Source of the DNA: Phaeodactylum tricornutum CCAP 1055/1
Lineage: Eukaryota > Bacillariophyta > Bacillariophyceae > Surirellales > Neidiaceae
Direction: 5' to 3'
Assembly: GCF_000150955.2 (NCBI RefSeq)
Contig: NC_011678.1
Coordinates: 912,486-976,485 of the forward strand
Length of the DNA stretch: 64,000 bases
In this document: piece after piece, positions 1 to 64,000 of the stretch
How positions within the stretch are numbered: the first letter of the stretch is position 1
Layout of the letters: every line of letters begins with the position of its first letter
The notes under the pieces: model-generated
Databases searched by the model: none
What the model was told of the DNA's origin: nothing
What the model saw: the letters and a program-made list of their open reading frames with translations, nothing else
Program-made: the position numbers and the translations under genes

Positions 1-613
1 CTGCTCGCAATGCTTTTGTTATTTGCTATGTTCGACAAAACCAACCTTTCGGAATGCTCTATTGCCGGAGGAAACCATCCATTCATTTCCTCAGCATTTG
101 CAAATCGTATGTCCGGTACTGGCGCTTCCGACGAGATGGCACTATCTGTTTGCAAATGGATGGATCGACATAGCTGCCACAACGATAGCAAGAACGAGCA
201 GCACGCCACCGTTGTAATGACCCGACAGGTTCGGTGACGGGGTATCATTGATCCTTGTCCATCCCGAAAATGTAGAATCAAAACGCTCCACAAAGCGGAC
301 GAGCGTTTTTCAGAAATATAAATCTGGCAATTTTCCACTGTACACACATTCAAGAGCTATGGTATATTGTCAAGAAACCTGAAATGCACACCGTGCCCTT
401 TGAAGGTCGTTCGGGGATGAAAGAGAAAGCTAGGAAACGATGGAGAAGAAGAATTCACATCTAGGTAGTATACATATGTATACATGTCGATGCGAACTCT
501 TCTTCGAGGATGCAAGGCTTTGCCATTCACAACTAATGTAACTGGTAACAAAATTAACAGTAAGTCTATTTATTTGTTGACCTCGTTAGTTTCTGCCACG
601 CGGCCGTACCATC
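1..613. other. Left edge, no firm gene
   Basis: The first 220 bases are open in two frames. The frame ending in TAA at 217 reads like the tail of a protein running in from the left, but I recognise no domain. It could be a 3' exon end of a gene mostly outside the window. From 220 to 613 I see only AT-rich intergenic sequence at the 3' side of the minus-strand HTTM gene. Confidence 0.3.
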
Positions 614-2281
614 TTATTCCACCAGAAGAGAGTCGAACGAGCTATCGTATTCCATGCACGGTGCGGAAATAATTGTGTCAGGAGTGGATACTTTTGATAC
701 GTCGCGACTAGGATATCGATCTTTACTACCGGGTGGAAGAATGCGCATATGTTGCCAGCGCATCTCCACACTCGCCAAGGGTGGTAGACCCTTCAGAGTT
801 CGGTCTTCGTTGACAAACAAACACAATACTTGGCAGAGCAGTCGGGCAGATTGGGTTTTGCGTTTAGCGGCCCATTGGTGCAAGGCTCGTTCCCAACGAG
901 GAGATGGAAAGCGGCTTGTCATATCCAGTGGAACAAAGTTGAAGTCGTCCTGGTCTCGAAATGTCTTGGTTTTGACGTAGTGTAATAAATCCACCATTTG
1001 CCGAGCATCTCTGGAAGTTTCGTTGGTCGTATCGATGTATCCCGTCAAAAAAATGTTGTCGGACACGTGGCCCAGCGTGCCGTACATCACCCAGTATTGG
1101 CTTAGTCGCAACCCTTCACCGATATCTCCCCTATCGTGCTTTGCAATCCAACCCCGGTTTCCTAGCCAATTGTAGATCATATAGGAGAGGAAAAAGATCT
1201 GCAAAGTCCGAGAAAATGCGCTAGCGGACCGCTTTTTGACCACAGCGTCCTTGTGTTCCGTATTTTCCACACTGTCACCGTCTGTCTTTTTGTAGTCCCC
1301 TTCGTCCGTATTACTAAAGCCCAGCCATCTGTCCCAATATGCCGTTGGAATGAATAATACTTGTATCAGCATACCAATTGGCTGCCAATTGGGGAGATTA
1401 AGCGTTAAAAAGAGCCCCAAGTGCATTTGAAAAAGGACAAGCGCAAACCAATGTCGATACTTTCCTCCCAGTACGCAACCAATTGGCGCTCCGATTTCAC
1501 CCACCATGGCCATGGCAGTCATAGTCTTGGAAAGAATAGGCTGGGTACGTATGAGATCGCCGAGAAAATTGTCCCGCGTGGCAAAACTCCCGCTGAGTGC
1601 GTAATGGACGGCAGATAAGGACGGCGGCAACCATTCGCATTGGTGCCAATTCTTCCATCCGTGTACGTCAATGCGATTCAAAGCAGTACCGAGATACATG
1701 AAGGCAATTTGCAGTATCAATCCCAAGCAGGGCAAGCCGGTACATTGCCAGTGACGGTGACTGGGCTTTTTCGTCTTGTGTTTGCGACGTGATGCGCGCC
1801 ATTCGTCCACGCTCCAAACGTCCGCGAGTGGCAGAAAACAGCTCCAAAACAACAAGTGGCGAAGAAAGGAGTCGCTGCCGTCCGTGCCAGGCATATTCCG
1901 ACTCTGTTGCGCGACTTGAACAATGAATAGAACGGTCTTGACGAGACCGCCTACCCTAGCGGTTTGCTGAAACAAACCCACCGTGAAAAAGACCGCCAAC
2001 AACGTAGAAATACCGAACATTGCAACTTGGAAAGCCAAGGTTCCTCGGTAGAACCAAAGCTTGTGCAATGGGGCCTGGTGCGGAAAATCTAGATCCGATA
2101 GGAAGGAACGACTGGGCGGCAAAGACGTGTACCAAGCGAGATCGTACTTTCCCAACGAAGTGCGAGCGTAGATGTCATAGAGCAAGTACAACCCGAGCAA
2201 TATACGAAACAAAGCTAACGAACGTTTGTCCAGACAATTCGCTCGTGTTGCCGCGACCCCACTTGGAAGGGTCTCCATCAT
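614..2281 (-). CDS. HTTM / gamma-carboxylase-like membrane protein
   Basis: Multi-pass membrane protein of 555 residues. The N-terminal half resembles the HTTM domain shared with vitamin K-dependent gamma-carboxylases: a first helix rich in R-L-L-G-L-Y-L, an RN followed by a G-D-S segment, and the LR-LLFW-FLPL-D-WS-D block near residues 140 to 175. I count roughly six hydrophobic segments, then a polar loop with acidic and lysine-rich stretches and a further helix before a soluble C-terminus. The frame is open upstream to 2431, but the first ATG codons are the adjacent pair at 2281 and 2278, so I start there. Substrate is unknown; HTTM proteins outside animals are not established carboxylases. 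It is divergent to MUS81 across a 436-bp shared intergenic region. Confidence 0.75.
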   Translation of the reverse strand: MMETLPSGVAATRANCLDKRSLALFRILLGLYLLYDIYARTSLGKYDLAWYTSLPPSRSFLSDLDFPHQAPLHKLWFYRGTLAFQVAMFGISTLLAVFFTVGLFQQTARVGGLVKTVLFIVQVAQQSRNMPGTDGSDSFLRHLLFWSCFLPLADVWSVDEWRASRRKHKTKKPSHRHWQCTGLPCLGLILQIAFMYLGTALNRIDVHGWKNWHQCEWLPPSLSAVHYALSGSFATRDNFLGDLIRTQPILSKTMTAMAMVGEIGAPIGCVLGGKYRHWFALVLFQMHLGLFLTLNLPNWQPIGMLIQVLFIPTAYWDRWLGFSNTDEGDYKKTDGDSVENTEHKDAVVKKRSASAFSRTLQIFFLSYMIYNWLGNRGWIAKHDRGDIGEGLRLSQYWVMYGTLGHVSDNIFLTGYIDTTNETSRDARQMVDLLHYVKTKTFRDQDDFNFVPLDMTSRFPSPRWERALHQWAAKRKTQSARLLCQVLCLFVNEDRTLKGLPPLASVEMRWQHMRILPPGSKDRYPSRDVSKVSTPDTIISAPCMEYDSSFDSLLVE

Positions 2282-2717
2282 AGCTTCGCTCTTACATTCA
2301 ACATCAATAGCTATCAAGCTATCACGGGAGAACGAAATGCCATGCAGTATCGGGGGCAATAGAGTGTACAGTTTGGAACGGCGCAGGGCATTGGATTCGT
2401 TTCGGATCGGGATGGTTAGGTACCTACTCACATTGACATTGACTGTGACAGTGAAAGTGACACAAAGACTTGTAAATATGGGTTCCGAGTACCGGTTCGT
2501 TGTTTCTTTTCCGGGTTGGTTTGGAGCCGTTCCGGAAATTCCCGACCGGATCCTTTCGACAGTTTACGGTGCCTATCTCTGTAACTATATAGCAACAGTA
2601 CGTAGTACAACTAGTGGGTATATGCTGCCATTTTTCTATTCACAGTCACGTCATTGTCACTTGTCCGTCCACAGATTGGACGTGCTCGGCAGTGGATAGC
2701 GTTGACAACGACCCACC
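2282..2717. promoter_or_regulatory. Divergent promoter region with two TGACTGTGA motifs
   Basis: This is the head-to-head intergenic region between the HTTM gene and MUS81. It holds TGACTGTGA at 2440-2448, followed closely by a second GTGACAGTGAAAGTGAC-like stretch, and the reverse complement TCACAGTCA at 2640-2648. The same 9-mer recurs in other intergenic regions of the window. That it is a promoter element is inferred from location and recurrence only. Confidence 0.5.
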
Positions 2718-4928
2718 ATGGCGTACACCAAGACGCAGACATTTGGTCGGACGACGAACGGTAGTTCTACGTCCGCTCACTGTAAACCCGTCAAGGCCAA
2801 ATGCGTAGACAACCAAAGCCTCGTCGACGCACTCGTAGCGAAACGATCCACGCTCGGTAGCAACAACTACTCGCGGACGTTACGCAAAGCGACCGAAAGT
2901 CTCGCCAAACAGAAAGAAGCCGTCCAATCCTACGCCCAAGCCAAGGCACTGAGCGGAATTGGAGATCACGTCGCCAATCTATTGTTTCCCGCCGCGAAGC
3001 TGAAATCCGCAGAGTCCCCCGCTTCGTCAGTCGGGTCCACGAAATCAACCGCTTCCCGATCACGTCCACGGAATACATTGCCAACTGCCGATCCTGTGGA
3101 AAAACCAAGCGCGAGAGAGATTGCCTACCAAAACGCAGTGCAACACGCCACTGCTTGGAAATCGCTGTCGCTGACTTGGCGGGCGGTACTTCTAATCGAC
3201 CAGCGGGAGACTCAATCGGACCACGTTATTGCCAAGTGCCGAATGTCCGGTATTCCTTGTGAAGCACGATCGTTACCCATTGGGGACATGGCTTGGATGG
3301 CTCAAGGAATGGACACTGCAGGCAAAATTAAAGCCGAACTGATGCTGGGGACAATCGTCGAACGTAAAACGGTAGACGATTTGAAAGCATCCCTCTTTGG
3401 CACGCGTTACAATGAACAGCAACTTCGATTGATGCATTCCGGCTTGCCACAAGTTCTCTTTCTGATTGAAGGAGACTTGACCAAAGATCTGCGTGGTTGC
3501 AGTGTGGAAACAATGCATACAGCGACCTGGGAAATTCGTTTACACAAGGACTTCCAAATTCTGCAAACGGCTCATCTCGACGAAACCGTGCAAACATTGA
3601 AACGCATGCATCGACGAGTGCTGCAACGGTCTTTTCCCCGCGCATTCGTAACTCAGGCCCTGCCAACTTTCTCCGAAACCGATACCTCTGTCAATGACAA
3701 GCAAGCTAAGCGGCGAAGTACTGATCAGGCGGCGCCCAGGAAGAATCGGCGACGTCGGTTGCAGTCGCTCATGGAGATGATGTTTGATGTCGATCCAACG
3801 CCCATGCCCGGTACGGAACGTTTCATTACTTACGCGGAGCTCAAAGCCAAAGTGGAATACGACAGAGAATTAGGAACCCGTACAATCGGCTCTATTCATA
3901 GTGCGATGCTGAAGCAAGTGCAAAGCTTTTCGGATCGCAAAGTCCAAGCCCTGTGCCGCACGTATTCGACAGCCAACGAACTATTTCTGGCCTACGAAAG
4001 TGTAAATGATGTCGCTTCCAAGAAAGCGCTGGTCACCGAACTTCCCATTTCAGATCCTTCGTCTCATCAACTCCGAAAGACTGGTCCCAAGAGTGCGGAA
4101 GAGTTGTACACTGTGTACGGAATGGACGAAGGAATCTCTCCACCGGCCTCGATATCGAAAGACGGCACTAAACCTTCCCTCACGGCGGCATGGATGCCAT
4201 CTCCAATACAAGAGGAAGACGATGAAGATCTCTGGCCGAATGGAGATCCAAATGTGAAAAAGTACGTGGAGAGCCAAATGCCGTTTACTTCTATTGATTC
4301 CCAACCGATGGATATACCTTTGGCGCGTTGTCTAATTTCAAAATCAGCGGCGAGTGAGCAGCAGCCTCTGTCGGAGGTTAATATTGACAAGGCGAGTCGC
4401 TCAGAAGCACAGGACGAGGATCTGGGGGACGCTTTTAAAGGCATCGGAAGTTCAGCCCCCATATCTTCTGTTTGCAAGCGGGGCGTTTCGAAGCCTCTTA
4501 CGGCGCCAACAAAGGCAGTCAACGTGGACGACTATATTGACTTGCTTTCCTCAGACAACGACGAAGGAGGCGAAACAGATACCGCTGAACCATTCGCCAA
4601 ATGTGAGAAGGAGTTGGACTGTCTGCATTTTTCCGGCGTCGTGGAACAAAAAGCGGAATTGGCAGAGTTCAATATTCGGTCTCCCGCACCTGTGGTAGTT
4701 AGTCAATCTAGAGCCAGCTTTACTGCTCCATCAAGTTTGTTCAGCAGCGACGATGACGATGCCAGTGTGTTCCAACGGTCTCCGTTGCGAAGCAAACGGA
4801 AACCTTTTTCCGCTGTTGGTAACTCCTCATGTAAGAAAGCAAGGTTTGGGTGCGAAACCGAGCAAACAAGAACAAAGAGATCCGCTGGCAATAAAGCTGC
4901 GTCTCCGGAAGTTGTGGTTTTAGACTAG
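2718..4928 (+). CDS. MUS81: Crossover junction endonuclease MUS81
   Basis: Catalytic subunit of the XPF/MUS81-family structure-specific nuclease. It cuts branched DNA such as 3' flaps and stalled forks in the nucleus, usually with an EME partner. The N-terminus (residues about 30 to 90) matches the MUS81 helix-hairpin-helix region, including the short G-IGD motif. The ERCC4 nuclease core lies at about residues 155 to 305: LLIDQRE (about 158-164), GD (189-190) and the catalytic IVERK-x2-DD block at about 213-221. A C-terminal HhH2-like region follows at about 385-445. The last 280 residues are an acidic, serine-rich tail with DDD/DEED clusters and lysine-rich patches, making the protein longer than animal MUS81 (about 550 residues). 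No intron is needed. The ATG at 2718 lies in an ACC-ATG-G context. Confidence 0.9.
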   Translation: MAYTKTQTFGRTTNGSSTSAHCKPVKAKCVDNQSLVDALVAKRSTLGSNNYSRTLRKATESLAKQKEAVQSYAQAKALSGIGDHVANLLFPAAKLKSAESPASSVGSTKSTASRSRPRNTLPTADPVEKPSAREIAYQNAVQHATAWKSLSLTWRAVLLIDQRETQSDHVIAKCRMSGIPCEARSLPIGDMAWMAQGMDTAGKIKAELMLGTIVERKTVDDLKASLFGTRYNEQQLRLMHSGLPQVLFLIEGDLTKDLRGCSVETMHTATWEIRLHKDFQILQTAHLDETVQTLKRMHRRVLQRSFPRAFVTQALPTFSETDTSVNDKQAKRRSTDQAAPRKNRRRRLQSLMEMMFDVDPTPMPGTERFITYAELKAKVEYDRELGTRTIGSIHSAMLKQVQSFSDRKVQALCRTYSTANELFLAYESVNDVASKKALVTELPISDPSSHQLRKTGPKSAEELYTVYGMDEGISPPASISKDGTKPSLTAAWMPSPIQEEDDEDLWPNGDPNVKKYVESQMPFTSIDSQPMDIPLARCLISKSAASEQQPLSEVNIDKASRSEAQDEDLGDAFKGIGSSAPISSVCKRGVSKPLTAPTKAVNVDDYIDLLSSDNDEGGETDTAEPFAKCEKELDCLHFSGVVEQKAELAEFNIRSPAPVVVSQSRASFTAPSSLFSSDDDDASVFQRSPLRSKRKPFSAVGNSSCKKARFGCETEQTRTKRSAGNKAASPEVVVLD

Positions 4929-5151
4929 GTCAAGTGAAAGTCTACTTATAACGATATAATAAAATAGAGATTGGAGTTCACATACGTTAGACATCCTTGA
5001 AATATGAGTCTATTTCAGTGTCAATCGTCTCTCGAACGCCAGATTTCACCAAGAGACAGGAATGCAAGTCACGCAGTCGCGAAAAGACTCAGTTTTCAGC
5101 GAACGACACTTTGTTGTACATCACGAAATCAAACGTTTCTCCACTCTCAGG

Positions 5152-5481
5152 CTATCGCTTCAATACAGCCAAAAGGTAGCCTTCGTGTGGTGCTATCATG
5201 AGCTCTCGGTGTTGCTTCGATCGGATCTGTAAGAACGAGATCTCATCGTCTTCCGAAAGCGACGTGAGATATGCGGAAGCGGTCTCCAACAGCTGCTTGG
5301 CAAACTTTGCGGCTTCGGGTCCAGCCTGTCGAGAAACTAGCATATCTCCAGCCCGATTCAGAATCATTACGCTTTGCACTCCTTTGTGCGAGGCGAGCCG
5401 GCTGACGGTGTCTTCGAGCTCTTGCAGATTGGCGTTGTCCACTGTCGTCGGGATCGTGTCCGACGCATGCGCTGTCGACAT
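5152..5481 (-). CDS. DYNLRB: Dynein light chain, roadblock/LC7 type
   Basis: Protein of 109 residues (family usual about 96) with the roadblock fold signature: an N-terminal amphipathic helix (LEDTVSRLASHKGV), a central V-SVMILNRAGD strand-turn-strand, the long helix with FAKQLLETASAYL, and a C-terminal I-RSK-HE-MIAPH-GYLLAVL strand pair. Roadblock chains bind the dynein intermediate chain and assist cargo or IFT attachment. Pennate diatoms lack flagella, so a cytoplasmic dynein role is the more likely one; that is inference. The start ATG is at 5481. Single exon. Confidence 0.88.
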   Translation of the reverse strand: MSTAHASDTIPTTVDNANLQELEDTVSRLASHKGVQSVMILNRAGDMLVSRQAGPEAAKFAKQLLETASAYLTSLSEDDEISFLQIRSKQHRELMIAPHEGYLLAVLKR

Positions 5482-6046
5482 ATTTGGAATTGTCTTGGAG
5501 AAAGAAGAATTGCCAACAAGTGCGTCTGGACTGGGAATCCACTTTCGAGGAATGGACGGATTCGCAAGAACGCGCAGATGACAAGTTTGAGAGACGGTAG
5601 ACCTCTCGGTAAATATTTCTTTTTTTACAATTACCTGTAATTACCGCAACTCACTGTCACACCAAGCTTCATTTGGAGAATCCGAATTTACTATGTCTGA
5701 ACGACAATTACTTGGATAGTCTTGTTTACCGGAGGAGAAATTCCGTGTTCTCCGTCGGTTTGAGCGAATAAGGGTACCAATATGGGTACTAGAGGGAAAA
5801 CTTTTCACATTTGAAATCACTTTCGCTATGTTTTGAGTCCCGCTCTGGCGAAACAATTAATGCGCAGCGGAGTGGCGGAGTCTCGGAACGAGTCGGTAAG
5901 CGATGATGCACCGAAGCAAGCCGACTCTCACGAAAGTCGTTGGTCGTTGTTCCAATTTAGGTATGAAGCAATTTTGCACTTCCAAAACAACAGGTTGCCT
6001 AATGTAAGACAAAGTAACAGTTTTATCGAAAAAGGCAACCATCGTC
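5482..6046. other. Intergenic, upstream of first glycosyltransferase
   Basis: Divergent spacer between the roadblock gene and the first glycosyltransferase gene. A stretch at about 5915-5955 is nearly repeated at about 9110-9150 upstream of the second paralogue, so the tandem duplication included part of the promoter. No other feature seen. Confidence 0.55.
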
Positions 6047-7465
6047 ATGTTGAGTGGTAGGACGCCTTTGCGGCACCGCTTTTTCTTCATACTGTCACTT
6101 GGGACCGTCTTATTCATTTTTGAAACCCGCTGGACGACACAAGCGATCAGTAAAAGCCTGTCCAGAACGCCGGAAGAAGATATTTGGAATTACTTGTCCT
6201 CGTTTGCGTCGACAAGCGACTCTGCCAACTACCTCAGTAGTGTTGATAACGGTAATCTTGTCGATCCATTCGAGTCGCCGACAGTCTGGAATACGAGTCA
6301 AATTCCTCCCGGTAGAAGGAAAATTGATACACTGGACTCCGCTATCTACAATGTCGCTAACGTTTCGGGTGCTTCGGCCATTTTTCCACTCGTGCTGACG
6401 GTGAGCTCTCAGAATACCAGCCGGACAACTACAACAACCGAGGAACCTAGCCCCGGCCGAATGAAACAACCCGATAATACCTTTTCAGCATGTATCCTCG
6501 TCATGGACGACAACCATCGCCTCGTGGAGTGGATTGCCTACCACTACTACGCCTTGAATCTGCGGCACTTGGTAGTTACGGTGGATCCTCATTCTAGAAC
6601 ATCTCCGACCGCAGTTCTAGATCGCTGGAGAGATCGTATGCAAATTGATGAATGGTCCGATCGAACATTTTTTCCGCGAATTAATTGGCGAAGCGCGAAC
6701 GATACGGTCGAAAGACGACATTTGAGGCACAGGTTTCGTCAAGCGCAATTTTACAAGGGCTGTATCCGTAGATTACGAGAATTCAACCGAACGTGGACGG
6801 CTTTCATCGACTCCGATGAGTACCTTACCATCAATAGCCGCCTGGTCGACAACACGGCGCTCCGGATGCAACGACCAGGACACGTCGCCGACTACTTTCA
6901 CGAGTTAACACAGCAAGCGCACAGCGATCCAAACTCCACCTTCGCTGTGAATTTCGGTCAACCCTGCGTTTTACTGTCCCGCACCATGTATGGATCGGTG
7001 GAAAGTACAGACGAGGAGATCCGTAGGGACGTGCCGGATTTTCTGGATCCAGCCCGCTTCGATACGCTGCGATGGCGGCATCGCTCAACCGAGGATGGCC
7101 ACGTATTAGCCAAAAGTCTGATCGACATCTCGCAGGTTCACCGATCCCATATGGAAGGTATCAGCAATGCGCACAAAGTGCTTGTCGATATGTGTACGTC
7201 CGAATCCTTTTTGGCGTATACACTGCCCATTGGCATTCATCACTACCTTGGTAGTTGGGAGCAGTATAGCTACCGAGACGACGCTCGCGATGGTGGCGAT
7301 GCACACAGCTACGAGACGTGGCAAAGGAAGGGCTCTGCGCTGGTCAGTACGGATGATGAGATTCGCCCTTGGATTCGCGGGTTTGTGGACATGGTGGGCA
7401 ATGGCACGGCACAGTTTTTGCTGGAAGGGGCTGGGCTCCCCACAAACCGTACGGCAAAAAGTTAG
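6047..7465 (+). CDS. Putative type II membrane glycosyltransferase (copy A)
   Basis: Protein of 472 residues with a short basic N-terminus, one hydrophobic segment at residues about 11-26 (signal anchor, so likely Golgi, type II), a Ser/Thr-rich stem and a catalytic-type domain from about residue 145. That domain has features of the GT92/DUF23 and Glyco_tranf_2_4 families: an opening ACILVMDDNHRLVEWIAYHY, then LRHLVVTVDPHSRT, and FIDSDEY at about 253-259, a DxD-like metal/nucleotide-sugar site. Several N-x-S/T sequons lie in the stem and tail. The donor sugar and acceptor cannot be read from sequence. It is a tandem paralogue of the gene at 9237, with very similar C-terminal two-thirds and strongly diverged N-terminus. 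Confidence 0.7.
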   Translation: MLSGRTPLRHRFFFILSLGTVLFIFETRWTTQAISKSLSRTPEEDIWNYLSSFASTSDSANYLSSVDNGNLVDPFESPTVWNTSQIPPGRRKIDTLDSAIYNVANVSGASAIFPLVLTVSSQNTSRTTTTTEEPSPGRMKQPDNTFSACILVMDDNHRLVEWIAYHYYALNLRHLVVTVDPHSRTSPTAVLDRWRDRMQIDEWSDRTFFPRINWRSANDTVERRHLRHRFRQAQFYKGCIRRLREFNRTWTAFIDSDEYLTINSRLVDNTALRMQRPGHVADYFHELTQQAHSDPNSTFAVNFGQPCVLLSRTMYGSVESTDEEIRRDVPDFLDPARFDTLRWRHRSTEDGHVLAKSLIDISQVHRSHMEGISNAHKVLVDMCTSESFLAYTLPIGIHHYLGSWEQYSYRDDARDGGDAHSYETWQRKGSALVSTDDEIRPWIRGFVDMVGNGTAQFLLEGAGLPTNRTAKS

Positions 7466-9236
7466 TGGCAGTCAAGTTTGATTTTGGTGCCACTTGCGAT
7501 GCTTAAGTATAGCCCCGAAAGAGAGAGTGGGCGTCAATGTATGTGGAGCACACAACAGGCCTACAAAAAACATGCAGATTGCAAGTTTGAGGGATTGCCT
7601 TACTACTTACTTTCTATTTTCGATCCAAAGCCTCTTAACCTGTTCCTTTGGTTAAGTACAGAGCATTGGTTCATAGTTGGCAGCTAACAAATAATACGTA
7701 GATCCAATTTTCACTTCTTTCCATTGTTGGGCAGGGGCTGTTTGCCTTTGTGCATCCATTGGTATGCTCGCGAATATAGATTTGATCAGATTTCCAACAT
7801 CTCTCAATCTACAATTTTTCATTGTTGCACGCTGGGCTACTTCATTTTTCAGATTCTGCTATGCTAAATCCGAATACCGCAGAGAGATCCATCAATCTCA
7901 TCAATACCGCCGGCGTGGCGCTGTCGGAATCGCAAAGACTGCAGAACGCTCGCACATGCTTTTTCAAGCGCGTTCCTTCTTCCCCTTATGAAATAACCAA
8001 AGCTTTTCTGTATGAATAGTATTTGCTATTCACTAGGAAACCAGTACGTACAAGGCTATCTCCGTCACTTGCGAGCCCGAGTGAGGATTGAAGCACGCTA
8101 GAAAGACCAAGCGAAGTTGCAGCTACCAGCTGACAATGGGATTTCAGTAGTGCTGACATAAAAGCTCGGAAACTGTTCGGTGGCAACGAGACCGACATGT
8201 AGAATCATTGTCAAATGGTTCTCCGTGCCCTTTCCCCAATGAAATATTTTCTTGTTGTTGTTGCTATCCGCCCTTCTTTTCCTTCGCCTCACCGTCAAAA
8301 ACCTTTTTCGTTTTGATGCCGTGTCATCTTTCATGACGAGTGCAAATAATTCTCGACATCACCACAAGGGGTGCTGGTGTTTCTAAGTATACACCAAAAG
8401 TCTCAGCACGGAACGAAATTTGGAGGCAATTTGGTTTCCGTGGAATAAAGCATAAAACTTTTATGCTCCAAGTATCGTCTTCGGTGAGTTCCGAGGGTTT
8501 TACCGAATTTCAACAAAACACCTGCTGCTTCAGAACACCCTTGACTGTTGGACTCGGTCCTGGCCGCAATGACGATTTTCCGAACACCGTGGCTAACAAT
8601 CTTGATAGCCTCTGCGAGACTGGATTCCACCCATGAACCATGTTGCGGTCTCGAGTGAAAGGCACTTAAGCCGTTGGCTATACACATCAAGCGCCATCAT
8701 CCGTTACAATGAGAAAGTGAAAGGCAGCGCCGTACACTACTACGAGTGCATGGAATTCTGTACGCCATCCATTGTACGTCTTTATACAAATTTCGTGGGG
8801 CAGCCCTACAGGCTCATGGCGTATCAATAAAACCCCAACGCATGAATTCGATAGACAGTCTTTCGGCAAACAGTGCAAGCGCGTTGCATTGTTCCATTTG
8901 TCAGGACCAAAACACTTCGGGCACAGCAGTCATCTGCACAAACGTCTCTGCAGTAACATGTTTCACTGGAAATAGCGAATCGTGACTGACAGAGAGAGTG
9001 AGTCGGAACTTATGAGTCACGTGTCTTAAGTCTCGGTAGACTTCCCTTCACCATTGTTGAGGTAAGATGTCCGCAAATTTCAAACGAAACCAATATGGGT
9101 AGAAATCAAGCAAGCCGACTCTCTCGCAAGTCGTTGGTCGTTGTCCAACAATGCAACATGGTAATCAAACAATTGGCCTTGTAAAGCAAAACAAGCGGAA
9201 GACGAGGTACAAATTTATCCACTCACTACACATACC
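7466..9236. other. Spacer between tandem glycosyltransferase paralogues
   Basis: About 1.8 kb without a gene I can support. Short open frames exist (for example 8340-8636 and 8633-8830 on the plus strand), but none shows a recognisable domain or signal peptide. The last ~130 bases carry the duplicated upstream sequence shared with copy A. Confidence 0.5.
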
Positions 9237-10646
9237 ATGGCCACCCATACGACGCGATTATTGCACCAATTTCTCCTCATACTAACGCTTGGGACCGTGT
9301 CCTTAATTTTTGAAATTTACTGGACTACACATGCGATCATTGAAGGCAATGCGAGCACACCGGAAAAAAACCTTTGGAAATACTTTTCTTCATTCGTGTC
9401 GACAAGAAATGCCCAAATTTATATCAGCAGTATTGGCTTCGATAGCTTCGCTGGCCGATTCACGTCGCCGAAACCATGGAATCACTCTCAGTTCTTTCCT
9501 GGAAGAAGGAAAATCGATGCACGCGACTCCGCCATTTACAGTTTTGCCAACATATCGAGTGCTTCGGCTGCTATTCCACTCGTGCTGACGGTGAGCTCTG
9601 AGAATGCTAGCAGCATTACGACGACCAAAGCAAATACCTCCGGCCGAAAGGAACACCCCGACAATACATTTTCAGCATGCATCCTCGTCATGGACGACAA
9701 CCATCGACTCGTGGAGTGGATTGCTTACCACTACTACGCCTTGAATCTGCGGCACTTGGTAGTTACGGTGGATCCTCATTCCAGAACGCGTCCTACGGCG
9801 GTACTAGATCGCTGGAGAGATCGCATGTATATCGAAGAATGGAATGATCGATCGTTTCTACCCTCTAATATTGGACGAAGCGCGAACGATACGGTCGAAC
9901 AACGACATTTAAAGCATAGGTTTCGTCAAGCACAATTTTACAAGGGCTGTATCCGAAGACTAAGGGAATTCAACCGATCTTGGACGACTTTCATCGACTC
10001 CGATGAGTACCTTACCATCAATAGCCGCATGGTGGACAACACGGCGCTCCGGATGCAACAACCAGGACACGTCGCCGACTACTTTCACGAGTTAACATGG
10101 CAAGCGCACAGCGGACCAAACTACACCTTCGCTGTGAATTTCGGTCAATCCTGCGTTTTGCTATCACGCGCCATGTACGGATCAGTAGAAAGTACAGACG
10201 AGGAGATCCGTAGGGACGTGCCAGATTTTCTGGATCCAGCCCGCTTTGATACGCTGCGATGGCGGCATCGCTCAACCGAGGATGACCACGTGTTAGCCAA
10301 AAGTCTGATTGACGTCTCTCAAGTAAAGCAACACCACTTGGATGGCAAAGCCAATGCGCACAAAGCTCTTGTTGAAATGTGTAAGTCAAACTCGTGGATA
10401 GCGTATACACTGCCCATTGGCATTCATCACTACCTTGGTAGTTGGGAGCAGTATAGCTACCGAGACGACGCTCGCGATGGTGGCGATGCACACAGCTACG
10501 AGACGTGGCAAAGGAAAGGCTCTGCGCTGGTCAGTACAGATGACGAGATCCGCCCTTGGATTCGCGGGTTTGTAAAGATGGTAGGCAACGGTACGGCACT
10601 GTCTTTGTTGGAAGGAGCTGGGCTTCCCACAAACCGGACTGCGTAA
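9237..10646 (+). CDS. Putative type II membrane glycosyltransferase (copy B)
   Basis: Tandem paralogue of copy A, 469 residues, with the same layout: signal anchor at residues about 11-27, Ser/Thr stem, then the GT92/Glyco_tranf_2_4-like domain with ACILVMDDNHRLVEWIAYHY, TVDPHSRT and FIDSDEY. From about residue 140 onward it is almost identical to copy A, including long runs of identical DNA. The first 140 residues keep the pattern but differ at most positions. The start ATG lies in ACC-ATG-G context. Both copies keep the DSDEY site and full length, so both look functional. Substrate unknown. Confidence 0.7.
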   Translation: MATHTTRLLHQFLLILTLGTVSLIFEIYWTTHAIIEGNASTPEKNLWKYFSSFVSTRNAQIYISSIGFDSFAGRFTSPKPWNHSQFFPGRRKIDARDSAIYSFANISSASAAIPLVLTVSSENASSITTTKANTSGRKEHPDNTFSACILVMDDNHRLVEWIAYHYYALNLRHLVVTVDPHSRTRPTAVLDRWRDRMYIEEWNDRSFLPSNIGRSANDTVEQRHLKHRFRQAQFYKGCIRRLREFNRSWTTFIDSDEYLTINSRMVDNTALRMQQPGHVADYFHELTWQAHSGPNYTFAVNFGQSCVLLSRAMYGSVESTDEEIRRDVPDFLDPARFDTLRWRHRSTEDDHVLAKSLIDVSQVKQHHLDGKANAHKALVEMCKSNSWIAYTLPIGIHHYLGSWEQYSYRDDARDGGDAHSYETWQRKGSALVSTDDEIRPWIRGFVKMVGNGTALSLLEGAGLPTNRTA

Positions 10647-11141
10647 CGCGTGTTATTTTTTTCAGAGGAGATTCGTCCTAGGCACCAATTTTTTATATGT
10701 GACGACAACCACAATTTTCAACGAATCTACCGAGAAGGTGGACGTTCCATGATATGTATATAGCGCATAGTATGTTAGAACCCACGATCTAAAAGTCAAA
10801 ATCAGTGACCAGCTGTGAGGGCACGCTATATCTTTCGGCCACTGTGCTACAGGAAAGAGCGAACCTACGGTTGTCGCCCAAAACATGGAAAACGGTTTAC
10901 GTCAGGGGTTGTCGTAAAAGAGGGATCGAAAAGTTCTTTGTCAGTTACGTCCCATCGAGAACGAACGTTTCTGGAACGCCTTCACAGTTCCTTTAAGCGA
11001 AAGCGCCATAGCCGATGTCTTCATCTGCAGTGACAGCAATAGACACCACTTACTTTGAAGCACAATCAATCCGTTTTATTGACTATACATCATTTCACTT
11101 AGAACGCCAACTGTAGGCATTTGACGAGGCACAAAAACACG
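10647..11141. other. Intergenic, no feature recognised
   Basis: Nearly 500 bases between glycosyltransferase copy B and the USE1-like gene, both on the plus strand. It should contain the copy B terminator and the downstream promoter. I see no repeat, RNA gene or coding signal. Confidence 0.4.
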
Positions 11142-12473
11142 ATGAAACATTCAGACGACATCCTTGATTCCAGCGAGAACAGCTGGAATGGTAGTATGCC
11201 TCACATGGACACTATCGACAGTCATCAAGAAACGCAATTGACAGTGGTCAATCTGTATCGTTTGCTGTACGCTATGGAACGGGACGACGCTCCAACTGGT
11301 CAGTCGTGGCAGTCGCTCTTGACGCGAGCCGAACTGGCACAGTCTTTGTGGCAGCGTATCGCACCTTCCGTTCGCGATAGGCAATCAACCACAAATTTCA
11401 AAGCCTGGCAATACCGAGTGGAAAGAGCCTGCGCCCGGGCTCAGCAAGCTGCTGAGGACCGTCGGCGGCAGGATCCGAACGCCGAAAATGATTTAGTGAA
11501 GCAGATATTTTTCGCCAATCGCCAAAGCCCCCAAGAAACTGGACAGGGTGAAGACGACGAAAACGACGACGACGACGAGAGCACCTCTTCACAACTCGAC
11601 ACGTTTAGTGAACACACGCCATCCCCGTCTCCAAACGCCGCTACCACGAATCAGCGTTTTTCCAACGCCAGTTTGGAAGACTTACAAAAAGAGCAGCGTA
11701 ATCAAATCGAACAAGCTATTGGTCAAATGGCCGCTCAAATGAAAGCGGAGATGTCCCGGATCCACGAAACGCTTCGGAACCAAACCGAAGATCTCGACGA
11801 CATGGAAGATTTGGCGGCTGATAATGTCCAGAAGGTTTCTGAGGTGGCGGACGACGTGAAGCATCACGTGTCGGCCAGTTGGTCGCGAACGATTGGCACT
11901 TGGACAATGATTTTTGTCATGCTGGGTGCCTTTTTGTTTTGCCTCGTGACCATTCAAATGGCACCCAAACGAAAAGGGACTTGCTTGTTTTACTGCCCCA
12001 CGCCAGATACGGAGCTCTTTTGCCGTTTGCTTCCAACTGGGCAGAAAGAATGCGTTGATAGTGAACAAATCCGCCGTACGAAAGTGGACGAAGCCGCTGA
12101 AACCGAGGATAGTTCATTTTTGTATATGGACGACACTAATCAATTTGTCTTTGACAATGGAGATCCCCAAGACAAGTTGCCAAGCGTTGCAACGTGTGAG
12201 CTTGATATGAACGGCGATTGCGTGGAAGAATATTTTGACGACGATGAGGAAGTTTTTGTTCTTCCGCCAGCGGAACAAATACGTCACGAAGCGCTCCGTG
12301 ATTACACACAAATGCAATGCGCCGCCAACGATATCCAGGCTTCTCTTTCGGAAGCCAGCCACCAAGTCGAGGGTATCCAATACTCTTCACCATCTTCCAA
12401 AGATGAAGCTTTAATTCAGAGCACAAAAAAGAGAGAATCGTTGACAAGCGAAAGAGAGCTTCCAAAAGTTTGA
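11142..12473 (+). CDS. Single-TM protein, USE1-like SNARE candidate
   Basis: Protein of 443 residues from the first ATG at 11142 (the frame is open slightly upstream without ATG). The N-terminal part (NLYRLLYAMERDD... W..LLTRAEL) and the block before the membrane (LEDLQKEQRNQIEQAIGQM, then a heptad-rich stretch of about 60 residues ending VKHHV) followed by one TM segment at about 254-273 and an I-x-MAPKRKG exit recall USE1, the Qc-SNARE of Golgi-to-ER retrograde traffic. Between them sits a low-complexity acidic linker (DDENDDDDE). Unlike USE1, which ends just after its membrane anchor, this protein carries about 170 residues past the TM, acidic and with several cysteines; these would be lumenal. 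Assignment is by my eye only. The alternative is an unrelated coiled-coil membrane protein. Confidence 0.5.
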   Translation: MKHSDDILDSSENSWNGSMPHMDTIDSHQETQLTVVNLYRLLYAMERDDAPTGQSWQSLLTRAELAQSLWQRIAPSVRDRQSTTNFKAWQYRVERACARAQQAAEDRRRQDPNAENDLVKQIFFANRQSPQETGQGEDDENDDDDESTSSQLDTFSEHTPSPSPNAATTNQRFSNASLEDLQKEQRNQIEQAIGQMAAQMKAEMSRIHETLRNQTEDLDDMEDLAADNVQKVSEVADDVKHHVSASWSRTIGTWTMIFVMLGAFLFCLVTIQMAPKRKGTCLFYCPTPDTELFCRLLPTGQKECVDSEQIRRTKVDEAAETEDSSFLYMDDTNQFVFDNGDPQDKLPSVATCELDMNGDCVEEYFDDDEEVFVLPPAEQIRHEALRDYTQMQCAANDIQASLSEASHQVEGIQYSSPSSKDEALIQSTKKRESLTSERELPKV

Positions 12474-12615
12474 AAAAGGGTACAGCTAAAACCGGGACCC
12501 TTTCTAATCCGCTTACAGCAAGGAATGAAGAGGAATCTATGACGCGTCAAGTTCTGCTCTGTAGCGGCAAATCGTTTAGGGGTAAAGACATTCGGCTAAG
12601 CAATGAAGAGGTTGA

Positions 12616-13151
12616 AGACTTTGCTTGCTTTGCGGCGCACCGACTGGAACTGATAACAAACAAGATAGCAACGGATGGACCGCGCTTCATCTGACAGCTC
12701 GCAACGGAAATTTCAATTTTGTCCAGCTATGTTTAGAAGCTGGAGCCGACTCGTCATTACAAACTATTGATGGTCGAACGGCACTTGATATCGCCACGAA
12801 CGTTTTGGATCAAGGTCACCCCATGTTCGGTCTTCTGTCGGGGGACAGAGTTTCCGGCGACCACGTCGAGCTAGAGCCAGAGGGTGACGATTTAGAAGAT
12901 GTTTCGAAAGCTGCTATTAGAGATGCAGTCGGAAGTGGAAATGTCGATCTCCTTAAATGTTTAACGAACCGGATGAGGATGGCCGGACCGTACTTCACCT
13001 AGCTGCGGCGATTGGAAATGTGGAGATTGCTAGCATTCTATTGCAGACAGGAGCCAGTCCTGCACTCGCAACTGACGACGGTAGATCGGTGAGGCAAGTT
13101 GTAATTGACTACGCAGGTCACGATCATCCAATACTCGAGCTGTTGTTATAA
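12616..13151 (+). pseudogene. Ankyrin-repeat gene fragment broken by frameshift
   Basis: Two ankyrin segments lie in different frames. The first (12625-13002) has NGWTALHLTARNGN, a LEAGADSSLQT helix-turn, and DGRTALDIA. The second (12957-13151) has DEDGRTVLHLAAAIGNVEIA and a LLQTGASPALATDDGRS unit. Continuity between VDLLKCL and NEPDEDGRTVLH demands a one-base frame change near 12957-12970; no GT-AG intron fits. At the 5' side, a plausible start of the same fold (EDFACFAA) lies in a third frame before 12640. The first segment has no ATG near its beginning. The gene is therefore a decayed or mis-assembled ankyrin protein. An intact version would need two indels; sequencing error at two sites is the main alternative. 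Confidence 0.65.
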
Positions 13152-14138
13152 CTCAGGTTCAGCACTAGAATTCGTAACTGCGCTCAATTTTTCTTTCATC
13201 AGATGTTTCCGTGCCGGCCCAAGCGTTACCGCTAACAGACAAGATCCTATCGTAAACCAGAGCATCATCGCCATCCAAAGGCGAACATCCGATAGGCCAA
13301 CCTCCGGTTCGCCTATGGTTTGGAATACGAGCAGATCATCAAACCCACTCGTCTTGTCAAATGGCGTACCGAGCGTCAAGTCATGCGTGGGGAGGCTTAT
13401 TTTCCTTATGTCAAAAAATGTCGCGTTTTGAATGGATTTCCTTCCGGAAATCTTGAGGGCCTGATTGAAGTAGCTTCTGTGCTCTCGAAATGCAAAAATA
13501 ATGCGGGATTCCGGTGATTCGCACTCATGACAGTCTTCTCCAAAGACTGCTATTTCAAACAAGGCTCTCTTTGGCATGCCCGTGACCTTTGTCACTTTGA
13601 CAAATGCGATGTCAGTGAATCGCCGTAGAAACAGTTCTAAAGATACTTCTACGATATGCTGGTCGTCCGTGGCAACCCCCCATTGCCTGTGCAGTTCCAA
13701 TTCAAGATGCATCACTACGAGCTCGGGACCGACCAGTTCAACATCGACGAACGAAAGTCGACCGTCTTCCCGCTTCTGCAAAAGATTACGAGACACTTGG
13801 GCGATTATATATGGAATGTATTTCAGAGTAGTAATAGACAATGACATCCCGCTGAATGCAATTTGAGTCTCGATTAGCAGGCAGTAATCCGAAACCTTTT
13901 CGCCAAGGCTTGCGGTAGAAGGCTTCGAAGGCTCACAGAAGTCAGTTGGCCTCGAAAATATATTTTGAATATGCAGTGATTTAATCAAAACATCATACCG
14001 TTGCAGCTCTAGGACCATCCAACGGGCAAAGATGCTGTTCACTAAGGCAGTGGATCGCTGTATAAGTTCAGGAGTAATTCGCAAATGCGGTGGTGCCATG
14101 GAGACTCTTGTTATCAGAGAAACAATATGGTTGGACAT
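13146..14138 (-). CDS. Hypothetical protein with C-terminal TM
   Basis: I do not recognise this protein. The frame is open from 14255 but lacks an ATG until 14138, giving 330 residues. A further 5' exon is possible, since a second frame beginning with ATG near 14243 is also open for about 130 bases. The sequence is mixed alpha/beta with strand-like stretches (LSFVDVELVGPELVVMHLELEL, split in the middle by charged residues) and ends with a hydrophobic segment (LWMAMMLWFTIGSCLLAVTLG) about 25 residues from the C-terminus, consistent with a tail-anchored or type I membrane protein. Its TAA stop and the stop of the converging ankyrin fragment share the palindrome TTATAA at 13146-13151. Confidence 0.55.
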   Translation of the reverse strand: MSNHIVSLITRVSMAPPHLRITPELIQRSTALVNSIFARWMVLELQRYDVLIKSLHIQNIFSRPTDFCEPSKPSTASLGEKVSDYCLLIETQIAFSGMSLSITTLKYIPYIIAQVSRNLLQKREDGRLSFVDVELVGPELVVMHLELELHRQWGVATDDQHIVEVSLELFLRRFTDIAFVKVTKVTGMPKRALFEIAVFGEDCHECESPESRIIFAFREHRSYFNQALKISGRKSIQNATFFDIRKISLPTHDLTLGTPFDKTSGFDDLLVFQTIGEPEVGLSDVRLWMAMMLWFTIGSCLLAVTLGPARKHLMKEKLSAVTNSSAEPEL

Positions 14139-14442
14139 GATGAACTTATTGACCCAAAGAGGCGGCCATGCGTTTGATGTTGTGATAGTGTTTGGCTGAC
14201 AAGGTCTTGTACGACGGGAGATGACCGCGCACCTCGAAAGTCCATTCCAATCCAACTCTAGGATGAAAAGTTACTATAATTTATCGACCCGCAAATAAGT
14301 TGCTGTACCGTTGGACATTCGTCACGGCAGTTACACGATTCCAATCGAAAGCCACGAAAAAAGTTGAAACAAAAGTGCATGTATTAGGTCGCTGTCAATC
14401 CCTACGTTTAGAAGGTTCCAACGAAGGTTCCAACAAAAAAAG

Positions 14443-15261
14443 TCAGCGCCTCGATTCAACTTGCTTCGACTTCGCATTCCAACAACATCCGTCGACCATT
14501 TCCCCACGCAACAGCTGTCGCGCTGCCCGACATTGCAGCAATATTATGAGGTCATCGCTGATTCGGTCTGGGTGTAAAACGACCGTCGCGTTTCGACGCC
14601 AAATTACCCACCGTGTACAAGCTGCCGATCGTTCCTTTCTATTGATGCTCTCTCGGTAGGAACAGTGAAGACACGAAGGAGGTTGTACAAAGCCAAGACG
14701 AGCGAAGAAGCACATTTCGACAAAGAGTGTTTTAATTTCATCCAATGAAAGTTTTCCTTGTACATCTTTAGGACGCAAAATTCTATCCACTCGCTCCAGA
14801 ATGGCTTGTTTACCCAGTACAGATGGTGCCAAAGGAACATGAGAATTTTCCTTGTCTTCAAAACTCAATTTCGACAAGAGTTCCGTTGCAGAAGAGTGCT
14901 TTGTCCCTCTTAGTGTTTCTTTTGTCGAAACCACTTCAAGGTCACGACGGTCTCGATCGACCCAAGTCACGTGCAAAGATCCCGCAGATTTTTTTCGTAG
15001 AATCGATGAAGGAGAGGAGCTTGCCAAAGAAGAGGTGGCTTCAGTAGTCGAGGAGCGACTAGCAGTAGAAGTGGCCGATGACGATGAATCGTGGTGATGC
15101 AAGGACTCTTGTCGCGCAATCATCAAATCAAGCTCGCGCTCTATGTTGGCTCGATAGGAAGGATGCTTTTGTAGGAGTGACTGAAAGTGCACGTAGTCGC
15201 GTCGGGATACTTTACCCTGTGCTTCGTACTCGCCGAGCCTTAATTCCAAAGCGGATTGCAT
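14443..15261 (-). CDS. Hypothetical protein, Ser-rich with Cys-containing C-terminus
   Basis: Protein of 272 residues starting at ATG 15261. The N-terminal 50 residues form a charged helical region; residues about 53-90 are almost pure Ser/Thr/Ala; the last 100 contain PSCLHCSYRE (a CxxC), a further ACTRWVIWRRN, and VVLHPDRISDDL. The CxxC plus later cysteines might bind zinc, but the spacing matches no family I know. Single exon. No function assigned. Confidence 0.6.
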   Translation of the reverse strand: MQSALELRLGEYEAQGKVSRRDYVHFQSLLQKHPSYRANIERELDLMIARQESLHHHDSSSSATSTASRSSTTEATSSLASSSPSSILRKKSAGSLHVTWVDRDRRDLEVVSTKETLRGTKHSSATELLSKLSFEDKENSHVPLAPSVLGKQAILERVDRILRPKDVQGKLSLDEIKTLFVEMCFFARLGFVQPPSCLHCSYRESINRKERSAACTRWVIWRRNATVVLHPDRISDDLIILLQCRAARQLLRGEMVDGCCWNAKSKQVESRR

Positions 15262-16047
15262 GGCAATGAGCCAAAGTTAAGGTTTTTTGGGTGGAGTGCT
15301 ATCGCTAATCGCAAAAGGGCAGATTCACACGAAAGAGCAGAGGTTAACACAAAAACAAGTACCGGCGTTAGCTCTGTTGGGTACCAGTGAGATGGTGGCT
15401 ATCGTGATTGCTTTGGATTCTTTCCCATGGTCGAAGGCAGGAGCTTCGGTGACACAAGGTCAACGGTCGTCAAGCAAGCCGCGCAGATCAATCCAGCGAT
15501 ATGGTTAAATATATCGGAATCAACATGTGGTTTTTGGTACTATGCACTCACAGTCAACGCTTATGGATCGAAACGTTATATGAAGTTAACGTTCTGTTGA
15601 GCTCTTACCATAGTAACTTATTCGATGACAATTTTCAAGTTTTAAAGTTGGCCAGTTCAAAGTGAAAACAGGATTACTGCTTTTGTGCATGGTTTCGAAA
15701 TTCAAATTTGTTGGATTTGGGCTTGTGTCCCAAACTTTAACATTAACATTTCGGGGCACACACCTAAATGTGAAAGCGGAAAAGCAAGCTCTCCGTGTTG
15801 CTGTTAGTGCGGGTCGGCGGCCCTACGGTATGTTACTGTTAGCCGAGATCCCTCACAAATTGTATTTTTCGTACAGTCTCATCTATATATATGCAGTCTC
15901 TGATACGTCTCATCGAGAGCTTGACCCGGTGTTAGTTTTCTCATCGCCAGATTGGTCGAAATTCCTGTATTGCTTGGCTTCTAGTACCTGCAGCTTTCCT
16001 AGCAGAGTGGGCTGCCGAATCCTCATTCATAGTCATCCGCTGACAAG
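15262..16047. other. Divergent intergenic region with TCACAGTCA
   Basis: Spacer between the minus-strand hypothetical gene and the plus-strand ARL8-like gene. It has one TCACAGTCA at 15548-15556. Short open frames are present but lack any recognisable domain. Confidence 0.45.
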
Positions 16048-16864
16048 ATGGGACAAATCCTCAGCAATCTACTTCAGATCTTCTACACGAAAAAGCTGGA
16101 TATTGTGGTAATTGGACTCGAGAATAGGTAAACTCTGCGTTGCAACAGTCGTCAGTCTCCGGAAACGATGCGTCCTTGTGCTTACTAGCTTCACTGATAC
16201 TGGATTCTCACATAATCTGTATCTTTCGTTGCCACTGCTCATCAATGCGTTCTTTTGCACTGCCTGCATTGCGTGTAGTGGGAAAACGACGCTGCTTTCG
16301 GTACTGGCACATGGACAAGCCGTCGAGACGGTGCCAACGATTGGTCTTAATGTCAAGGTCTTCAAAAAGGGCAAGGTCAACATGAAGTGTTGGGATGTAA
16401 GTCTTGGTTGTGTTGTGTGCGTGTCTCTTTGTTGTTACATAGTGGCGAACAACGCTGGTATGATTCATCTTCCTGAAATGTAATTTTACATGTCTCAACC
16501 CACTTGTCTTTCGATATGCCTGATGTAGATTGGTGGTCAAGAACAGTATCGATCAGAATGGTCTAGGTATACAAAAGGATGTGACGTTGTGTTGTACGTC
16601 GTCGATGCTGCAGCTCCGCAAAAACTACCGACTGCCAAAAAAGAGCTCCACAAGCTACTGGATGACGGGTCCATTGGTGCTACACCCTTGCTTGTATTGG
16701 CAAACAAGATTGATCTGCCAGAACACGTAGGTGAATCGGAATTGATCGAAAAGTTGCAATTGAACTACGTCTTAGAAACGCCTTGGATGGTTCTGCCCAT
16801 TTCGGCCTTACAGTGTACCAATATGGATCAAGTTGTGGAATGGTTGACGGCACAAGGAAAATAA
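16048..16864 (+). CDS. ARL8: ARL8-like small GTPase (three exons)
   Basis: Arf-like GTPase of 177 residues. Exons are 16048-16127, 16279-16396 and 16529-16864; both introns are GT-AG (151 and 132 nt) and the joins keep frame. The spliced protein has VIGLENSGKTTLL (P-loop, split by intron 1), the effector Thr in VPTIGLNV, DIGGQEQYRSEW (switch II, intron 2 just before Ile), and LANKIDLPE for guanine recognition. The block CDVVLYVVDAAAPQKL is followed by the ELHKLLDD helix typical of ARL8. The N-terminus (MGQILSNLLQIFYTKKLDIV) has Gly2 but also the hydrophobic helix expected of ARL8. ARL8 acts on lysosome/vacuole membranes in kinesin-linked transport. Arl1 or Arl5 is possible but the ELHKLLD block favours ARL8. 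Confidence 0.85.
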
Positions 16865-16980
16865 TTATTCGTTGGTTTAAAAGTACTCACTTGTTTTTCT
16901 GGAACGTAAAATTAAGTATTTTGATGTGGCATGCTTTTGTCTATTGCACATCTATACGCTCAACTATTGACGCCCTCAGC

Positions 16981-19254
16981 TTAAAGAAACCAAGGCGCGT
17001 CTTCTTCGATAATTTTGCGGTCCAACTTTTTCGTCTTGGCAATGACAAATTCACGAGGCCGATTGGAGTCGACCAATGCTACACGGCAATCTAGTCGAAT
17101 ATGCCGCACTGGACGTCCGTTAATTGTCATACTACAGTCGCTGTCAGCCGCAGGCTCATCGCAGTACTCCAGAGAAATGTCCTCTTGGTCGGCAAAAACT
17201 TTGACTTTGCGTTCGGGTCCGCATGCCGCTTGGACCTGTTAATTGTGAACATACATTGCCGAGCAAGAGAAAGAAAGTGAGAGCTAGGCATCAGCGACTT
17301 TGGTCACGATGGAACCAGCGCTATTGCAAACGTACCGCATTCTCCGCCAACATGAGCTGCCAGAACTTTCCGCCCACCGCATCAACAGCCAAGTGAGCCG
17401 ATACCCATTGAAAAGCACCCGCCAAAATAGATTGTACTCCGCGCTCACCCCAGCAGCCCGCTCTCCATACAATTGTGTGCAGACCACTGCGCTCGCCTAA
17501 ATGTTTCATGACATCGATCGGTTCGCTTCCGTCCAGCAATTCGACAATAACACCCATTTCCTCCAGGTTACGTTTCAAAGCTTGTGATTTAAGAAGTTCA
17601 TCCTGAATTTGCTTTGTAGACTCCTCCGCATTCTTTTGCCATTGAATTGCTGCTTCCGCTGCCTTGGCCGCATCTCCGGTCTCGATGGCGGCCGCCGCCG
17701 CTGCGGCCGCTTCGGCGGCTGCTTTAGCCGCTGCAGCTGCAGCATCGGCAGCAGCTCGAGCCTGAGCTTCGTTTCCCCGACGCAACAATACACGGGTAGG
17801 CTTGCGGTGGTTAGCTCGCCAAAACTTTTCAATATCCACGTGGTTCGGTAAATCCGGTCCACCATTTTTCAGTGGGAGTTCTTTCAGATCGGTGGCGTCC
17901 ATGACAACGATACGCTCCACGCCGGCGGGGAGATCACATCCGTGCGTCGCCAACCATTTTAACCCACTCAAACGAGCAGCCAAGGAACCATCATCGCTGG
18001 GACCGTTCCCTTGTTTGGGGAACGTTGCTACTACCGCGTCGGCTTGCTCGTACCATGGCATCATCGGAGTTCCACTCATGTCTCCCTGAAAGTCCTCATC
18101 TTCGAATTCGACCGACAAAAATTCTTCGTCGTCAAAGTCATCATCGTCGCCATCATCAGCCCAGATGACTTCGGGAGGCGGAGCGATTTCGTATGCTCCA
18201 AACTTCCGGAAACTCAGATTCTGGCCACCGAACTTGGTACCGAAAGCGTTACCCTGACGAGCAAACGCTTCGATATTGTCCGAATCCACCACCGAACAGT
18301 GTAAAAATCCGAGAGGTCGTCCAAACAAGTTGAAATGTGTGCGTGCCATTTTATGGAGCTTGCTGTTCGCGAGCTGAGCATAGGCCACGATCAGATTTTC
18401 GCACTCTTCTTCCAATACCGATCCCATGCGGACTTCGATGCCCGCAGAGTGCAAGGCGGCGGCACCCTTGGAATGTCGTTCCTGGATCGGGTCGGCACAT
18501 CCAATGACGACACGAGGAATACCAACGAGCTCGATCAGCTGTGTTATAGGAGGAAGGGCCGTACCTTCCCGCTCGGACGATGGTTCCAAGGTCACGTACA
18601 AAGTACTGGTTTCCAGATCTTTTCGTAGCTGTTCCGAGGAAGGCCAGGAGACGCACCACTCAGATAATGGTGTTACTTCAAGACCCGCCTGTGCAATCGC
18701 AGCCCGAACGGCATCGTTTCTAAAATCACTCCGTGCCTTTCCGAGGATACGTCCGTCGTCGGCCACCAGAACAGCACCGACAGTCGGCTTGGGGAACGCC
18801 GACGCAACACCACGTTCTCCTCCACTGTACCAGCATAAGAAGAAATATACGAAAGAGGAGTCAATGAGCCAAGGCACGGAAAGCAACACCTATGGATATT
18901 TGGTCACAGAACGTACGCTGTTTCAGCCTCGAGAATAGCGCTAAGCATGTATTCTTCGTCCTGCCGAAATTGCTCTTCCGTGACGGGAACGGGATCGGCA
19001 ATATGTGTTAGTACCGTCATTTCCCTGTCGGAAAAAGGCAGCTTTTGCTGCTTCGTGTCTTTCTCTATCTCCATTTCGCCGCCAAAGGTATTTTCGAGCA
19101 GGCTACCGCCAGGGCGATGAAATCTGCTCGGCCTTTCCAGCGTCCGCTGAGACAACACGGTCGATCTGCGCTGCCCCGGGACAAACGCATCCGACAAGAG
19201 GCAGGAAAGCGCCCAAAAGACGTGCACACACAGCCATTTTTGTGCGAGCATCAT
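16981..19254 (-). CDS. Plastid RibD-like protein with degenerate deaminase site
   Basis: Riboflavin-pathway RibD-like protein, 693 residues, in three exons read 19254-18917, 18824-17336 and 17235-16981; both introns are GT-AG (92 and 100 nt). The first exon encodes a signal peptide ending SDAFVPGQRR, the AF-P junction of plastid import. The deaminase-like domain (FPKPTVGAVLVADDG..., LYVTLEPSS, RVVIGCADP, AGIEVRMGSVLEEE) lacks the zinc ligands: the HAE position reads N-D-A and both PC cysteines are Ser and Pro. The C-terminal half is reductase-like (WRAGCWGERGVQSILAGAF) but holds an acidic insert and an Ala-rich coiled coil near residues 440-500. Plant PyrR likewise pairs a dead deaminase with an active reductase, so a plastid pyrimidine reductase is the best reading. 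Last-exon function is unclear. Confidence 0.75.
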
Positions 19255-19929
19255 TCTAAATACAGGGGACTAGAACTTATTCCTAATCCAGAGGAATGCA
19301 ACCCTTTCACAAGTCAAGAGTCGAGGAGGTTTTGGTACCACCAGTTCCAAACGCGACGACAAAAAGCAGAGATCGAAAGACCATCCAAACTGTGACGTTG
19401 AGTTGTCCGTCGCGAACATGATAAGTAATATAGGTATTGCTAAATAAATGGTGTGCTACAAAATATTTATTGGGAAGTGGTGGTGTGACAAACAGGAGCA
19501 TTGAAGTAACTGTCCGATTTTGGTATGCGACGCTTTCTGATGGTCGAGGCGTGATGGACACTCTAGAGACACAATGAATGTAGGTCACCAAAGCTATCAA
19601 ACGATTACTAACCTCTCGTAAGGTAGAGCACTCTAAAACAGGATAAGAGCCACCCCCAAGAGGGGGAAAATGTGTCCCGATATACCACATCTGTTTTGAT
19701 GTCCCCCTATCAACGACGTCAATAGGCAAACCCCTGAGGAATCTCGAGACCACCCGCATGCATTCGGTCACAGCAACACACAAAATGCTGATTGACGCAT
19801 CCCCGAGTCAGAACTAAAGTGGCCAAAGCTTACGATACGATATTCTCGTCACCCTTTCTTTTCTGTTCATCCCTGTGTCCAAAGAGTAGTTCTCGGCTTT
19901 CAAAATTCACTCTCGGCTGGACTTGCCCA
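19255..19929. other. Intergenic, no feature recognised
   Basis: About 670 bases lie between the 5' end of the RibD-like gene and the 3' end of the ankyrin gene, both on the minus strand. It should include the RibD-like promoter. No motif or coding signal stands out. Confidence 0.4.
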
Positions 19930-21184
19930 CTATACTTTCGTGTTAGAAAGGCTTCCTTCCTTGGAAAAGTTTTTTTCACGTTGCCTCTTCTTTTTTGCTG
20001 TATACTTGCTAATAATGCGGCTGGCTTCATTTGCCGGACTGTCTGCCGGGATTGTTGCCATGCTTAGTGGTGAAAACCCATCCCAGTCCTCAATGTCGAC
20101 GCGTGCATTGTGTTCACCGAGCAAGTGCTGGGTGGCATCGACGCAATTTTTAAGGACGCATTCGAGGAGGCAGACTTCACCGAGTCGATCCTGTGCGTCG
20201 TACAGCTTTACCAACTCTTGAGGTGCTTTCGAAGGTTGCTGCAACAGTATGTTTTCCGGCTTAATACCGACTATCTTTTTCGTGTCCATTATTAGAACTG
20301 CTCGTCGTTTTGTGCTGACTACATAGCCTTTGGCAATACCGATCTTGCCGTTCATGCTTTCGTTATGCAGACTGTGCAAGACAACCTTTTGATTGAAAAA
20401 ATGGCTCGACTGGTTTGCAACAATACACAGGTCAGCAACGTATTGAGTCATGGCTGTCGCCTCTTGGTCCATTCCGTAGTGACACACTGTCTGTTCATAT
20501 GAAAACAGGGAGAAACGATGGAATGGTTAAAGTGAGATACAGTCTGTCGCCCATGTCTACCCTTTCGATCGCAACACGTACTTTTCCACAAACATCCTTG
20601 GCATCTGGGCGGGCGCCGTACTCCAATAAAATCTCCGCAACCTGTCGTTGCTTCTGAGCCAAAGACGTCTTTGGCAATTGCAAACTCTTTCCCATTGACA
20701 CGATCATGAGCAGCGGAGAAAGCCGCATGGAAGTTTCTCTCTTTTCCAACGCTTGTATGAGTTTCGTTGGAGCGAATCCCAACGGGTCGTCCAATTGTTG
20801 CAACATTTCTCGCACTGCATGTACGGCACCCGTTACGCACATTTTTGCAAACGGACTGAGTGGCTCGCAGCCCAGGGCGGCTAGCTGACGAATGTCGCCA
20901 CCCGTCCGAAAGAGCTCACGATAAAACTGTTTCCCTTGGTGATCCAAGTGAATCGGTGACTGGTCGCCGTCTCCGAACAAGTCTCTGTCGTTAAACCGCA
21001 CGTCGGTTCCGTGCGACTGCAATCCAGAGCGAATGTAAGCTTTCAAAGCTGACAGGGATATTTGCCCCGTCTCGGATTGATGTCGCAGGATACCCTCGAT
21101 GTCATCATCATCGCTGTCGGAATCCTCCTCCTCTGTTTGCCTTGGCGTGGCTTGTTCCAGCGTTTCGGCGAGATCTCGGAGCAT
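19930..21184 (-). CDS. Ankyrin-type repeat protein (two exons)
   Basis: Protein of 387 residues from exons 21184-20582 and 20490-19930, with a 91-nt GT-AG intron. The join gives ARPDAKDVCGKTVCHYGMDQEATAMT, shown here only as a description of the boundary, between an ankyrin-like helix pair (RQVAEILLEYGARPDAKD) and a Cys/His containing stretch. The N-terminus is acidic (EEEDSDSDDDDIE). The second half contains ADLCIVANQSSHFFNQKVVLHSL and a final ankyrin-like block (ECVLKNCVDATQHLLGEHNA) before a very basic C-terminus. The first ATG is at 21184; the frame extends to 21226 only through GTG. Function unknown; probably a protein-interaction scaffold. Confidence 0.7.
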
Positions 21185-21786
21185 GCTCCTCAACTTTACA
21201 GTGGTTGGGTAGTGCGTGGTGGACACGGAACGTGTGTCCGGGGAAGCGCTAAGGTAAAGTTGGCAGTGACAACAAGGAAAGATGAAAGGAAATGGCTATC
21301 CTGCCAGAAAGACATCTCTGGTTTCCAATTCGATGACTTATCGAATTCAAATGTCTCTTATTCTCTGCCATTCACGGTCAGTCAATTTTAAATTCATATT
21401 TTCACTGCCAATATCAGACGTTTCATAAGAGGATTTCGGCTTGGTCCTGTCGTGAGTGTTTCAGTTAGTCGGTTCGCGAGGATGCCTTGCTGTTGTGAAC
21501 TGTGATGGCGTCATCCGCGTGTCCATCTTTTTGGGAAACCATGTCGCAAAGCAAACAAACCTACTTTCGAAGCACACCCAGCAATAGTGGATACGTTTTG
21601 AGCCGTCGTTGATTTTTCTACCTAAATCTGTAGCCATGCTTCCAGCGGCAATGGACCGCGACCGTGAGAGCGCTGTTATTGGTAGCTTGCAATCACTGCT
21701 TTGAAAATACTGCGTCTTCCCGCACCGTTCGGAGACAAAGACGACGACAAATAACTTCTGAAAAGGTTCTATCCACTGTATATGAC
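21185..21786. other. Divergent spacer, ankyrin gene to TFIIS
   Basis: About 600 bases serve as the 5' side of both the ankyrin gene and TFIIS. The TFIIS frame is open back to 21664 without an ATG before 21787. No TGACTGTGA motif is present here. Nothing else recognised. Confidence 0.4.
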
Positions 21787-22758
21787 ATGTCCGCTTCTGC
21801 AACTGCCCGGGTAAAAGACCTGAAAGAGGCACTGTCAAAGGAGCTCCCAGTGGATTCTGGTGAGTCTGTCGAACGTGTGCACGATGTACTGCAAGCTCTG
21901 GATCGTTGTGAAATGACGCTCGAAATTCTGTCCGACACTATGATCGGCAAAATAGTCTCGCAACTGAAGTCGCACCCGACGCTGAATACTACAGCCAAAG
22001 CGCTGGTGAAAAAGTGGAAGCAGGTTGCCAAGCATACATCAGAAACGAATAGCCACTCCAATACTACCCCCGGTAGACCAGCGCTGTCTTCGAGCAGTCT
22101 GTCCGTTAGTCCCTCCGTCAATAAACCAGAAAAGCAAACATCTGAGCGTCGAGATAGCAGGGTAAACTCTCCACCCGCAGCTGCAGATTTGGAATGGCAA
22201 GGCCTCGCTCCCATGCGACAGAATATTTGCAAAAAGTTTTACGAGCTGCTGCTTTTGGCGAAACCGGCTCTCACCGAGGCGGGTGTCAACACCGACGCCG
22301 TAGATCACTTGATTGGTCCCCGAGCGGTAGAAATTGAAGCATCACTAACAGAAAAGTTTAGAGATCGTAAAGGATATACGGACAAGGCTCGATCCCTAGC
22401 CTTTAACTTGAAAAAGAATCAATCGCTTTGTCAAGAAGTCATTCTTGGGCAGGTTTCTGCATCGGAGCTCGTCTCCTTTACATCTGAACAACTCGCGTCG
22501 GCCGAAACGCGTCAAGCACGAGCGACCGAAGCCAAAAAACTTATTGATTCTAGGCGACTTGATTGGGATCAGGCCAACGAAGATAAGATCAACGAAATGT
22601 GCGGTATCAAGGGAGACTTGTTGAACGCGTCGCTCTTTACCTGTGGCCGTTGTAAGTCCGTCAAAACAACAAGTACACAAAAACAAACACGAAGTGCGGA
22701 TGAACCCATGACAGTTTTCGTTCTCTGCTTAAATTGCGGAAATCGATGGAAGTGTTAA
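21787..22758 (+). CDS. TFIIS: Transcription elongation factor TFIIS
   Basis: Protein of 323 residues that rescues backtracked RNA polymerase II by stimulating transcript cleavage in the nucleus. Three domains are visible. A TFIIS N-terminal (LW) bundle spans about residues 5-85, including TLEILSDTMIGKIVSQLKSH and AKALVKKWK. A Ser-rich linker follows. The central domain II (about 140-255) contains KFRDRKGYTDKARSLAFNLK and ends near SRRLDWDQANED. The C-terminal zinc ribbon has CGRC (about 286-289) and CLNC (about 314-317) with QTRSADEPMT between them; the Asp-Glu pair is catalytic. It ends CGNRWKC. Length fits the family (about 300). Start chosen at the first ATG, which directly precedes the LW domain. 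Convergent with the next gene, stops 72 bases apart. Confidence 0.93.
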   Translation: MSASATARVKDLKEALSKELPVDSGESVERVHDVLQALDRCEMTLEILSDTMIGKIVSQLKSHPTLNTTAKALVKKWKQVAKHTSETNSHSNTTPGRPALSSSSLSVSPSVNKPEKQTSERRDSRVNSPPAAADLEWQGLAPMRQNICKKFYELLLLAKPALTEAGVNTDAVDHLIGPRAVEIEASLTEKFRDRKGYTDKARSLAFNLKKNQSLCQEVILGQVSASELVSFTSEQLASAETRQARATEAKKLIDSRRLDWDQANEDKINEMCGIKGDLLNASLFTCGRCKSVKTTSTQKQTRSADEPMTVFVLCLNCGNRWKC

Positions 22759-22830
22759 ACCATTTACCGATAAAAAAATCCGCGTATATACGAGCAAGGA
22801 AGTAAGTTTACTTTATTGCTCCATATCGTG

Positions 22831-23431
22831 TCACACTTCGAATCCATGCGAAGAGTTTAAATCGTCAGTACATTTGTCGATCGTTGAATTTTCTGACCCT
22901 TGCTCGTCTTCAAGGGACTCTTCATCCAAATCAACTATTGTATCCATTATATGCTCAACCATCCCCGGTCCCTAAAACAATCACGAGAAGAAAAACCATT
23001 GTCAATAGGTTAGAATAAATTGTTTGATGCTCTGTCATACGCACACACATACACAAAATGCTTACGATTGAATAGTCCCAGGCCTCAGAATCCAATTCAT
23101 CGTGAGAATGGTCTTCATTTTCCATGTCGTCGGAAGCATCGTTTTCGTTAGAACTTTCGGCAGACGAAGGGTCGGAATGTGTATCGTCGAGTGCAATATT
23201 GTACACTTTGTTTTCTACTTTCCCCTCGTCACGATTGCGGCCAAAGTAGCAAACTATTAAAGCAATTAATGCCCCAGAGGCCAAGGCAATCCCAATCATG
23301 ACTCCCGACAAAACATACAGCAACGTTCGATTTCCATCATTGTTCTCAAGCTTTCGAACAAACGACGTTCCGTCCGCGCTGTCAAATGTCTCAAGTGGGG
23401 TCAAAGCCGGTCGAATTTGAAACAATTCCAT
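22831..23431 (-). CDS. Small single-pass membrane protein (two exons)
   Basis: Protein of 168 residues from exons 23431-23066 and 22971-22831 with a 94-nt GT-AG intron that joins DYSI to GPGMVEH in frame. A hydrophobic segment at about residues 37-61 (LLYVLSGVMIGIALASGALIA) is followed by a basic stop-transfer (FGRNRDEGK) and then a long acidic Ser/Asp/Glu tail, so the tail is probably cytosolic. No signal peptide precedes the TM. A missing upstream exon is possible. Family unknown. Confidence 0.6.
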
Positions 23432-23786
23432 CTTTTTCCAGCAAATGGAGAGTCCGGGGATAGGAAATCCTACGGTATGTAAGGCACCGTGTCAATACTT
23501 CTTAAGAGAAGCTGTCGCTTCCATTCTCTTGAGCCGCCGAGACCATAACCTAGTCGTGCCCAAATCCATTTCTTTTTTCTCAGGAACTAGCATTCGACAG
23601 AGCTGAAAGGATGTGAGTGCGAGAGAATGTCAACGCATACCCTTGAGAATATCAAATTTTATCGATGCCATCAAAAACCGTTATTATGATTATAGGCCTA
23701 TTCAAAAGAACGAAAACCCCGGAGAAGAAAAAAAGACTCCGGGATCCTGCTTTCATGTGTACACATATATATTTTTTCGACAACAA
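23432..23786. other. Intergenic, no feature recognised
   Basis: About 355 bases between two minus-strand genes: the 5' side of the small membrane protein and the 3' side of the permease. Includes an A/T-rich stretch at 23755-23780. No motif identified. Confidence 0.4.
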
Positions 23787-26128
23787 TTACGAGGAGTCTT
23801 CTTCCACCACAAAATCTTCCTCCACCATTTCCGACTTCTTGAGATCCTCGTCACTGCTGGACGCGGAGTCTTGCTGTCCTTTGGCAGCATCCTTGAACCA
23901 GTCATCGAACGCGTGTGCCGATTCATCGTCGACTTCTTCTTGAATAGTTTCGTCGAAGCGCTTGGCAAGTTCAATGATGCTGAATGTTCCAGCGAGCATC
24001 ATATACGCAACAAAGAACATCCATTGCTCCGCTTGGTCCCAGCAAGAAGGAGTGGCGACAACGCCGCTGCTATCCGCAGGTCCGCTGCAGTATTCCCAGT
24101 GTGGTTCCGAAAAGAATTCGAATCCAGCTTCCGGCATGTGAATAATTCCAAACACAGAGAACGCGGCTCCAACGAGGGCCCAAATCAGAGCCTTGGTCCA
24201 CTTGCGATCGATTACCATGACAATCATCGAAGTCCAAACCATGGAAACCAAAAGAGCTCCTCGCTTCCACGCCAAAACTCCAATCCAACCACTTCCACCA
24301 GGGAAACCTGTATTGTAAGAGCCTCCATCAGCAGCTGTGCCCTCCAAGGGAGAGCGGTTGGAAATGTTCACTACCCAATCGTATATTGACGGGAATAAAC
24401 CAACTATGTAAGCAGCATAATGCCGAGAAGGAATAAAGTTCAACGCTTCTTCGTTAATCATGATACCAACGAACAGAATGATGGGTCCGATCGTGGCACG
24501 ATTTACAAAACTCTGGATCAGGGCAAGAACTCCGATCAAGGACATGACCCTGAAAAGGGATAAAGCGAAATATTTAGAATCTCAAGGATGTGGTTCGCGA
24601 AGCCAAGAGCGAAAAAGCCACTTACATGTACAAAATCCCGTTAGCCAAGGAGTACCCAACCTGGGCTCCAGAGCGCTTGTAAGCTGGGTGTCCAATATAA
24701 ATCACGGCTCCAAAAGGGTTGCCAAAAAAGGCTCCAATCATTGTTCCAATTCCATCCGAAATCATAGTTTCGTGTACGGGAAAGGGATCACCCGCTTCCT
24801 TGGCACTGACCAGACACATGAGGGTGCTTGACGACGCGCTAATTCCGATCGGAATAACGATACCGAGGTAATCAACGACTTCACCAAAGTCTTCAAAAAG
24901 CTCGGTTCCAGTCCACTTGAGACCCCACCATTTGACGAGATCGGAAGCCTCGCGTACATCCTCTTTTTTGTTGAGCCCGGTTGCCCAGCCCAAAACCACT
25001 CCCACCAAGATAACCATGACGGCTTCTGGGATGCGCCACGGACCCACGCCGACCTTGATTCCGGCGTACCATCCCAGAAAGACCCACATGATGGTACTGT
25101 ATCCCACCAAGGGTGCGGAGATGGTACCGGTAAGCTGCTCGAGCCCCAAAAACGCAATCCCAATCCCCGCAATGGGAACCAGCAGGGCAGCGGGAGGGAC
25201 GATTTTGAGAATGAGACGCCCAAAACAGCCCAAAAAGACCCCAATGAGACCTGTAATAAAGTTTGCGGCCAAGGCCACCTTGTAGGCCAACAGAAATGCT
25301 TCGTCGTTGTTTCCAGCGGCAAAATCGGCTTTGATGAAATAAACCGTGTACATGATGTTGAAGACAAAGGAAAAGGCGGCAGGAGTGTTGATGCCGTAGG
25401 GTTGAGCTGTAAAGATCAAACAAAAGAACCAGCAGAGAAATTAGGGGGCGTGTCTAAGAGAAAAGTTGGTCGACTCCAAGAAGGAGGTACTGCTGTAGAA
25501 GCAGCGGTGGCGCGCGAAGCATCGCGTGTTAATACACAGTAAACTTACCCGTGTACTGTCTTCCGAATTTATTTGTCAGCCGAATGGCTTGCCAGGAATA
25601 GTAGACGTTGCCGACCAAGAGACTGATTCCCACGCCGGGAACAATCTTGCCAAAAACGGTTTCGTTGATAACTCCCCGACTAACGCCAAAGTTTTCCATA
25701 TCCTGCACAGCAATCAACACACCGAGCAAGGTTCCTAGGTTATCGAAGAACAGCTGACACCACGCTCCCATATCGGCGCCATTCATGGAAAGCCCTTTGT
25801 AAAAGCCGTGAAGTTCCTGTTGAGAGACAAGGATGCAGCAGTGAAGAACGAACGAACGAACGGTAAGAAACAATCCATCGGCATTATGTACGTGCACCAT
25901 CACGCAATCTCAATGTCAATGTCAACCAGTGGTATCGCGCTTGCTTCTTCCGACAGAGGTAGAGGACACGCGCAACTGGACACGATTGCCTCTGCAACTA
26001 CCAACGATCTGTCAAAAACAACCAAGTTCCGACCTTTCGATGCCAATTCTGCCACGAATACGTACATGTTGCACTCGTCCAAAACCAGAAGGAGCCGGTG
26101 CCATGGCGGCATCGTCTTGACCAGGCAT
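23787..26128 (-). CDS. NCS2-type nucleobase permease-like transporter (four exons)
   Basis: Polytopic membrane protein of 624 residues. Exons read 26128-26066, 25816-25549, 25406-24626 and 24549-23787; all three introns are GT-AG and all joins keep frame. The exon-2 segment WCQLFFDNLGTLLGVLIAV recalls the FDTxGT motif of AzgA-like NCS2 permeases. Exon 3 carries QPYGINTPAAF, several long hydrophobic helices and HETMISDGIGTMIGAFFGNP, the NCS2-like second-half motif. I estimate 12-14 TM helices. The C-terminus is an acidic, phospho-acceptor-rich tail (DDESAHAFDDW, SSSDEDLKKSE). NCS2 members move purines, uracil, xanthine or ascorbate; the substrate here is not readable. The first exon is only 21 codons and its start is the least certain part. 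Confidence 0.72.
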
Positions 26129-26990
26129 AGTTTGGAAATTTGCTGACTGTAAGAGACAATCTGTTTCACTACCTTGCCTTGCCTTTGCTCGACACTGACA
26201 CCCGACGAGAATAACTCGACTGGGGGAGGAATTATCTATGGGAAAATCTCGCTGGCCGCGAAAGTGTCCCGAGGGCTCCGCACATCGGATCGTATATGCA
26301 AAACAGTACCGTACCGGTCGATCGTAGAAATGCAACGCGATGGAACGAAACACCTCTGCGACGAGGAGATGAACTTCCTTCGTTTGGTAAGATCGTTTCC
26401 CTTGGAAAAGCACGTGTCCAATATACTTCCCGATAAATTTCGGGAAGCATAAAACCATACTGGTACGGCATTCGGAAGGACTCGAGTCCATTTCTGATTC
26501 TATTCGGATACCGGTTGCCCAGGCAGAGTTCGAGGAGAGCCATTTACTTATTTGTAGGCAAAACAAATAGTGTTAAATGAAATAATGGGTGCGTCTACTT
26601 CCCAAGGATAGAAGGAAGAATAGAAATCAAGGGACTGCTGGATCGTCGATCCTGTTCCTCTGCGTTGACTCGATTATTCGCTGACACTCTCGCTGGAACT
26701 AGTAATCTGGTAGTGACACCTTGGATTCAAAATGGAAAACCTAGTGACCCTAGGTCAAAAAGCAAATCAATCGAACTGTTTTGATAGCGAAAGTTTTCCG
26801 TTACAGCACAGCAAGGCGCTTGTGACAGTAAGTTCGCAATAAATTACACTTATAGGTTACCTTGAAGAGGGACAGCGTCAGCCTTCCTCTTGTCAATGGC
26901 CTATCTCACAACGTGACGTCGTATCAGTTTGTCGTGGTGCACAAACACCTCCCGTTTCTTTGTGCCGGGGAAGATTCCGCATGCTATGAT
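26129..26990. other. Intergenic, no gene supported
   Basis: About 860 bases between the permease 5' end and the 3' end of the secreted protein gene. A minus-strand frame (26012-26566) overlaps the permease start but shows no domain and is probably 5' leader. Nothing else recognised. Confidence 0.4.
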
Positions 26991-27974
26991 CTAGTGCATC
27001 ACAGTCAATACAGCTTGATTGAGATCCAACCGATACTCGGTATCTCGAAATACAGAATGTAGCTCCTCGGCGGAGAAAGAGTAATTGATGCGCGCGGTGT
27101 CGGCATCCACACCCAAGCGGGCCAATCTTTCGCACGCGAACGGTGGTCCATTCGCACGCCATACGTCTCGCGATGGCCGGTCGGCCTCGGCCGCTCGTAC
27201 CGCGGATCGAATACCATCCCAGTACCGTCGTTGCGCAGCCAGCGTCCGAGACGAAGCTTCGCATTCCTCAACAGTGTTGTTGCTGCCGATACTACTCGAA
27301 CTATCAGTCGGTGTATAGTCGCACCCCGTGACTCGGTCAGCGTCGTTCACTTTGGCCCAGAGTGCCAAGGACGCGGGAAAATTTGTGATTGCGGTTCCGT
27401 CTGGTAGGTGACGCATCGGTGGACTAGGAAGAAATGATTCGTGGTACCAAGTGGCCACCACAATAGGAAAACTAACGTGGGTAGTATTTCTTTTTCCTTG
27501 TTTCTGAATCTGTGATTGTGCTAGTACTTTGACGGCTTTGTCCGTTTCCGCCACGGTCAAATCAACCAACCCAGTGTCCGGAGTAATCGACAAGAAACGA
27601 GGTTCGTTGTTGAGAACGGCCAAGACTTGACGGCTGTCTACAGCGTATATCCAGTACTGATTGGCGTGCTCATGGCATCCTGAGACGACCACAACCGAGT
27701 TGATGAGCGGCTGTCCCGGTTCAGAAGTATACTGACGCCAACCATCCTGCATGACATCCAAATAGGCTTTCGTCCCTCTGACGAGGGCTCGTCCGACAAA
27801 GACAGCTCGCACTTCATCGTCTTGGCCACTGTGATAGTCGAGCTTGACGTGATCCGGAAATCCATCCTGCAGACCACCCGAGACTCCGATGAACACGTAG
27901 TCCTCGGCGAATGCCGCCTTGCCCATTACGAGCAATACGGAGATCAGAAGGCGTACTATACTCGTACTCGGCAT
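26991..27974 (-). CDS. Secreted protein of unknown function
   Basis: Protein of 327 residues, single exon, ATG at 27974. The N-terminus is a clear signal peptide (LLISVLLVMGKAAFA, cleavage expected after AFA). The next residue is acidic rather than Phe, so this is a secretory and not a plastid signal. The mature part has strand-like stretches (VFIGVSGG, INSVVVVSGC, SFPIVVATWYHESF), seven cysteines or fewer, and a Ser-rich region near residue 235. The SSGLQDGFPD-like start and the WYHESF segment match no family I know. TCACAGTCA lies about 60 bases upstream. Confidence 0.6.
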   Translation of the reverse strand: MPSTSIVRLLISVLLVMGKAAFAEDYVFIGVSGGLQDGFPDHVKLDYHSGQDDEVRAVFVGRALVRGTKAYLDVMQDGWRQYTSEPGQPLINSVVVVSGCHEHANQYWIYAVDSRQVLAVLNNEPRFLSITPDTGLVDLTVAETDKAVKVLAQSQIQKQGKRNTTHVSFPIVVATWYHESFLPSPPMRHLPDGTAITNFPASLALWAKVNDADRVTGCDYTPTDSSSSIGSNNTVEECEASSRTLAAQRRYWDGIRSAVRAAEADRPSRDVWRANGPPFACERLARLGVDADTARINYSFSAEELHSVFRDTEYRLDLNQAVLTVMH

Positions 27975-28702
27975 TTTGTATCACCCGATTCCTCCGCAGT
28001 TTACGCTCACTATGTATGATTTGTGCGTAGCTCACTCACAGTCAATTTGTCATATGAACTCGTTGTCCTTCTTGGCTAGGTTCCTGCAGTGGGAGACCAA
28101 GGGGATCCCCGAAACGGTCAACTGACAGCCAGTTGTGTTCGACAGTCTCACCTTGATTCCAAACGACCACCCGACTCGATGACAACAAATCCGGGCTTTT
28201 TCGAATGCGCCTATATCCCGAGGGCAAGGTAAGTTCCGTCCGCTACCCCTCTCCTGTTGGATCACGGATGTGGAGGGAGGGCACGGCGCCACCATGAATG
28301 TGCCACGTCAGAGATGATGTCACAATGGGGATCTATGTCATCTTGGCGTACTTTCAGGGCCAGAAATCTCTTTCTCCGAAGCCGTAACAAAGAACGCTTT
28401 TCATTAATTGTAGAAGAACGACACGGATCGGTTTGCCTTTGGGTTATAGTTCCTACCCGTACCTTCTTCCTCTGGCCTCTTTCTGTCGCAATTTCAAGTT
28501 CCCAGATCCCGATCCCGATATCGGACACGCACAGGAATTTCTTCGCGGGAGGAACTGGCCGAGCCCGACGAAAAGTGCGCTCTCCCCTCCTCGACCGGCC
28601 TTTGCCTCTTCTTTCCACCGGAAATTGGCCTTTTCCTACGTCTTCGACCTTGCAGAATCCTTCCTTTGAATTATTTCGAACTAGGTAGCTAGCGAGTCAG
28701 TC
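27975..28702. promoter_or_regulatory. Divergent intergenic with TCACAGTCA
   Basis: Head-to-head spacer between the secreted protein gene and the hydrolase gene. TCACAGTCA occurs at 28036-28044. A pyrimidine-rich stretch (28440-28680) precedes the hydrolase start. Open frames on both strands here lack recognisable domains. Confidence 0.4.
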
Positions 28703-29502
28703 ATGGTCCAGATAGCACTGTCCATGCAGCCGCACGTCGGCGAGATAGAGCTGGACTCGGCGGCTTTGATCATAATTGACATGCAGGTAAGCAGCACGAG
28801 GGCCCGACGTAATAACGCTATGTACACGGTCGGTCTATAAAGCGTGAATGGATAAACTCTAGCTTATCCAACGTATTCTTTCTAACCTTTTTCATGGAAC
28901 AGCGCGACTTTTTGGAACCCCAGGGATTTGGTGAGCTCCTTGGGAATGACGTTTCCAAGTTGCAAAGAGCGATTGATCCGTGCCAAAAAGTTCTCCAAGC
29001 CGCACGAAAAGCAAATCTTACAGTTCTTCACACTCGAGAAGGACACCGAGCAGACATGCTAGATGTCCACGGTCACAAACTACAGCGGTTGGGCTGTGCC
29101 TCCCAAGTGATTGGTACTCAAGGACCCAACGGACGAATCCTCATCCGAGGAGAAATGGGACACGACATTATTCCTGCTCTCTATCCAGTGGACGGCGAAG
29201 CGGTGATTGACAAACCGGGAAAAGGTTCCTTTTACGGTACAGATTTGGAAGTTATTCTGGCGGCGCGCAACATCCGAACTCTCTTTGTGTGTGGTGTTAC
29301 CACCGAGGTATGCGTGCACACAACCGTTCGCGAGGCCAATGATCGCGGTATACACTGCGTTGTGGTTTCTGATGCGTGCGCTTCCTTCTTTGACGACTTT
29401 CATCGTGTCGCCTTGGAAATGGTTGTCGCACAGGGAGGAATATTCGGCAGCACGGTGGAGTCCAAGGAACTAGTTGGAGCATTCGAAAGACTCACAAAGT
29501 AA
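28703..29502 (+). CDS. Isochorismatase-family cysteine hydrolase (two exons)
   Basis: Protein of 227 residues from exons 28703-28786 and 28903-29502 with a 116-nt GT-AG intron that splits the active-site motif IIDMQ|RDF exactly between codons. The catalytic triad of the family is present: Asp26 in IIDMQ, Lys in IDKPGKGSFYGT and the nucleophile Cys in CGVTTEVCVHTT, preceded by the usual cis-peptide V-TT. The wider block (RGEMGHDIIPALYP, REANDRGIHCVVVSDAC) is most like bacterial amidohydrolases of the biuret/ureidoacrylate type. Substrate is uncertain; hydrolysis of a small amide is likely. No targeting signal, so cytosolic. Strong resemblance to bacterial enzymes suggests an old transfer, which is inference. 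Confidence 0.85.
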
Positions 29503-29753
29503 CGGAAAAGGCAACGAATGCAAGCATCGCCGCAAGAATGTTTGCTGCTTCGGTATTTCGCACATATTGTGTGTTTATACGTGTGAAGTGCTGCAGCTCG
29601 GATTTTATGAGCAACCGGTTTTTAAACCACATTCTACCATACACTAACACAGTAAAGAGAAATCACCAATGGGTCTACTTTTGCCTCCATGAATCTGACG
29701 TAAACATCTTAACTGTCAGACCAATGCTCGTCTACATAATTGCTGGCATCACC

Positions 29754-32125
29754 TTACTGCGTTTCGATTCCGAGATTTCTGCGAACATTATGAGCAGCTG
29801 CAACCATGTGCTTCAAGGCCAAGATCGTCTCTGGCCACCCTCGCGTCTTTAAACCACAATCGGGGTTGACGACGGTGTGCTCGACGTCAAGAACCTTCAA
29901 AAAACTGCTGAGTTTTTCGTACATGATGTCGATTGGTGGGACAACAGGTGAATGAATGTCGTACAAGCCAGGGCCAAAACCTTTTTCGTATCCGACGCGC
30001 TGAAAGGCTTCTAAGGTCGCGTTGTCACTGCGTGCGTTCTCGATTGAGTTTACGTCCGTGTCGAGCCTATCAATTGCTTCCATACAGTCGTTAAACTCAC
30101 AGTAACACATGTGAGTGTGAATCTGTGTCTCGCTCGCAGCAACCGCAGTTGCCAGGCGAAAGGCGTCAACAGACCACGTCAAATACTCTTCCTTTTGGGC
30201 GGTTCGGAGTGGCATTCCCTCACGAAGAGCAGGCTCGTCCACCTGAATGACCTTGCAGCCAGCACTTTCCAGATCAGCTACTTCATCCCGAATAGCAAGA
30301 GCAAGTTGGTACGCTTGCTCTTTGCGAGACACGTCGACACGAGGGAAAGACCAATTCAGAATAGTAATTGGACCAGTCAGCATGCCTTTCACCGGTTTTG
30401 ACGTTAAATCCTGGGCAACCTTGAACTCGCGCACTGTCATCGCCTTAGGTCGCTGAATATCTGACCAGATAATAGGAGGACGGACGCAACGAGAGCCGAA
30501 TGACTGGACCCACCCATGTTCCGAAAAGAGAATTCCCTCCATTTGTTGACCAAAGAACTCAACCATGTCCGTCCGTTCAGGCTCACCATGCACCAAGATA
30601 TCTATGCCGATAGCTTCCTGGATACCAATACAGTAAGCAATGTGCTGGTCCATGGCCCTCTCGTACGCCTCGTTGGTCAGCCTACCCTTTTTCCATTCCC
30701 ATCGAAGTCGCCGGATTTCGCTGGTTTGTGGGAAGGATCCAATAGTGGTCGTGGGTAGGAGTGGTACGCCGACCAATTGCTTCGGACGGCGTTGCTTGTA
30801 CGGCTCGGGACGGCGAAAATCAGTCTCTTTCAAGTGCTTGATTCGTTCCTTCGTCAAAGTAGAGCCCGTATGGGCAGAGTGGAAGGTGGTCCAAGCTGCC
30901 GTATGCGTATCGAGTGCTGACTTCTCACCCGATATTGCCTGCGCTAGAAGCACCAGTTCGTCTAACTTTTGCTTTGCAAAGGAGAGAACCTGAGCTGCCG
31001 GGTGGTTGTCCAATTGCATTTCACGATCCAAGTCCCAAGGAGTGTATTGTAAAGATGTAGAAGGTTGTACACGAAACTCAATCCCTAGAGACTTCAGCTT
31101 GTCGGTGAGCGGAAGGACTTTACCGGGGTCGACCTTCCAAACATTGCGAGCGTCAACGAGGCCCGCGCCAAGCATCTTAGAGGAGGGAAATCCTCGCTTT
31201 TCGATCAATCCAAGTGTATTTCCACGGGTGAAGTCCATCGAAAGGATGTTAAGTCCGTTCGACTCCGAGATAAGCCAATCATAATTAGCTTTCCCTACAT
31301 CGTCCATAGCGGTAACGAAATTAATCTTCGGGCCTTTCGGCAGGATGGCTGGATAAACGGTCTTCAAAGAGGCGATAAGCCCAACTTCTTCGAGGACGAT
31401 TGCAGGTTCATGAATCTGAATTTCTTTCACTCCCAGATCGGCAACCTTCTGCAGAAGAGTTTTGTACACAGGAATCAACAAAGCAATCAACTCATGCGTG
31501 GTCAGAGCGTCGTCGACGATGCGCGCAAAAAAGCAGATGGAAACGGGTCCCAACACAACAGGTATGGCGCATTCAGCTCCGAGAACCCCGACGCCTCGCT
31601 CAACACTGGAAATGAAGGAGGAAAAGTCAGGCGCAATCTTAGATGACTTGTCGAACTCAGGAACCATGTAGTGGTAGTTGCTCGTGATCCATTTTTTCAT
31701 GCCTATTCACATTAGCACAACATGGAAAAGAAAGAGGCTTGTTAGGAGGATTCTCGTGTCGAATGGATAATATGAGGCGAATCAAGAAAGAGCATCTTAC
31801 TTAGAGCTTCGGCACCGTCAACACCTCGAGCCATGGAAAACATACGCGTCGTCCCAGCCGCCAAATTCTCGAAGCGATGAGGCACTATTCCCAGCGACTC
31901 AATCCAAAACAAAACACAATCGTAGAGGTACATATCACCCACTGTGATCAGGTCGATACCGGCTTCCTTCTGAAGCTTCCAACCCATAGTCTCAACATCT
32001 TCGCTAACCTTGATAAGATCCACTTCACTCAGCGATCCTTTCCAATGCTTTTCCAGAGCAAACTTGAGCTCGCGATTCGGCCCCATCCGAGGGAATCCAA
32101 GCGTAGCGGTGGTTGTGATTTTCAT
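29754..32125 (-). CDS. METE: Cobalamin-independent methionine synthase METE (two exons)
   Basis: Enzyme of 757 residues that transfers a methyl group from 5-methyltetrahydropteroyl-polyglutamate to homocysteine without vitamin B12. Exons are 32125-31801 and 31702-29754; the 98-nt GT-AG intron joins EALS to MKKW. Family length is about 755. The N-terminal half has LGFPRMGPNRELK and NYHYMVPE; the C-terminal half has PLLPTTTIGSFPQT, WVQSFGSRCVRPP and GPITILNWSFPR. Predicted zinc ligands are His639 and Cys641 in THMCYCEF, Glu664 in ENARSD and Cys724 in NPDCGLKTR. No plastid or mitochondrial leader is visible. Diatoms with METE can grow without B12, and the gene is known in such algae to be repressed by B12. 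Its upstream region holds a repeated element described separately. Confidence 0.95.
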
Positions 32126-32771
32126 TGTTGATCGAGATAGCTTTTTGGAAGTTTGACGGCTGGCATAAAGCTCTATCAAAATTTATGGACGTGTCACAAA
32201 AGATCTGCTGCAATTTTGCATTACAGTTCATTCACTGGTCTATGAAGAACGTGCTTTGAACTGATATTGAGCTCCCCGAAATGACACCTATAAAAACGAC
32301 AGCGTCAGGGAGCAGCTCTAGTAGAGTGCATTCGAGATCGTGCGTGCCTCAGCCCTCTGAAACTACATTTCTGTAGAACGTGCTTTGTGATATCCTTGGA
32401 CGGCAGCGGCCAGGTGGATGGCCCAATGAACCCGTACACCGCAAAAAGGCTAGTATGCATGTGCTTCATTCAGCAAACGGAAGTGGCTCTTGAAACAACC
32501 TTAGCGAAGAACGTGATTTGAACATGTTCTCTTTTTCCAATTGGCGTCATGCGTAAAACACGACTAACCGTATTTTTCCATTCCGGAGATATCGGGAAGC
32601 ACGTGTTTTGCCGTTCCGATGGCGCGAATTTTACATTTCTCAGTCACTGTGACCTCGGACAAAATGTTTATCCAGTAAGTCCTGGGTCTGTCCCGGCGAA
32701 GGCCCATTAAACTTCGTGTCGTTTTCGAATTAGATAGCTAAGACCCTTACTCAAAGAGATCGACAAGGGTG
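32126..32771 (-). promoter_or_regulatory. METE promoter with repeated ACGTG-N-TTTG element
   Basis: The gap between METE and the 3' end of the upstream kinase can serve only METE as promoter. It holds ACGTGCTTTG at 32249-32258 and 32378-32387, ACGTGATTTG at 32511-32520 and ACGTGTTTTG at 32601-32610. The first three are preceded by GA, giving a 12-base match GAACGTG-M-TTTG, at spacings of 129 and 133 bases; the fourth is 90 bases on and contains the CACGTG palindrome. Intervening DNA is not repeated, so this is not a simple tandem duplication. A regulatory role is inference. Confidence 0.5.
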
Positions 32772-34238
32772 CTATCGGTCAATGCACTCAGTTATTCGGA
32801 GTAATTCGGTCTCTAGCTCAACAGCTTTGCAGGGAAATGGCTTCATTATGAAATAATTCGCGCCGGCTCCAGTAAAAGCTTGCTGTAGGTCGTTCGCGGA
32901 TAGCCCGCAGACGATGGAGTTTACTCGTCGCGAACGGAGTTCTCGAACTGTCTCAGTTCCAGTTAGCTGCCGATCGGTACTAGTCATGTATTGATCCATA
33001 AAGATTAGATCAAACGACTCACCGCAAGTAATCAGCTGGAGGACGGTCTCGCCACTAGCAGCTTCTCGGATTGACCAATCTGGAGCTATTTTGCTAATAG
33101 ATCGAGACGCAAGTTTTCGAAGGATCCTCTCGTCATCAACGATCAGCACCGAAAGTTTCGCAGGGAGTGTCCGCGTCTTCTCGATCCTTTTGTCATTGCA
33201 TTCATCCGCCGAGGCACACAAAGTTTCCAATTCTGGATTGTCCGAACCTGAACTTTCAATAGGAGGTTTGCGTAGATTGATGACAATCCGGGTACCATCC
33301 CCCCCAGCATGTCCACTGATGTAAGATTCGTCCAGAAATATTGATCCACCCATCAAATCAACGAGTTCCTTGCAAAGATTTAGACCAATCCCAGTTCCTT
33401 GACTCAAAGAATCCAAGCTCTCCTGGAAGCGGCAGAAAAGGTCTTTCCGCTTACCCATTGGAATCGACGGCCCAGAGTCTTCAACATAGATGCAAACATC
33501 ATCACCAACGCATGTAGCTCGAAGTCGTACAAACCCTTGACCGACAAACTTTGCAGCGTTGCGGCCCAAATTTAAGACCACTTGCTGTAGTCGAAGTCTG
33601 TCTGCGCACACAACTAAATTCTCGTCGCAGGCAAGAAGCACTTGAAAATTGTCACTGAAACGCTGCACCAAATCCGGCCGATCACAGACACCAGTGACAT
33701 TTCGATGAGTGAAAGACGAGTCGACGAACGGCAAAGAATTGTTTTCGAACGCTGGTCCGATCTCTTCGGGCAAAGTTTGAAAGATTTCAAGCTGATTGAC
33801 AAACTGAGCCATAGAGAAAAGAGGTAGAATCGCTTGATGGAGCTGATCGGAGAACCACTGCCCTTTTTCAGCTGCAGCGCGCAACACTTCGCTGCGAATG
33901 TCTTCTTCTTCTGAACGGGCCAGCATGAAGGTCAGAGCAAAGCCGCATGCGCACAACGAGAGGAATACAATAGTGGGAACTACCAAAGTTGCTGGACTTC
34001 TCGAGATCAGATGGATATGATGCTGCGCCCATTTCTTGGTCAGAATCCAACATCCTAAGAACGGTATCCGCGTAGATGTCCCAGAGCGTCTTACTGGGCT
34101 TGTTTCCGGACACACCTCTTTGCCGTTTTCGGTGGGTTGTGTGGTACGAGTTAAAAAAGTGGACGTTCCAATCTTGCCACAGGATGAAGTCACCGACGAG
34201 GATAATTCCGACAATGGAAGATCGCGTTGCAGTTTCAT
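32772..34238 (-). CDS. Hybrid histidine kinase lacking the phospho-acceptor domain
   Basis: Protein of 488 residues. One TM segment lies near residues 83-107 (TLVVPTIVFLSLCACGFALTF). It is followed by the start of an extracellular sensor resembling a CHASE-type domain (EKGQWFSDQLHQAILPLFSMAQFV). Directly after this, with no second TM and no H-box/DHp helices, comes an ATP-binding HATPase_c domain: N-box VVLNLGRNAAKF, G1-like VEDSGPSIP, F-box-like LFCRFQES, and G2 GTGIGLNLCKELVDLMGGS. A receiver domain follows (LSVLIVDDE, phospho-Asp in LIFMDQYM, conserved Lys in IMKPFP). The order implies loss of the middle of a standard hybrid kinase. It may be a pseudokinase or a decaying gene; the frame is intact. 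An unseen intron is the alternative. Confidence 0.72.
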   Translation of the reverse strand: MKLQRDLPLSELSSSVTSSCGKIGTSTFLTRTTQPTENGKEVCPETSPVRRSGTSTRIPFLGCWILTKKWAQHHIHLISRSPATLVVPTIVFLSLCACGFALTFMLARSEEEDIRSEVLRAAAEKGQWFSDQLHQAILPLFSMAQFVNQLEIFQTLPEEIGPAFENNSLPFVDSSFTHRNVTGVCDRPDLVQRFSDNFQVLLACDENLVVCADRLRLQQVVLNLGRNAAKFVGQGFVRLRATCVGDDVCIYVEDSGPSIPMGKRKDLFCRFQESLDSLSQGTGIGLNLCKELVDLMGGSIFLDESYISGHAGGDGTRIVINLRKPPIESSGSDNPELETLCASADECNDKRIEKTRTLPAKLSVLIVDDERILRKLASRSISKIAPDWSIREAASGETVLQLITCGESFDLIFMDQYMTSTDRQLTGTETVRELRSRRVNSIVCGLSANDLQQAFTGAGANYFIMKPFPCKAVELETELLRITECIDR

Positions 34239-35301
34239 TCGTCAAGGCCAATGTGTGCACAAAGATGGACAAGGGTTTCTCTAACTGACTGGTCTATTGG
34301 ATTCAAAAAGGCTCTTTCTCTTCGAGTGGGAGTGGAACAGGCCTACTTGTCGTATGTCAACAGTTGCGTGCATGACAAGGCTTGGGACAGAAGTCAACTT
34401 CCTCGGTTTTGCCCATTTGTTTTGCTTTGTCCTGTTGTTGGTCACGAAGACGCGAGTTGGCAGGTTGGCAGATGTCATCCCAAGCCCTTACCTTTCCCAG
34501 TGAATTTCTCTTTGCTGGCACATATTAGTTCCATTCGATCGTTTTGTTCCGCTTGGACGTAGGATTCCTGTGCGGTAGGATTACTTTTGACACTTTCATC
34601 AAAGTTAATTAACTGTGAGTTTACATTATTACGTTCAATCGAAGTCCGTCCGAAAAATTATACATATAAATAGATTTTTCGAAACGCAAGAATGGCATTT
34701 GTCTTTTATGTTTTTGTTACAATTAATGTAACTGTAAGCCTATATCTTCAAATGGAAGCTCACCAGCCGCATTTCGACAATAACCCCAGGTCGGTGTCGT
34801 ATTATTCGTGTTCGACCGCAACAGAAGTAAAATCACAGTCAACAAACAAACAAACAGTGAAAGCGAAGAAAAACAAAGAACGGAATACAACTATGCATTG
34901 ATCGGTTATGTCTTATTCATCCAAACATACGTTGTTTTCTGACGTTCACGGTACGTGACTGCTTCACAAGCTGTAGTCATTCCTTGTATGACAAGTGAAT
35001 GTGTTCGAGTGCTGGAACGCTGGGTAAACACTTGTTGCATGCTGTCGGAAAAAAATCAATCAGTCCCGGGAGACTGTCTGACAATATACTCGTCTGTCCA
35101 TCTTTCGTCAATGCGAGGAAGAATCACGGTCAACCCTTTTCCATCGCGGCTTACATAGCGAAGTAGCTCAAACCATCAACACCATCAACGGAATAACAGA
35201 AAAAGCACTTCGTCTAGCCAATAATCTCCTGTGACGCTCTGATTGTTGTTCATTGGATTCTCGATATCAGTCAGCTCTGAAGCTGTTCGCAAACGAGTGC
35301 A
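34239..35301. other. Divergent intergenic, AT-rich, with TCACAGTCA
   Basis: About 1.06 kb between the kinase and the DHAR-like gene, which are head to head. TCACAGTCA is at 34833-34841. The stretch 34600-34900 is AT-rich. I see no gene here. Confidence 0.45.
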
Positions 35302-36274
35302 ATGGATCCGCTTCGAATCGCAACCAGCCTGTTGGTCCTAACGACGGTCAGCTGGAGAACGACGATGGCCTTTCGGCCGATGTCATTCGCTTGTGGTTGG
35401 CCACTGCAGTCCACAAAGTCCGCGCTTTGCATGGTGCAAAACAGGGGTTTGGAGATCCGCAGAGAAGGAGCCACGCCAACCGGTGAGGAATGGCAGAGAA
35501 TTTCGTTGGAGTCTTCTGGTAGTCGATTGCCATTTTGTCGTCCAAAGATACTGCTTTTTTGACTTGCTTTCTCACTTCGTTGAACATTTTGTTACAGAGG
35601 GGGGAATGACGCTGTACTTAAAAGCTGCCGCGGATGGCACACTTGTTGGCGACTGCCCTTTTGCCCATTTCGTCCGTTTAGTTCTGGAGGAAAAGGGTCT
35701 ACAATACGAACTTAAACCTTGTACTGAAGATACCAAACCTGCCTGGCTGACAGAGTACTACGAGGGCAAACTGCCAGCCCTTCGACATCGAAAGGAATGC
35801 TATGTGGAATCGGATGTGATTGCTGACTATCTCGACTTCTTCTTTCCGGATCCTTCGCTCAAGGGTGGCAAAAAAGAAATGGACGAAGCCGAAGATGCAA
35901 TTTCTGGATTTTTCCCTTCCGTGGCAAAGTATTTAAAGCACATCCCGGATGGAGATGACGAAGACCAGGAAATGAAATGTTCTCTTGAGTCCGTCTTATT
36001 GAGGCTAGAGGAACATCTGCAATTGGAAAACCGAACGGGGCCATACCTCGTTGGAAACGGCGAAAAGCTGACCTTGCTCGACTGCAGCTTGTCACCCAAA
36101 TTGTATCATTTGCGAACGGGTATTGAAGCGTTCAAGGACAATGCTATTGACCTCGCCCAGAAATTTCCGGCTGTAAACGAATACCTGGACTCAATGCTTA
36201 AACGAGAGTCCTTCCAAAAAACAGTCTATGACAAGGACGTTATAATTTGGGGGTGGAGCAATACCCGAAAATAA
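35302..36274 (+). CDS. Plastid-targeted DHAR-like glutathione transferase
   Basis: GST-superfamily protein with the redox motif GDCPFAHFV of dehydroascorbate reductases and CLICs, followed by LVLEEKGLQYELKP, LPALRHRKECYVESDVI and a C-terminal all-alpha domain (LLRLEEHLQLENRTGPYLVG, LTLLDCSLSPKLYHL). The Cys near residue 80 is the expected catalytic residue; DHAR reduces dehydroascorbate with glutathione. The first exon (ATG 35302) encodes a signal peptide ending TMAFRP, an AF-P plastid junction. Two GT donors in the same phase, 35483 (gtgag) and 35519 (gtagt), can join the acceptor ending at 35597, giving about 285 or 297 residues; gtgag is the better consensus. DHAR activity is inferred from the motif. 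Confidence 0.82.
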
Positions 36275-36456
36275 AATTATTATCAGCACCCTCTTATTCT
36301 GAATGCCTGCCCTCAAGATTCAGTGTCGTTTGTAGCTTACAGTTTAGGAATATAGGTAGCTGACGTGGGAGAGGCTGTCGCCGCGGTGTATGGAATTGCT
36401 GAGTAAAAAGACGGCCCCTTTCCGGCATTGGATTAGCTTTCGCAGCCAGTTAAGTT

Positions 36457-38082
36457 CTACTGAGAACGGCCATGTTCTTCCGGCAACTGACACATGGAAG
36501 GACCCAACCGTGATCGTACGTCGTTGAAGTCAATCCTAGACGTATCAGTTCCCATGACCGGCAAGGGGAATGGAACGATACTTTTGCCGCTAATGTCCGG
36601 GTTGATTCCGATCCCTTGGATGTCGTTACCGCTGGGTGTGACGTAGCGGGCTACGGTAAGCACCAGACCCGCGCCATTCTTAAGGCCGTACACCGCTTGA
36701 ATTAAACCCTTACCGAAGGATTTGTTCCCCATGAGTACCGCGCGACAGTTGTCGTGTAAGGATCCTGCCAAGACTTCGGAAGCAGAAGCGGACATTCCGT
36801 CAATCCATACGACCATAGGGACTGTGGGATCAATTGCGAGGCGGCCTGGAGTTGTTCGAAAAGGCAACTCTACGTTGCCACTGTCGACAACGTAGGTAGC
36901 AACGCGGTTTTCGATGAACAAACTTGAAATTTCAACCGCTGACTGAAAGGCCCCGCCCGTATTCATACGCAAATCCAAAACGAAGGCATTCGCTCCGTCC
37001 GCTTTCAGATCCCGCAGAGCATCCTCCAGTCTGGCTTTGACCAGTGAATTGAACTCGGCTATGCGAATGTATCCAACTTTGGTTCCGTCGGCGCGAGTTT
37101 CGGTTATTTTGTAGCGAATGGGATCTTTGATTTCCTGGAAGAGTCGGTCCATGACGACGACACGCTCCGCTTCAATATCGTTGCTTTTGTTTTTCGGCCG
37201 GATCGTCATTGCTACTGTTTGTGCATTGGGATTGTCAGATATTTGGTCGATAATGTCAAAGGCGGTACGGCCTTGTGTTGAAACCCCGTTGACAGCCGTG
37301 ACGTAGTCACCTGTTCGGAGTCCAGCCTTGTCGGCCGCCGAACCGACGATCGGCGGTGCACCGACGATGATTTGTTTGGCCGAGTTCGGCATAAGCGTGA
37401 CCCCAACCCCAATCAAGTCAAACTTTTGAATCGCGGCGTACTGTTCCGCCGATAAAACGCGACTATACTTGTCGTTGAGGGATTTGACCATTTCGGCAAT
37501 CAGTTTCATTTCTTGGTCGGGGGTGTTGCTGTTGGCTTTGGATATTTGCATGGTATATTTGGACAGCACGGTGTCCCAATCTTGGCCGTTGAAGGTCCGG
37601 TCTATAAAGTAACGATTAACGAGTCCCCAGACTTCATTGAGGACAGATTCGGCTTGCACGCTGTTGTCTTGTGACGTAGTTGCAGCACTCGCATGCGGAA
37701 GAAGAAAAGATTGATACGGAGCAGTATCGGACGACGTTGGCAAAGAAGGCGACTGGATTGGAAGCAAAACCAAATTTCCTACCAGCAGTACGGATGCAGC
37801 CACGGATTGGAGTCGTCGCCGCCAGATTCGCAGTGCGGTAGGAGAATGCAGCTCACCGTCCGTGTGAGTTTCCATTTCAAACCCCTTGAAAGCAGCGAAC
37901 CATGGAGTAGGGTCGATCCCTGTGGTGCCCACCAAATTACTGGCAGCTGGCTGTAACGATGCTGTTGACAGCCGCGTCCAAACGGACGTCAATTTAGGAG
38001 TCCAGGCGTGGGCTGCATCATTCTCTAGGCAGAAAACGAGCACTACTCCCGTAAAACAAAAAAGACTTGACACTCGTCTCAT
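36457..38082 (-). CDS. CTPA: Carboxyl-terminal processing protease CTPA, thylakoid lumen
   Basis: Serine protease of the S41A family, 541 residues, that matures the photosystem II D1 protein by removing its C-terminal extension. The catalytic dyad is visible: Ser433 in DGMSASASEVLAG and Lys458 in GNKSFGKG, 25 residues apart as in known CtpA. A PDZ domain lies at about 215-305 (LIGVGVTL, AGLRTGDYVTAVNG). Three-part targeting is clear: a signal peptide ending AAHAWTP, a transit region, then a second hydrophobic thylakoid signal after RRR (VAASVLLVGNLVLL ... ASA). The frame opens at 38142 without ATG, so I start at ATG 38082. Single exon. It is divergent to plastid LeuB. Confidence 0.92.
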   Translation of the reverse strand: MRRVSSLFCFTGVVLVFCLENDAAHAWTPKLTSVWTRLSTASLQPAASNLVGTTGIDPTPWFAAFKGFEMETHTDGELHSPTALRIWRRRLQSVAASVLLVGNLVLLPIQSPSLPTSSDTAPYQSFLLPHASAATTSQDNSVQAESVLNEVWGLVNRYFIDRTFNGQDWDTVLSKYTMQISKANSNTPDQEMKLIAEMVKSLNDKYSRVLSAEQYAAIQKFDLIGVGVTLMPNSAKQIIVGAPPIVGSAADKAGLRTGDYVTAVNGVSTQGRTAFDIIDQISDNPNAQTVAMTIRPKNKSNDIEAERVVVMDRLFQEIKDPIRYKITETRADGTKVGYIRIAEFNSLVKARLEDALRDLKADGANAFVLDLRMNTGGAFQSAVEISSLFIENRVATYVVDSGNVELPFRTTPGRLAIDPTVPMVVWIDGMSASASEVLAGSLHDNCRAVLMGNKSFGKGLIQAVYGLKNGAGLVLTVARYVTPSGNDIQGIGINPDISGKSIVPFPLPVMGTDTSRIDFNDVRSRLGPSMCQLPEEHGRSQ

Positions 38083-38662
38083 TGCAAGGAAGCGTCGAAA
38101 GACGTGGTATAAGGATCCAGCCAAGCAAGGGTGGGATGTCAACAGATTGGTGCGGCCCGTTTCTTTCTAGTCTAGTTGGATTTCCAGATTGACTTGGGCT
38201 TTACGGTTCGATTTTTTGGTTTTCTTTGGGCACTTTCGTTTTGCCGTTGGTGTTCCGTTCGAATGCCGATGCAACTGACTGTGACTGACAAGTGCCGCAA
38301 ACGGCTCGGTGGGTATCTTTGTGGCGCCTTCCGCGTGGAATTGAACCCCTACTTTAGATAAACCCTATCGTGGAGACGTCGAGATATTTCACTATACAAA
38401 CAAGCAGAGCGAGGAAGCGGCCCTCGTGAGAGCCCCACATTTTTCCGTCAGGTGCCTCGGCGTCCCGTCAATGTCGCGCGCTCTTCGACAGAACCTGTCG
38501 ACGGCGGGTACCATTGGTATCTTGGACTGACTGTGAGTGACAAGGAGTGATCTTGTCCCTCTACGGACCTGTCGTTCTACCCATTGGACGATCCGATCCG
38601 ACGGCGGCCGCTGCTAAGTCCACATCCAACAAAAGCAACGCAAGTCAACAACAGTACAAAAC
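38083..38662. promoter_or_regulatory. Divergent promoter with two TGACTGTGA motifs
   Basis: This head-to-head region between CTPA and the isopropylmalate dehydrogenase gene holds TGACTGTGA at 38276-38284 (followed by CTGACAAG) and at 38528-38536 (followed by GTGACAAGG). The two sites share an extended match of about 15 bases and lie 194 bp and 135 bp from the flanking start codons. Confidence 0.5.
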
Positions 38663-40030
38663 ATGGGGCTCCTTACAAAGTCCCCGTTAGCTCTCATCGT
38701 TGTTTTGGGAGTCGCGTCTCTTTCCGATGCCTTTGTCCCTCAACACTCTCGGTTTGCCCGACACCCAAGCGTCAAAGATGCCGTCTCGAAAAAAGATTCT
38801 TACGACATTACCTTATTACCAGGCGACGGCATTGGTCCGGAAATTACGGAATCCACCAAAAAGGTCCTGACAGCCTTGTGTGAAAAATGTGGATTCGACA
38901 TGAACCTGAAAGTAGCCTTAATTGGCGGTGCTGCTATTGACGCCGTCAACGACCCCTTTCCACAAGAGTCTCTGGAACAGTGCCAAGCGTCCGATTCAGT
39001 ACTCTTGGCTTGCATTGGAGGATACAAGTGGGACAGTAATCCGAGAGAATTGCGCCCGGAAAGTGGACTGTTGAAAATGCGCAAAGAAATGGGGCTCTTT
39101 GCCAACCTCCGACCAGCAAAGGTTTTGCCCCAGCTGATTGACGCCTCGACCTTGAAGCGCGAAGTGGTAGAAGGCGTCGATGTCATGGTGGTGCGAGAAT
39201 TGACCGGTGATGTATACTTTGGTACTCCCAAGGGCATCGAGACGATCAATGGTACGTGCACCGCATGTTTTTCGACTACAACCGAATACTAAAAGAGGCA
39301 ACAGACTAAACATTTTCGGGTCACGATATCTCCTATTCTTTACTCTTGTATTCTCGTATTTTGAACAGGCGAACGAGTGGGATACAACAACATGATCTAT
39401 TCGGAATCGGAAATCGATCGTATCGCCCGTGTAGCTGGAGATGTCGCCAGCAAGCGCGGAAAAAAGCTGTGCAGCGTAGACAAGGCCAACGTACTAGATG
39501 TCAGTCAGCTATGGCGAGAAGTTGTGACGGACGTCATTACCAAAGATTTCCCGGATGTGGAGCTTAGTCACATGTACGTCGATAATGCCGCTATGCAGTT
39601 GATTCGATGGCCCAAGCAATTTGATACCATTGTTTGCGGCAACATTTTCGGTGACATTCTATCGGACGAAGCTTCCATGTTGGTCGGTTCCTTGGGTATG
39701 CTTCCCTCGGCCTCCATTGGTGAATCCGGGCCGGGAGTGTTTGAACCCTGCCATGGATCTGCTCCCGACATTGCTGGAGAAGACAAGGCTAACCCTCTGG
39801 CCATGATTCTGTCCGCCGCCATGATGCTCAAGTACGATTTGGACCGGCCTGATGAAGCGTTGTTGCTCGAGAACGCCGTTGAAGCCGTACTGGATCAGGG
39901 ACTCCGTACGCCGGACATCAAGCAAGAAGGTGATGGTTGCAAATTGGTGGGTTGCTCCGAGATGGGCGAGGCGGTGGCCAAGATTGTCACGGAATTGGAC
40001 GTTCCCAATAGCGCCGAAGTGAGTGTGTAA
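38663..40030 (+). CDS. LEUB: Plastid 3-isopropylmalate dehydrogenase (two exons)
   Basis: Oxidises 3-isopropylmalate in leucine synthesis, in the plastid. Protein of 416 residues from exons 38663-39251 and 39369-40030; the 117-nt GT-AG intron interrupts ING|ERVGYN in frame. A signal peptide ends [11 protein letters not shown], the AF-P plastid junction. Family marks: [75 protein letters not shown] with the catalytic Lys in DKANVL, and [13 protein letters not shown] metal-binding aspartates, then [12 protein letters not shown] for NAD binding. All active-site segments are present and length is normal for the family plus a leader. Confidence 0.95.
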
Positions 40031-40648
40031 AGTAGCGCAACGCTAATGGTAGTTCTATCTCTCTGGTGGAGGGCGTCCATAGTAACACTACTGGTATATT
40101 ACGGGTAGTTTGTCAGGCTCTGAGGCAAAGTGAGGATTCTTCTTTGGCGCGCCGACTAGTTCGAGCGCCGCGTCTTGATTCTGATAGTTTTACCTTGTAA
40201 TACTTCTGAGACAAAATATTTCCTATTCACGTCAAAGCTATTCTTTCCGATGTATAACGCTTTCCTTATAGTGGGCTTATGTCTTGAGAAGTCCCTCGAC
40301 TCCAGGAGCTCTCGATTCACAGTCATTAGTAGAAAACTGCCAGTAAATCAACCGCAGCGAAACAAGAGAATTGACGGTGGGCGGGAGCCCAACAATAAAT
40401 TTTGGTGACTGACTGTGATCGATATGTAAGGATAATCCGCGGAATTTGGAAAACCGGGTCCCTGACGAATGGCGCTTCTCTTATGTGTGCGCTTACTGTT
40501 GCGTTAGGTATCTGAGAGTGAAACCAACTTTCTCGTCGAAGCCTTCACTGTCAGCGATCTCTGCCAAGTTCCATTTGAGAGCTTGCTACCTAGAACATAC
40601 CAACTGACTGTGAGTAGCGCCTTCTCCGGGTAGAGTGTCCGTTTGACA
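40031..40648. promoter_or_regulatory. Intergenic with three TGACTGTGA-type motifs
   Basis: Spacer before the 1,663-residue gene. It carries TCACAGTCA at 40317-40325 and TGACTGTGA at 40410-40418 and 40605-40613, the highest density of this motif in the window. The last copy is 36 bases before the ATG at 40649 and so is probably near the transcription start. Confidence 0.5.
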
Positions 40649-43600
40649 ATGCCTGGAAGCAAGTTTTTGGCTTTGCAAAGGCGGAGGCAGCGTCGTCAAA
40701 GTTCGCTGGCTAGTCGCTACTTGGCCTCTGCGGAAGAGGCTGAAACTGCAGAACTGGAGAACGTGTCGTATCCAGTCTACCCACAACGACATCCGAAGCG
40801 TGGCTTAGACTCTACCACCAACGGAACACGTTCACCGAGCTCACCCAGATCCAAGTCGTCGCATGCGGCGACATCTACGAAGACACTACAAACCGAAGGA
40901 ACGGAGCCGACGCTCGATCAGAGTGGAAGTAGCTCACAGACTCTGCACTACGCCAGGGAAGAAGACGGAGAACCCTCTTTTCTCCATCGCAAGTCAATCA
41001 TACCAGGACGAAAGCGAGGATGGATGGAAAAGTTCGACCCAGGTCGGTGTCGGGCAGCAGCAACCACACTTTCGATCAAGAGCATCCGCCAGTCTTCTGC
41101 TACTTACCCACGCAAATCTACGCCGGCATCGACTTCCACTGCTCGTGGTCAGGACCCCTGCTTTCCAAACGCGTCATCGGCGTCTCCGACAGATCGATTG
41201 CAGGTTTCCGCGCTTGCGTCTGATTTGTCCGACAGTAGCAGTCTCACTTCACTGCACACTTCCGAGACTGCTCACTCACCTCGCTCCAAGCTAGAAGTTG
41301 CTCAGTATCGTCAAGAGGATGCAGACTTGGTAGACGACACATTATCGTCACGGCAGCCTTCGCATTGTTGGCAGAGTCCCGAGCAGCCCTTCTCGATCGC
41401 GAGGCGCTCTCTTGGTCGATCGCTCGATCAAGGATTGGAGCTCGTCTTCGATACGGGAAACTGGGCCCAGTGCAACGGGGTAGAGTTGGTACACGATGCG
41501 GAACGCAATAATGAACAAGTCAGAGATATTGAAGTTAAGCGATCCGAGTCGGTGTACTCGTCCGCATCGACACAAGTTGCTACAAATCGAGCCCTAGATA
41601 CGGTAGTGAAAAGGATTGGAAATTTAGGAGAACCACAAAGAGCCGCGCAACATCAAACCGGGGTAAGCGATCGTTGTGGTAGTCATTCACGAGAGTTTGT
41701 TGGAGCAGCGGTATCAACAATTGATCGAGAAAGATGCGGTGGAAGACATCCTATGCGGTATACGTTTGGGGTTTCAAGCGAAAATTCTAGAAAAATGGAA
41801 ACCACCAGCATTCTGTCATTGAGTTCCAACGATGAATCATCACACGTGAGCTCTCTACGACCGTCTGTGTTTGGTACTGGACAGGGAAAAAATTGCTCAC
41901 GAGGAATGAGACCTCCAGTTGGCTTACAGGGTGGCAAATTTGTTTGGCAAACCGAGACGGGGAGTCGGCCAGTGGATATAGACATGTCGTTGCAATCCCA
42001 TGACACACCGAGCTCTGTTGGAGTTAAAATTGATGGATACTTTTCACGTGTTTCGGTGACTTGTCCAGGCTCTAACGCGTCCCCTTCAATGCTTGCTTCC
42101 TCATTGAACCAATCTCTCCCCCCCAGTGCCAGAAAACGTTCCGGGAAAGAAAATGAGAATGGAAGAAAAGCACTCATCGAAAATATCAATGTCGCAACTC
42201 ACGAGCAGAGATATTCTGCTCTAGCAAAGTCTGAGAAGGCCCCGACCATTCTGTCTGAAAGAGTACGGGCTGCTATTTCGAGCGGTTTAAGGTCCTCTGT
42301 GTCCCCAGAAACAAAATCGTCTTATCTCGCAAGCTCCGTTCGAAATAGTTCAGAATTGGAAGGGGCGATCGTTGATGAGGTCAACATCGCTTCCTGTGCT
42401 CAGAACTACTCAAATGCAAGACGAAATGCAGCGCTTTCGCAGGATCGTCCAGTCGACATAGGTGGAGATGCGGCATGCGAAAGAAGAAAACAGAAAAATG
42501 AGGAATTTGCCAAAATCGCAAAAGAAACTTCGAGCAGCCAACCCGCAAATTCTGTAAGCGCTGTTGAAGGCTGTGCTTCCGACGTCTCATTTTGCACGAA
42601 ACTGGCAAACAAGAGCGCTCCTGTCAACCGTGATTATGCAATTAAGTCCCACCGTCCAGTGAGGATAGGACGGCGGATTCCCCGAGCTGCTGTTGCATTT
42701 TTGTCGGCTGCTACGAGGACCCAAAATACCCCAAAGGACCCCGAGACAATAGAAAATCTTCCGTACTCATGTTTAGATCAAAATGGAGAAGTAAGCCTCG
42801 ACTTTGAGGAGAGAGGTTTGGAAGAGCAAAAACCTTTCCAGAACGGAAGATATATCGACATGCGACGTCGTAAATCAACCTCCGAATCTTTTGAGAAGGG
42901 TGAGGAGAAATACATTGGTGGCAGTGAAGATGGGGTCCGAACCTTTCGCGAACGATGCGAGGCCCCTCATGGCCGAGCTCGATCTGTCAACGAAGTATCG
43001 AGAAAGCGAGCATTGTTTGAAAAGAACGCAAATATTGTATTGAAACGCACGGGCAGTGGCAATATCAAATTTAAAAAAGCTTTTGCACACTTTGAAAACG
43101 TGAAGACAACTCCATCCTTGTCAGGAAAAATACGCCGAGAGTCCACGCCCTTTTCAAATTCATACAGCAATACTGCATCCGACAATAAAGCATACGCAGA
43201 ATCCTGGAGCGTTTCAGTTACAGATCGAATCAAGCTACTCAATTCGAGACATGTAACTTCAAGAGAACCTCAATGGCCTGAGCACCAAGGTCCTATGTGC
43301 AGCAGGTTCCATTTAAAAACGAGATCCGGCAAAGCAGATAGATTTTATGTGTTACATGCCGCCGCTGAAAGTTCTGACGACCTTAATGCCCGTCGTTGGC
43401 TCACAACAAATGAGCATGCAAGTGAACGGAATGACGGAACTTTTTCTCCGGAGCTGAAATTGCCTATTTCCGGAACAAGCAATGATCCGAGGATGCAGCC
43501 TGATTTCTTTTCTTGGACTCTGTCACCAGCTTCCACTTGTTTATCGACCGACTGCCAACCACCAGACACTCTCTCTGAATCACGTAAGATATCAGGTGAC

Positions 43601-45640
43601 GAGGTCGCAAATGTTCGTAGCAAAGTTGCTTTGTCTAGTGTCAAGCCTGTTCCTGCCTTGCCTTTTCTTCCAAAACCCATTGCGCTCAAATCCGTTCCTT
43701 CGCGTCACTGTTTCCAGCGAAGCAATGCATCGTCACAAAGTAACAAAGGCATCCCCATTGTCCTACATCCAATTTCTCGCCCTTGTGCACCCAACGACCA
43801 GTTGCTCGGGAGTGTTCGTTCATGTTCCGTAGCTCACGTGATTACTGGGAAAGATATGTCGAAAAGATTTCCGCCTCTCTTTGTGCCAGAGACAATGCCA
43901 CCCGCGCGCTCGCCGACTCTAGTGCCATCTGAGGGCCCAGAAGCCACGGCTCCAAGAACACAACAGAGACGAAAAGTCATTGAAATTGAGTCGAATTGTG
44001 CTGAGAAACCCGGGAAGGCTTCTGAAAAAAAATTGGCATCAGTACCGACTCTGAAAGCACCTGACACAAGCGCACTCCACGACTCTTGCATATTATCGCA
44101 AGTATTGACTCTTGAGCCTGATTTCTCTCATGCATCGGATGAGTCGTCGCTTTCCCAAAGTGGGAGTGAATATTCCTCTGGGGTCACGTTAGATCTTTCC
44201 ATCGCTGATGTCTCGTGCCTGACAAATCCTACTGCTTTTGTCAGCAAAGTAGGCGATTTTTTCGAGAACGAGACGCTAAGAAAGCAAAATGCTTCGGTGA
44301 CCCATTCAAATCCCTTCCTATCGAAATCACATTTATGCTCAGATACAATCAAAGCGTCAGCAAAGAGATCTGAAGCGTCTTCGAGTCAACCGTCAGAGGC
44401 GGCAGCTCCGCTGATAGCTCGGGCAATGAGACTCCGACCAATGTCGGACGAGTTAAGTGCTGGCGATAGTCTTTTTGCTGGTGGGGCTTTGGATGCTGGT
44501 CAGTGGGACCAGCCAAGGGGACATTATTTTGCTCCTGCGCCATTCACATCGAGAGCTCCCGTGCCGACGGCATTGTCAATCGAGAAATCGAATTTGACTT
44601 CACAGTCAGCAACAGAGGACTTTTTAATGAAAAATACTGGTTGGGACCTAGCAGACGTCAATTCGCTGTTTCCGGTTGACAGCTCCTTCGCTGCCGATCT
44701 ATTTGAATTTGAAACAGAATTGAGTCCGGCAAATGCGGAAGCTAACGAACGTTTCTTTGTAACCTCCAAAAGTGAGAATCTGATAAGTCAGTCTCCTTCT
44801 GAAATTGAGGTGGTATTACTGGGATCGTCTACGCTGGTCAACAATGAAGACGCCGACCCTAGAAAGTCGAAAATGTCTTGGGGAAACAAACTGGTTGGTG
44901 CTCGCTTAGGTTGTAATTCTTTGACGGATGATTCGCATCCACAGCCGCAAGTGAATCATCACCAACTAAAGGCACTCACCATTTCATTAGACGCATCGCA
45001 AAGGATTCCTTTTTCATCGTCCAATAAAGTTTCTGTTCGGATTTGCTCTCGTCAGAGAGATGCTGCCTTAGACAGCTTGAGAATGATGGGACCGTCAAAT
45101 GTGGGAAAAACACCCGATATTGACGAGTTCACCGCAACTTCTCAGTTGATTGAAGACAACCAAACATGTAAAATATCTTGCTCTTCATCATTAGCTTTGA
45201 GCAAGCATTCCTTTGCTTTAAGTGATGCGACTCACAGCTCGAAGAACATTCCAATAGCAGCACCTGCATTTTTGCCAATTCAAAGAACAATGACCGAGAG
45301 TAGGGGGAGATTACCATCATGGCAAAGACAAACAAAACCGCCACATTCTACCGATCAATCACATCACATGTACAGGGTCTCTGAGACATCAGGGACAGCT
45401 CCGAGTCCATCAGGCATACCCTCCCAACGCGACACACACACCGCGCTTGTCGACCGACTGAAAAGGTTGAAGGAAGCCCGACTGCGACGGTCCAATGCAG
45501 CAGTGACGTACGATGTGCCAAATATACACACGCTCCACGGACCTGGGCCCTCAGTCGAACATGACGGTTTGTCCAACAGCACTTTGTCAAGTACACGATT
45601 TGGAGGTAGAATATTCTTATCCTCATTGGATGTAGACTAG
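40649..45640 (+). CDS. Very large low-complexity protein of unknown function
   Basis: A single uninterrupted frame of 1,663 codons from ATG 40649. I recognise no catalytic domain, TM segment or signal peptide. The N-terminus is very basic (LQRRRQRRQSSLASRYL), and the rest is rich in Ser, Thr, Arg, Lys and Glu with many short SP/TP and RR-S sites, consistent with a largely disordered phosphoprotein. One basic patch (RIGRRIPRAAVAFLSAA) and one near 2/3 (KKLASVPTLKAPD) stand out. The C-terminus has a short helix (DRLKRLKEARLRRS). A frame this long without a stop is strong evidence that it is translated. Candidates include a cytoskeletal or nuclear scaffold, but nothing in the sequence decides. 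Confidence 0.75.
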   Translation: MPGSKFLALQRRRQRRQSSLASRYLASAEEAETAELENVSYPVYPQRHPKRGLDSTTNGTRSPSSPRSKSSHAATSTKTLQTEGTEPTLDQSGSSSQTLHYAREEDGEPSFLHRKSIIPGRKRGWMEKFDPGRCRAAATTLSIKSIRQSSATYPRKSTPASTSTARGQDPCFPNASSASPTDRLQVSALASDLSDSSSLTSLHTSETAHSPRSKLEVAQYRQEDADLVDDTLSSRQPSHCWQSPEQPFSIARRSLGRSLDQGLELVFDTGNWAQCNGVELVHDAERNNEQVRDIEVKRSESVYSSASTQVATNRALDTVVKRIGNLGEPQRAAQHQTGVSDRCGSHSREFVGAAVSTIDRERCGGRHPMRYTFGVSSENSRKMETTSILSLSSNDESSHVSSLRPSVFGTGQGKNCSRGMRPPVGLQGGKFVWQTETGSRPVDIDMSLQSHDTPSSVGVKIDGYFSRVSVTCPGSNASPSMLASSLNQSLPPSARKRSGKENENGRKALIENINVATHEQRYSALAKSEKAPTILSERVRAAISSGLRSSVSPETKSSYLASSVRNSSELEGAIVDEVNIASCAQNYSNARRNAALSQDRPVDIGGDAACERRKQKNEEFAKIAKETSSSQPANSVSAVEGCASDVSFCTKLANKSAPVNRDYAIKSHRPVRIGRRIPRAAVAFLSAATRTQNTPKDPETIENLPYSCLDQNGEVSLDFEERGLEEQKPFQNGRYIDMRRRKSTSESFEKGEEKYIGGSEDGVRTFRERCEAPHGRARSVNEVSRKRALFEKNANIVLKRTGSGNIKFKKAFAHFENVKTTPSLSGKIRRESTPFSNSYSNTASDNKAYAESWSVSVTDRIKLLNSRHVTSREPQWPEHQGPMCSRFHLKTRSGKADRFYVLHAAAESSDDLNARRWLTTNEHASERNDGTFSPELKLPISGTSNDPRMQPDFFSWTLSPASTCLSTDCQPPDTLSESRKISGDEVANVRSKVALSSVKPVPALPFLPKPIALKSVPSRHCFQRSNASSQSNKGIPIVLHPISRPCAPNDQLLGSVRSCSVAHVITGKDMSKRFPPLFVPETMPPARSPTLVPSEGPEATAPRTQQRRKVIEIESNCAEKPGKASEKKLASVPTLKAPDTSALHDSCILSQVLTLEPDFSHASDESSLSQSGSEYSSGVTLDLSIADVSCLTNPTAFVSKVGDFFENETLRKQNASVTHSNPFLSKSHLCSDTIKASAKRSEASSSQPSEAAAPLIARAMRLRPMSDELSAGDSLFAGGALDAGQWDQPRGHYFAPAPFTSRAPVPTALSIEKSNLTSQSATEDFLMKNTGWDLADVNSLFPVDSSFAADLFEFETELSPANAEANERFFVTSKSENLISQSPSEIEVVLLGSSTLVNNEDADPRKSKMSWGNKLVGARLGCNSLTDDSHPQPQVNHHQLKALTISLDASQRIPFSSSNKVSVRICSRQRDAALDSLRMMGPSNVGKTPDIDEFTATSQLIEDNQTCKISCSSSLALSKHSFALSDATHSSKNIPIAAPAFLPIQRTMTESRGRLPSWQRQTKPPHSTDQSHHMYRVSETSGTAPSPSGIPSQRDTHTALVDRLKRLKEARLRRSNAAVTYDVPNIHTLHGPGPSVEHDGLSNSTLSSTRFGGRIFLSSLDVD

Positions 45641-46153
45641 CTGTAAACTGAGGACAAACTCAAGTTAAAAGGGGACATCAGACCGCCAATCTTTTCTTTC
45701 CTGTCGATTAATTGTTTCCTAATGCAAGTTCTCGTAAAGTTAACGTGAATCAACGTTTACGCACGCACATAGAATCTTTCCAATGTGGCGAAAGAGAAAA
45801 GCTAGAAGCTCATGAAAAACAACAAGGATGTTTCCGAAGGGATTCTCGAGGAAAATGAAAAAAGACCAACTCCATGTTAACGACACAGTATTTTTCATGT
45901 CTTGTGCATTTCCTTGCCTGGTACGACGAGGAAGTGGAAAGGTGTCCGCATACATTTCTCACGGCAATGTACAAAGGCGAACATTCAGTTTTTTTCGGAG
46001 TTCACATGAAAAAATCTCTTTCGGTGCAGATCACTCTCAACAAGCTTTTCCTTTTTGTCGTTTGCACGCCCACTATGAAAACGACAATGGTAAAAAGCGA
46101 TTTTGGTTCCTATTTTCTCATTGGCCATGCTATGGTTAAACATTTGCCTCAAT
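45641..46153. other. Convergent spacer, no feature recognised
   Basis: About 510 bases between the stop of the large gene and the stop of the RRM-like gene, which converge. Short open frames here (for example 45828-46139) show no domain. Confidence 0.4.
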
Positions 46154-47197
46154 TTATATATTTAGAATTTGACGAGGAAACTGGGCCAGGCGGACGGTTC
46201 TACCTTTGAGTTGAGAACTTTGCAACTCGCGTATCGCCGCTCTCGCCCAGGAAGCGTCCGCAAAGTGCACAATGTAGGTCAGCGGTGCTTGCTTATTGTT
46301 GCTCCTCTTTCCTGGCCACAATTCGATGGGAGGTCCATTCACAGTGAGGTCAAAGCGGCTAAAGAAATGAATAAGGCTTATGGCGTTGGTGTCGAAAGGG
46401 CAGTTCTCAACACGTACTGTGGCGTCAGTGACCTTCGGAAAGAGCAAATCGTCCGCGCTGTTAGGTCCATTACTGGAGACAATTTTGACTTGCTTCCAAG
46501 CGCAATAGAGAGGGTTCGTCTGCGAATATTTCAACAGCGCGAATACCCTGGATCGACTTGGTAAACGAATATGCCAACCCATGGGTCGCCCAAACGGAGA
46601 CAGAATAAGTCTAGCTTCCTGAACCCAGGCATCAGAATCTATATTTTCCACGACAGGCAACGTATCCCGACTGTCAGAATCCCATGCTGCGTCCATGTTC
46701 AAAACAGATCCATTTTGGATTTCTAAAACTGCGTTCCTTATACCGTCAAGAATGGCCTGAAGAGAGGATAATGGTGGAATTCCTTCTACTCGGACCCATG
46801 AACTTGTTGGAATAGCTTCGCCTGAAAGGTTGCTGTAGTGCCCAGCCAAAATTCCTTCCTGAGAATTTGTTTGCACGCCCGCAGAATGTTGTTTGTCGTG
46901 AAGGAAGTGCTTTCTAAAGACCGCAGGTTTGGGGCTGAGTTCGCAACTGTTCCGGTTCGCAGCGCGCGACAGTTTGGACATAGTCGAGCTGTCGTGATGG
47001 ACAAGGCATGGCGCCATATTTGGTCCTTCCAAACTCTCTACGTCCGTACCCTCAACAGAATTATGAACAAATTTTGACTGGGGAGCTTCTGTGGATATGC
47101 CAGGAGACCCAAGAGAAGTAAAGTTCACCGCCAGTCCTCGCCGCAGTTGAAGACAGCGCGGCATCACCGGACAAATTGACAGTAAAGCATAGTTCAT
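46154..47197 (-). CDS. RRM-like protein
   Basis: Protein of 347 residues from ATG 47197. The last 85 residues fit an RNA-recognition motif fold: TVRVENCPFD as strand 1, a helix (ISLIHFFSRFD), APLTYIVHFADASWARAAIRELQ for strand 3 and helix 2, and GRTVRLAQF for strand 4. The RNP aromatic residues are only partly kept, so this could be a divergent or protein-binding RRM. The middle (VRVEGIPPLSSLQAILDGI) may be a second weak RRM-like segment. The N-terminus is unstructured. Another frame upstream (47342-47061) starts with ATG and might be a 5' exon, but I find no convincing splice pair. Confidence 0.6.
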   Translation of the reverse strand: MNYALLSICPVMPRCLQLRRGLAVNFTSLGSPGISTEAPQSKFVHNSVEGTDVESLEGPNMAPCLVHHDSSTMSKLSRAANRNSCELSPKPAVFRKHFLHDKQHSAGVQTNSQEGILAGHYSNLSGEAIPTSSWVRVEGIPPLSSLQAILDGIRNAVLEIQNGSVLNMDAAWDSDSRDTLPVVENIDSDAWVQEARLILSPFGRPMGWHIRLPSRSRVFALLKYSQTNPLYCAWKQVKIVSSNGPNSADDLLFPKVTDATVRVENCPFDTNAISLIHFFSRFDLTVNGPPIELWPGKRSNNKQAPLTYIVHFADASWARAAIRELQSSQLKGRTVRLAQFPRQILNI

Positions 47198-47342
47198 TGT
47201 TGCAGCTTCCTTGCAAGCTTTCGTCGGAGGTGGTGTTTGGAAGTTTGCCTCCTGCTGTTAGAAGACGCATATAGTAACTAACAGCCTGTTCTAACACCGT
47301 AAATTTGTCGTGGTTCCCATTCGTTCTCCCATGTGTTGACAT

Positions 47343-49615
47343 GAATGAAAGTAACAGCCGGGTTTTGTATTTTCTATAGAGGTTGGGTCTTATTCAGAGT
47401 CAAGTCACTATTTCCCCATTTGGGCCAAAACGAAAGATTAGCTAATGTGAGTGAAAACTTTGAGCTTTCACAGAGCCTTCCTGGCCAAAGAAAGGCATGC
47501 TTCTCTGAAGCCAATTAAAGAATATTTCTCTGGAGCCAAAAGGTAACATGGCTGCAAAGGCCACCTTAATTGTAAATCTTTTCCCATTGTAGTTCAGGTT
47601 TGTGGCCATTGCTGTTGACAAAGCAACCCAAACTGAGACAAAACAGAAAAAAGCATATGGTATTGGCTTCTTAAGGCGACAATTCTTAAAAACTGAATGA
47701 ATGTATTAGCTTCATGCAAGAACAAAGAATGGGAATCCTGCTATTGTCAACTGAAAGACTATTTTTGGGAAAGAAGTTGAGCACCAACAACACTTCAATT
47801 TGATGAAAGGTCTCACATAGTACAACCAATGTACATACGTAGGACAGAAACGCTGTTTGACAGTGCGTGGTAACACACGTTGGGCATTATGACAAACAAC
47901 CTGCAATGTTAGAACAACAATTCCCACGTTCACAATCGTTAAGTAAGGACGTGTGGACACTTCCTTAAATAGACGATTACTTAGAGTGAATCCTGGTTGT
48001 TCGTTAGGGAACCGTAGATCGTGTACCAGCTAGATACATAGGATAGGACCACAGTCGTTTCCTAAGTAACTTGGTCGACGATAAAGATTCGGTCACACAA
48101 GGGAGTCGTCACGTAATCGTTACAGACCGTGCAGTCGGGATCGGGATTAACTATCCGACTGTCAACAATAGTCGAGTACGGTTGACGATGCAAACGGACG
48201 AGTTCCGCAAGGGTGAACAATCAATATCGACGAAACAATCGGTCGAACAGATCCCAACACGCAAGTGGCAGATCTCTCGACAGGAAAACCACACAACAAA
48301 TACAACACGAGTAGTACGAAGGAATCTCAACAGACCGATGAGTAAGACCTACAAACACTACCTTTGATGTATAGTTGTATGGGGGTTGACAATAGTTACT
48401 CTGTTAGGAGTATAAGGGGCGGCTGGGTCGGTGGGCCCTTTTCCGAAAATTGTGAGACTCTTACCAAGAGAACAGACCTCAACAAGAAACACACCAAAAG
48501 TGCTCGAAATCACATGGCCAGTGGAATCGTACATGGTGAGTTTCACGCGAGTGAACAGAGTCGGATACTTATATGTCAGTACCACTTGTGACTTGATAGA
48601 TAATATAAAGGAGGCACGGAGCATTGGGACCTTTGAAAACTTATGCAACAACATGCAATACACCTAAGCAAACCTAGGGACTGTTAAACTCACTTGCTGA
48701 CAACGCTCCCTACGGGTTAGACAGTGGATACAAGGACCTATGCTATTACGTAATATTTGGATCAAAGAATTTCTAAAACAATGAGTAGAACATTACATTC
48801 TATAAACTAGTCAATCTTGCAAAGTCTGTTCAATCCAGTGAACAGTCTTACGAAAAACATAGCTAATCTTGAATCTTCCCACATGTGCATAAAACCTGTA
48901 AATATAAATCCCATACAGAATCCCATGGTGAGTAATGAATCTTGCTCCTTACTTGTCATGTGATTTGTGAGACTGGTTTTGTGTCTATTCTGCCATATGT
49001 ATGTATCCTGTATTCATGACTCCAGGATACAAATGACTTCCATATGTAACGCGAATACGGTGAATTTGCGCAATAAGGCCAACACAAACTCCACACGTGA
49101 CACGTAAACGCCACGCCCATCGGATTGGCTCACACTTGCTTTTTCCATACTAAGTGGCATACATCCAAGGGACACGTTGCAAGGTAGTGTACCATGACAA
49201 AAGGTCAGCAATTGGACCCTGCTACAACATATACTTCAATAGTTGTTTCATAATTTGCTTTTGTTGATGGAGACCAAGGCCCCTTGTTAGTGTCAAATCA
49301 TTACTATTCTTGGAATGTCTTAGTTCAGTGTGAAGTCAGCTCCTAAAATGAACACTCCATTGAAATGGCCAAGAACAACCCACTTATACTTGTTAGCAGT
49401 GCTTTTGGAAAAAAGTCTTGTAGTTCATGTATGGCATTGCTTTACTGTTAACTGGCTTCTTTCCAATTGTGAGTTTTTGCTGCAACGTTTCCAAAACACA
49501 AGGGAGACCCAATCTTCATCTGTGGAGTTTGTTTTCTCATCATTTTTGCAAAAAACAAGAATTGTTGCTGAACTTGGAGTGCTGTGCAATTGACTGCAAT
49601 TGACTTCATTTGTTA
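47343..49615. other. Gene-poor stretch, nothing recognised
   Basis: About 2.3 kb with only short open frames on both strands, none with a recognisable domain, signal peptide or repeat. Base composition shifts toward AT relative to the gene-dense region on the left. This is the start of the accessory, subtelomere-proximal zone. Confidence 0.5.
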
Positions 49616-50211
49616 GGTCATCATCAGGCCTCCTTAAATGCGGTATTTCCGCAAGTAACCGCAAATAGCTTGTTTGCGGCTATTTGCGGTATTCCTGACA
49701 CTACAGCATTATACTTAACAACTTTTTATCATATCTATGTCCAGTAACTTATAATATTTATATGAAAGCTTTCTTCTCTCTGTGTTGACAGTTGTATCTT
49801 AGTTTTAATGTAGTTTACTCCATGATGGGAGTGGAGAGAGTCTTTAGATCACTTTAACAAGATGCCCAACAGTTAAAGTCAGCAAGATCATGTCAACAGG
49901 GACCTGTCTCCCAGTTGATAATGGAGAAATTAGATTCAACAGTTGTGATATTGGAGAAGCAGATGTCAACCCACTACAGAATTTCTGAATAAGCGGGCTC
50001 AGAGATCCTAGTATTTGACCCAAGCTTCTACATCCTATATTTAGATGAAACTTGTACTTGTTGGCCCAAAATGTTGAAGAGTACTCCACATTCACTGTAC
50101 ACAATGACTTGTTTCCTAGTACCCTTATTTGCAGTGAGTTTCAAATCTTATTTGCGGATATTTGCGGTGTTTTGGTCCAAAATATCGTATTAAAGGAGGC
50201 CTGGTCATCAT
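49616..50211. mobile_element. Non-autonomous DNA transposon (MITE-like), 9-bp TSD
   Basis: The 578-bp element at 49625-50202 is flanked by identical 9-bp direct repeats GGTCATCAT at 49616-49624 and 50203-50211. Its ends are inverted repeats: left (C)AGGCCTCCTTAAATGCGG and right, read inward on the other strand, AGGCCTCCTTTAATACGA, continuing with partial identity for about 25 bases. Subterminal DNA is full of ATTTGCGG / CCGCAAAT in both orientations. It encodes no protein. A 9-bp duplication is typical of Mutator-like elements; family assignment is inferred. Confidence 0.7.
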
Positions 50212-50522
50212 TCCTGATTGTGAGTGTGCAGTACTCCTTCTTGGCTACAAAAACAAGCTTCCGTACTTTCGTAGATTTCCGGGTCGTAGCCTAGGGCATA
50301 TGCAACAACTTCGTGTGGAATCACAGTCACATATCGATGTCGGATTTATTTGCTGGCTTTATTCAAAATCATACAAGCCTTTCCGGTAGAAAAATTTCTG
50401 ATATTACCAAATCCTCGTGTAGAACACGTACATAGGTAGCAGTTTCGAGTCCAAGCCTTCTTTGTTCCCGTACGGCGATATCTATGGATATCATCATAAA
50501 TGGAATTTTGAACGTGATTGAG

Positions 50523-52064
50523 CTATTCCCTCATGCCCGGTAAATGGCGCGGACACCATAAAGGGAACATATGATCATATCTTTCCCGGAAAGCTCTATT
50601 TCACTCTATTGCTCCAACCAGACACTAAACCTCGATTCGAAGTTTGTAGTAGGACTTTAGTGGAACTTTCAGCTTCTAATAGAGGATGAGTTATTGTAGT
50701 CCAAAATTTTTTTTCGTCACTCGTGACTGCAGTCATGAGTGTTTTTGCCAACTCGTGACTGCAGTCACGAGTGTTTTTCGACCCGAAATCGCCAAACTCG
50801 CCAAAATAATAAAACTCACCATGGTGGACTCGGATGAAGATTTCTCCTTGGGAGAGGAAGACGAATACACAGAATCTGACGGATGCACTAAAAAGCATGC
50901 ACTGGAAGACATTGGGCCAGAACGCGCGGCAAAATCGGTCCAATCGAAGTCTACAAAGGCGTCAAATCAGCCGCAGGCCTGGTTGCCAAGCACGATAGAG
51001 GTACTTCTACCTATGGAACAAGATGCTTCCGTGCTACTCAAGGGCATAGACTATGATTGAAATCTCTCGGCATGTATCATTGTGGCCACTCTGAGGTATC
51101 AGAAAGAATATCTCCGAAAAAAATCCAAAAATAAGGGTAAGAACACACACCCGCCCCTCAAATTCAAAAGACCGTGTGCCGTATGCTTGGCATTTCCTCA
51201 AAGGTGCACAGTAAAACCATGTCAGAATACATCCTACACCGTTCTGTGTATACAAATGGATCTGTTGGGCAAGGGAGAGGCGGAAATGGTGGCATAAAGG
51301 AAACTCGGATCCCCAATCAAAGAGCGTTTCAATTGCCGTCCGTGAGTTTGTTTGAGGGGAACGGAAACAACAGAAGCAAGTAACGGGACGTGAAGCTGGA
51401 TTTCTTTGTTAAAGAGGCATACCATGCATTCAAATGGATCCGCAGACAGGAGTGTTTGTAATGAAAGAGTTTCAGACAGCCTCTCGCAATGTATGTCAAT
51501 ATTTGGAAGACCTGGGTAACAATTGGGGCCAACAAAACAACATTACCCCGGATCCGTTAATGATTTCCAAATGCCATGAATATATTCAAGCTCTTGTTGC
51601 TAATGAATCATTAGCAAAGGGGCAGAGGCTGCGCAATGTGAATATGGATGACAGTTCAAGGAAGACATTCCAGAGGAGGAGGTTGTGAGGAGGCACTGGA
51701 AAAGGAGGAAGGTGATTATTAATCACTTCCGAGGCGGGATTTGACAAAGGTGTACCTCCCAAAAATTATGCGGAAGAAAGCGGAGAGAAAAACGATGTAG
51801 AGGATGTGTTTGGTGCGGCTAACAAAGCCGTTTCCATGGAGAACGGAGACATTGAAGACATAGTACCAGTTTAATTTCTCTTTAGTTTCCGGGTTATTTA
51901 TGCATATTTAGGGCCTTATCTAGGTATCTAAACAAGGGTCGGAGATCACCGAAATACCTCAGCAAGCTTTCTAACAGTACAATCAGTGCATATATAGATA
52001 GCTTTATAACGGGGAAATATGTTCCCTTTATGGTGTCCGCGACTGTAAATAGAGACTATTCCCT
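50523..52064. mobile_element. Candidate DNA transposon with 25-bp inverted repeats
   Basis: Positions 50548-50572 and 52017-52041 are perfect 25-base inverted repeats. Just outside them lie identical 9-bp direct repeats CTATTCCCT at 50523-50531 and 52056-52064. The interior (about 1.5 kb) contains short open frames: one with an acidic start at about 50821-51060 (MVDSDEDFSLGEEDEYTES) and one at 51434-51688. They look like pieces of a transposase-type gene with its typical acidic N-terminus, but no catalytic motif is visible. The distance from the direct repeat to the perfect inverted repeat differs (16 versus 14 bases), so the exact ends are uncertain. Confidence 0.55.
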
Positions 52065-52568
52065 TTATATTTCAGATTTTACGAATATTAGCAGAAAAAA
52101 GAAAGAGCGGGCAAGACAGTGAATTTGCAGGGCTCTGGCCACTTCACTGTCAATTCGAAGATTCAAACATTGCCCAAAATCCTAAACAATTGATGGGTAT
52201 AATTATTGAAAAGGAAGTCTTTGAAGTATAGTTCTGACAAAGCCCATCGACCAAATAATTTTTCGAATAATAAGGGGCATAGTACTCCAAGCATAAGATG
52301 GATAGCGAAAGTGCCTATGCGATTCTACATCACCAAATGAAACTGGCAATTAGGCGAGAACAAACATAGATTTATCTATCTTCACCACGATGCAATTCAC
52401 AGACAATGCCGAATTCATATGCGCTTATCGAAATTATACCCACTCCGCATTCCCGTACGGCAGATTATCACCAAAATTGAAATCAGCAACATCCAAAAAA
52501 AAAGAACCTCTTCCATCACAGGCAGTCCATTCAATCACTTTTTTCCGTGGACCTAATGACAAAATACA
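52065..52568. other. Intergenic, upstream of Cys-rich repeat gene
   Basis: About 500 bases between the transposon candidate and the start codon of the secreted repeat protein. It is AT-rich and presumably holds the promoter. No TGACTGTGA copy is present. Confidence 0.4.
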
Positions 52569-55500
52569 ATGGTATCAATTCTTTCAACATGCTTGCTGAT
52601 GTATGCTCGAGGTAAGTACAACTCAATGAGAGGAACCGTCTGCAGTATGCTCTTTCTGCAGCATGAAGTACCAATGTTTACATGTCAATGTTACCAATGA
52701 GCTGATTTCTTGAATTGCTCTGCAGTCGTATCTTCAAGAATGTACGATTCCAATGGCCAATCCGGAGTGGTGAGTGCAATCATTGGTTGTAAGCTCTTAG
52801 CCCCCTTCATCCTATGTCCATTCTAACTGTGAATGCGGAAGAATTAGATATGTGTCCTAACATTGCTTTTTGAACGCCAGCAAACGACAGAACACCGTAG
52901 CCTTGATGGACTGGTAAATTGTACGAACTCAATACTTGACTTCACTTTAATTGATACCGGGGTTACTCCCTACGCGCTGTACACTCTTGGTGTGGACAAC
53001 CTAGCATCCGCTGTTGGTCCTTTCAACATTCGGGCAAATGTGGTTGACTCTGCCTGTACTGAAAGCGCTCGCATTCGCCTAGAAGGTGGGCCATTCCCGA
53101 ATCGCTGCGAGAACAACCTACCTTTTACGGCCTTCGGGGACCCATCCACCATGGATATAGAAGACGAAGCTGCTAACTATGTCAAGAGAGCAAGGAAAAT
53201 CCCTCCTGGAAGCTACACGATTAAAGCGACACCTTCGGCTGGTCCAGGATGTTCAAGCGGAAGCCAAGGAGATGAATTGGCAGTCACCTTCATCATTCCA
53301 GAGCCACTAGACTGTACAAACTCAATACTTGACTTCACTTTGATTGATACCGGGGTTACTCCCTACGCGCTGTACACTCTTGGTGTGGACAACCTAGCAT
53401 CCGCTGTTGGTCCTTTCAACATTCGGGCAAATGTGGTTGACTCTGCCTGTACTGAAAGCGCTCGCATTCGCCTAGAAGGTGGGCCATTCCCGAATCGCTG
53501 CGAGAACAACCTACCTTTTACGGCCTTCGGGGACCCATCCACCATGGATATAGAAGACGAAGCTGCCAACTATGTCAAGAGAGCAAGGAAAATCCCTCCT
53601 GGAAGCTACACGATTAAAGCGACACCTTCGACTGGTCCAGGATGTTCAAGCGGAAGCCAAGGAGATGAAGTGGCAGTCACCTTCATCGTTCCAGATCCGT
53701 CTACCAGTCCCTCGATGGGTCCCAGCGGCGTCATCACGTCGGATCCAACTGTCACCCCAAACGCGAGTCCATCGCAAGAGCCTAGCGTTGCTCCGTCTGA
53801 CCGTCCCTCGATGGGTCCCAGCGGCGTCATCACGTCGGATCCAACTGTCACCCCAAATGCGAGTCCATCGCAAGAGCCTAGCCTTGCTCCGTCTGACCGT
53901 CCCTCGATGGGTCCCAGCGGCGTCATCACGTCGGATCCAACTGTCACCCTAAATGTGAGTCCATCGCAAGAGCCTAGCGTTGCTCCGTCTGACCGTCCCT
54001 CGATGGGTCCCAGCGGCGTCATCACGTCGGATCCAACTGTCACCCCAAATGCAAGTCCATCGCAAGAGCCTAGCCTTGCTCCGTCTGACCGTCCCTCGAT
54101 GGGTCCCAGCGGCGTCATCACGTCGGATCCAACTGTCACCCCAAATGCGAGTCCATCGCAAGAGCCTAGCCTTGCTCCGTCTGACCGTCCCTCGATGGGT
54201 CCCAGCGGCGTCATCACGTCGGATCCAACTGTCACCCCAAATGCAAGTCCATCGCAAGAGCCTAGCCTTGCTCCGTCTGACCGTCCCTCGATGGGTCCCA
54301 GCGGCGTCATCACGTCGGATCCAACTGTCACCCCAAATGTGAGTCCATCGCAAGAGCCTAGCCTTGCTCCGTCTGACCGTCCCTCGATGGGTCCCAGCAA
54401 CGTCGACGTCTTCCCTTCAATGGCCCCAATGAATGTTGGAAACCCATTGGGGACAACACCCCTTCCTATATTTACACCAACGCGAGTACCAACAGGGTGT
54501 CCAGATACGCAGCTGTGTGGAGGCGAATGCCTTGAACTTTCTGATCGTTGCTGCTCTGACGGAACCAGATCTATTCCAGGAACAAATGGTGAATGCTCCT
54601 GTGGCATCGGTGACGATTCCTTTTGTATTGCTGGTAAAAAGTGCTGCAAAGAGACAAATGGCCTTGGAAAATGTCTCTTAGAAAACCAATGTTGCCCAGC
54701 GGATTGCCCAGGAGGCTCTTTCGAAAACTCCAAATGTTGTTTTGACGGAACATGTGTTGCCTCTGATGAGTGTTGCCCTGGCGAGGGATTTTGCGACATG
54801 CGCTGTGTAGCGGGCCTTCGCGAATGCTGTTTAGGGCGACCAATCCTCAATGTAACAAACAGGAACTTACAGTGCTGCGACGGTAAGCTTACACAGACAC
54901 CATGTGGAATATGCGGCGGCAGACAGTGCAGCTCCGGGGAGTGCGTTTCCGCTGGAGAGTGCTGCCCCGATGAGGGTCTGTGCGGGACGCGTTGTGTGGC
55001 GGATCTTCGCGAATGCTGTGAAGGACAGCCAATCCTCAATAGTACAAGCGCGAACTTCAAATGCTGTGATGGTGTGCGCACCCAGACAACGTGTGGTGTA
55101 TGTGGTGGTAAGCAGTGCAGCTCCGGCGAATGTATTTCCGTTGACGAGTGTTGCCCCAACGAAACGCGATGTGGGACACGGTGCGTTGCTGATATCCGTG
55201 AATGCTGCAATGGGTTACCAATCTTCAATATCTCAAGTGAGAATTACAAATGCTGTGATGGTGTGCGTACCCAGACGACATGTGGTGTGTGCGACGGCAG
55301 ACAGTGTCCGTCCGGCGAATGCGTAGCTGCCAACGAGTGTTGCCCCGACGAGACACGGTGCGGGACTCGCTGTGAACCAAATCTCCGCGAATGCTGCGGA
55401 GGGCTGCCAATCCTTAACAACACAAGTGAAAATTTCAGGTGTTGTGACGGCGTACGCACCCAAACAACATGTGGTGTATGCGATGCTAGAGAGTGTGGAT

Positions 55501-56945
55501 CGGGTGAATGTGTATCCGCTGACGAGTGTTGCCCCGAAGAGACTCGATGTGGGACGCGTTGTGAGCCAAACCTCCGTGAATGCTGTGATGGACGGCCCAT
55601 TTATAACACTACAGCAAACGACAACGAAGTATGCTGCAATGGTGTGCGTACACAGACTGCATGCGGTGAATGCAATCGTAGAGAGTGTACAACCGGCGAA
55701 TGCGTGTCTGCTGACGAGTGCTGCCCCAACGAAACACGGTGCGGTACGACTTGTGAACCGAATCTCCGTGAATGTTGCGAAGGACAGCCCATTTATAACA
55801 CTTCATCAAGTGAGAACTTGCTATGCTGTAATGGTGTACCTACCCAAACTTCATGTGGTGCATGCGGTGATCTGTGTGAGGAAAGCTGTGATGCACAGCT
55901 CCTGGAGTGCTGCGAAGGGCTACCAATCCTAAATAGTTCAGACGAGAACCTGAAGTGTTGCAATGGTTTACCTACTCGCACGCCGTGTGGCATATGTGGC
56001 GGAAGAAGGTGCAGGTCTGGTGAATGTGTTTCCGCTAATGAGTGTTGTCCCGACGAGACGCGGTGCGGGTCGAGTTGTGCGGCAAATCTCCGTGAATGCT
56101 GCGATGGGCAACCGATATTCAATGCTTCAAGTGTGAACTTGGTGTGCTGCAATGGTACACGCACTCAAACGCCGTGTGGCATATGTGGCGGAAGAAGGTG
56201 CAGCTCTGGTGAATGTGTATCCGCTAACGAGTGCTGTCCCGACGAGACGCGGTGCGGGTCGAGTTGTGTGGCAAATCTCCGTGAATGCTGCGATGGCCAA
56301 CCGATTTTCAATGCTTCAAGCGTCAACCTCCTGTGCTGCGATGGTACACGTACTCAAACGCCGTGTGGCATATGTGGCGGAAGAAGGTGCAGGTCTGGTG
56401 AATGTGTATCCGCTAACGAGTGTTGTCCCGACGAGACGCGGTGCGGATCGAGTTGTGCGGCAAATCTCCGTGAATGCTGCGATGGGCAACCGATATTCAA
56501 CGCTTCAAGTGTCAACCTCCTGTGCTGCAATGGTACACGCACTCAAACGCCGTGTGGCATATGTGGCGGAAGAAGGTGCAGGTCTGGTGAATGTGTATCC
56601 GCTAACGAGTGTTGTCCCGACGAGACGCGGTGCGGGTCGAGTTGTGCGGCAAATCTCCGTGAATGCTGCGATGGGCAACCGATATTCAATGCTTCAAGTG
56701 TGAACTTGGTATGCTGTGATGGTACACGTACTCAAACGCCGTGTGGCATATGTGGCGGAAGGAGCTGTAGGTCTGGTGAATGCGTTTCCGCCAACGAGTG
56801 TTGTCCCGACGAGACACGGTGCGGGTCGAGTTGTGTGGCAAATCTCCGTGAATGCTGCGATGGCCAACCAATATTCACGGCTTCAAGCGTCAACCTCCTG
56901 TGCTGCAATGGTGTGCGTACAGTCAGGTCGGACGGCGCGTGTTAG
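52569..56945 (+). CDS. Large secreted modular repeat protein, Cys-rich
   Basis: Protein of 1,383 residues from exons 52569-52611, 52726-52769 and 52881-56945; GT-AG introns of 114 and 111 nt. The two tiny exons encode a signal-peptide-like start (MVSILSTCLLMYAR). Residues about 40-172 and 173-301 are two nearly identical copies of a beta-rich domain (LIDTGV, FNIRANVVDSAC, ENNLPFTAFGD, IPPGSYTIKATP), related by pattern to repeats in bacterial and stramenopile secreted proteins. Next come seven copies plus a partial of a 32-residue unit (SMGPSGVITSDPTVTPN...) likely O-glycosylated. From about 560 to the end are some eleven modules of about 63 residues with CC-GxRTQTPCGICGG, SGEC, ECCPDETRCG, LRECC-GQPIxN; one is shortened. 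No membrane anchor. A cell-surface or adhesive role is inference. Confidence 0.8.
52914..53698 (+). repeat. Tandem duplication of a 393-bp coding unit
   Basis: Two copies of the beta-rich domain start near 52918 and 53311. They are almost identical at DNA level (differences include gct/act near 53235 and 53629 and ttg/gtg near the end), so the duplication is recent or homogenised. Confidence 0.9.
53710..54400 (+). repeat. 96-bp coding minisatellite
   Basis: Units begin with CTCGATGGGTCCCAGC at 53710, 53806, 53902, 53998, 54094, 54190, 54286 and a diverging 54382. The period is exactly 96 bases (32 codons), so changes in copy number keep the frame. Confidence 0.93.
54840..56930 (+). repeat. 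Cys-rich module array, about 189-bp period
   Basis: About eleven modules of about 63 codons. The early ones have diverged in sequence, while those from about 55,960 onward are nearly identical in DNA, pointing to recent expansion at the telomere-proximal end. One module near 55,840-55,950 has lost about 20 codons. Confidence 0.85.
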
Positions 56946-57320
56946 GGCTAGTCTAAGGGGAGGGAGATCCCAGAGTAGTATACACATACATGGTGTACAA
57001 ATTTTAGCCAAAAACTGTCACTAAGTAATCCCTAAGGGCAGGAAGATCCCAGAGAACTAGGGGTATACCTAGCTGTATACAATTTATCCAAAAACTATTT
57101 CTAAGTAATTGCTCCGGGATCTTAAAGTTCGTTTGTCTTTTGCATAGGTAACTGCTCCGGGATCTTCAGGTTGGTGTGTCTTTTGCATAGATAATTGCTC
57201 CTGGATCTTCAACATAGTTTGTCTTTTAAATAAGTAATTGCTCTGGGATCTTCAACATGGTTTGTCTCTTGCTTAAGTAATTCTCTTGGATTGGTGATAA
57301 ATCTACTTTTCCACCTAACA
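56946..57320 (+). repeat. Subtelomeric repeat start with 43-bp minisatellite
   Basis: Directly after the stop of the Cys-rich gene, a CTAAGGGGAGGGAGATCCC sequence begins, then a related CCCTAAGGGCAGGAAGATCC copy at about 57029. From about 57100 to 57290 there are four to five units of 43 bases sharing TAACTGCTCCGGGATCTTCA and TTTGTCTTTTGCA. The block 57029-57230 recurs at about 60832-61040. Confidence 0.85.
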
Positions 57321-57439
57321 GACTCATCCTAAATCCATGTCAGACCAGTATTGACCATATAGAGACTCCAAAGTGACGGACAAACGGATAAGATAACGTC
57401 GGGCAGACAAGAGAAGATCCATAACCCTAACCGAAATTG

Positions 57440-58177
57440 AATTTTGTTAGACCAAGTTGGTGGACCGCTTAATTGCTTGCGTAATGTCGCTTCGGACAAC
57501 CACTGTGGAGACGGGTTGGACGGACGTGCTGATCCGGACGTGTACCCAGACTCAGACGACTTCATAAGAGTTGTCTCCGGTATGACGTCAAGCAAACAAA
57601 AGTCAGCGTTGACTCCTGAGGTTTTGTCGCGGCGATGGAACATCGGCCTGGAATTGGCCAAATGGACTCTGCAGGTAACAATGCAGAAAGGTGTGAGAAC
57701 AGTGTTGCATCCTCTTACCCGAAGGTACTGGACCCGGCAGTCCCATCTGCGTTTCCCTACCATTTGTTTTAAGGTTTACACGGATACCATGTTTTCCTCC
57801 GTTACATCCATTTGTCAGTACAAATGTGCCCAGGTTTTCACAACAAACACTGCCTATTCGCGCATTTACCCGCTGCAATCCAAGCAGCATGCCCCGGATG
57901 TCCTCATGAAATGGATCCAGGACGTTGGGGTAATGAGTGACCTTGTTTATGATGGGTCTAAAGAGCAGGGAGGTGGCAAGCATTGGCGTGAGATTGAACG
58001 ACGCCATCACATACAACGGCATGTAACGGAACCACACAGTCAGTGGCAGAATCGAGATGATGGGGAAATCCGAGAAACTAAGAAATCTGTTCGCCACCGT
58101 TTGCAAGCATCCCGAGCACCAAAGCGACATTGGTGCTTCTGTACGGAATGGGTGTCGGCCGTCCGACGGTTGACAGC
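57440..58177 (+). mobile_element. CoDi-type Ty1/copia retrotransposon fragment (integrase)
   Basis: An open frame from 57444 encodes a GAG-pre-integrase-like region (LTPEVLSRRWNIGLELAKWTL) followed by an integrase core: FKVYTDTMFS with the first Asp, DLVYDGSKEQ with the second, and TEPHSQWQNR near where the catalytic Glu should follow. The expected A-E-G step reads D-D-G, so the core is probably dead. No reverse transcriptase, RNase H or LTR pair is seen. The frame runs into a CCTAAGGGGAGGGG subtelomeric repeat at about 58178, which marks the truncation point. Known diatom CoDi elements have this domain order. Confidence 0.8.
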
Positions 58178-58990
58178 CCTAAGGGGAGGGGTATCCCAGA
58201 GTAGTAACTATGTACCTCGCTGTATAAAATTTATCCAAAAACACTTCCTAAGTAATTCCTCTGGGATAGCAGGGTTTCCCTCTGGGATGTCTAAGTAATC
58301 CCTCTGGGATAGCAGGGTTTTGCTCTGAGATATCAGGGTTTCTCTCTGGGATATCAAATACGGTTAAAGCCACTACTCTGGGATACCTAACTTGCTGATG
58401 TCCGGCATACAGCCTTCACAGTCAGCTGTTCTTCCGCGAATTGTTTGTGTCGTGTATTTCCTCTGGGATATCATATCCTTCCTCTGGGATATCACCTATT
58501 CCCTCTGGGATATCAAATAGGGTTAGAGCTACTCCTCCGGGATACCTAACTTGCTGACATCCGGCACACAGCTTTCACATTCACAGTCAGCTGTTCTTCC
58601 GCAAATTGTTTGTGTTGTGTATTCCCTCTGGGATATCATATCCTTCCTCTGGGATATCATGTATTCCCTCTGGGATATCAAATAGGGTTAGAGCTACTGC
58701 TCTGGGATACCTAACCTGCGGACGTCGGGCATACAGCTTTCTGTTGTTCTTTGCGAATTGCGTTTGCGTCAGCACGTTGTGTGGCTTTGTCGGCCATACG
58801 TACAGCCGTTTTCTGACTCTGGAGTACAAAACTTGCTGCCAATACACAGCTTCTACAGGATTTTTCGTCGAATTTTTCTATACTGTTTACACGGACGGCA
58901 TCATGCTTGCAGCTACGATGCAGCATGAGAATTCCATCGACCGCGGACATCTTTTGCGGGTATACCTGACTACCACCGGACAAAACTAGT
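58178..58990 (+). repeat. Subtelomeric GGGATATC array with 165-bp higher-order repeat
   Basis: Dozens of CTCTGGGATATC / CTCTGGGATAGC units of about 20-25 bases, organised in part into a longer unit of about 165 bases (start of matching text at 58461 and again at 58626). Each longer unit ends with CTAACTTGCTGACGTCCGGC, a TTCACAGTCAGCTGTTCTTC stretch and GTTTGTGT. The same ends appear in the units farther right. Confidence 0.85.
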
Positions 58991-59410
58991 GATGATGTAG
59001 GTTGCTGATTTGGAGCGAAATTCGGAGCGTTTTATGAAATCTGGTACTTCATTTGCAACAGACTCGCCCGCTGCTGTGTGACTTCCCGGAAGGGGGAAGA
59101 CGATGTAAAGTCCTTCCACAAGAGTTTTCGGGAGCAGGTGAAAGCGGCGCACCGGGAGCAGGATATTGGCAGTGGTTCGAAGAAGCGCTAAAGCAAGAAT
59201 TAGACGCCTCGTAGGACAATCAGGAAAGAGAGCAAACAAAACAAGCGACGGTCGAGCAAGAAGCAAACGACGTACCAAATCGAGCGATACGAAACAGTTG
59301 CGTTGGCCCTATTGACAGCCTGGGCTCTATAGAAATAACATCAAGTAGTCTTCTTTAAAATCAGAATTTGTTACGCTTTCTCAATTTGCTTGTAGTATCT
59401 GTAGACATTC
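58985..59410 (+). repeat. Subtelomeric 1.2-kb family, copy 1 (right part)
   Basis: This block is repeated at about 59845-60260 and 61490-61920. It includes a degenerate coding remnant whose conserved frame reads GEDDVKSFHKSFREQVKAAH before a stop. The following text ends with a conserved TTGTTACGCTTTCTC stretch. Confidence 0.75.
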
Positions 59411-59417
59411 TAAACAC

Positions 59418-60590
59418 TAAGGAAAAGGAGATCCCTGTGTAGTAAATTTATTCATGAATGCATATTTTATCTTTACACAGGGATTCATTTTTTACTTAAC
59501 GCATACCACTGGGATCCAAAAAATTCCCACTGAGATTCAAAAGGGTGAAAATACTCCACAGGGATACCTAACTTGCTGACGTCTGGCAAACAGCTTTCAC
59601 AGTCGGTCGTTCTTCCGTAAGTCGTGTCTGCGTTTTGTGTTGCTTACGTACAACTGTGAACAGTCAGTGTCGGCCAAAATGGACTTGCTGTTTATACAGC
59701 TTCTAGCTAGTAGAGAATTTTTCTTTCTTCAAATTTTACAACAGAAACACTCACGGCACCATGTGTGCATCTACAATGCAGCACGCAAACAGCATTGACC
59801 GCGGATATTTTTTGCGGATAGGGTAGGCTAACACCAGATGAGACTGGTGATCATGCAGTGTGGTGATTTGGAGTGTAATTCGGAGCGTTTTACGAAATCT
59901 GGTGCTTATTTCGCGACGGACCCGCCCGCTCTTTTGTTGCTCCCCGGAATGGGGAAGACGATTTCAAATCGTTCTACAAGAAAATCCAGGAGCAGGTGAG
60001 AGCTGCGCACCAGGAGCGGCAGAATTTCGAAGAAGCGCTAAAGCAAGAACTAGCCGCCTTGTAGGGCAAACAGGAAGGAGAACAAACGAAAGGAGCGACG
60101 GTCGAGCAAAATGCAAACGACGTCCCAAATCGAGCAATACGAAACAGTTGCGCTGGCCATATTGACAGCCTGGGCTCTATAGGAATAACATCAAGTGGTC
60201 TTCTTTAAAACTAGACTTTGTTACGCTTTCTCAGTTTGCTTGTAGTATCTATAGCTGCTCTATACACATGTTGTTTGCATTATGTTTGATGATTATTCTA
60301 TCTTCTATTTCTATTGTGGTTTCTATTTGGTGATACTTGTTCAGCCCCATATACTGACTGCATCTGCATCTTTCTTCATCCCTTGCATCATGGGTAGGGA
60401 AAGGGTCATGCGCGACAGACAACAGCACTCACAGGCTACAATAGCCAAGCAAGGTTTCCTTCCGTCACAGATAGAGTGACCCAATACAACTGCTTTTTTG
60501 CCAACACCAGCTTTGGTCAAATGAAACACTGGCAAGCCCCTTGCAACCGGAAAGATATCTGCCAACAGTTCCCGCAATTTTCATTTATCC
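59418..60590 (+). repeat. Subtelomeric 1.2-kb family, copy 2
   Basis: Begins CTAAGGAAAAGGAGATCCC, passes through CACTGGGATCC/CCCACTGAGATTC variants, the CTAACTTGCTGACGTCTGGC segment and the coding remnant (best preserved here, about 59920-60064), and ends with a segment containing TTGATGATTATTCTATC and TACAATAGCCAAGCAAGG that is also in the last copy (about 61940-62150). Confidence 0.8.
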
Positions 60591-60591
60591 T

Positions 60592-60831
60592 AAGGAAAAG
60601 GAGATCCCTGTGTAGTAACCTTATACATGAATGTATATTTTATCTTTACACAGGGATTCATTTTTTACTTAACGCATCCCACTGGGATCCAAAAAATTCC
60701 CACTGAGATTCAAAAAGGGTGAAAGTTACTCCACAGGGATAACTAACTTGCTGATGTCTGGCGAACAACTTTCACAGTCGGTCGTTCTTCCGTAAGTCGT
60801 GTCTGCGTTTTGTGTTTCTTACGTTAGGGAA
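60592..60831 (+). repeat. Subtelomeric 1.2-kb family, truncated copy
   Basis: Closely repeats the first ~230 bases of copy 2 (59418-59650), then breaks off at about 60830 into the CCCTAAGGGCAGG-type repeat. Confidence 0.85.
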
Positions 60832-61042
60832 CCCTAAGGGCAGGAAGATCCCAGAGAAGCAGGGGTATACCTAGCTGTATACAATTTATCCAAAAACTAT
60901 TTCTAAGTAATTGCTCCGGGATCTTAAAGTTGGTTTGTCGTTTGCGTAGGTAACTGCTCCGGGATCTTCAAGTTGGTTTGTCTTTTGCGTAGGTAACTCC
61001 TCCGGGATCTTCAAGTTGGTTTGTCGTTTGCATAGGTAACTG
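60832..61042 (+). repeat. Second 43-bp minisatellite block
   Basis: Near-identical to 57029-57230: GGGGTATACCTAGCTGTATA, TTATCCAAAAACTATTTC, then three to four 43-base units with CTCCGGGATCTTCAAGTTGG. The last unit is cut by CCTAAGGGGAGGGAGAACC. Confidence 0.9.
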
Positions 61043-61060
61043 CTCCTAAGGGGAGGGAGA

Positions 61061-62225
61061 ACCTTAAGGAAAATGATATCCGGGTGTTGTAAAAATCGAC
61101 ATGAATGTATATTTTATCTTTACACTGGGATATCAGATTTTATATAAGTAATTGCACTGGGATATCAACAAATTGCACTGAGATATCAAATAGGGTTATA
61201 GTTACTGCACAGGGATACCTAACTTGCTGACGTCTGGCAAACAGCTTTCACAGTCAGTTGTTCTTCCGCAAATTGCGTTTGTGTTTTGCGTTGCTTACGT
61301 ACAACCGTATTCTGACACTCATTGTCAGCCGAATTGGACTTGCCGTCGCTAAAGCTACGAGCAGATGAAATTCTCGTCAAACTTCGTCAATTTTTACAAC
61401 AGGAACACTCACGGCACCCTGTTTGCATCTGCAATGTAGCAAGCAAACAGCATCGATCGCGGATCTTTTTTGCGGATAGGGTAGGCTAACACCAGAGAAG
61501 ACTGGTGATCATGCAGTGTGGTGATTTGGAGTGTAATTCGGAGCGTTTTACGAAATCTGGTGCTTCATTCGCGACAGACCCGCCCGCTCTTGTGCTGCTC
61601 CCCGGAATGGGGAAGACAATGTCAAATTGTTCTACAAGGAAATCCAGGAGCAGGTGAAAGCTGCGCACCGGGAGTGGGATATTGGAAGTGGTTCGAAAAA
61701 GCGCTAAAGCAGGGATTAGCGGCCTCGTAGGACAATCAAGAAAGAGAGCAAACGAAACAAGCAAGGGTCAATCAAGACGCAAACATAGTCCCAAATCGAG
61801 CAATAGAAAACAGTTGCGCTGGCTCTGTTGACAGACTGGGCTCTTTGGGAACATTAACAACTAGTCCTTTTTAAAATTAGAATTTGTTACGCTTTCTTTG
61901 TTTGCTTGTAGTATCTATAGCTGCTCTATACACATGTTGGTTGCATTTTGTTTGATGATTATTTTATCTTCTATTTCTATTGTGGGTTCTATTTGGTGTT
62001 ACTTGTTCAGCCCCATATACTGACTGCATTTGCAACTTTCTTCATCACTTGCATCATGGGTAGGGAAAGGGTCATGTGCGACGGACAACAGCACTCACAG
62101 GCTACAATAGCCAAGCAAGGTTTCCTTCCGTCACAGGTAGAGTGACCCAATTTGACTGCTTTTTGGCCAAATGAAACACTGACAAGCCCCTTGCTACCGG
62201 AAATGATACCTACCAACACTTCCCG
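61061..62225 (+). repeat. Subtelomeric 1.2-kb family, last copy
   Basis: Begins CCTTAAGGAAAATGATATCC, then GGGATATC variants, CTAACTTGCTGACGTCTGGC with a TCACAGTCA, the coding remnant (about 61600-61692, frame ending ...GSGSKKR-stop) and the TTGATGATTATTTTATC segment shared with copy 2. Confidence 0.8.
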
Positions 62226-63666
62226 CAATTTTCATTTGTCCAATGCGGCTTCAGCTTCAATTCCAACTTCGGTTCTCTCCGTCACGATTGCAGCAAGGCA
62301 TTTTTCATTGTCCACAATATTGCGGCATTTGTCGGCCCCAAATGACATGCTTTTGTTGTGCATTGTGACAGCATAGTGGGTAACTGCGGCCAACAAAAGG
62401 TTTTATTTGATCCAGGTCGACGGATGCTGTTTGGCCGTTGTCGTTGTTGTCGTCGAAGTTGTCGTTGCTGTTCTTGTTGTCACTGCAGACAGCACCAACA
62501 CAGCCAATACCAATCAACGCCAAAACAGACGCAGGCAATGGCTTCGCAGCTGGAGCAAGTTGACTACGGTTCCCGTACTTGGTATCTTTAGGACGCGGTT
62601 TCTGTTATACCATCATCTTCTGTTCTGACCATTGCAACTGCCTGTTCTGACCATTGCAACTGCGGCACAGCCTAGCCTCTCCAGCAGTTTCCATGAAAAA
62701 GCTTGCGGGCAAAACGGCTCGTTCGTGATTTTGTTAGAATTGTGTGTGTAGCACACGAGAAACTTCGGCATGTCACCAGATGACGCAGACGGTGCGTGTG
62801 GCATCCGTCGCTACTTTCCTTTGTCTGTGCAACTATGGAAGCCACTTGTTGGTTCTAGTAACATGTAAAGGATAACTACTCTAAGAAATACTGCGGGAGC
62901 TCTTTTCCCACTTCTAGTTGTATTTTTTGGAAAAGAGCATCTCGTAGGGCACTAACAGGCCAACAATTGTTCTACGGATAGCATACTTATATTTGCTTAT
63001 GAGACAAACTTTGTTCATTCTTGATGAGCAGACCGCTTTATTTGCGGTGTTTTGGCCTGATTTCCGCAAATAACCGCAAATAAAGTTTCAAAATCACCAC
63101 ATACTAAAGTACAAAGTTAACTGCAACTTAGCTTCATTCATGTTGTCACGGTATAGTACCATGCGACATGTCTCCTAGTGATGTCCGTCCTCTAGACGTC
63201 AACACGGTGAACGGCGGTTGGAGTGTTCATAAGGGAGAAGTGAGTCGTATGGAAGTTAACTCGGTCTTATTGCATGAAATTCCTAGATACAATGATGTAT
63301 CGTGCGTTGGAGAGAACGCGACTGAACATGTCGCGTTCTGACAGTGGCAACGGAGTGGGACTGACAATACTTATTGCCTGACTAACGGATGTAAATGGAT
63401 GCGCTCCATTTCCCGCGGCATGCATGTTTTTATGAAAGGTATTTCCGGTTCCACTATAAGTATATGTGAGCGCGCGTCATGGTATAAGGATACTATGATG
63501 GAAGAAAGATATTTGTGTACGTTTGAGTTTGTTCCTCAGGTTTTGTTGTATCTCGGCAAATCGGAGGAGCAACAAGAATTAGTTTATAGCACTAATTCTT
63601 CAATCTTTGTTTTATAAGTTCTTTGATCCGCATTGCTAGTTTACGCATAGGTCCTCGTATCCGCTG
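62226..63666. other. Telomere-proximal unique sequence with small repeats
   Basis: No gene supported. It holds a GTTGTCGTTGTTGTCGTCG-type trinucleotide-rich stretch at about 62435-62490, a tandem 21-base duplication (TTCTGACCATTGCAACTGC) at about 62620-62660, and a hairpin made of CTTTATTTGCGGT at 63036-63048 and its inverse ACCGCAAATAAAG at 63073-63085. The hairpin shares its TTTGCGGTGTTTTGG text with the MITE-like element near 50,160, so it may be a relic of that family. Confidence 0.55.
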
Positions 63667-64000
63667 CCTAACCCAGGGTTAGGGTTAGGGTTAGGGTTAG
63701 GGTTAGGGTTAGGGTTAGGGTTAGGGTTAGGGTTAGGGTTAGGGTTAGGGTTAGGGTTAGGGTTAGGGTTAGGGTTAGGGTTAGGGTTAGGGTTAGGGTT
63801 AGGGTTAGGGTTAGGGTTAGGGTTAGGGTTAGGGTTAGGGTTAGGGTTAGGGTTAGGGTTAGGGTTAGGGTTAGGGTTAGGGTTAGGGTTAGGGTTAGGG
63901 TTAGGGTTAGGGTTAGGGTTAGGGTTAGGGTTAGGGTTAGGGTTAGGGTTAGGGTTAGGGTTAGGGTTAGGGTTAGGGTTAGGGTTAGGTTAGGGTTAGG
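63667..64000 (+). repeat. Telomere, (TTAGGG)n
   Basis: About 54 TTAGGG units run to the right edge in the orientation of a right chromosome end (G-rich strand 3' outward). One shortened unit (TTAGG) occurs near 63988. The array is preceded by CCTAACCC-A-GGGTTAGG at 63667-63683, a perfect palindrome holding one inverted telomeric motif. Confidence 0.98.

Follow-up and report, generated by a model that had tools for sequence, protein, structure and literature searches.

A coding, cysteine-rich repeat gene of probable secreted type beside a telomere of the diatom Phaeodactylum tricornutum

A real, coding and unusual locus lies near the telomeric end of a contig of the diatom Phaeodactylum tricornutum, and its product is probably a secreted-type protein built from repeats and packed with cysteines. 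At a rough probability of 0.6, we take it to be a secreted structural or adhesive protein of the diatom extracellular matrix, with its 3' end cut by a subtelomeric rearrangement. An extracellular-type Ig-like domain joined to a Pro/Ser/Thr stalk and to what is probably a disulfide rod fits such a protein, and the 1360-aa open frame carries 24 N-glycosylation motifs. To our knowledge, coat and adhesion proteins of diatoms evolve fast and are poorly known. The gene provides a defined candidate for such a protein in a model diatom. It belongs to a family of four loci whose tandem Ig-like domains have changed in number locus by locus, and it may be a concrete example of a protein's terminus being reshaped by a chromosome end. 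A literature search, run without a gene identifier and with supplementary tables outside its scope, found no paper that could be tied to the gene.

The window, by which we mean the whole 64,000-nucleotide stretch analysed, corresponds to positions 912486-976485 of contig C10 (976,485 bases) in a genome of 27,450,724 bases on 88 contigs, and its right edge is the contig end. It closes on an AGGGTT array 6.7 kb from the gene, in agreement with the closeness to a telomere noted in an earlier, sequence-only reading of this DNA; the P. tricornutum telomere unit is given as AACCCT in the part of PMC9266582 available. The main open frame (52863-56945, + strand) runs for 1360 codons without a stop or frameshift, and the repeats within it have periods of 393, 96 and 189 bp, each a multiple of three as had been claimed (Table 1). 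Elsewhere in the window, a 1663-aa open frame (40649-45640, + strand) had no Pfam match at E 0.001.

Table 1. Features of the gene and its telomere-side flank, in window coordinates
Feature	Positions	Strand	Basis or remark
Exon 1, hydrophobic start (MVSILSTCLLMYAR), putative signal peptide	52569-52611	+	Frame-keeping GT-AG model, likeness to paralog L017, hydropathy
Exon 2, putative	52726-52769	+	GT-AG model
Exon 3, bulk of coding sequence, stop TAG at 56943-56945	52881-56945	+	Open frame, frame control
Ig/FnIII-like domain copy 1 (131 aa)	52920-53312	+	Tandem array, relatives, model
Ig/FnIII-like domain copy 2	53313-53705	+	13/393 bases differ from copy 1
96-bp Pro/Ser/Thr-rich array, 7.3 copies	53696-54398	+	Tandem search; Pfam PT repeat 30.7 bits, cut-off 26.2
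Divergent Cys-rich head ahead of regular modules	54495-54767	+	–
M1-M6, older; M6 partial	54768-55871	+	58-75% DNA identity among themselves
M7, shortened by in-frame deletion	55872-56039	+	–
M8-M11, younger	56040-56795	+	91-96% DNA identity
M12, broken	56796-56920	+	115/125 bases match M9; 108-113 for M8, M10, M11
Junction, unlike module; TTAGGG at 56942 overlaps stop codon	56921-56952	+	–
Subtelomeric repeat region	56953-63674	+	First part (to 57330) recurs near both C19 ends and on other contigs
Telomeric array (AGGGTT)n	63675-64000	+	54.5 copies, tandem-repeat search
393-bp tandem array			2.0 copies, 98% identity
96-bp tandem array			7.3 copies, 97% identity
189-bp tandem units			Two blocks, 71% and 92% identity

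A three-exon model with donors GTAAGT and GTGAGT yields a protein of 1383 aa. The model keeps the frame, as the sequence-only reading had it, yet 279 GT-AG solutions do so, this one included, and the model is favoured, not proven, because other frame-keeping solutions use the same first donor. A paralog in the interior of contig C19 (L017, described below) begins with a short exon 1 and a donor that resemble those of the window gene, which supports exon 1. By hydropathy, the 1383-aa protein has a hydrophobic start and then no membrane-like stretch, making a signal peptide plausible; the description of a modular repeat protein of secreted type was upheld, secretion itself being predicted.

As repeats copy open frames and frames on the opposite strand reach 540 aa in the window, openness is weak evidence for coding and selection was tested. 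Among M1-M5, dN/dS was 0.105 with dS saturated (10 pairs; one M5 codon excluded), and among M8-M11 it was 0.106 (6 pairs; 51 changes were synonymous and 21 nonsynonymous); M6, M7 and M12 were excluded from the comparison. When all six frames of M1-M4 and M8-M11 were compared as a control, zero stops together with low pN/pS in both sets (0.237 and 0.122) were seen in the proposed frame alone. One frame on the minus strand gave 0.311 and 0.325 but contained 1 and 4 stops, and its lowish ratios are taken to mirror changes at third positions. For the Ig-like domain, comparison with the C19-internal paralog gave a dN of 0.172 and a dS of 1.505. At the level of sequence comparison, these values show that selection has held the repeats in frame, frame-breaking and most amino-acid-changing variants having been removed, as the sequence-only reading had suggested for the open frame.

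The two beta-rich domains at the start of exon 3 are 98% alike and in that respect near-identical, as first described, but their differences cluster, 7 of the 13 falling within the last 12 bases. Over the first 369 bases there are 3 synonymous and 2 nonsynonymous changes (dS 0.034). A structure model of the 131-aa domain predicts an Ig/FnIII-like sandwich. Against Pfam Ig_J the domain scores 14.8 bits, below the cut-off of 29, which is passed by its two relatives in the protein database, P0001 and P0002 (42.9 and 33.3 bits). Both carry the domain in tandem. P0001 is 35% identical to the query over 89% of its length and P0002 is 32% identical over 75%, and neither sequence shows a trace of Cys modules; by domain content they appear to be of bacterial type. 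Three further loci in the same genome (L017, L018 and L019) share the Ig-like domain, with copy numbers of 2, 4+1 and 1+1, and L017 also shares a similar exon 1. Where the window gene has its Cys part, L017 has FG-GAP repeats, and L018 and L019 have a divergent Ig-like domain. Given these relatives with Ig-type Pfam domains and these paralogs, the earlier statement that no part of the protein matches anything described does not hold for the beta-rich domain.

In L017 (4601-6594, that is, G000:C19:593100-595093), two Ig-like copies lie 388 bp apart and are followed by FG-GAP repeats. As 388 is not divisible by three, the copies are mutually out of frame, and the locus is either a decaying gene or an assembly error. 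L018 (3881-6331, minus strand) has a set of four Ig-like copies of 369 bp, near-identical to one another and some 16 kb from the end of a contig, while L019 (1032-1931, minus strand) holds a single copy on a small contig; the pair is a ready case of copy-number difference. A von Willebrand-like part of L018 was spotted by eye and dropped, Pfam support being absent.

The 96-bp array that follows the Ig-like pair is near-exact, not exact as stated earlier: its seven units differ by 0-6 bases per pair, although two pairs are identical. Numbering the units 0-6, unit 3 equals 5 and unit 1 equals 4, while the neighbours 3 and 4 are unlike; identity between non-adjacent units is consistent with exchanges that moved two or more units together.

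The Cys-rich part contains 154 cysteines in 816 residues. Where about eleven modules had been reported, we count 12, of which nine are full-length (63 aa in M1-M4 and M8-M11, 64 in M5), M6 and M7 are partial and fused through an in-frame deletion, and M12 is broken. The claimed fixed cysteine pattern was confirmed: 12 cysteines per 63 residues, arranged as three di-Cys and six single Cys, are invariant in the eight ungapped full units, the comparison excluding M5 (for its extra residue), M6, M7 and M12. Module composition is 4.8% Pro, 7.6% Ser, 18.9% Cys and 4.4% Asp, and the pI of all 12 units is below 7 (4.19-6.32). Six pieces of the Cys region matched no Pfam family, a genome search with the first part of the module (E 10, 6 candidates) found no second place, and the other collections searched, which may hold few diatoms, contained no relative of the module; within these sources, the view that the module has no known family is borne out. 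A two-module structure model was confident in 2 of 5 runs and has 14 short strands, read as predicted disulfide-pinned hairpins; among solved structures no match to the model was found, which does not establish a new fold.

For the extracellular-matrix protein that we favour, the hydrophobic first exon would route the product into the secretory path, and the two Ig/FnIII-like domains, judging from the model and the relatives, may act as binding or spacer modules. By its composition the Pro/Ser/Thr array would form a stiff stalk, probably O-glycosylated, and the strand pattern and 12 fixed cysteines suggest that the Cys modules make a disulfide-pinned rod whose short beta-hairpins can cross-link in the cell coat. 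Module number would shift via in-frame unequal exchange, while selection, as dN/dS and the frame control show, purges frame-breaking and most amino-acid-changing variants. A subtelomeric rearrangement, suggested by the broken last module, would have cut the 3' end, so that the frame now stops in the junction. It is a more speculative, though possible, proposal that the 63-residue module is a new repeat forming a disulfide-stapled hairpin rod for the diatom coat, with its length shifting by unequal exchange beside the telomere and its C-terminus being rewritten by subtelomeric rearrangement.

The evidence for truncation comes from the 3' end. M12 resembles M9 and then diverges, about 30 bp before the subtelomeric repeat. 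Copies of that repeat from other contigs align from 56949-56954 onward, and a genome search with 56900-57330, in which 40 of 94 candidates were scored, gave at least 51 matches, the window's own among them. Among the matches listed, 7 start at 56953, nearly all others start at the next internal copy near 57030, and several lie near both ends of C19. A strict pattern found 11 copies starting CCCTAAGGG or TCCTAAGGG; two are within the window, and the upstream flanks of the remaining nine differ, as judged by eye. In the gene-adjacent copy, which this pattern missed, the start reads CTAAGGGG and the leading CC is absent. Before 63,600 the + strand has seven TTAGGG hexamers; the one at the stop codon was noticed after the fact and thus does not prove that a break was healed here. 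A firmer sign of truncation than the hexamer is the broken module, although repeat proteins can also stop mid-module. With the last unit breaking so near the subtelomeric repeat and the stop lying inside the junction, the gene is probably 3'-truncated and its present C-terminus probably not the ancestral one. The stop codon was also considered as part of an LTR and rejected, since the repeat boundary comes after the stop. Further out, the subtelomeric repeats of 57030-61189 include tandem arrays with periods of 21 bp, 43 bp and 165 bp around CTCTGGGAT / CTCCGGGATC motifs; the first part of this stretch recurs on other contigs. A 284-aa open frame within these repeats (57444-58298, + strand) has no Pfam family above cut-off, and a retroelement origin for it, likewise without Pfam support, was dropped.

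A broken last module with a stop in the junction would also suit a recently dying gene, in which past selection was followed by a subtelomeric break that removed the 3' end and left a non-working frame. The out-of-frame C19 paralog and, from hydropathy, the lack of a C-terminal anchor point the same way. However, decay has left no stop or frameshift in 1360 codons, M8-M11 still have a pN/pS of 0.122, and the Ig copies show 3 synonymous and 2 nonsynonymous changes over their first 369 bases; we consider it unlikely that the gene is dying, though it is the strongest competitor to the secreted matrix protein.

The sequence-only reading had also proposed ongoing change in copy number. Related loci do differ in copy number and some units are identical, but dS among the right-hand Cys units is 0.10-0.39 in pairwise comparison, and these are thus not all fresh duplicates, even if calling them nearly identical in DNA was fair. 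The 96-bp units and the Ig pair are younger than M8-M11. That expansion is still going on is plausible yet unproven; the claim is testable, as mapped reads for 17 P. tricornutum accessions are described in the part of PMC10833087 available. The subtelomeric place, the in-frame repeats and the unequal copy number between related loci could also belong to a variable surface protein that switches length or form to escape predators, viruses or bacteria. This is improbable, as the Cys part was found at one place in the genome and the low dN/dS gives no sign of diversifying selection between modules.

Tight association with silica (HF-extractable) is a feature of pleuralins, and calcium binding is one of frustulins. 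In the accessible portion of PMC4557024, pleuralins (with PSCD domains) have a Pro-rich part and then Cys-rich repeats, as does the window protein; this order fits the likeness to diatom cell-wall proteins noted earlier, whereas unit length and composition do not, the pleuralin repeat being about 90 aa and rich in Pro/Ser/Cys/Asp and the module being 63 aa, low in Pro and Asp, with Ig-like domains in front. The frustulin ACR domain, compared by its description, is acidic, Cys-rich and about 50 aa long. A pleuralin- or frustulin-kind wall protein, silica-associated or Ca-binding, is the least probable reading, for while the Pro-rich-then-Cys order and the acidic Cys-rich repeats, with all 12 units below pI 7, recall these families as far as PMC4557024 was available, repeat lengths disagree with those described for the two families, the modules are just 4.8% Pro and 4.4% Asp, and neither of the two RXL motifs in the protein lies at a module end.

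Outside diatoms, di-Cys repeat proteins are frequent in organic skeletons, according to the part of PMC2726143 available. The galaxin and galaxin-like proteins of corals and molluscs (PMC2726143 and PMC10045328, both in part) resemble the Cys part in their extracellular-type tandem Cys-rich repeats with di-Cys. The galaxin repeat is about 30 aa with two di-Cys, whereas the window module has 63 aa, three di-Cys, six extra single cysteines and other domains in front. The galaxin profile PF24748, run without a positive control, matched neither six pieces at E 10 (four of module length, two with the head) nor the Cys region at E 1, nor anything in the genome search. The module may thus be said to recall galaxins in layout, without membership. 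Three di-Cys per unit, as in the window module, are reported for the 41-aa unit of Amgalaxin-like 2 in the portions of these sources available.
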